From the IMG/VR virus record IMGVR_UViG_3300037264_000764, positions 1 through 28,842 of that record: a stretch of DNA of 28,842 bases, one strand, 5' to 3'. The notes under the pieces are model-generated. The model worked only from the letters and a program-made list of their open reading frames with translations, had not been told where the DNA came from and ran no database searches. The translations under genes were made by a program, and so were the position numbers. Origin of the DNA: a virus. Below are positions 1-28,842 of the stretch, one piece after another (the stretch's first letter is position 1; every line of letters begins with the position of its first letter).

Positions 1-1
1 C

Positions 2-208
2 TGTATCGACTTCCTGGCGACCAATGACTTCAGCGCTCAGACCAAGCAGGCCGAGTCGCGAAGCCGGTACCTGGCTAAGATTGAGCGCCTTCTCGGCGTG
101 CGCATCGTGGCGGTGGATGCCCGCGATCCATCAGATGTGGTGTACGGGATCGGGACGCTCGCTGCTCTGGCGGGGGCGTCGGACAAGAACACTGAGGCAG
201 CAGAGTGA
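2..208 (+). CDS. C-terminal end of an unidentified protein (partial, 5' end outside window)
   Basis: An open frame runs from the window edge to TGA at 206-208, giving 68 residues beginning CIDFLATNDF. The segment has alternating hydrophobic stretches (for example RIVAVDA and VVYGIGTLAALAG) that suggest the last part of a compact globular domain. I do not recognise the family. The stop codon overlaps the GTG of the next gene in a GTGA arrangement, so the two are probably translationally coupled. The start lies upstream of this window, so length and N-terminal domains are unknown. Confidence 0.6.
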   Translation, partial: CIDFLATNDFSAQTKQAESRSRYLAKIERLLGVRIVAVDARDPSDVVYGIGTLAALAGASDKNTEAAE

Positions 209-456
209 TCTCCAGGCAGTTGATGATCGCTGAGTTGGAGAGCGTGCAGCAGTTATTGGGCCTTTGGGTGCTGGCTTTGAAGGGCGAGACACCTGCTCCT
301 GGGAGCTACGTAAGTAGTCCAGGCATCCCTGCGGAGGACTTCCCGGCCGCGCAGGAGAAGCGCGCGGAGTGCTACCAGCAGCTCGCTGGAGAACTTGTCA
401 TCTGCGCAGGCAAGTGCGAGACTCTCGCGGACGTGATCCATAACGCCACGAGGTGA
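205..456 (+). CDS. Small hypothetical protein (83 aa)
   Basis: The frame opens with GTG at 205, overlapping the TGA of the preceding gene by two bases, and ends eight bases before the next start. An in-frame ATG at 223 is an alternative start that would remove six residues. The product looks mostly helical (ELESVQQLLGLWVLALKG, then QEKRAECYQQLAGELVICAGKCETLADVI) with three cysteines but no paired CxxC motif. I do not recognise the family and see no signal peptide or membrane segment. Its place in a compact same-strand run before the DNA polymerase suggests an early or replication-associated accessory protein, but that is context only. Confidence 0.6.
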   Translation: MISRQLMIAELESVQQLLGLWVLALKGETPAPGSYVSSPGIPAEDFPAAQEKRAECYQQLAGELVICAGKCETLADVIHNATR

Positions 457-463
457 GCTTCTC

Positions 464-1207
464 ATGTCTACTGAACTCGACCGCGCGCTCCGCACCATGC
501 GTACTCTCGGTGGTATCCAGCTCCGTGAGTCGGACATGGGCGACGAGGCGTCGCAGGCGTTGACTCAGGCTGTGAAATTCTGGCGGTCGGCCGTCAAGCT
601 CGGAGACGATCTGTTGGAGGGCGTGCAAAACGTCGCCACGGTGACCGAGAAGGTCATGGCCGAGGAAGGCCAGCGGCAGCGTGCGTACCTTGCCGATGTG
701 CGTGGCAACATCCAGAAGGTCCAGGGCGTGAGCCAGGAGTTCTACAACGACTTCAGGAACGGGCGTGAGGCGCTGTACGTGGCAGCGAAGCTCTGGGAAA
801 TCTCTACCCGGCGCAGCGGCAAGGGCACCAAGAAGTCGAAGAACATCTCGGGCATGGATGCCGATCAGCTCGCGATCGACATGAGCAAGGGCGCGGACAA
901 CTTGGCCACGGCGATGGGCAAGATGTTGGAGGCCGGCGCCAAGGTCACCAACATGATGAAGTCCTGCGTGATGGACGGCTGCCCGGCCGAGAAGCGGGAG
1001 TCGGTGATCTCTGCTGGGCTCGACTTCCGCGACCTCGTCAGCGAGGCCGTGTTCGGTCGCGTCAACGGCATCATGCGGCGCGCTGTCGAGATGATGAACC
1101 AGTTCGACACCGAGGCCGCTCGCTTCGAGGGCTTGGCGTTGAACGAGGGCATGAAGTGGGTTGCGCCCTGGGAGCGCGACGACGAGATCACTGGCGAAGT
1201 GATCTGA
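464..1207 (+). CDS. Hypothetical helical protein (247 aa)
   Basis: The start is ATG at 464, preceded by a GAGGTGA ribosome binding site near 449-455. The protein is predicted by eye to be almost wholly alpha-helical, with charged and polar heptad-like stretches (residues about 25-120) and a Lys-rich spot, GKGTKKSKN, near residue 125. It has two cysteines close together (CVMDGC, about residue 168). No catalytic motif or known fold is recognisable. It is the last gene before a 237-bp regulatory gap, so it probably ends a transcription unit with the two genes before it. Function unknown. Confidence 0.75.
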   Translation: MSTELDRALRTMRTLGGIQLRESDMGDEASQALTQAVKFWRSAVKLGDDLLEGVQNVATVTEKVMAEEGQRQRAYLADVRGNIQKVQGVSQEFYNDFRNGREALYVAAKLWEISTRRSGKGTKKSKNISGMDADQLAIDMSKGADNLATAMGKMLEAGAKVTNMMKSCVMDGCPAEKRESVISAGLDFRDLVSEAVFGRVNGIMRRAVEMMNQFDTEAARFEGLALNEGMKWVAPWERDDEITGEVI

Positions 1208-1241
1208 CGTTCGCGCGCGGGCGGGTAGCGCAGGCGCACGT

Positions 1242-1264
1242 GTACTGAACCGTATGTTCAGTAC
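1242..1264. promoter_or_regulatory. Perfect 9-bp inverted repeat, candidate operator
   Basis: The arms GTACTGAAC (1242-1250) and GTTCAGTAC (1256-1264) are perfectly complementary around a five-base centre. There is no following T-run, so it does not look like an intrinsic terminator. It lies in the gap between two genes, about 120 bases upstream of the promoter at 1384. That fits a binding site for a dimeric regulator, though this is inference. Confidence 0.5.
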
Positions 1265-1383
1265 CCGAAGGTGTGCGGCTTGACGGTTTGCAGGGGGCTG
1301 CGGTAGACGCCCGATCGGCATGGGAAACCTACCGAGATCGTGCAGTGACAGTAAGGCGGTATCCGCTAGCAGCGATCCCGATC

Positions 1384-1411
1384 TTGACTTACTGCGTTTT
1401 AGCAGTATAGT
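1384..1411 (+). promoter_or_regulatory. Sigma-70-like promoter for the H1-like gene
   Basis: TTGACT at 1384-1389 (five of six matches to the consensus -35) is followed after 16 bases by TATAGT at 1406-1411 (five of six matches to the -10). A start site near 1418 would leave a leader of about 27 bases carrying AGGAG at 1433-1437 ahead of the ATG at 1445. This is the best promoter in the window by eye and suggests host RNA polymerase transcribes this gene and perhaps the polymerase gene behind it. Confidence 0.65.
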
Positions 1412-1444
1412 GGGCCTGTACGATCTGAACAGAGGAGTGGATCG

Positions 1445-2041
1445 ATGGGACAGACGGGAAAGAAAGAGCTGAGCAGCGCAGCTAAAGCCAAAGTCGCTGC
1501 ATCGTTGACCAAGATTCGAGCTGCACAGGCGAAGCTCGCGGCAGACGCCGCAGCGCTGGAGGCCAAGGTCGAAGCGGTCGGTGTGACCGTGCCGGCAGAG
1601 AAGACGGCCCCCGAGGCGGTGATCGTCAAGGCCGAGAAGAAGCCCCGCAAGGCAGGCAAGAGGCGTTCGGCGCCGAAGGCTGTCAAGGAGGCCAAGGCTG
1701 CGAAGGCGCCGAAGGCCAAGAAGGCGGCTAAGGAGCCCAAGGTCAAGAAGGCGCCGCAGTCGGGTCAGAGTGGCCCGGCGCTCGACGGCCTGGAGTACGA
1801 CAAGCTCAACGCCAACGAGAAGAAGCTCGTGGACAAGCTGGCGGCGGAGAGCGCGGAGTCGAACGCCACGCTCGCGATCGAGGAACTGGCCAAGGTCTTT
1901 GCGCGTTCGGCGTCGGACTCCAAGCAGGCCAACAGTTGGACGCGCAACGCGCTGCGCCGGCTGGTGCGCGGCAACTTCGTGACCAAGGTGGAGCGTGGCT
2001 CCTACAAGCTGACGCGCCGTGGTGCCAATCAGGCGGCGTAG
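1445..2041 (+). CDS. Lys/Ala-rich histone-H1-like protein with C-terminal winged-helix-like domain
   Basis: ATG at 1445 follows AGGAG at 1433-1437. The 198-residue product has an N-terminal Ala/Lys/Glu helix (residues 1-45), a strongly basic Lys/Ala/Pro region (about 58-105, with repeated KAAK, APKAKK and EPKVKK units) resembling histone H1 tails and bacterial AlgP-like proteins, then a folded C-terminal part of about 85 residues. That part reads as helices followed by a basic R-R-L-V-R-G-N-F-V turn and strands, as in winged-helix domains. It is likely a DNA-binding or DNA-compacting protein. Neither the partner nor the timing is visible. It has its own promoter and stops ten bases before the polymerase GTG. 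Confidence 0.75.
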   Translation: MGQTGKKELSSAAKAKVAASLTKIRAAQAKLAADAAALEAKVEAVGVTVPAEKTAPEAVIVKAEKKPRKAGKRRSAPKAVKEAKAAKAPKAKKAAKEPKVKKAPQSGQSGPALDGLEYDKLNANEKKLVDKLAAESAESNATLAIEELAKVFARSASDSKQANSWTRNALRRLVRGNFVTKVERGSYKLTRRGANQAA

Positions 2042-2050
2042 CGGAGGGCT

Positions 2051-4666
2051 GTGCCTTACGAGCTGGTTACGAGCCAAGACCGGCTTGGCGAGGTAGCCAA
2101 CGCCGTAGATCGTGCCGAGGCCGTAGGCTTCGACATCGAGACGACCTCGTTACGTCCTTGGGACGGCGATATTCGGTTGTTCTCCGTCAAGACGGCAGAC
2201 CGGCACTTCGTGGTGGACCTGTTCAAGACAGGCCACCCCGAAGCTGTCGTGCGCTCGCTCACGGACCCGAAGTCCAAGACCGTCAAGGTCATCCAGAACG
2301 CCAAGTTCGAGCAGCGCTGGTTCCTGCACAAGTACGGGGCCGATGGCGAGCTATGGCCTGTCTTCGATCCGTTCCGAGCCAGCAACCTGATCTACAACGG
2401 TCGTGACCTGAAGCACGACCTGTTTGCGATTCAGGAGCGCGAGCTTCAAGTGAAGCCCGGCGATGACTTGGCTAAGTCCGGTTGGGGCGGCGAGCTGACT
2501 CCGAGACAGCTCCAGTATTCGGCGGACGACACCGAGTACATGCTGCCGCTGCGGGAGACGCTCAAGGCGTCGCTCACGAAGTACGGACTGAACCGGGTAG
2601 CGCTGATCGAGTTCGGCGCTGTGCTCCCTGAATCGGCCATCGAGAACAACGGGTTCTACTTGGACCGCGAGCGTTGGCTTGCGCTGTACGAGCAGAACAA
2701 GATCACAGCGCGGAAGTTGCGTCGCGAGTTGGAGGCGGAGCTGCCCCACCCGCGCGGGCAGATGACGTTGCCCGGAGTCGAAGACGGCGGCGGTTTCAAC
2801 CTGGGCTCCACACAGCAGCTCCAGAAGTCCCTCGCGCAGCTTGGTATCAACGTCACGAGCACCAGCCAGGACGTGCTCGGATTGCTGTTACCCAAGATAC
2901 GCAAGAAGGCGGTGCGCGAGCTTGTCGTCAAGCTGATCGAGTACAAGAAGGTCAAGAAGCTGTGTGAGTCCTTCGGGCCAGACTTCCTGGGCAACATCGA
3001 CCCCAAGACGGGGCGCATCCATTCGTCGTTCTATCCGTACACAGGTGCAGGACGGTACAGTTGCTCGGCTCCTTGGACCCCGGTTCTTACCTCTGTCGGG
3101 GTGAAGCCCCTGGAATATATTGTACCGGGAGATTTTGTCTGGACGCACAAGCAGCGTTGGCGTCGGGTACTGGCCTTTCTACCCCAGGGAAAGCGCGCTG
3201 TTTTCGATGTTAGGTTTAGCGACGGGCAGGTTTTGACTTGCACCGCAGACCACCGAGTTCTACTCTCCGGTGGCAAGTGGGCCACCATCGAGGAGATTCA
3301 GCGTGAGTATTTCCAGGGCGTGGGTCGGGGATCTGAACAACCAGGGACGTGTTCTGGAGATGTACCGTCAGCTAGACCTCCCGCGAGTGGTGGACATCGC
3401 TGCGCAACTAGACACGACGTTTCACAATGTTCAGGCGGTGATCCGTGCCCGCATGCCGGAAGCGGAACGGAAAGCCCTGGCGGCGCTGCGCTACTCGGCG
3501 TCGAAGCACGGTTCCAAGAATCCGATGTTCGGGAAGAAGGGGGAGTCGCATCACAACTGGAAGGGGGAGTGCGAGGACGGCTACGGCTACCTGACTTGCT
3601 TGTGGAACGGCGAACGGCACTTCGTTCACCGGGTCGTGGTGATGGAGGCGTTGGGTGTGACGACCTTGCCCGAGAGCATGGCGGTTCATCACATCGATCT
3701 GAACCCGAAGAACAACGATTTGAACAACCTCGCACTTCTCACTCACGCGGCCCACAAGGCCCTGCACTCTATGTTAGTGAAGGACAGCCTGTCCGTACAG
3801 TTGAAGCGATCTACCCTCGCGGAAGCCTTGAAGTCTATGACCTCACCGTAGAGGACGACGAGAGCTTCGAGACGTGCGGCATCTTCTCGCACAACTGCTC
3901 GCATCCAAACCTCCAGCACATACCTCGTCTAAAGACGTTCCGTGACTGCTTCCGCGCGAGTGACGACATGGTGCTCGGGGTGTGGGACTACAGCCAGATC
4001 GAGTTGCGCATTGCGGCAGATATCTCGGGCGATGCTCGAATGATCCGCGCGTATAGCGAAGGGCTAGACCTGCACATTTTGACGGCTGCGCTCTTGAACG
4101 AGATCGACATCACGGAAGTTACCAAGGCCATGCGCCAGCCCGCCAAGGCCGGCAACTTCGGGTTGTTGTACGGCATGGGCGCCGCGAAGCTATCTGCCTA
4201 CGCGCAGACCAACTACAACGTGGCGATGGACGAGGACGAGGCGCTGGAGTTCCGCATCAAGTTCTTCCAGGGGTACAACGGCTTGCAACGCTGGCACAGG
4301 CGCGTATTTAGCGAGGAGAACAAGAAGAAGGGCTACACGCGAACACTGAGCGGGCGTCTTCGTTACTTGCCGGTTGATACGCACAGCGAGTGGGCCAACA
4401 CTCCGGTGCAAGGAACCGGCGCAGACGGGCTCAAGGCAGCCTTGCGGCTGACCTACATGACGCTCAAAAAGTACGGTGCCCAGGCGCGCATGGTGAACAT
4501 GGTTCACGACGAGATCGTGGCGGAGGCCAAGGCTGGGGACGAGGAATTGCGCAAGCAGGTGGATTCGGATGTGAAGCAGTGTATGGTGGACGGCATGCAG
4601 CAGTTTCTGCCAACCGTCCCCGTGGTCGTCGAAGGTGGCTGGGGAGCCAGCTGGGCGGACAAGTGA
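2051..4666 (+). CDS. polA: Family-A DNA polymerase with 3'-5' exonuclease domain, interrupted by an intein
   Basis: This is the phage replicative DNA polymerase, Pol I type. It starts at GTG 2051 just after GGAGG at 2043-2047. The exonuclease domain has FDIETTSL (D28, E30), NAKFE (N83 to E87, with Glu where the family often has Asp) and Y156-x3-D160. The polymerase domain has motif A WDYSQIELR (D646), motif B RQPAKAGNFGLLYG (R695, K699, Y707) and motif C VHDEIV (H819, D820, E821). The 871-residue precursor holds a 278-residue intein (residues 338-615) inserted after GAGRYS in the conserved TGR-S-PNLQ segment. Splicing would give a 593-residue enzyme reading GRYS-CSHPNLQ, near the size of other phage family-A polymerases. 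No 5'-3' nuclease domain is present. Confidence 0.95.
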   Translation: MPYELVTSQDRLGEVANAVDRAEAVGFDIETTSLRPWDGDIRLFSVKTADRHFVVDLFKTGHPEAVVRSLTDPKSKTVKVIQNAKFEQRWFLHKYGADGELWPVFDPFRASNLIYNGRDLKHDLFAIQERELQVKPGDDLAKSGWGGELTPRQLQYSADDTEYMLPLRETLKASLTKYGLNRVALIEFGAVLPESAIENNGFYLDRERWLALYEQNKITARKLRRELEAELPHPRGQMTLPGVEDGGGFNLGSTQQLQKSLAQLGINVTSTSQDVLGLLLPKIRKKAVRELVVKLIEYKKVKKLCESFGPDFLGNIDPKTGRIHSSFYPYTGAGRYSCSAPWTPVLTSVGVKPLEYIVPGDFVWTHKQRWRRVLAFLPQGKRAVFDVRFSDGQVLTCTADHRVLLSGGKWATIEEIQREYFQGVGRGSEQPGTCSGDVPSARPPASGGHRCATRHDVSQCSGGDPCPHAGSGTESPGGAALLGVEARFQESDVREEGGVASQLEGGVRGRLRLPDLLVERRTALRSPGRGDGGVGCDDLAREHGGSSHRSEPEEQRFEQPRTSHSRGPQGPALYVSEGQPVRTVEAIYPRGSLEVYDLTVEDDESFETCGIFSHNCSHPNLQHIPRLKTFRDCFRASDDMVLGVWDYSQIELRIAADISGDARMIRAYSEGLDLHILTAALLNEIDITEVTKAMRQPAKAGNFGLLYGMGAAKLSAYAQTNYNVAMDEDEALEFRIKFFQGYNGLQRWHRRVFSEENKKKGYTRTLSGRLRYLPVDTHSEWANTPVQGTGADGLKAALRLTYMTLKKYGAQARMVNMVHDEIVAEAKAGDEELRKQVDSDVKQCMVDGMQQFLPTVPVVVEGGWGASWADK
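3291..3296 (+). promoter_or_regulatory. Internal ribosome binding site for nested HNH gene
   Basis: AGGAGA lies six bases upstream of GTG at 3303, in the +1 frame relative to the polymerase. It decides the start of the nested endonuclease: the upstream in-frame GTG at 3270 has no comparable site. Confidence 0.5.
3303..3851 (+). CDS. HNH homing endonuclease nested in the polymerase intein in an alternate frame
   Basis: The 182-residue product is read one base ahead of the polymerase frame, from GTG 3303 (RBS AGGAGA at 3291-3296) to TAG 3849-3851. Residues about 15-55 resemble a helix-turn-helix (MYRQLDLPRVVDIAAQL). Residues 70-80 (GSKNPMFGKKG) match the NUMOD3-type motif of homing endonucleases. 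Residues 106-155 carry the HNH nuclease motif, with H129/H130 in HHID, Asn residues in NPKNNDLNNL, and His in LTHAAHKALH. Such enzymes cut intein-less alleles to spread the element. The odd point is architecture: endonucleases in inteins are normally fused in frame, but this one is a separate overlapping gene. An alternative is a frameshifted intein-HNH fusion, or two compensating sequence errors. An alternative start is GTG 3270. Confidence 0.82.
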   Translation: MSISRAWVGDLNNQGRVLEMYRQLDLPRVVDIAAQLDTTFHNVQAVIRARMPEAERKALAALRYSASKHGSKNPMFGKKGESHHNWKGECEDGYGYLTCLWNGERHFVHRVVVMEALGVTTLPESMAVHHIDLNPKNNDLNNLALLTHAAHKALHSMLVKDSLSVQLKRSTLAEALKSMTSP

Positions 4667-4672
4667 TCGTGT

Positions 4673-4686
4673 GGACCGTGCGGTCC
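4673..4686. repeat. 14-bp start-associated palindrome, copy 1
   Basis: GGACCGTGCGGTCC is a near-perfect palindrome (six-base arms around TG), located between the polymerase stop and the putative small terminase gene. It ends 11 bases before ATG 4698, and no clear Shine-Dalgarno sequence lies between. It is the reverse complement of the copies at 15841 and 27260. Confidence 0.8.
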
Positions 4687-4697
4687 TTTCCTGATGT

Positions 4698-5459
4698 ATG
4701 TCGGTACCCAACAACCGCGTGAAGCCCGTGAGTCGCGCTCCAGACAAGCACAAGCGGATCAAGTCGCTTGAGTGCTTCACTGAAGTTCACGAGATGGTGA
4801 TCACAGGGTGGGCGCTGGGGGACATCGCCAAGCATATTCAGCAGCTCAAAGGCGAGTCTGACGACATTACCGAGGACGCCCTGATCTTTTCGCTCGGGGA
4901 GTACCGCAAAGACTTGCCTCCCGGCGTGTTGGTTCAAAAGACGCTTCCCGCTGTATTCACGCAGGCCGTCACGCAGTTGAACGACGGGCTCGATGCGTTG
5001 GAGGAGATGGAGAAGCTCTACCGCATCCAGATGAAGCGCGTGAACATCGACCACGCGATGGAAGTTCAGATCGGCAAGCTCCTGCCTAACATGACGGCGG
5101 AGATCAGGATGGCAAGGGACATTCTGGAGTCCTACGCCGAGATGGAAATGGACTTGGGCTTGGTGGAGCGCAGGCTAGGTCGCGTAGATGTGGGCGCCGA
5201 GGAGCTGTCTCAGGCAGCCGCGCACTACGGCAAGGAGTCTGTCAAGAACGTGCTGGATAGCCCACAGTCGCGGCGCAAGCTGCTCGGTCTGGTCGAACGC
5301 TTCATGGTCGTGCAGCAAGAGCGCGAGCGCTTGAAGCGCGACGAGGATGCGTTTGCGGCAGCGGAGGACGAGGCTGCGGGATTGCCTGCTGAGACTGAAG
5401 TTCCGTCATCGGTTGAGGGAGCTGCGCTTACGGACAACGTACAGCTCGTTGAGCCATGA
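4698..5459 (+). CDS. Putative terminase small subunit (TerS)
   Basis: ATG at 4698 lies 11 bases after the 14-bp palindrome. The 253-residue protein has an N-terminal basic tail, then a helix-turn-helix-like segment at about residues 25-50 (TEVHEMVITGWALGDIAKHI), then long charged helices through residue 220 suited to oligomerisation (LDALEEMEKLYRIQMKRV and MVVQQERERLKRDED), and an acidic, disordered-looking tail. Its stop overlaps the TerL start (ATGA at 5456-5459). Small terminases typically have an N-terminal DNA-binding domain plus an oligomerising helical core and lie directly before TerL, which is why I favour this role. Sequence similarity alone does not establish it, so the name rests on position and architecture. 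Confidence 0.6.
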   Translation: MSVPNNRVKPVSRAPDKHKRIKSLECFTEVHEMVITGWALGDIAKHIQQLKGESDDITEDALIFSLGEYRKDLPPGVLVQKTLPAVFTQAVTQLNDGLDALEEMEKLYRIQMKRVNIDHAMEVQIGKLLPNMTAEIRMARDILESYAEMEMDLGLVERRLGRVDVGAEELSQAAAHYGKESVKNVLDSPQSRRKLLGLVERFMVVQQERERLKRDEDAFAAAEDEAAGLPAETEVPSSVEGAALTDNVQLVEP

Positions 5460-8400
5460 TCCGTTTTGGAGGCGGGCGTAGCTGGAGCGAGCGCACGCTC
5501 GATGAGTTGGAGCAGTTCTGCAAAGCGGACTATTCCAAGCTGACGCCTGAAGAACGTGAGGTGTTTCAGCTTCTTCTCGATGAGCTGGACGACTCCAAGA
5601 CTCCTGCGATAGCGGTGCCCGCTACACGTCTTGTGGATGCGCTGGGGTCGGCGGACTGGAAGACGACTCCCGTAGACATCGAGACGTTTGTGAAAGATCC
5701 GTACTTCCTCGGGGAGTCCTGCTCGGGGATGTACCCGAAGCTGCTCAACAAGATGATCGAGCTGTTTGGCGGCGAATACTATGAAGCGTTCCTCTGCGGA
5801 GCCATCGGCTACGGCAAGTGCAGCACTTTTGACACACGTTTGACCAACTTGGCCACGGGGGAACGCAGACGCATAGGGGAGCTTGTTGGTCAGACGCCCC
5901 TGGTGCCGTCGTTCGACGGTAAGAACATCGTGCCGGCACGGGCCTCCAAGATTTGGAAGTCGGGACGCAAGCAGTGCGCGAAGTTGGTGTTGGCCTCGGG
6001 GCAGTGGTTGGACGCTTCGCTGGATCATCCTGTGCTGGTCGCGTCCGGGGACTACGCCCCACTCGGTAGTCTACAGCCGGGGCAGTTTGTGGCACGCGCT
6101 CGGTTTGTACCGGCACCGTTGCAGCCTTTGGACATCTCGGATGCCGAGGTGCTAACGCTGGCGTACCTGATTGCAGATGGTAGCCTGACCCACAACGCGC
6201 ATTTGTACTGCAAAGGCGATCGTAGGTTGGTTGACGACTTCCGTGTGCATGCCTGTCAGTTACCGGCGTTTCGTGAGTTCGGGGTAGAGAACTTCAAGCA
6301 AGGCGCTTGGTACGTTTCGTTTCTAGGTTTGGACGCTTGGGCAGCGTCGTGGGGGATTCGGTGCCGGTCGAAAGAGAAACGGGTGCCGCCGCGACTGTTT
6401 GGGCTGAGAGATCGTCAACTGGCCCTGTTCCTGAACAGAGTGTTCACGGACGGATCAGTGTATGTGAACAAGACTCCGCGACGTATCGAGCTGACGTTGG
6501 CCAGTGAGGGGTTGATAGACGACGTACAGGAACTGCTACAGCGGTTCGGAATCTGCGTGCGTAAGTATTACACGCCTAAGAGCGCGGTGCGTGGGGAGAA
6601 GAAACACGCTGCGTGGACTATCTGTATTGCAGACGCGCCGTCCCTTCTTCTGTTTCTAGCCGCCGTAGGTCCGATCTTCGGCAAGGAAGCGGCTTGTGAA
6701 ACGCTGCTGGAGTACGCCCAGGAGATCAAAGCAAACACTAACTGGGATGTGGTTCCGGTCGGGTATGAAGAACTGAAGGAGATTCGCAAAGAGACGGGTC
6801 CGCACAACAAGCACTGGTGGGCCAAGCACGGGCTTGTGCAACGCGACTCGTACATGAGCCGAGACAAGTTTCAGCGCTTGTGTGCAGCAGTGAACTACAC
6901 GGGTCGGTATCGTTGGTACGCGGAAGCGGAACTCGTTTGGGAGAAGGTTGAGTCGGTAACACCCACAGGCATGCAGGACGTGTACGATCTTACTGTCCCT
7001 GGCACGCACAACGCGGTGGCGAACGGGATAGTGATCCACAACACGTTCTTCGCCAGCACGGGCCTGTGTCGCGTGCTCTACGAGCTGTCGTGCATGAAGA
7101 ACCCGCAGAAGTCTTTTGGACTGTCTGCTGACTCCACGATCGCCATCACGTGCATGTCTGTGTCTGAGGCCCTGGCCATTCGTGTTGCGTTCGACAACAT
7201 CGCGGCGAAGGTCAAGCTATCGCCGTACTTCAACAAGCAGTTTCAGTTCCGCGCAACCAAGAAAGAGCTACGTTTCCCATCAGCGATCTGGGTCGCAGCG
7301 CGCGCGGCCACGGACTCTGGTGCTCTCGGTCTGAACACATTCGCGGCGTTCATCGACGAAGCCAACTTCTACGGTCGGTACTACGAGCAGAGTTCCGTGG
7401 GGCGGGGCGGAGCCCCTGGGGGGCGTGTCGGAGCCCCTGTGGACATGGCGGAGCGTGTCTACGACATCCTGCGTCGTCGTATCAAGTCGCGTTTTGATCG
7501 TGGTGGCAAACTACCGGGCATCTTGTTCGTGGGTTCGTCCAAGACTGCGCGAGGCGACTTCACGGAACGCAAGATTCTGGAGTACGCCAAAGACCCTCAC
7601 GTATTCGTGATGGATTACAGCAACTGGGATGTCAAACCCGACATCTTTTTCGACTCCAAGCGCTTCTGGGTATTGGTCGGCAACGAAGCGGTGCCTTCAC
7701 GCATCTTGCTGGAGGGGGAGGAGAAGGAGTTTCAAGCTTCACTCCCTGAGAACACGATCCTGATCGACGTTCCAGAGGACTTCAAAGCGGACTTCGAGTC
7801 GGACATCGAAGGCAGTATCCGCGACCTAGCGGGGCTCAGCACCGTATCGATCAACCCGTTCATTCAACGGCGAGAGAAGATCCGTGAGGCGATCGATCCT
7901 TCTCGTTCACATCCGTTTACGACGATGTTGTTGGACCCGTCGCGTCCAGGCAAGTTTCGTTGGGACATCATGGTAGCCCCGCGCATGGAGCGGTTGTCGG
8001 GGACACACGAGCAGCTCGTACAACGACCGCTATTGAACCCCTTGGCCTTTCGGTACGTGCATCTCGACTTGTCGTTGCGCGGAGACGCTACGGGGTTCTG
8101 CATGGCGCACATTGGCGGTTGGAAGGATGTGCCCAGGCGGGCGGTGGACGGCCGGCAGTTCTTGGAACGGGCTCCGATCTACATCATCGACCTGATGTTG
8201 AAGATCGTTCCTCCTGCTGGCGGTGAGATCATACTCGCAGATGTACGGCATATCGTGTACGATCTTACAGCGCACGGGTACTCTATCCGGCGTGTGACGT
8301 TAGATAGCTGGCAGTCGGCGGACAGCATCCAGCAGTTCAAGAGCCAGGGGTACAGCGCCGAGCTACTGTCGCTGGACATCGCGCCCGAGCCTTACGATTC

Positions 8401-8776
8401 GTTCAAGACCGCGCTCTACGAGGGGCGCGTCCGGTACTACGAGTACGAGCCGGCCATCCAGCAGTTGGAGTTGCTGCAAGAAGATCGTAGGTCCAAGAAG
8501 CGCAAGATTGATCACCCGCCGAAGGGCGAGAAGGACGTGTCGGACGCGATGGCTGGCGTGTGTTTCTCGCTCCAGAAGTACATGGTGTCTGAGCCGTTGC
8601 CGATGCTGACCACGCAGCCTTCGGTCGTTGATCCCTGGATGGACGCGGTGCGGCCTGGCGTTCCTGGGATTCAGAGCCCTTCGGGTGCCGTTTCGACCAT
8701 GGAAGGCGTTACGCTGCCGAAGGGTTCTGGCATACTGCCTCCGTTCCTCGGCGGCGGCTTCGGCTCCGGTGACTAG
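5456..8776 (+). CDS. Terminase large subunit (TerL), interrupted by a LAGLIDADG intein
   Basis: This is the packaging motor ATPase and headful/cos nuclease. The 1106-residue precursor holds a 408-residue intein (residues 122-529). Removing it rebuilds Walker A as GAIGYGKT in a 698-residue protein. Walker B is FAAFIDEANF (D634, E635), and a coupling motif is seen in FVGSSKTARGD. The nuclease domain has HLDLSLRGDATGF, a central LADVRHIVYDL strand, and the terminal acidic motif in KGEKDVSDAMAG. The start ATG 5456 overlaps the previous stop, implying coupling. A Gly/Pro-rich loop after Walker B (about residues 646-661) contains a short tandem repeat. The C-terminal 50 residues are Pro/Gly-rich and probably flexible. 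Identification as TerL is secure. Confidence 0.95.
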   Translation: MIRFGGGRSWSERTLDELEQFCKADYSKLTPEEREVFQLLLDELDDSKTPAIAVPATRLVDALGSADWKTTPVDIETFVKDPYFLGESCSGMYPKLLNKMIELFGGEYYEAFLCGAIGYGKCSTFDTRLTNLATGERRRIGELVGQTPLVPSFDGKNIVPARASKIWKSGRKQCAKLVLASGQWLDASLDHPVLVASGDYAPLGSLQPGQFVARARFVPAPLQPLDISDAEVLTLAYLIADGSLTHNAHLYCKGDRRLVDDFRVHACQLPAFREFGVENFKQGAWYVSFLGLDAWAASWGIRCRSKEKRVPPRLFGLRDRQLALFLNRVFTDGSVYVNKTPRRIELTLASEGLIDDVQELLQRFGICVRKYYTPKSAVRGEKKHAAWTICIADAPSLLLFLAAVGPIFGKEAACETLLEYAQEIKANTNWDVVPVGYEELKEIRKETGPHNKHWWAKHGLVQRDSYMSRDKFQRLCAAVNYTGRYRWYAEAELVWEKVESVTPTGMQDVYDLTVPGTHNAVANGIVIHNTFFASTGLCRVLYELSCMKNPQKSFGLSADSTIAITCMSVSEALAIRVAFDNIAAKVKLSPYFNKQFQFRATKKELRFPSAIWVAARAATDSGALGLNTFAAFIDEANFYGRYYEQSSVGRGGAPGGRVGAPVDMAERVYDILRRRIKSRFDRGGKLPGILFVGSSKTARGDFTERKILEYAKDPHVFVMDYSNWDVKPDIFFDSKRFWVLVGNEAVPSRILLEGEEKEFQASLPENTILIDVPEDFKADFESDIEGSIRDLAGLSTVSINPFIQRREKIREAIDPSRSHPFTTMLLDPSRPGKFRWDIMVAPRMERLSGTHEQLVQRPLLNPLAFRYVHLDLSLRGDATGFCMAHIGGWKDVPRRAVDGRQFLERAPIYIIDLMLKIVPPAGGEIILADVRHIVYDLTAHGYSIRRVTLDSWQSADSIQQFKSQGYSAELLSLDIAPEPYDSFKTALYEGRVRYYEYEPAIQQLELLQEDRRSKKRKIDHPPKGEKDVSDAMAGVCFSLQKYMVSEPLPMLTTQPSVVDPWMDAVRPGVPGIQSPSGAVSTMEGVTLPKGSGILPPFLGGGFGSGD
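5819..7042 (+). other. LAGLIDADG intein inside the TerL Walker A motif
   Basis: The element starts with Cys (residue 122) right after GAIGYGK and ends with GIVIHN before Thr530, so it splits Lys from Thr of the P-loop. Block A is CSTFDTRLTNL. Block B is around LDASLDHPVLV, with Ser at the usual Thr position of T-x-x-H. Block C is LAYLIADGS (residues 235-243), block E is LFLNRVFTDGS (324-334), each with the metal-binding Asp of a LAGLIDADG nuclease. Block F is VYDLTVPGTHNAV. Both nuclease motifs keep their acidic residue, so the homing endonuclease looks intact. Until it splices, TerL cannot bind ATP properly. Confidence 0.93.
7408..7439 (+). repeat. Short in-frame direct repeat in TerL
   Basis: CGGAGCCCCTG occurs at 7408-7418 and again at 7429-7439, exactly 21 bases (seven codons) apart, encoding GRGGAPG and GRVGAPV. 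It lies in the loop after Walker B where TerL proteins are variable, and looks like a local tandem duplication. Confidence 0.6.
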
Positions 8777-8784
8777 GCGGACAC

Positions 8785-10548
8785 GTGGGCTTCTTCAAAG
8801 ACATCGCCAAAAAGGTCAACGACATCTGGACCTCGGACAAGCAAGTCCAAGTGTCCAAGATCGCTGTAGGCAATCTCGCGGCCAGGGGGATGTCAGCGGG
8901 ATCGGGGTTCTCCTACGGGCAGGGCTACGCGGACATCGCGTTCGTGCCGATGCTCGAACAAGACCTGCTGTCGCGGTACGCGGACTACGAGGAGATGAAC
9001 CAGTACCCCGAACTCGCGGCGGCCATGGACATCTTCGCGGACGACGCCACGCAGGTGGATTCGCAGCTCAACAAGACGGTGTGGATCACGGCGAAGAACG
9101 AAAGCGTTCAGAACACGCTCATGGACATGCTGCACAAGCGGCTGCGGATCGACGAGGAAATCTGGGAAATCGCGCGTACTTTGGTCATGTACGGCAACGA
9201 CTTCGAGGAGCTGCTGATCACCAACGAAGGCGTCGTGGGACTCAACTTCCTGCCTACGCCTTCAGTGCGTCGCATCGAGGACTGCTACGGCGCGTTGCTG
9301 GGCTTCATCCAGACCTACACCGGCAAGGTCGGGTTCAGCCACGAGGACTTCGAGTTACTGTTGGGGCAGCGGGACCAGTTGCGCAGAAGCGCTTGTGACG
9401 ATCGCCCCGTGATGATTGCCCCCGAGGAGACGGCCTTCGAGGACTGGGAAGTCGTGCATTTCCGTCTGCGCGGTTCAGTGCGTCGCAGTGCTTACGGCTT
9501 CAGCGTGTTGGAGCCTGCGCGTTGGATCTTCAAGCGGCTCAAGATGCTGGAGGACTCAGCCATCCTGTTCCGGCTTCAGAAGGCCATCGAGCGCTATGCC
9601 TTCTACGTGGACGTGGGTGACCTGCCTCCCGCCGAGGCGCTGGCCTATGTGAACCGGGTACGGCAACAGTACCGTAAGAAGCGGTTTGTGAACCCTACGA
9701 CGGGGAAGCTGGAGCTGTCGTTTGACGCGGCGGCTCCCGATGAAGACTTCTTCGTGCCCGCGCGCGAGGGTCGGGACTCCACACGGATCGATGTGGTGTC
9801 GGCTCCGCAGTGGCAGCACATGGACGACATCGAGTATTTCCGAGACAAGTTGTTCTCCGCGATCAAGGTTCCGAAGTCCTACTTGGGGCAGGAGCAGGAC
9901 GTGAACAGGGCCACACTGTCGGCCCAGGATGTGCAGTTCGCGCGGTCTGTTTTGCGGGTGCAGCGGTGCCTCAAAACAGGGCTAGATCAGGTGTGCCGTG
10001 TCCACTTGGCGGCCTTGGGAACGGACCCCGTGAAGGTGGAGTACAGCCTGCACATGACGGTTCCGAGCGCCATCTTCGAGCTGGCTCAGATCGAGGTTAG
10101 GAACGCGCGCGCGGACCTGGCTGCGCGCATGAACGAGTTTGTGTCTTTGCGGTGGATGTTGCGGAATATATTTGGTTTTTCGGACCAGGAGATCGAAACC
10201 GTCTTGGCCGAGCGTGGTGAGGATGTGCGGCGCGTTTCGGCGGCTCAGGCTGAGGCGGACAAGGTTGCGGCTTCCATCGCTCCTGAAGTAGAGAGCGCTG
10301 ATCTTACCTCTGCCAAGAACCTGCAACACCTAGCCGAGAATGTGCGCAAGCGATCCAACGAGAAGGGGTACAAAGGAGCGATCTCCAAGGCGGAGCTAGA
10401 CCGAGGCGACCGTGCCGCAGAGAAGCGCGCCTCGGACAAGATCGAGCACCTCCTTCGTAACGATCGTGATCTCTCCAAGCGCCTGCGTCGCGTTCAAGCG
10501 ATGCTCGAAGACATCAGAGACATCGAATCTCGAAGGCTTGCCGCGTAG
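8785..10548 (+). CDS. Portal protein (T4 gp20-like)
   Basis: The portal forms the dodecameric ring at the head vertex through which DNA is packaged and to which the tail connects. The start is GTG 8785, eight bases after the TerL stop, with AGGCGG upstream. Residues 64-89 (beginning RYADYEEMNQYPELAAAMDI) and MYGNDFEELL (about 134-143) match the conserved portal signatures of T4-like phages. A later region with AIKVPKSYLG and NRATLSAQDVQFAR also fits. Length is 587 residues versus about 524 in T4. The last 80 residues are charged and helical. It follows TerL directly and precedes head genes, as expected. Confidence 0.92.
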   Translation: MGFFKDIAKKVNDIWTSDKQVQVSKIAVGNLAARGMSAGSGFSYGQGYADIAFVPMLEQDLLSRYADYEEMNQYPELAAAMDIFADDATQVDSQLNKTVWITAKNESVQNTLMDMLHKRLRIDEEIWEIARTLVMYGNDFEELLITNEGVVGLNFLPTPSVRRIEDCYGALLGFIQTYTGKVGFSHEDFELLLGQRDQLRRSACDDRPVMIAPEETAFEDWEVVHFRLRGSVRRSAYGFSVLEPARWIFKRLKMLEDSAILFRLQKAIERYAFYVDVGDLPPAEALAYVNRVRQQYRKKRFVNPTTGKLELSFDAAAPDEDFFVPAREGRDSTRIDVVSAPQWQHMDDIEYFRDKLFSAIKVPKSYLGQEQDVNRATLSAQDVQFARSVLRVQRCLKTGLDQVCRVHLAALGTDPVKVEYSLHMTVPSAIFELAQIEVRNARADLAARMNEFVSLRWMLRNIFGFSDQEIETVLAERGEDVRRVSAAQAEADKVAASIAPEVESADLTSAKNLQHLAENVRKRSNEKGYKGAISKAELDRGDRAAEKRASDKIEHLLRNDRDLSKRLRRVQAMLEDIRDIESRRLAA

Positions 10549-10555
10549 ATAACTG

Positions 10556-10584
10556 TTGACAGCATTTGGTGAGGCTTGTAGCTT
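10556..10584 (+). promoter_or_regulatory. Candidate promoter before the gene at 10595
   Basis: A perfect TTGACA at 10556-10561 is followed after 17 bases by TAGCTT at 10579-10584 (three of six matches). Transcription would begin near 10591, only a few bases before ATG 10595, so the message could be nearly leaderless. The weak -10 keeps this tentative. Confidence 0.35.
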
Positions 10585-10594
10585 TTCGCCTGCA

Positions 10595-11455
10595 ATGCTG
10601 CTCGATCCTACGATCCCCGTCTCCGAGAGGAACCGCGTTACAGCGGGCTCTCGGGAGCGCGCGCAGCAAGCACTCGAAGCTCTTGTTGTGCTCACGGGAG
10701 CTGAGCGCACGGGTGTGGCTGCGAAGCACGAGATCGTTGCGACGTTCTCGGATCACCTGATCGTTGAAGCTGATCAGAAGCTCTACAAGTTTCCCTTCTT
10801 CCAGACAGAGGGCGGCTTCACGTTGGGCGCGGCTGAGCCGGTGTTCGTTCAGCGCGTGTCGCGCAAGCAGATGGTCGAGGACACCATGTACGGTGTCGTT
10901 GATGCGTTGCTTACCGATCGTGTGGACGAGGCGGCGGGACTTGTTCGCCAGCTCGTACCTCACTTGGGTGAAGCCAAGGAGCTGCTTGCCTACGCGGACG
11001 CTCCGAAGCGCGTGGGTGCTCTGCTCGATCGCGACTGCAAGTGGAAAGCTGTTGTGGTCGAGAACGCTGTCAAGGCAGGTGCCTTGGTGCCTGAAGCGGT
11101 CCCCCACTTTGGAAAACTCTACGACGGCTCTATGAAGCACAGCGAGATCGCCGGCTTCGACGAGCTTGTTCGATCGGAGTTCGGTGAGCAGGTTGCTGAG
11201 CTGGAGACGCTCTGGCAGACAGTTGAGTCTCTGGAAGCTGTGCTGAAGCTGATGTCTGGCAGCGAGGCGACAGCGAACGTGAATCTTGTTGAGGACTACA
11301 AGCACGATCTGGCGGAAGTCCGCAGCGCGTTGAGCGACGTGGGGCACCAGATTCAGGATGCGGCTATCCTCGGACGAATCAGTGATGCTGTCGCAGCGGC
11401 GCTGCCCAAGCATCGGGCTCTTTGCTCGCACCTCCAATTGCAGATTTCCCGTTGA
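10595..11455 (+). CDS. Hypothetical head-module protein (286 aa)
   Basis: I place the start at ATG 10595, reading MLLDPTIPVSERN. A TTG at 10556 in the same frame would add 13 residues but coincides with a -35-like TTGACA, and neither start has a clear ribosome binding site. The protein has an N-terminal mixed segment with strands (KHEIVATFSDHLIVEADQ, KLYKFPFF) and then a long helical remainder. I do not recognise the family. It lies between portal and the head assembly genes, in the region where T4 encodes prohead core proteins gp67 and gp68, so a head-assembly role is plausible by position only. Confidence 0.75.
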   Translation: MLLDPTIPVSERNRVTAGSRERAQQALEALVVLTGAERTGVAAKHEIVATFSDHLIVEADQKLYKFPFFQTEGGFTLGAAEPVFVQRVSRKQMVEDTMYGVVDALLTDRVDEAAGLVRQLVPHLGEAKELLAYADAPKRVGALLDRDCKWKAVVVENAVKAGALVPEAVPHFGKLYDGSMKHSEIAGFDELVRSEFGEQVAELETLWQTVESLEAVLKLMSGSEATANVNLVEDYKHDLAEVRSALSDVGHQIQDAAILGRISDAVAAALPKHRALCSHLQLQISR

Positions 11456-11475
11456 TCAGCGTGTAGGAGAACCAC

Positions 11476-12315
11476 ATGGGACAAGTCCTGACCACTCTCG
11501 CGGAAGACATGGAAGCCATCGGCCTGCTGCCGAAGCGGGAACCGCAGGCCAAGGTCATCCCGATCAAGCTTGTCGTCGAGGCCAAGAAGGTCGTCAAGGC
11601 TGAGTGTGACGACGAGGACGACGACGAGATGGAGCCTGATGACGACGACGCCGAAGAAGGCGTCGAGGGCGACGAGGACGACGAGGTTGTCTCGGAGGAC
11701 GGCGATGTCGTAGACGAGGCTCGCCGGATCGCCAAGAAGCTCCAGCGTACTTCGAGCGGTGCCTACCGCATGGTTCGCACCAAGCGCGCGACGGCCAAGG
11801 CCAAGCGCGCTGGCAAGAAGCGTCGTCGGTCGGCAGCGGGCAAGAAGTCGCTGCGGCTGCGTGCGCGTCGCTCGAAGACCTCGAAGTACAAGCGTTTCGC
11901 CTCGAAGCTCGCGGCCAAGCACGGCGAGAGCGTGGACAGCGGCATGGGCCGTGTGGCGAGCCTGCTCGATGATGTGCAGCGTGTGCTGAAGGGCGAGAAG
12001 GCCCCGGTGACGGAAGGTCTGTCGGCGGACAGCCGCAAGAAGGTGGCCCACGCCTTTGCGCAGCTCGCGCTCACGGCGGACACGCTGGCCACCAAGTTCG
12101 AGGCGCTCCAGGACAAGGACTTGGACGAGGTTCGCGAGGAGCTGCTGACAGACCTGCGCGAGATGGCGAGCGACTACGGCGACGCGGCCGTGCAGATTCG
12201 CGACGGCAAGCTCGACGAGAGCGAGGAATCTCTGTCCTTGGCGTTCGAGGAAGACGTGCGCGACTTGCTCGGCTTCTTGGAAGTCTACGACGATTGCACG
12301 TCGGGAAAAGGCTGA
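11476..12315 (+). CDS. Charge-segregated protein, possible prohead core component (279 aa)
   Basis: ATG 11476 follows AGGAGA at 11465-11470. After about 43 ordinary residues there is a very acidic stretch (about 44-77, mainly Asp and Glu), then a very basic stretch (about 83-142, rich in Lys and Arg, including KAKRAGKKRRRSAAGKK). The rest is a helical C-terminal half with regular heptads (SLLDDVQRVL, LALTADTLATKFEAL). Small acidic and basic core proteins sit between portal and protease in T4 (gp67, gp68), and this single protein has both characters. That suggests an internal head or scaffold component, but no sequence motif proves it. Confidence 0.75.
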   Translation: MGQVLTTLAEDMEAIGLLPKREPQAKVIPIKLVVEAKKVVKAECDDEDDDEMEPDDDDAEEGVEGDEDDEVVSEDGDVVDEARRIAKKLQRTSSGAYRMVRTKRATAKAKRAGKKRRRSAAGKKSLRLRARRSKTSKYKRFASKLAAKHGESVDSGMGRVASLLDDVQRVLKGEKAPVTEGLSADSRKKVAHAFAQLALTADTLATKFEALQDKDLDEVREELLTDLREMASDYGDAAVQIRDGKLDESEESLSLAFEEDVRDLLGFLEVYDDCTSGKG

Positions 12316-12491
12316 GGCTGTCTGAGGCGCCGCGTTTGCGGAAAACAGCCTACAGAAGCGGACGCCTCGAACTTGTAGGGTACGAAGGAAACACAGCCAA
12401 ACGCAGGACTCGAAAGTCTCCGAAAACCAAGAGTCGCTCTGCGCTACAGGGCACACCGTTCAAGGGTAAGTTTCGCTGGCGAAGGTACTGA
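12294..12491 (+). CDS. Small basic protein (65 aa), tentative
   Basis: A frame opening with TTG at 12294 overlaps the end of the previous gene by 22 bases and stops with TGA sharing its A with ATG 12491, a typical coupling junction. The product is very basic (RRTRKSPKTKSRS) and ends KGKFRWRRY, fitting a nucleic-acid-binding head peptide comparable in place to T4 gp68. The TTG start has only a weak GGAAG upstream. The composition and the exact stop/start overlap argue for a real gene, but this could be a non-coding leader with the hairpin at 12315-12351. A shorter form from TTG 12336 is possible. Confidence 0.45.
   Translation: MHVGKRLRLSEAPRLRKTAYRSGRLELVGYEGNTAKRRTRKSPKTKSRSALQGTPFKGKFRWRRY
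12315..12351 (+). other. Potential RNA hairpin between head genes
   Basis: AGGCTGT (12315-12321) pairs perfectly with ACAGCCT (12345-12351), and inside it CCGC (12330-12333) pairs with GCGG (12338-12341). No T-run follows, so it is not an obvious terminator. It lies within the region where the small basic protein is proposed. Confidence 0.35.
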
Positions 12492-14221
12492 TGACACCCA
12501 CGACGACCACGGATCGCATCGTTGCTACTCCTCACGAGCTGACGGATTTCCGTCCGATCAAGCTCCAGGTGACGGAGAGTGCGGACGGCACAGGCAAGGT
12601 GCGTGTCCGTGGTGAGTTTGCCCGGTGTGATCAGGCCACGCAGAACGGGCGTGTCTACTCGCGGTCGTTGTTCGAGCGCGAAGTCGGCCGGATGACCAAG
12701 GACTTGTCGGCGCGCAAGGTCTTCGGTGAATTGGACCACCCGACCGATGGCCGCACGCTGCTGACCCGCGTGTCGCACGTCATCACGGGGCTGGAAGTGC
12801 AAGAGGACGGCACGGTCATTGGCGAGGCCGACATCTTGGACACGTCTCGGGGACAAGACCTGAAGGCGTTGCTCAAGAGCGGTTGCTCCGTGGGCGTGTC
12901 GTCGCGCGGCACGGGTTCGACCAAGACGCTCAAGGACGGCAAGGAGGAAGTCCAGGAGGACTACCGCCTGATGACCTTCGACTTCGTGGCGGAGCCTGCG
13001 GACCAGACGGCGTACCCCAAGACCTTCTTCGAGTCGATCGTTGGAGGACAGGCGCTTCCAGAGGGCACCACGGTCGAGCAGCTCGTTCAGCAGGCGCAGG
13101 AAGACACGGCGCTGAAGGTCGAGAACCAGATGCGCCTGGAGTTCGCATCGAAGCTCCCGCTTCTGATCGAGAAGCTCAAGGCAGACCTTCGTGCAGAGGT
13201 TCAGGCTGAGCTGCTGGCAGACCCGTCCATCGCAGGCGCCAAGGCTGCGTTGGAGCAGGTGAAGACTGCGCTGCGGCCGTTCGTGTTGCCGGACGACATT
13301 GAGAAGACGCTCTCTGAGCGTGATTCCGAGATGGGCCGGTTGCGCAACGCAGTGGCGTCTCGCGACCTGAAGATCAAGGAGCTGGAGGACGACGGCGCGA
13401 AGCTGGAGTCGATGGCTCGTGCGGCAGGCTTCAAGTATTTCGTCGAGCGCAGCATCAGCGGCGACGAGAACGGCGAAGTCATCCGGGCGGCTTTGGGCGA
13501 CCTGACGGGCTACGCCACCCTCGATCTGCTCAAGGCCAAGCTGGAGAGCGTGCAGGCAGAGCTGACCGCGAAGAAGCAGAAGGCGGTCGAAGAAGCTGCA
13601 CAGCGCGCAGCAGAGGCTGCGGCGCTGAAGGAAGCTGCGGACAAGGCTCGTGCCGAGGTCGAGGCCGAGAAGAACGCGCTGCTCAAGCAGCTCGAAGTGG
13701 CCGAGGCGGCAGCATCCGATGCTCGCGCGAAGGTGCTCGTGGAGGCCAAGGCGCAGGAGTCGGAGCAGGCTCAGTTGCTCTCCGAGGAGCGTGCAGCTCG
13801 GCAGGCAGCCGAAGCGCAACTCACGGCTCGTGTGGATGATCTCCAAGAGGCGCTGACCAAGGCTGTTGCGGCCAACAAGATTCAGGCGCTTGGCTCCTAC
13901 ATCGAGCGCAAGATCGCTGGGCACCAGCAAGCCGGTGAGATTCGCCTTGCGCTGAATGATCAGATCAATGAGGATACGAGCCGTCAAGAGATTGACGAGT
14001 TCATCGACTCTTTTCCGGTTCCCATCGTGAACGAAGATGCTGACAACGTCCGAAGCCGTGTGCGTCGTTTGACGCGCGGCGGTCGTCAGCCCGGCGCGAT
14101 CGTGGAGGAAAAGCAGGGTGCTCCTGCGGCCAATGTTGGTCGTGGCGGAGAAGACGACAGTGACTATCTCGGGCTCGGTTCGGACGTAAAGACGCTTCGC
14201 AAACTGTCCGGGCTGGGTTGA
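12491..14221 (+). CDS. Prohead maturation protease fused to a scaffold-like coiled coil
   Basis: Residues 1 to about 185 form a T4 gp21-like prohead protease: an NGRVYSRS segment near residue 54, GELDHP with candidate catalytic H83, and GVSSRG with candidate nucleophile S137 or S138. This enzyme cuts scaffold and capsid proteins during head maturation. Residues 186-576 are a long Ala/Glu/Lys-rich helical region, strongly coiled-coil in residues about 350-460, resembling the scaffold T4 encodes separately as gp22. Two similar segments flank the coil (residues 314-354 and 467-508, both Y-x-x-E-R-x-I-x-G then GE-x-I-R-x-A-L). The tail is Gly/Arg-rich. ATG 12491 has GAAGG at 12481-12485. The scaffold assignment is inference. 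Confidence 0.85.
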   Translation: MTPTTTTDRIVATPHELTDFRPIKLQVTESADGTGKVRVRGEFARCDQATQNGRVYSRSLFEREVGRMTKDLSARKVFGELDHPTDGRTLLTRVSHVITGLEVQEDGTVIGEADILDTSRGQDLKALLKSGCSVGVSSRGTGSTKTLKDGKEEVQEDYRLMTFDFVAEPADQTAYPKTFFESIVGGQALPEGTTVEQLVQQAQEDTALKVENQMRLEFASKLPLLIEKLKADLRAEVQAELLADPSIAGAKAALEQVKTALRPFVLPDDIEKTLSERDSEMGRLRNAVASRDLKIKELEDDGAKLESMARAAGFKYFVERSISGDENGEVIRAALGDLTGYATLDLLKAKLESVQAELTAKKQKAVEEAAQRAAEAAALKEAADKARAEVEAEKNALLKQLEVAEAAASDARAKVLVEAKAQESEQAQLLSEERAARQAAEAQLTARVDDLQEALTKAVAANKIQALGSYIERKIAGHQQAGEIRLALNDQINEDTSRQEIDEFIDSFPVPIVNEDADNVRSRVRRLTRGGRQPGAIVEEKQGAPAANVGRGGEDDSDYLGLGSDVKTLRKLSGLG

Positions 14222-14236
14222 TCTCAGGAGAGGATT

Positions 14237-14242
14237 AGGAGG
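14237..14242 (+). promoter_or_regulatory. Strong ribosome binding site of the capsid gene
   Basis: AGGAGG lies five bases before ATG 14248, with a second CAGGAGAGG just upstream. This is the strongest site in the window, consistent with the high synthesis expected of a major capsid protein. Confidence 0.7.
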
Positions 14243-14247
14243 AACCG

Positions 14248-15750
14248 ATGAACGACGTGCCAACTCGTCAACTGCTGGAGGACGGTGGTTCTCGCACCAT
14301 CATGGACGAGGGCTACGTCCAGGCTCTCGATCACAAGTGGGGTAAGCTTCTCGAAGGGGTGCCTGCGCGCAACCCGATCGAGCGGCACGCCCGCAATGTG
14401 ACCGCGATGCTGTTCGAGAATCAGGCCAAGCACCTGAAGGGACTGACCGAGGAGACTCGGCAACTGAACGTGGGATCGTTCACGAAGTTCATCTTCCCGA
14501 TCCTGCGCCGGGTGTTCCCCAACCTGATCGCGAACGAGATCGTGTCGGTTCAGCCGATGACCGGCCCGGTGGGCGCGGTCTTCTACCTGGACTACGTGTA
14601 CTCGACCACGAAGGGTCCGACCGCTGCGGGCAACGTGATGCCGCGTGACTTCGACAAGGACTACACGTCCGAGTTTGTCAACGGCGAGATGCTCGCGACC
14701 GGCAACGGCGTGGACTTCGGCGGTGCCGGTGCGGCGCTCAACTCGAATCTGTCGTTCACGCCTGTGCGTCCTCTGGACAGCTCGCGTGGCTTCAGTGTCG
14801 TCGTCAAGGAACTGAACCCGACCACGGGTGCGGTCATCCAGACGGCGACCGACGACGGCGCGGGCGGCTTCACGGGCGCGGTGGCCTCGGGCGTCATCAA
14901 CTACTCGAACGGCTCGATCTCGAACTTCAAGTTCACGGTCGCTCCGGTCCTGGGCAGTCAGCTCAAGGCGTTCTACTTCTACGACGGTGAGATGAACACC
15001 AAGCTCCCGACGCTGAGCTTGGATGTCAAGAAGAAGCTCATCGAGGCGATTCCGCGTCGCCTCAAGAGCCTCTGGTCGTCGGAAGCTGCGGAAGACCTCC
15101 GCGCGCTGCACGGTGTGGACGCCGAGAGCGAGATGGTCGCCACGGCTGCCAACGAGATCGCGCTGGAGATCGACCGCGAGATCATCCAGGAGCTGTTCCA
15201 GCTCTCGACCGGCACCACGGCGTCGTTCGACCGCATCCCGCCTGCCGGCATCAACGAGTTGGACCACCTGCGCGGCCTGCTCACGCAGATCAGCACCGTG
15301 TCCAACCTGATCCACAAGAAGACGCTTCGTGCGCCTGCGAACTGGATCGTCACCAGCCCCGAGATTTCGGCGCTGCTCGCTCAGTTCACCACGCACGGCG
15401 ACTTCCGAGCGTCCTACGTCTCGGGCGCTGAGAGCCCCTACGGCCCGGCTGACATGCCGCGCCAGCTCACCCAGCACGGCCAGTTCGGCATCTACAAGGT
15501 CGGCACCTTGCAGAACAAGTGGCAGGTGTACGAAGACCCGTTCTTCACCCGCGACCAGATGCTGATCGGCCTCAAGGGCTCGACGTACCTGGACTCGGGC
15601 TACGCCTGGGCGCCGTACATCCCGCTCCAGATCACGGCGACGTTCTTGGACCCGAACGATCTGAGCTTCCGCAAGGCGATGCGCACTCGCTACGGCAAGG
15701 CGCCGCTTCGGCCGGAATACTACGGTCAGGTCCGCGTCACGAACCTCTGA
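14248..15750 (+). CDS. Major capsid protein (T4 gp23-like, HK97 fold)
   Basis: The 500-residue protein aligns by eye with T4 gp23: KWGKLLEGVP and AMLFENQAKHL near the N terminus, then RRVFPNLIANEIVSVQPMTG, and a C terminus with RTRYGKAPLRPEYYGQV. It builds the icosahedral shell. An N-terminal delta-type region is probably removed by the upstream protease. LTE at residues 66-68 matches the L-x-E cleavage preference of T4 prohead protease and lies close to the T4 cut. Residues about 173-248 form an inserted beta-rich module (TDDGAGGFTGAVASGVINY) also seen in the sheath. A very strong ribosome binding site precedes it and a terminator follows. Confidence 0.95.
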   Translation: MNDVPTRQLLEDGGSRTIMDEGYVQALDHKWGKLLEGVPARNPIERHARNVTAMLFENQAKHLKGLTEETRQLNVGSFTKFIFPILRRVFPNLIANEIVSVQPMTGPVGAVFYLDYVYSTTKGPTAAGNVMPRDFDKDYTSEFVNGEMLATGNGVDFGGAGAALNSNLSFTPVRPLDSSRGFSVVVKELNPTTGAVIQTATDDGAGGFTGAVASGVINYSNGSISNFKFTVAPVLGSQLKAFYFYDGEMNTKLPTLSLDVKKKLIEAIPRRLKSLWSSEAAEDLRALHGVDAESEMVATAANEIALEIDREIIQELFQLSTGTTASFDRIPPAGINELDHLRGLLTQISTVSNLIHKKTLRAPANWIVTSPEISALLAQFTTHGDFRASYVSGAESPYGPADMPRQLTQHGQFGIYKVGTLQNKWQVYEDPFFTRDQMLIGLKGSTYLDSGYAWAPYIPLQITATFLDPNDLSFRKAMRTRYGKAPLRPEYYGQVRVTNL

Positions 15751-15758
15751 TCCAGAGG
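15744..15758 (+). other. Hairpin overlapping the capsid stop codon
   Basis: CCTCTG (15744-15749) and CAGAGG (15753-15758) pair perfectly around a three-base loop and include the TGA stop. With the terminator that follows it could stabilise the 3' end of the capsid message. Confidence 0.4.
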
Positions 15759-15775
15759 CTCGGCTACACACTCAG

Positions 15776-15807
15776 AGGGGCGGCCTACGGGTCGCCCCTT
15801 TGTGTTT
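15776..15807 (+). terminator. Rho-independent terminator after the capsid gene
   Basis: AGGGGCG (15776-15782) pairs with CGCCCCT (15793-15799), and the stem is followed by a T-rich run, TTGTGTTT (15800-15807). It lies 26 bases past the capsid stop and ends the head transcription unit. It is the only convincing intrinsic terminator in the window. Confidence 0.75.
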
Positions 15808-15820
15808 GTGCTGGGGGCGC

Positions 15821-15835
15821 GTAGGCTGGGCCTAC
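15821..15835. repeat. Perfect 6-bp inverted repeat beside palindrome copy 2
   Basis: GTAGGC (15821-15826) and GCCTAC (15830-15835) are perfect arms around TGG. The 14-bp palindrome begins five bases later. It may be a further operator half or RNA stem. No equivalent is seen at the other two palindromes. Confidence 0.4.
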
Positions 15836-15840
15836 ACTGT

Positions 15841-15854
15841 GGACCGCACGGTCC
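15841..15854. repeat. 14-bp start-associated palindrome, copy 2
   Basis: GGACCGCACGGTCC ends 12 bases before ATG 15867, with AAGGAG between. It directly follows the terminator region after the capsid gene, so it sits at the beginning of a new transcription or translation block. Confidence 0.8.
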
Positions 15855-15866
15855 AAGGAGCAGACG

Positions 15867-16091
15867 ATGGCTAGATCAACGGATGTGTTGCGCGAGCTGG
15901 AGGCGGTGGATGCTGCGCTTCGCAGTCCCCGCGCCCAGGTACTCCATGAGCATGTGCTGCTGGGAGCAACCAAGGTGGTGTCATCCACGACCGATCTTGG
16001 TACACTCCGCGAGCAAGTGGTCCAGGTTCTCGGTGAACTGGACGGACTGAGGGTTCGTTTGGAGAGCATCTTGGGCTCTCTGAAGGAGTGA
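15867..16091 (+). CDS. Small helical hypothetical protein (74 aa)
   Basis: ATG 15867 follows AAGGAG at 15855-15860, directly downstream of the 14-bp palindrome. The product is predicted helical with coiled-coil character, especially residues 45-74 (LREQVVQVLGELDGLRVRL). No known family is recognised. It opens the neck-gene block after the capsid terminator, and its stop overlaps the start region of the next gene. It may be a small structural or chaperone protein, but nothing in the sequence shows that. Confidence 0.7.
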   Translation: MARSTDVLRELEAVDAALRSPRAQVLHEHVLLGATKVVSSTTDLGTLREQVVQVLGELDGLRVRLESILGSLKE

Positions 16092-16096
16092 TGGCG

Positions 16097-16429
16097 ATGG
16101 CATACCAACTGCCTCCTGGTTCTGGCAGCCTGATGCTCCCTGGTGTGGGCGTTGTTTCGTCGGGGCAGGTCATCGTTGGAGACTTCGGCCACCTCGTGAA
16201 GCTGGGGTTGCTGGTGGAGGTGCCTGGAGCTGTGTCTCCTCCCGTGCCCGCGCCTGCTCCCGCGCTTGAGCTGACGGAGCAATTGCCCGAGGTTCCGGTG
16301 TTGGAGGACACGAGCAGCACGGCCAAGGCGGAGCCCGTAGCCGACGCGGAGCCCGAGGAGCATCCCTTCGAGGGCCTGCCTCCGGTTCGTGCGCCGGGCA
16401 AGGGCAAGCCCCCTACCAAGCGGAGGTAA
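16097..16429 (+). CDS. Small protein with Pro/Ala-rich linker and basic tail (110 aa)
   Basis: AAGGAG at 16083-16088 is best spaced for ATG 16097. ATG 16091 or GTG 16088 in the same frame are alternatives. Residues 1-45 form a small Gly/Val-rich, probably beta-structured head (LMLPGVGVVSSGQVIVGDF, then HLVKLGLLVEV). The rest is a Pro/Ala/Glu linker (PPVPAPAPALE) ending in a basic tail, GKGKPPTKRR. The design matches the protein at 20569-21027. Its family is not recognised. Position between capsid and neck genes suggests a head decoration or head-tail joining role, which is conjecture. Confidence 0.65.
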   Translation: MAYQLPPGSGSLMLPGVGVVSSGQVIVGDFGHLVKLGLLVEVPGAVSPPVPAPAPALELTEQLPEVPVLEDTSSTAKAEPVADAEPEEHPFEGLPPVRAPGKGKPPTKRR

Positions 16430-16435
16430 TAGCCC

Positions 16436-17230
16436 GTGCCGGCACCTGCGGTCGTTCGACAGTTGATGGACGAGGAGCAGCTTGTAGCGTGGATTCTGCG
16501 CTATCTGGGCGCTCCGTTCGTGAAGGTCGAGCTGACGGCGGAGCACATCACCGATGCCATCGAAGAAGCGCGTCGCTGGTACACGGCCAAGAAGGGCCTG
16601 CACAAGCTGCTGTTCTTTGATGTGGTGTCGGGTGTTAGCGTGTACACCCTGCCGCCTGACGTGGAGGTAGTGGTCAACGTAGCCTTTGCGTCTACCGGAA
16701 TCGCTACGATTACTTCGGTAGCGTCGGCTGGCATCGGGCCGGGGTTTGGCGGCGTGGACATCTACGGGGGGCTGGTGATGGCCGGCTCGGGTGGCATCGT
16801 GCCGTCGTTCTCGCCGTTTGGATCGGTCACGGGGCCGCTGTCGGAGTGGACTCAGTCCATGCAGTACCTGGAGCAGTTCGCTCGCGTGTTCAGCTCGGAG
16901 CTGGACTGGCGCCAAGACCATCGGGAGCTGCGCTTGTTTCCCCCGAGTGGGTACCCGACTGGGCTTGTGTGCCTGGAGTACAAGACCAATACCTTCACCA
17001 TCGAGCAGTTGTCTGACCGCGATCACGACTTGGTGAAGCGGTACTCGTTGATGGCGAGCAAGAAGCGGTTGGGGCGCGTTCGTTCAAAGTACCCAGGCGG
17101 CTTCCCTACGGCGCAAGGCAGCGTAGACTTGGACGGCGCCACGTTGCTCGAAGAAGCGCGTTCCGAGGAAGAAACACTCACCACGGAAATCTATGAGCAC
17201 GGGTGGCCGATGGGCTTCTTCTTGGGCTAG
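16436..17230 (+). CDS. Putative neck / head-completion protein (264 aa)
   Basis: GTG 16436 follows GGAGG at 16422-16426. The N-terminal segment HITDAIEEARRWYTAKKG followed by YTLPPDVEVVVNV has the pattern of phage neck or head-completion proteins: a helical adaptor, then strands beginning with a Y-x-LP turn. A central Gly-rich stretch (residues about 95-135) is followed by helices with FARVFSSELDW, then RELRLFPPSGYPTGLVCLEY and KRYSLMASKKRLGRVRSK. It lies after the capsid gene in the position of the T4 neck genes 13 and 14. I assign a head-tail connector role with moderate confidence; the exact family is not certain. Confidence 0.65.
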   Translation: MPAPAVVRQLMDEEQLVAWILRYLGAPFVKVELTAEHITDAIEEARRWYTAKKGLHKLLFFDVVSGVSVYTLPPDVEVVVNVAFASTGIATITSVASAGIGPGFGGVDIYGGLVMAGSGGIVPSFSPFGSVTGPLSEWTQSMQYLEQFARVFSSELDWRQDHRELRLFPPSGYPTGLVCLEYKTNTFTIEQLSDRDHDLVKRYSLMASKKRLGRVRSKYPGGFPTAQGSVDLDGATLLEEARSEEETLTTEIYEHGWPMGFFLG

Positions 17231-17239
17231 TGATCTACC

Positions 17240-17815
17240 ATGTCGGATGAAGGCAAGATTCGCCCCATTGTGCATCCGAGCCCGGTCGCCCCGGCGTTCG
17301 ATGGCGACATGCATCTTGGAGCCCAAGAGCTGTTCCTGTTCGATTGCATCGCTTCTGAGGTAAACAGGATTGCCGGTACAGAGGTGGACCTGTACCTGCT
17401 GAACAAGGGCAAGTCGAAGCGCGACCCGCTGTACGACGAGATGCTAACGGAGTCGTGGGATGGGCCGTTCCGCTTGCGCATCTACGTGGAGTGGCCGGCG
17501 CCCTTACCTGAACCCAGGCCCGAAGGCTTCCGTGAGTCGTGGGCTAGTTCTGTGTGGATTGCTCGCGTCGATCTGGATAGAGTGAAGGCCCGCGCCCCGT
17601 ACTACGGAGACGTGGTCCACTTCTGGAAGATGCCGTACTTTGATCACTTCTCGACCACCTACGACGTTGGAAAGAACGCCAAGGGCTACTTTTTTACGAT
17701 CACAGGTGTTGAGGACGATGGCCATCTGTTCGACAATGCCGCGTTCGTTGGGTTCAAGTGTTCCATCGCGCGCAACAGCGAGTTCACCCCCGAGCGCAGG
17801 CTGACCAACACGTAG
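17240..17815 (+). CDS. Putative neck / head-tail connector protein (191 aa)
   Basis: The start is ATG 17240, ten bases after the preceding stop, with no good ribosome binding site, so coupling is likely. Residues about 30-65 (ELFLFDCIASEVNRIAGTEV, then LYLLNKGKSKRDPLYDEML) resemble the opening of gp14-like neck proteins, where a helix is followed by a strand and a D-x-L-Y-x-E segment. A later PYYGDVVHFW and DNAAFVGFKCS give a beta-rich C-terminal half. Together with the preceding gene it probably forms the ring joining the filled head to the tail. The assignment is by pattern and position. Confidence 0.6.
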   Translation: MSDEGKIRPIVHPSPVAPAFDGDMHLGAQELFLFDCIASEVNRIAGTEVDLYLLNKGKSKRDPLYDEMLTESWDGPFRLRIYVEWPAPLPEPRPEGFRESWASSVWIARVDLDRVKARAPYYGDVVHFWKMPYFDHFSTTYDVGKNAKGYFFTITGVEDDGHLFDNAAFVGFKCSIARNSEFTPERRLTNT

Positions 17816-17825
17816 GAGAGCGTCC

Positions 17826-18083
17826 ATGAAGAATCGTAGAGAGCTACTGGCAATCGTCGCGGAGAGCGAGTCCGAGGAAGACTACGATCCGAAGATGATG
17901 ATCTACATCGTTGCCGCTGCGAAGGAGTCTGGTGTGGACCTCACGGACAGGGATTCCGTGGGCGCCTTCTTGGATTCTCTCAAGGCGTTGATCACGCGCG
18001 ACAAGTCGTCCCTCATGGCGGCGTTGCGCAAGTACGCCAAGAAGGACAGCAAGCAGCTCTCGAAGCTCGCTATGAAGGCTTGA
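17826..18083 (+). CDS. Small hypothetical protein (85 aa)
   Basis: ATG 17826 has AGGAG at 17814-17818. The product is acidic at the N terminus (ESESEEDYD) and basic at the C terminus (RKYAKKDSKQLSKLAMKA), with helices between. I do not recognise the family. It lies among neck genes and is followed by a 56-bp gap holding a TTGACA (18093-18098) without a credible -10. Confidence 0.65.
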   Translation: MKNRRELLAIVAESESEEDYDPKMMIYIVAAAKESGVDLTDRDSVGAFLDSLKALITRDKSSLMAALRKYAKKDSKQLSKLAMKA

Positions 18084-18139
18084 GTTCATCCCTTGACACC
18101 CGAGGCTGCCGTTCCACGACTGTGTAAAGAGGTAGTCGT

Positions 18140-18592
18140 ATGAGCCCTGAAGATGTTGTGGCCGAGATTGCTCAGGGCGTGTCGCCTGTCTGCGCGACCT
18201 GCACGCAGTATTGGCGAGGACGTGAGATCGGTTTGCCGCGACCGCGTTGTGCGACGCTCGTGCGTTGTGGCTCACCGATCGCTGGGGACACGTTCAGTCA
18301 GTACGAGGGCATCATCACGGACTTCGGGCGCTGGTGCTTTGTCTGCGCTTCAGAGGCAGACTTCGCGGTGCAGGTTCGAGACGAGGAGCGCTTGATCGGG
18401 GTGTGCAAGGGGCACGTGCGCTTGCTCAATGAGCTTGAGGCTAGTGAGGTAGGGGATCAGTCTCCTGTGCTCAGGTTGGCCACAGGGCGAGGCCGGTTGC
18501 CGCTTCTGCAACTACTGCCCAAGCCCAAGAAGGGGTTGTTCCAGGCCATCGCCGAGACGGAGGCGGAGTTCAGGGCCGAGGAACAAGGCTGA
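18140..18592 (+). CDS. Cysteine-rich putative zinc-binding protein (150 aa)
   Basis: ATG 18140 follows AGAGG about eight bases upstream. The first 95 residues contain C18-x2-C21, C37, C43, C66-x2-C69 and C89-x2-H92, enough for one or two zinc sites of zinc-ribbon type. The second half is helical and ends in acidic residues. Its family is not recognised. Zinc-binding proteins occur among T4-like tail and baseplate proteins, but the position among neck genes does not settle its role. It ends exactly where the next GTG begins. Confidence 0.7.
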   Translation: MSPEDVVAEIAQGVSPVCATCTQYWRGREIGLPRPRCATLVRCGSPIAGDTFSQYEGIITDFGRWCFVCASEADFAVQVRDEERLIGVCKGHVRLLNELEASEVGDQSPVLRLATGRGRLPLLQLLPKPKKGLFQAIAETEAEFRAEEQG

Positions 18593-19423
18593 GTGGGGAT
18601 TCGGGTCAAGAGCGACCTGGCTCCCGCGCTGACGTATTTCCGGCAGTTGGAAGCACGCTACGCAGCGCTGGGCGCGCACATCACCCACGGCAGTGCGCAG
18701 TACGTTCGGGATGCTGTGGCCGAGGGGCAGCCCGGCGACCGGGATGGCGAGCAGATGCGCCGAGCCCTCTCGGTAGCCAAGATCGTCGGTGCCGACCTGA
18801 CGGACCCCAAGCTGCTCCCCAAGGCGTTCGCCGTGATGTTGGACACTGAGCGCGTGCCCAAGGCCAAGCTGCGTGAGCTGGGACCGCAAGACGTGGTGTA
18901 CGTGCGCCCAAAGAGGCGGCGCGCTGTGCGAGTAGCTCCCGAGATTGAAGCTCTCGTGCGGTTCAGTCCGTGGACCCCGGACCTGCTCCCGTTCTTCCCG
19001 TCCAAGCGGCAAGCCGTCTTGGTGTATAGAAAGGTAAGCAGAGAAGAAGTAGACAGCGTGCGCGAAGCGCGCGTCAAGGATGCGCCGCAGTGGAGAGCCG
19101 TGCTGGCGTCGGCTGGGGTGGACACGAGCAAGCCGCGTCCGGCTCCTATCAAGGTCGAAGTTACACCAGACTTGGTGTTTTACGCTGCGAGGCAAGAGTT
19201 CGGAGGTGGCAAGCGTAGAGCCCTGAAACTGTGGCGGAAAGCTGTAAGGCGCTTGGTAGGATCGGGGGTTTCGACTATGATGCGGCAGCCTGGGGTAGCG
19301 AAGCTGCTGAGTGATCCTAACGACAAGAGTTGGCGCACTCTGGCGAAGATCAGCGGGAACACACGGATCACTGAGCAACAGGCCGCTAGTTTCAATCGGT
19401 TTGCGCAACGTCTTACGAGCTGA
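18593..19423 (+). CDS. Hypothetical neck/tail-joining region protein (276 aa)
   Basis: GTG 18593 directly abuts the previous TGA, with GAGGAA about 12 bases upstream. The N terminus (SDLAPALTYFRQLEARYAAL) is a helix of the kind found at the start of HK97 gp10-like tail-joining proteins, but the protein is much longer than that family. Residues about 100-160 are basic and strand-rich, and the C-terminal 90 residues are helical and basic (KLWRKAVRRLVGSG). I would expect a head-tail joining or minor structural protein, with low certainty. Confidence 0.6.
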   Translation: MGIRVKSDLAPALTYFRQLEARYAALGAHITHGSAQYVRDAVAEGQPGDRDGEQMRRALSVAKIVGADLTDPKLLPKAFAVMLDTERVPKAKLRELGPQDVVYVRPKRRRAVRVAPEIEALVRFSPWTPDLLPFFPSKRQAVLVYRKVSREEVDSVREARVKDAPQWRAVLASAGVDTSKPRPAPIKVEVTPDLVFYAARQEFGGGKRRALKLWRKAVRRLVGSGVSTMMRQPGVAKLLSDPNDKSWRTLAKISGNTRITEQQAASFNRFAQRLTS

Positions 19424-19435
19424 CGGAGGAAGATC

Positions 19436-19801
19436 ATGGATGAACGAGTCGTCGAGGGGCTGTCGAAGGTACGCAAGGCGCTGAACGAGACGATCGACAG
19501 CGAGGCTGGCGGAGAAGCCGGTGATCTCGGGGCTGTCAATCTCTCTGTGGCGGCGGAGCGCGTGGACGCTTTCCTCACGGACGTTGTCGAGTCCCTGATG
19601 GCTGAGTACGACGTGGACGAGGAAGACGCCTTCGACTTCGTTGTCAGCGTGGCGGATGCCATGGCCGAAGCAGGCGAGCTGCCTGAGATGCCGGCCGAGG
19701 ACGACGAGGACGACCTTCAGTCCGAATGGCTGGGCGCGGCGACCACGTCGGGCTTCGCGGCGGTGGTTCTGGAAGTGGCGGCCGAGTCGTCCGAGGAGTG
19801 A
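19436..19801 (+). CDS. Acidic hypothetical protein (121 aa)
   Basis: ATG 19436 follows GGAGGA at 19425-19430. The product is strongly acidic (for example AEDDEDDLQ near residue 90) and helical, with no basic domain or known motif. Its small size and charge, in a run of neck and tail genes, would fit an assembly chaperone or DNA-mimic-like protein, but nothing specific supports either. It ends one base before the next GTG. Confidence 0.65.
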   Translation: MDERVVEGLSKVRKALNETIDSEAGGEAGDLGAVNLSVAAERVDAFLTDVVESLMAEYDVDEEDAFDFVVSVADAMAEAGELPEMPAEDDEDDLQSEWLGAATTSGFAAVVLEVAAESSEE

Positions 19802-19802
19802 C

Positions 19803-20567
19803 GTGCCGCCGCTTACCCCAGCGCAGATTGCTTTCCAAGAACGGTACTGTGGCAAGGCGCGTAACGGGGAGGTCCACCTACGTGATTTCGATCGCGGGGT
19901 GGTCGAGACGTTCGGTGGTGTGGTCGTTCACGCCGAAGACTGTGAGTGGAACGGCAACTACTTCCTGTTGAACGTCCCTGGGATCACGCCCCCACCGGGT
20001 ATGCCGGGCGTCCCTGTCAACTTCTCGTTCCCCGAAGACACGAACGACGTGTTCGTGTTCCCTTCTGTGGTCGTCGTGCGAGACGATATTTCGCCGGCTA
20101 CCAACAGGTTTCATCCTGGCGCGCGGCAGTACCGTGTTCCTGCTCTTGGGGCGTTGCCGGCGCAGGCGCAGTGGGGAAGCCGCACGGCGCTGGGCTACAA
20201 CAAGATGGCTGAGCGCGGAGCGGCCATTCCTTACGACATCTCGTACACGATCTTCGTGTACGCCTATCGACGTGGCGACACGCCGGGTGCTGGGCAGGGC
20301 ATCAAGTCCAATGCCAACGCGCTGTTGGAGCACGTGCTTCGGTGGTACCAGCCCTATACAGCGATCTCCGTACATGACAGCTTGGGCGATCGACGGGTGT
20401 ACTTCGCTAATGTAGAGTCGGCGTCGTCGTTGGACGAGTCCAACAACATCGGAGAGCGGATCATCGGTTGGTCGATTTCCATGACCGTTGAAGCCGAGCT
20501 GGACCTGACCCCCGAGCTGTCGTACCCGACCGCACTGACCCCGGACCTGAACCTGACGAGCAAGTGA
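19803..20567 (+). CDS. Putative tail completion / tail terminator protein (254 aa)
   Basis: GTG 19803, reading MPPLTPAQIAF, is chosen because GAGGAG at 19793-19798 lies just upstream and it abuts the previous stop. A longer frame upstream would overlap the preceding gene by over 150 bases. The protein is beta-rich, with Pro-rich turns (PGITPPPGMPG). The region IPYDISYTIFVYAYRRGD, NALLEHVLRWYQPY and IGWSISMTVEAELDL reads as the alternating strands and single helix typical of tail-completion or terminator rings, which cap the tail tube before joining to the head. Its place just before the sheath fits. The family is inferred. Confidence 0.6.
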   Translation: MPPLTPAQIAFQERYCGKARNGEVHLRDFDRGVVETFGGVVVHAEDCEWNGNYFLLNVPGITPPPGMPGVPVNFSFPEDTNDVFVFPSVVVVRDDISPATNRFHPGARQYRVPALGALPAQAQWGSRTALGYNKMAERGAAIPYDISYTIFVYAYRRGDTPGAGQGIKSNANALLEHVLRWYQPYTAISVHDSLGDRRVYFANVESASSLDESNNIGERIIGWSISMTVEAELDLTPELSYPTALTPDLNLTSK

Positions 20568-20568
20568 T

Positions 20569-21027
20569 ATGGGACGCTTCTTCAACAAGACCCGCACACC
20601 GCTGTCAGCCTCGACCACGAAGGGCAACGCGATCACGTTTCCTCCGCGCGGCTGGGCTTACGTTCCGATCAACGAGGAGTCGTCGCAGGCGATCCAGACC
20701 TACGTGCGCAAGGGCCTGCTGGCGCGCGCAGAGGCTCCCGAGGACGAGGCGCTTCTGGCGGCGGCGGCTGCTCCCGTGCGTGTTCCCGTGAAGGTCGCGC
20801 CGCCTGTTGCTCCGGTGGCGGCTGTCGCAGTGGTACCTGCGGTGGAAGCAAAGCCTGTTGCCGAGGAGGTCGGTGATCTTTCCGGTGGCGCTGAAGCCAT
20901 TGCGGAGGATGAGGACTCCATCACAAGCAACGTAAGCGCAGAAGTTCGTGATCCGTTTGATGAAAGTGTTGCGCCCGACAGCCCACCTGTTGCAGACTCT
21001 CTACCGCGCAAGCCTCGTAGGAGATAG
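20569..21027 (+). CDS. Protein with Pro/Ala/Val linker and basic tail (152 aa)
   Basis: ATG 20569 lies one base after the previous TGA and lacks a Shine-Dalgarno sequence, implying coupling. Residues 1-55 form a small head (NAITFPPRGWAYVPIN, then IQTYVRKGLLARAE). The rest is a long Ala/Pro/Val/Glu low-complexity linker ending LPRKPRRR. The architecture (short head with a KxGLL-type segment, Pro/Ala linker, basic end) matches the protein at 16097-16429. Family unknown. It precedes the sheath gene by two bases. Confidence 0.65.
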   Translation: MGRFFNKTRTPLSASTTKGNAITFPPRGWAYVPINEESSQAIQTYVRKGLLARAEAPEDEALLAAAAAPVRVPVKVAPPVAPVAAVAVVPAVEAKPVAEEVGDLSGGAEAIAEDEDSITSNVSAEVRDPFDESVAPDSPPVADSLPRKPRRR

Positions 21028-21029
21028 CG

Positions 21030-23636
21030 ATGCCTGAACTCTTGTCGCCCGGCGTATTCATCGAGGAAGTTCCCTCACCAGTCACGACGGTGACGGGTGT
21101 TTCTACCTCCACGCTTGGTGTGGCTGGTTACGCTCCTCGCGGGCCTGCCGATCAGGCTGAGTTCGTGACTTCGTTCGCGCAGTACACGCGCGTCTTTGGA
21201 CCGATCGTGCGTGAGTCACTGCTTGGCATGAGCGTGGCTGCGTTCTTCGCGAACGGCGGTCGTCGTGCCTACGTGGTGCGTGTTCCGCCTGCGGACGCTG
21301 TCTTGGCCGACGCGCGTATTCTCAATGAGTACGACGACGAGTCGCTGGAAGTTGGCGATGGCGTCGTGGATACGTTCTTCAAGTTCAGCGCGACCACCAC
21401 GATCAGTGCCGATGGTGGCCTTGCTCCGATCAAGCCCGGAACGCTCTCGATCAAGTACCGAGAGTTGGGCGCTCCCGTGCTTGCGCAGACAGCGCGTGAC
21501 CGCGCCAACGGCGCGAACCTCACGACTCTCACAGGGCAGGCCAACTACGAAGGTCGCGTCAACCCGGCGTCGCTGCCCGCAGCTGACTTCAACCTCGATG
21601 CGCTCGTGCGCGGTACGGTCACTATCACGTACTCCGCAGCCACGGTGTTGCAGAGCGTGGTGATCCCTGTGGGCACGGGCTCTGTGGTGACGGGCGTTCT
21701 CACTGTCGGACCTGACACCGCCACGGTGACGTTCGACCACGAGACGGGTCGCTTCTCGCTCAAGACCACGGGCGCGTTGATCCCTGTGATTGGTGACAAC
21801 GCTGTCGCGATCACCGCAGACTTCACGCCTGCGACGGCCACGCGCACGGTCACGGACGCGCAGATTGGCACCACCGATGAAGGCAACCTGACGGGAGCCA
21901 CGATCGACGGCGCCTACGTCACGGTGGTCACGTCGGGGTCGGAGTCGATCAACCCGAACACGGTCGTCTACTCGACCGGCGCCTACAACTTCAAGGTGAC
22001 GGTTGCTCCGCACAACTTTGCCAAGGTGTTGGTGGATTACACCGTGGCGGCGTGGGATTTGAACCCGATCTCCGTTGGCGCTTGGGCCAACGATTTGATG
22101 ATCCGCGTCCAGGGGAGCAGCGACTCGTTCGACCCCGACACGGGCTCGTACACGCTGTACGACATTCTCGTGTTGCTGCTGAACCAGGACACGCAGTTGT
22201 TCGAGGTCATGGAGCAGTACACGGACGTGTCGTTCACGGACCCGAACAACTCGGCGTACTTCCCTGACGTGATGAACGAGCTGTCTGATCTCTACCGCGT
22301 GGCCGAGCCCGCGAGCGATCAGGGCGTCAATCAGTTGAGCGGTCGGCCGCGTCAGACGATTCTGGCTGGTGGTGACGAGCTGGCTGCGAGCAAGACGATC
22401 ACCGCCACGCTTCCGGGACTTCCTGTGTCTCCGCGCAGTGTCGTGATCACCTACACGGACTCCACGGCTGTCGCGCGCACGATCACTGACGACGGCAACG
22501 GCAATCTCGTTGGTGACGTGGACCCCACGGGCAACAACACGCTCGACTACACGACGGGCGCGTTGGACCTGAAGACACTGTTCCTGATTCGTGGCGCCAC
22601 GTTGGTCAACATCACCTTCTCCAGTGCCGCTCAAGAAGCTGCTCACGACGAGCGCTTTGGCGATACCGCCAAGCAGTTCACCCTCGGAGCCACGGATTTC
22701 TACGAGGTCGGTGAAGAAGGCACGTTCGATTCGACCAACTGGGGACGCAGCCAGTTCACGAGCCCCGTTCTCATTCCGACCAACCGAGGCATCTATGCGC
22801 TCAGCCGCATCGAAGACATCTTGCAGGTGATTCTGCCGGACTTCGCTGGTGACGTGACGGTGACGGGCGACTTGCTCGACTACGCTTCGGCGCGCTCGCA
22901 GCAGCCGAGCGGCGGCGACCGCTTCATCATCTTGACCGTGCCGATGGGTTCGGACCCGCAGGAAGCTGTGGACTGGCTGCGGTTCTCCTTGGCGCGCAGC
23001 AGTGACTACGCGGCTGTGTACTGGCCGTGGGTTCGCGTGGCCGACACTCTGGCCAACAACCGTCCGATGACGATGCCGCCGCTTGGGCACATCGCAGGCA
23101 TCTACGCGCGCACGGACTCGACCAAGAACGTCGGCAAGACGCCGGCCGGTACGGTGGACGGGCAGCTCAACTTCTTGCTTGGCCTGGAGTACGTGGCCAC
23201 GCAGGGCGAGCGCGATCTCGTCTACCCGAGCAAGATCAACCCGCTCATCTCGTCTCCGCAGACGGGTCTGGCTGTCTGGGGTGGTCGTACAATCTCCAAC
23301 CGCCCCGAGTGGCGCTACATCAACGCGCGCCGGCTGTTCATGTTCCTGGAGAAGTCGATCTACAACGAGACGTTCTGGGCCGTGTTCGAGAACAACGGGC
23401 CGGGCTTGTGGGCCAAGCTCCGCACGCAGATCGGCGGCTTCCTGAACTTCTTGTTCAGTGAGGGCTACTTCGCTGGAGCCAACCCCACGCAGGCGTTCTT
23501 CGTGGTGTGCGATGACACCAACAACCTGGCGGTAACGATTGACCAGGGGCAGGTCATCATGGATGTCGGTGTGGCCCCGAACAAGCCTGCGGAGTTCGTG
23601 CGTGTCCGCTTTGCGCAGAAGGCCATCGAGTCCTGA
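21030..23636 (+). CDS. Tail sheath protein (T4 gp18-like), with large inserted beta modules
   Basis: The contractile sheath surrounds the tail tube and drives genome injection. ATG 21030 follows AGGAG at 21019-21023. The N terminus (SPGVFIEEVPSPVTTVTGVS, then GVAGYAPRGPAD and FANGGRRAYVVRV) and the C terminus (TISNRPEWRYINARRLFMFL, then NNGPGLWAKLRTQIGGFL) match sheath proteins. At 868 residues it is well over the 659 of T4 gp18. The excess is mainly a Thr/Val/Gly-rich beta segment at residues about 106-345 and a second at about 447-533 (TDDGNGNLVGDVDP), resembling a module in the capsid protein. These probably decorate the outside of the tail. Confidence 0.95.
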   Translation: MPELLSPGVFIEEVPSPVTTVTGVSTSTLGVAGYAPRGPADQAEFVTSFAQYTRVFGPIVRESLLGMSVAAFFANGGRRAYVVRVPPADAVLADARILNEYDDESLEVGDGVVDTFFKFSATTTISADGGLAPIKPGTLSIKYRELGAPVLAQTARDRANGANLTTLTGQANYEGRVNPASLPAADFNLDALVRGTVTITYSAATVLQSVVIPVGTGSVVTGVLTVGPDTATVTFDHETGRFSLKTTGALIPVIGDNAVAITADFTPATATRTVTDAQIGTTDEGNLTGATIDGAYVTVVTSGSESINPNTVVYSTGAYNFKVTVAPHNFAKVLVDYTVAAWDLNPISVGAWANDLMIRVQGSSDSFDPDTGSYTLYDILVLLLNQDTQLFEVMEQYTDVSFTDPNNSAYFPDVMNELSDLYRVAEPASDQGVNQLSGRPRQTILAGGDELAASKTITATLPGLPVSPRSVVITYTDSTAVARTITDDGNGNLVGDVDPTGNNTLDYTTGALDLKTLFLIRGATLVNITFSSAAQEAAHDERFGDTAKQFTLGATDFYEVGEEGTFDSTNWGRSQFTSPVLIPTNRGIYALSRIEDILQVILPDFAGDVTVTGDLLDYASARSQQPSGGDRFIILTVPMGSDPQEAVDWLRFSLARSSDYAAVYWPWVRVADTLANNRPMTMPPLGHIAGIYARTDSTKNVGKTPAGTVDGQLNFLLGLEYVATQGERDLVYPSKINPLISSPQTGLAVWGGRTISNRPEWRYINARRLFMFLEKSIYNETFWAVFENNGPGLWAKLRTQIGGFLNFLFSEGYFAGANPTQAFFVVCDDTNNLAVTIDQGQVIMDVGVAPNKPAEFVRVRFAQKAIES

Positions 23637-23672
23637 TTGAAGTCAGGGTCAAAGGGAGATAGGTAGAGAGCC

Positions 23673-24041
23673 ATGCAACTGACGATCACAAACCTCACCA
23701 CGAGCCCCGTGTTCATTCGGGACTTGTACACGGCTGTGCAGCCTGGAACCCCGGTCGTCATCCAGCGGTCGGCAGGGCAGCTCGAAGCCATGACGGGACT
23801 TCAGGCGGCGATTCAGGCTGGCTCGGTCAGCATCGCTCTGGTGCCGAGTGCGGCAGAGACGGCCAGCCAGGTGTATCAGGTCATCGACGTGGCGAACCCG
23901 GACAAGCTCCCGTCGTACACGACGGCGGGTCGGCCAGTTGCTTCCACGGTGCCGCTGTCCTCGATCTGGAACAGCACCACGGGCATCCCGAACTTCTCGA
24001 ACGGCGCTGCTTGGGTGGACGCCGCAGGCGCTGTCGTCTGA
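23673..24041 (+). CDS. Small tail-associated hypothetical protein (122 aa)
   Basis: The start is ATG 23673 after a GGGAGA site near 23654. The N-terminal 60 residues are strand-rich (LTITNLTTSPVFIRDLYTAV, GTPVVIQRS), and the C-terminal part has SYTTAGRPVASTVPLSSIWN ending in VDAAGAVV. I recognise no family. It lies between sheath and tube genes, so a structural role in the tail is likely from context. Confidence 0.65.
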   Translation: MQLTITNLTTSPVFIRDLYTAVQPGTPVVIQRSAGQLEAMTGLQAAIQAGSVSIALVPSAAETASQVYQVIDVANPDKLPSYTTAGRPVASTVPLSSIWNSTTGIPNFSNGAAWVDAAGAVV

Positions 24042-24085
24042 GCAGGGCTTCTTGGCTGGTAGCGTGTAGGTAAACGGAGGGCTTC

Positions 24086-24628
24086 ATGGCTCGGGCATCG
24101 TCCACAGACTACTTTCACTCGATGCGGTTCTTCGTGGCCGCGGCGCCGAAGGTTGGGTACAACCCCTTCTCGGAAGGCGGCAACCCGGACGGCGGCTTCT
24201 CGACCTGCACGACGCCCGAGGCATCACTCGAAGCAGTCGAGTACCGTGAAGGTCACATGATCTACACGCGCAAGCAGCCGGGACTGCCGACGATGGCGGA
24301 CCTGACGCTGGGTCGGGGCGTGGTGCTCAAGGACACCATGTTCTACGACTGGGTGTTCAAGACCATTGAAGGTACTGGGCAGTACCGCACGGACTTGATC
24401 ATCAGGCACTTCCACCGTGACGCGCTTCCGGGCGCCACGCCGGCCAATAACCCCAACTCGACGGTGGTGGAGCGGGACGCGGTCCCTGCTCGCCTCTACC
24501 ACGTGCAGGAAGCCTTCCCGATTCGTTGCAAGATTGCGGCGGACTTGGATGCCACGGCGTCGGACATCTCGGTGGCCGAGGTGGACATTGCCTACGAGCA
24601 CTTCTACATCTCGAACGAAGGGCTCTGA
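24086..24628 (+). CDS. Tail tube protein (T4 gp19-like)
   Basis: ATG 24086 follows GGAGG at 24076-24080. The 180-residue protein has the gp19-family pattern: a strand with EYREGHMIYTRKQPGLPTMA, TLGRGVVLKDTMFYDW, and a C-terminal VPARLYHVQEAFPIRCKI and SDISVAEVDIAYEHF. Length is close to T4 gp19 (163 residues). Hexameric rings of this protein stack to form the inner tube through which DNA passes. It follows the sheath gene as in T4. Confidence 0.9.
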   Translation: MARASSTDYFHSMRFFVAAAPKVGYNPFSEGGNPDGGFSTCTTPEASLEAVEYREGHMIYTRKQPGLPTMADLTLGRGVVLKDTMFYDWVFKTIEGTGQYRTDLIIRHFHRDALPGATPANNPNSTVVERDAVPARLYHVQEAFPIRCKIAADLDATASDISVAEVDIAYEHFYISNEGL

Positions 24629-24646
24629 GCCTCTGATTGGGGGCTT

Positions 24647-25363
24647 GTGGCTCGCGGCTATCTCAGCGACTACCTTCAAGTTTTCCCGTTCTGGTTGGCT
24701 GACATTGGCCCGCTGAACACCTTCTCGCTGCCGGTGCTCACGCCGGTATTCGGGTTCAGCCAGATCACATCTCCCGAGATCACGGTCGAGATCGAGCAGT
24801 TCAAAGAGGGCAACTGGATGTTCGACCGCAAGGTCGTGAAGTCGGCATCCATGACCCCGATGACGCTCTCCCGTGGGGTGACGTTGTTCGAGTCGGACTT
24901 CTCCAACTGGATGAAGGCCGCGCTGTACGGAGACACGCAGCAGTTTTCATCGGTGGTGCCGTTGCTCAACGTAGGCGGGCCTACGTACCGGCGCACTTTG
25001 ATGCTGATTCACTTCTTTCAGCGTACTGTCTCAGATCCGCCTAAAGGTGGAGACGACAACAACGCGACTGTGGCAGGAGACGCCGAGCGCGCCGCGCTCC
25101 TGGGGCTCGGTGTGAGCGCGAGCGATGTGGTGGCGGGGCTGACGTTGGGCGGCTTACTGTTTGGCCTCACGCGCGGTCTGAACAGCCTTCTCGGAACGCC
25201 TTTCGAGTTCGCTGCACGCATCCCTGCGCGGGCGTACATTCTCTACGGGTGCATTCCGAGCCGGTACAAGGCAGGCTCTGACTTTGATGCCACAGCCGGG
25301 GACATTTCGATCCAAGAGCTGGAGCTTCAGGTAGAGATGATGGAGCAGATTTCGCTGGTGTAG
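24647..25363 (+). CDS. Second tail-tube-family protein with a hydrophobic insertion (238 aa)
   Basis: GTG 24647 reads MARGYLSDYLQVF. The sequence repeats the tube pattern of the preceding gene: GFSQITSPEITVE, QFKEGNWMFDRK, MTLSRGVTLFESDFSNW, RRTLMLIHFFQR, IPARAYILYGCIPSRYK and DATAGDISIQELEL. It is therefore a paralogue. Residues about 128-185 are an insertion absent from the first copy, containing GGDDNN and then a Gly/Leu-rich stretch (VVAGLTLGGLLFGLTRGL) that could be a hydrophobic helix. T4-like phages use tube-like proteins (gp48, gp54) to start the tube at the baseplate, so a tube-initiator or tail-end role is plausible. Confidence 0.8.
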   Translation: MARGYLSDYLQVFPFWLADIGPLNTFSLPVLTPVFGFSQITSPEITVEIEQFKEGNWMFDRKVVKSASMTPMTLSRGVTLFESDFSNWMKAALYGDTQQFSSVVPLLNVGGPTYRRTLMLIHFFQRTVSDPPKGGDDNNATVAGDAERAALLGLGVSASDVVAGLTLGGLLFGLTRGLNSLLGTPFEFAARIPARAYILYGCIPSRYKAGSDFDATAGDISIQELELQVEMMEQISLV

Positions 25364-25371
25364 GAGGGTGT

Positions 25372-25590
25372 ATGGCTGATCCGTTTTCGTTCCCGGACAT
25401 CGCGAAGCTGAACAGGTTGCGCATCGAGGGCGCGACCACGTCGGCCAACGTTGGGGTCTACGAGCGGCCCCTGGGCGCTCCGATCGAGCAACCGCGTCAA
25501 CGTCCGATGCCTGCTTCGGAGGCGGGCCAAGGGGCGTCAGATCGGTTCTTCGACGCGGAGGAGTACCTGCGTCGCATGCACGGGCGGTAG
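25372..25590 (+). CDS. Small hypothetical protein (72 aa)
   Basis: ATG 25372 has AGGAGG at 25362-25367, partly inside the previous stop codon. The product has a Pro/Arg/Gln-rich middle (ERPLGAPIEQPRQRPMP) and ends FDAEEYLRRMHGR. I recognise no family. The strong ribosome binding site argues that it is expressed. It lies at the end of the tube gene group, before the 111-bp gap at 25591-25701. Confidence 0.6.
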   Translation: MADPFSFPDIAKLNRLRIEGATTSANVGVYERPLGAPIEQPRQRPMPASEAGQGASDRFFDAEEYLRRMHGR

Positions 25591-25701
25591 CGCGCGCGAG
25601 CCCCCGCGGGCGTGCAGTCGCACAATAAAGTCGCGCTTCTGCCTTGTATAGCAGGGGGAGTTCGTTACTCTGCGTCGTACTTACGCCATCTGCGAGGTAC
25701 G
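25591..25701. other. 111-bp gap before the HNH-like/RHH gene
   Basis: The gap holds a GC-rich CCCGCGGG self-complementary run near 25601-25608 and a TATAGC at 25647-25652 that resembles a -10 element, but no acceptable -35 lies 16-18 bases upstream. It may carry a regulated promoter for the following gene. The frame of the next gene is open back to GTG 25612, but no conserved-looking sequence appears there. Confidence 0.3.
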
Positions 25702-26307
25702 ATGAACAGCGACCCCGAGCAGGACGACGTAGCCGCGTCGGAGCCGGTTGAGATTCTGATCCAGCCCCCCACGGAGGCACAGAAGCGCCGCGCCTGGCGC
25801 GAAGCCGTGCTGGCTCGCTACAAGCACTGCTGTGCCAATTGTGGCGGTTTAGATCACCTGATCGTAGACATGGTGGTGCCCGAAGCCGCAGGCGGGCTGT
25901 TGATCGAGTCCAACGGGGTGACGATCTGCCGGGCGTGCCAAGTCGCGGCGAAGGCTGCGGACAAAGCTGCTGAGTCAGGCAACGTCAAACGTCGTCCAGT
26001 CAACGTGTGGATTTCCAGACCTCTCTACGATCGGCTCACATCGAGCTTGGAGCTTGCGGCGGGCTTCCGATCCATGGGGTCGCTCGTGCGGTACATGATG
26101 GAGCGCGTGGTGGCGCATCCAGACCTGTTTGAAGACTTGGTCAACTACCAAGACACAGGCATGGACGTGAAGATCAACGTGTGGGTAGAGCCGGCTGTCT
26201 ATGAGGATTTCAAGGGCGTACTAGCGACCAAGAAGCTGTCTGTCACAGACGCTGTGAAAGCTCTGTTCTGCATGTACCTGGACTACATGTCGCAAAGGAA
26301 GAACTGA
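25702..26307 (+). CDS. HNH-like zinc-binding domain plus tandem ribbon-helix-helix, putative DNA-binding regulator
   Basis: ATG 25702 follows GCGAGG closely. GTG 25612 would add 30 unremarkable residues. Residues 39-80 have C44-x2-C47 and C76-x2-C79 in an HNH/McrA-type frame (HCCANCGG, then IVDMVVPEAAGG, then ICRAC), but the usual Asp-His is Asp56-Met57, so nuclease activity is doubtful. Residues about 97-137 (RRPVNVWISRPLYDRL then MGSLVRYMMERVV) and about 155-195 (VKINVWVEPAVYEDF then VTDAVKALFCMYLDY) each match the strand-helix-helix pattern of MetJ/Arc-type DNA-binding proteins. A pair in one chain could mimic a dimer. I infer a transcriptional regulator. Its stop overlaps the next ATG. 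Confidence 0.7.
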   Translation: MNSDPEQDDVAASEPVEILIQPPTEAQKRRAWREAVLARYKHCCANCGGLDHLIVDMVVPEAAGGLLIESNGVTICRACQVAAKAADKAAESGNVKRRPVNVWISRPLYDRLTSSLELAAGFRSMGSLVRYMMERVVAHPDLFEDLVNYQDTGMDVKINVWVEPAVYEDFKGVLATKKLSVTDAVKALFCMYLDYMSQRKN

Positions 26308-27080
26308 TGGCGAACGAAGCCTACATCATCGAGAACAACATCTCGGAACCCAAGGCCGGTACAGGCGGAGGCACGTTGCCCTGCGGGTATCTGACGGACA
26401 GCGGAGAGCTGATCACGGAAGTTGTTGTTCGGGAGATCACTGGGGCCGAGGAAGACATGCTCGCCTCCCAGAAGATCAAGGACTACAAGAAGATGGGCGA
26501 GCTGATTGCTCGCTGCACGATCGCCGTAGGGCCGGTCACCGACAGAGACGAGATCGCACGGATCATCCCGAAGTTGCTCGTGGGCGACCGGGTGTACCTG
26601 TTCCTGCTGATTCGGCGTGTGACGCTCGGAGACGAGTACCCGTTCCGCAGCAAGTGCCCGTCTTGCGAGGTCGAGGGCTCGTTCAACGTGGACCTGTCGT
26701 CCCTTGAAGTGAAGACCATGGGGGATGCGAAGAAGCGCTCTCTGGAGCTGGTCACGCCTCGTGGTCGGAAGGTGACCATGGCGCCCATGGACGGGGTGCG
26801 CGAGGAGCGCCTGAGCACGTTCAAGAACGAGAACGACAAGGCCACGCTGGCGTTGGCGGCGCGCGTCGTGACCTTGGAAGACAAGCCTGCCACCCTTGGT
26901 GATCTGAAGGCGCTGTCACTGTCGGAGCGCAACTTCCTTCGGGACAGTTACCAGCAGCTCGAAGGCGGTGTGGACACGACGGTGGACATCGCGTGTCCCC
27001 ACTGCGGAGCGGAGTTCAAGAACGAACTGGACGTGACACAGCGAGCGTTCTTTTTCCCTTCGGTAGCGAAGAAGGACTAG
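26307..27080 (+). CDS. T4 gp26-like baseplate / tail assembly protein (257 aa)
   Basis: ATG 26307 shares its A with the preceding TGA. The pattern ITEVVVREITGAEEDMLAS, LIARCTIAVGPV, LLVGDRVYLFLLIRRVTLGD and EYPFRSKCPSCEVEGSF, followed by NFLRDSYQQLEGGVDTTVDI and ACPHCGAEF, matches the T4 baseplate (gp26-type) family common just before tape measure genes. The CPSC and CPHC pairs probably hold one zinc. In other phages the equivalent gene pair acts as a tail assembly chaperone. A TTTCCCT slippery heptamer near the 3' end (27053-27059) could let ribosomes shift to the next frame. Confidence 0.8.
   Translation: MANEAYIIENNISEPKAGTGGGTLPCGYLTDSGELITEVVVREITGAEEDMLASQKIKDYKKMGELIARCTIAVGPVTDRDEIARIIPKLLVGDRVYLFLLIRRVTLGDEYPFRSKCPSCEVEGSFNVDLSSLEVKTMGDAKKRSLELVTPRGRKVTMAPMDGVREERLSTFKNENDKATLALAARVVTLEDKPATLGDLKALSLSERNFLRDSYQQLEGGVDTTVDIACPHCGAEFKNELDVTQRAFFFPSVAKKD
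27053..27059 (+). other. Candidate -1 frameshift site TTTCCCT
   Basis: In the gp26-like frame the codons are TTT-TTC-CCT, giving heptamer T-TTC-CCT of the X-XXY-YYZ form. A -1 slip continues with FGSEEGLEIEVFFLMDQL into the small downstream frame, which ends at 27259. Confidence 0.5.
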
Positions 27081-27088
27081 AGATCGAG

Positions 27089-27259
27089 GTGTTCTTCCTG
27101 ATGGATCAGCTTCACCAGCCCTATCAGGATGCCATGTCGATGCCTTCTTCGCGGCGGCACAGGTTCGTGGCCAAGAAGGTGGAGCAGATCGAGAAGCACA
27201 ATGCTAGTATCGAGGCCGCGAACGCGCGTGCGCGCTCAAAGTCAAGATCATCTCGTTGA
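27089..27259 (+). CDS. Small tail assembly protein downstream of gp26-like gene (probably also a -1 frameshift extension)
   Basis: Independent initiation could use GTG 27089 (56 residues) or ATG 27101, the latter with GAGGTG about nine bases upstream. The sequence FFLMDQLHQPYQDAMSMPSSRRHRF resembles the small family found between gp26-like and tape measure genes, which starts with a hydrophobic strand, has a Y-x-D/E-x-x-x-MP turn, and then a basic helix. The conserved-looking LEIEVFFLM part lies upstream of the first Met, and the frame is open back through the slippery TTTCCCT, so synthesis as a C-terminal extension of the previous protein by -1 frameshifting is attractive, like lambda G-GT. 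The tail end is Arg/Ser-rich. It stops one base before palindrome copy 3. Confidence 0.65.
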   Translation: MFFLMDQLHQPYQDAMSMPSSRRHRFVAKKVEQIEKHNASIEAANARARSKSRSSR

Positions 27260-27273
27260 GGACCGCACGGTCC
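27260..27273. repeat. 14-bp start-associated palindrome, copy 3
   Basis: GGACCGCACGGTCC, identical to copy 2, begins right after the stop of the preceding gene and ends 12 bases before ATG 27286 of the tape measure gene. No Shine-Dalgarno sequence lies between. Confidence 0.8.
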
Positions 27274-27285
27274 ACGTGAACCCCT

Positions 27286-28842
27286 ATGGCCCTAAATTTT
27301 GAAGGCGTGGGATTCTCGTTCGCTGCCAAAGACGACGGTCTGCTGGCCTATCAGCGGCAGGTGCTCTCGGGGTTCGACGCGATCAACGAGCAGGTCGCCA
27401 AGATGAACAAGGGCGGGGGCGGCATGCGCCCTCCTGGGGGTGGCGGGCCAGGCGGGGGCGGTCCTGGTATGGGCATGCCCGAAATCCCAGACCCGTCCAA
27501 GAAGGCCGGCAAGTGGGCGGCGTTCGGTGCGACGGTCAAGAAGTCGATGGGAGGGGTGTTCTCGTCCACGAGGACTGCGAACAAAGAGCTGTTCGGGATG
27601 GCCGATGTTGGCCACAAGCTGCGCGCCATTCTTGGGCAACTGCGCTTGGGCAACTTGCTGGAGGGGTTGAGCCTCTCGAACTTGAACCAGATCACCGATG
27701 CGGTGGAGAAGCTCGGTAGCGCCGGGCGCAATCTCACCACCGGCCTCGAAGCCGAGTTCGTGTCGATGGGAAAGACGTCGAAGGCCACGTTTGCGAACAT
27801 GGGCTACGGCGCAGATCAGATCAAGAAGATGTCTGCTCAGGCAGCAGGCATGGCCAAAGGCTCGAACATAGACATCGGTAAAACCACCGATGCCATCCAC
27901 GCCATGACCTTTGCCGAGGAGGAGTTCGCGGCTATGGGGGTGAAGTCGGCCCTGGACTTGGCCAAGTTCTCTGAAGTAACCGGCGCTGACATGAAGGCCA
28001 CCGGCATAGCGTTGAAGACCATGTCAGATGGGTACGGCATCAGCAATGAGGCGTTGAAGCAGTTAACGTCCTCGACTCTGGCGTTCGGGCAAGAGTCTGG
28101 CGATGTGGGTGCGGCGATAGGCAAGCTGCCTGCGCTCATGGATCAGTTGTCCAAGACCACAGACCGCTACGGCAATGTTCTGCGCGGAGCCGACCTTGCA
28201 GCGTTTGCGCAAGAGAGCATCGCTCTGTCCGCAGGCTTCTACTCGATCTACAAAGACGCTGGAAAAGCCGAAGCCGCGACAGCGGCTATCACGCAGGCGC
28301 TCGCAGCGGGACGTGCGGGCTACTCCGATCTTTTCACAGGCGTTCAGTCGGACATGCCGCAGATCATCACGGATCTGTCCATCGTCGGAGGGGACTTCTC
28401 CAAAGCCTTCGAGATGCTTCAATCTGGACCTGAGAGCTTTGCTGCGGGCATGGTTGAGATGTCTCAGGAGGTTGGGCGTACTGGAGGCGATGTCAAAAAG
28501 TTTGCGGCGACCATGCAGTCGCGCATGAAGGCGTCGTTGGGCGAGGAAGCGACGGTCGCCCTAACGGACATGATGGTCCAGTCGGGAGCTGGCCTCAAAG
28601 ACGTGATGAAGAAGTCCCACGAGGCTACGGTCACGATCGCTGAGATCGGCAAAGCCGGGCACAGCTCAGGACGCACGTTGGCTGAGTCGATGCAGCTCGC
28701 AGAAGACTCGATGGAGATGCGGTTCCGTAAGATCGGAATGAGCAGCGCGCGTACTTTCGTCCAGGAATCGCAAAAGAACTTCAAGATTTTTGGCGACCAG
28801 ATGCAGGGGCTGGCCTCTGGTGACGGCCCGATGGCGGCCATC
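27286..28842 (+). CDS. Tape measure protein, N-terminal 519 residues (gene runs off the window)
   Basis: The tape measure protein fixes tail length and fills the tail tube until ejection. ATG 27286 lies 12 bases after the third 14-bp palindrome and lacks a Shine-Dalgarno sequence. The start (MALNFEGVGFSF) is followed by a helix (AYQRQVLSGFDAINEQVAKM) and a Gly/Pro/Met-rich spacer at about residues 43-70. A long Ala/Gly/Lys/Met-rich helical region with repeated ADMKATGIALKTMSDGYG-like stretches then runs to the window edge without a stop. Position directly after the gp26-like pair and this composition support the call. Total length cannot be seen, so tail length cannot be estimated. Confidence 0.88.
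   Translation, partial: MALNFEGVGFSFAAKDDGLLAYQRQVLSGFDAINEQVAKMNKGGGGMRPPGGGGPGGGGPGMGMPEIPDPSKKAGKWAAFGATVKKSMGGVFSSTRTANKELFGMADVGHKLRAILGQLRLGNLLEGLSLSNLNQITDAVEKLGSAGRNLTTGLEAEFVSMGKTSKATFANMGYGADQIKKMSAQAAGMAKGSNIDIGKTTDAIHAMTFAEEEFAAMGVKSALDLAKFSEVTGADMKATGIALKTMSDGYGISNEALKQLTSSTLAFGQESGDVGAAIGKLPALMDQLSKTTDRYGNVLRGADLAAFAQESIALSAGFYSIYKDAGKAEAATAAITQALAAGRAGYSDLFTGVQSDMPQIITDLSIVGGDFSKAFEMLQSGPESFAAGMVEMSQEVGRTGGDVKKFAATMQSRMKASLGEEATVALTDMMVQSGAGLKDVMKKSHEATVTIAEIGKAGHSSGRTLAESMQLAEDSMEMRFRKIGMSSARTFVQESQKNFKIFGDQMQGLASGDGPMAAI

Follow-up and report, generated by a model that had tools for sequence, protein, structure and literature searches.

The window analysed here, a stretch of 28,842 nucleotides of viral DNA (IMG/VR record IMGVR_UViG_3300037264_000764, positions 1 to 28,842), carries a polA gene interrupted by an intein and, nested within that intein, an HNH endonuclease gene in the +1 reading frame. 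This arrangement is real, widespread and selected in both frames. In the usual description, an intein and its endonuclease form a single polypeptide, the latter being one of its domains. We consider it very probable that the element is a mobile class-1 PolA intein with its homing endonuclease encoded by an overlapping gene of its own in the +1 frame, internal initiation giving the free HNH protein and the full frame giving the splicing precursor; splicing, internal initiation, DNA cleavage and homing are steps that we infer within this explanation. Ribosomes coming from the polymerase start would read through the whole frame and produce a precursor in which the splicing halves flank a disordered linker of about 155 residues, and the intein would then splice itself out to leave a working polymerase. 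Ribosomes starting at the internal GTG or ATG behind a Shine-Dalgarno sequence would yield a free-standing HTH-HNH endonuclease. This enzyme would act on intein-free polA, cutting or nicking it within the stretch that codes for GRxS-xxx-PNLQ(N/Q)IP; intein and endonuclease would then be copied in together when the damage is repaired off an intein-bearing copy. The features of the locus are listed in Table 1.

Table 1. Coordinates of the polymerase gene, the intein, the nested HNH gene and the presumed homing site in the window
Feature	Coordinates	Strand	Remarks
PolA-family DNA polymerase precursor ORF (3'-5' exonuclease + family A polymerase)	2051..4666	+	open through intein
Left half of presumed homing site (PYTGAGRYS)	3035..3061	+	intein-free alleles L041-L043
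Intein, 278 aa, between GRYS and CSHPNLQHIP of PolA	3062..3895	+	motifs; Pfam Intein_splicing
Intein N-terminal splicing half	3062..3301	+	Cys1 (3062-3064), block B TADH (3242-3253); AF2 pLDDT, Hint matches
Shine-Dalgarno-like AGGAGA, 6 nt upstream of HNH GTG	3291..3296	+	duplex dG -8.9
Out-of-frame (+1) HNH homing endonuclease gene, 182 aa, GTG start	3303..3851	+	HNH_3; start aligned 18/18
Polymerase-frame linker, intein residues 86-240	3317..3781	+	pLDDT <50, composition, no stops
HNH_3 catalytic core, HNH residues 107-151	3621..3755	+	E 2.9e-11; fold match I-HmuI 1u3e
Intein C-terminal splicing half	3791..3895	+	block F D260 (3839-3841), His-Asn (3890-3895); TIGR01443
Stretch under double constraint, coding both for block F of the intein (SLEVYDLTV) and for the end of the HNH (..ALKSMTS)	3824..3850	+	
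Right half of presumed homing site (CSHPNLQHIPRLK)	3896..3934	+	related HNHs' group I introns inside this motif

The polymerase gene encodes a precursor of 871 amino acids with Pfam matches to DNA_pol_A (2.5e-66) and exo1 (4.6e-14). Its insertion of 834 bases carries class-1 intein motifs at both ends, namely Cys1, TADH as the TxxH motif, SLEVYDLTV containing the VYD of block F, and FSHN followed by C. The initial annotation had described a polymerase frame that stays open through the intein with splicing blocks at its ends, and all of its coordinates hold. The C-terminal splicing half is matched by TIGR01443 (intein_Cterm) with an E-value of 1.2e-4. The linker between the two halves is the HNH gene translated in the other frame; it is rich in G, S, R, A and E and is predicted to be disordered. 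The host gene is a single continuous ORF and not the two ORFs of a fractured gene. It should be noted that the window contains a further intein in a large ORF (5456-8776) that lies upstream of a portal-like gene and is probably the terminase; this intein is of the canonical type, with LAGLIDADG in frame, and offers a contrast within the same genome.

Relatives were gathered by four rounds of HNH searches of IMG/VR contigs and, once near-duplicates had been removed, gave 18 lineages including the window (the others being L001, L003, L004/L005, L010, L012, L013/L015, L014, L016, L019, L026, L027, L031, L033, L035, L036, L037 and L038). The 17 lineages besides the window share its layout, phase and insertion site, with pairwise HNH identities of at most 69%. 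The polymerase frame, whose breakage in relatives the initial annotation had considered, is open in all 18, and the HNH gene lies in the same +1 phase throughout, starting at intein residue 70-87 and ending 7-27 residues short of the intein end. Insertion takes place between GRxS and xxxPNLQ, at a position that varies within one codon either way. Pfam Intein_splicing is matched by each of the 18 lineages at E<=0.01, the window itself scoring under the curated cut-off. Residues C1, H64, D260, H277 and N278 of the inteins are invariant, T61 is nearly invariant and the +1 residue is Cys or Ser in every case; position 1, the TxxH block B, the C-terminal His-Asn and the +1 residue thus assign the inteins of the 18 lineages to class 1. 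The endonuclease that a canonical intein carries in frame between blocks B and F is absent from this position, the HNH being found in the +1 frame instead.

Compared with eight intron-borne homologues, the 18 nested HNHs form one branch of the HNH tree (support 100/99). Since all 18 fall on this branch, the layout at the GRxS/PNLQ site was probably set up once and then inherited or spread, rather than assembled in 18 events. Scans of genome contigs found no relatives. When 80 polA loci were searched at this site for an intein lacking the endonuclease or carrying it in frame, only uninterrupted sites came up besides the already known L003 contig. The polymerases of L001, L014 and L015 contain additional inteins, one of a similar type before TPxQG, and the L015 polA gene appears to hold three inteins.

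The +1-frame ORF and its HNH_3 domain were confirmed in the window, as was the AGGAGA sequence six bases before the GTG, and an HNH_3 domain was found in the HNH proteins of all 18 lineages. The domain order HTH-NUMOD3-like-HNH first proposed for this protein stands for the HNH part; the NUMOD3-like part is suggestive (E=0.074, below the cut-off) and the HTH is visible only as predicted helices. A start codon (ATG, GTG or TTG) occupies the same alignment column in the 18 HNH genes, and Shine-Dalgarno pairing exceeds the same-phase background with a combined P of 3e-7 over the 18 lineages, L031 and L033 having a weak pairing or none. In six lineages the HNH frame is closed by a stop 0-3 codons upstream of the start, directly before it in L015 and 1-3 codons before it in L036, L038, L012, L031 and L037, which leaves little room for a frameshifted fusion. 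One HNH gene (L004, 2207-2752) reads HRID in its HNH motif and its relative L005, about 99% identical, reads HHID; the former is possibly an inactivated copy.

Structure models were computed for both products. With the 18-row alignment, AlphaFold (AF2) modelled the intein confidently at its two ends, where the pLDDT was about 93-97 (mean about 95) over residues 1-80 and about 80-96 over residues 241-278, and gave values below 50 over residues 86-240, the stretch overlapping the HNH gene. The best PDB matches of the Hint halves were the Npu DnaE, gp41-1 and Mtu RecA inteins, with a Foldseek probability of 1.0. The two terminal halves are thus confidently predicted to form a Hint fold and the linker between them to be disordered. 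The HNH model is folded from residue 1, with confident N-terminal helices and a confident HNH core and lower confidence around residues 70-90; its low-confidence tail is encoded by the bases that also specify intein block F. Its best fold match is I-HmuI (1u3e; probability 0.95, E 0.075), and the motif together with a DNA-binding extension places the protein in the HNH homing endonuclease class (HNH_3, I-HmuI-like). The start sites, the Shine-Dalgarno evidence and the models all agree with the earlier proposal of an independently initiated HNH gene inside an intein that looks competent for splicing.

A stop arises in the polymerase frame whenever an HNH codon ending in T is followed by a codon beginning with AA, AG or GA. 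When synonymous codons were shuffled within each gene, 112 such stops were expected over the 18 lineages and none was observed, whereas the third frame contained 234 stops for 211 expected in the same shuffling. T at the third position of HNH codons was found at 0 of 659 at-risk sites compared to 488 of 1867 elsewhere (Fisher P=2.5e-73). For the window alone, shuffled HNH codons gave an expectation of 5.0 polymerase-frame stops, and only 0.13% of the shuffles had none. By contrast, the same codon context was not avoided in the polymerase exteins used as a control (23.2% vs 23.1%), and eight intron-borne HNH homologues contained 7-26 stops in the equivalent frame. Given this stop avoidance and the two controls, the simplest reading is that the polymerase frame is translated through the HNH region. 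The openness is not a chance product of high GC content, a candidate ruled out by the shuffles, by members with a GC content down to 43%, and by the extein and intron-HNH controls.

The HNH frame is under protein-level selection, as shown by pairwise differences of 0.44/0.36/0.59 over its three codon positions in the 18 lineages. These values and the stop avoidance bear out, frame by frame, the initial claim that both frames are kept open. In the polymerase-frame linker, amino-acid identity was 0.253 vs 0.230 in shuffles; we do not claim additional amino-acid constraint on it, as this excess is small and could be explained by shared ancestry. The Streptococcus phages Javan113 and Javan255, which belong to the second-site family described below, differ at 37 positions distributed 7/4/26 over the HNH codon positions, of which 26 are silent in the HNH and 31 alter the polymerase-frame linker. 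The linker appears to be selected for openness and not for sequence.

Other explanations of the overlap were weighed. Sequencing or assembly errors, or recent frameshift mutations, could mask an ordinary in-frame fusion of intein and HNH, since intein HNHs are otherwise in frame, as in the combination of HintN with HNH_3 in the dCTP deaminase of cyanophage CL131 (PMC6293099). The phase is identical in 18 lineages, which rules out an indel artefact; the long frame is free of stops, and comparable arrangements occur in complete isolate genomes, so that we give this explanation practically no credit. A frameshifted fusion had been the alternative offered by the initial annotation; a frameshift of a fused HNH, whether of sequencing or evolutionary origin, is rejected. 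Programmed frameshifting, near 3300 and perhaps also near 3790, might also join the HNH to the intein in one protein, in place of internal initiation. Such a mechanism would fit the observation that the point of contact between the two frames hardly moves from lineage to lineage; however, the conserved start column, the Shine-Dalgarno signal and the stops lying just ahead of the start make it quite improbable.

The insert could instead be removed as RNA, that is, be a group I intron carrying an HNH gene in which the open host frame is incidental. Related HNHs do occupy group I introns in the same motif, and a similar element of Sodalis phage SO-1 has already been given this label. An intron, however, has no need of the open host frame and strong stop avoidance seen in 18 of 18 lineages, its relatives in introns contain stops in that frame, and the intein catalytic residues are conserved with a predicted Hint fold, all of which makes this reading very hard to sustain. 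An Rfam search gave no group I intron match, and Rfam at its gathering threshold also misses proven introns; the intron reading is rejected on host-frame stop avoidance and not on Rfam. Finally, the intein may be real and its HNH no longer a homing enzyme, the overlap being a relic or the nuclease serving phage competition. The altered HNH motif of L004 would agree with this, and intron endonucleases can act in viral interference (PMC11620839). Protein-level selection on the HNH frame, the common travel of HNH and intein, and the existence of intein-free relatives at the same site argue against it, and we regard it as unlikely. The preferred explanation remains a mobile intein with a separate, overlapping homing endonuclease gene.

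Regarding mobility, HNH identity over the 18 lineages is correlated by rank with that of the splicing domain (0.70) far more than with that of the extein (0.26), and the HNHs of L012 and L015 are 58% identical when their exteins are only 23% identical. As judged by such identity comparisons, in which the proteins may differ in evolutionary rate, the HNH and the splicing domain are shown to move together between divergent polymerases. Three close polymerase relatives (L041-L043) are intein-free and uninterrupted at the same site. HNH homologues of isolated phages are found in introns or interrupted polA genes of Providencia PS3, phiL7, Dickeya BF25/12, Pf-WMP3 and Dor1, and they sit after SSSxP or PNL of the same PolA motif, a few codons from the intein site. 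One such enzyme, I-PfoP3I, introduces a nick into intronless polA, 4 nt upstream of the site of its own intron (PMC3428280). It is therefore likely that the window HNH homes at this polA site. From the horizontal spread and the coincidence of target sites, we infer that the HNH would mobilise the intein in trans. The initial annotation had proposed that a free-standing HNH gene invaded a mini-intein. The out-of-frame nesting stands, and the notion of an arbitrary free-standing invader is refined, because the presence of HNH homologues in polA group I introns at the same motif suggests that the invader probably was an HNH already targeting that polA site.

The nearest precedent is the ShiLan insertion (Arsenault, Gosselin and Gogarten 2025, PMC11855218), an out-of-frame HNH with an open host frame. 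Both it and the window element have the HNH in the other frame, a GTG start near the beginning of the insertion and a distribution suggesting homing (PMC11855218). The ShiLan insertion, however, lacks the splicing motifs and the fold of an intein, has no Shine-Dalgarno sequence that could be detected, and is thought to be retained in a methylase, a non-essential gene (PMC11855218), whereas the window HNH is enclosed by a Hint intein with the complete set of splicing motifs and resides in a polymerase gene. HNHs of the I-PfoP3I / I-TslI type (PMC3428280) are homologous to the window HNH and lie in the same PolA motif; among PHROGs, phrog_7545 is the top match of the window HNH and also of the intron HNH tested. 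They differ in residing in RNA-splicing introns without an open host frame, in forming a separate HNH branch and in being inserted a few codons downstream of where the intein lies. Canonical large inteins with in-frame LAGLIDADG or HNH domains, such as that of the CL131 dCTP deaminase (PMC6293099) and the one at 5456-8776 of the window, have the splicing motifs and Hint fold in common with the PolA intein, but in them the endonuclease forms part of the intein polypeptide and has no overlapping gene of its own. A search among openly licensed papers found none that describes a true intein with its endonuclease out of frame. Dassa and colleagues are said to have described, in 2009, fractured genes with split inteins and a free-standing endonuclease gene between the intein halves. 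There the host gene is in two pieces and splicing occurs in trans, whereas in the window one continuous frame runs through the endonuclease gene.

In the window, one stretch of DNA codes for the predicted splicing precursor of the polymerase and, in another frame, for the presumed mobiliser, with selection measurable on both frames. The arrangement illustrates a way for a splicing element to acquire an endonuclease gene without protein fusion, and points to endonucleases common to introns and inteins at one DNA target.

A comparable organisation was observed at a second PolA site, reached by following the further out-of-frame HNH of the L033 polymerase described below. In isolated phages, inteins inserted immediately before CGYGG, CGFGG or CELGLGYGG carry an HNH out of frame, in +1 in Gardnerella phage AB1 and Streptococcus phages Javan113 and Javan255, and in -1 in the Dhillonviruses (Sodalis SO-1, EP23, Pubbukkers) and in EBPR siphovirus 2. 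The host frame is open in all of them, as in the window, from which they differ in PolA site, HNH family and the use of either frame. AB1, Javan113, Javan255, SO-1, Pubbukkers and EBPR siphovirus 2 have 0 stops for 4-15 expected, and such arrangements are present in complete isolate genomes, e.g. MW387018 and NC_013600. The individual second-site inteins were not recognised in a Pfam search; profile comparison matched their N-terminal halves to the first family with a probability of 96.5%. Because phases and HNH families differ, separate HNH captures are suggested, and a frame switch is possible between the +1 and -1 second-site members, whose HNHs are homologous. It seems likely to us that out-of-frame endonuclease genes in inteins form a general, recurrently evolved class, with at least two HNH families, two PolA sites, +1 and -1 frames and cultivated phages included, in which HNHs targeting one polA site would be packaged in group I introns and, frame-entangled, in inteins. 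Arrangements of this kind also appear to exist in cultivated E. coli phages, which opens the idea to bench work.

Annotation conceals such genes, which are called an intron or a plain polymerase, or are overlooked. The second-site elements are annotated variously as an intron, an intein-containing polymerase or a plain polymerase. The polymerase of Sodalis phage SO-1 (L144, 849-4037 and 2333-3091) is annotated with a 'type I self-splicing intron'; judged by its sequence, this element resembles an intein that holds an HNH gene out of frame, in -1. Within the first family, the polymerase of L033 contains a further intein (5155-6534) with an unrelated HNH ORF (5264-6481; phrog_374, E 1.3e-18) out of frame in +1, both frames being open over about 405 codons at 43% GC, with 0 stops vs 22 expected. 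Another intein of the same L033 polymerase resembles the in-frame LAGLIDADG type.
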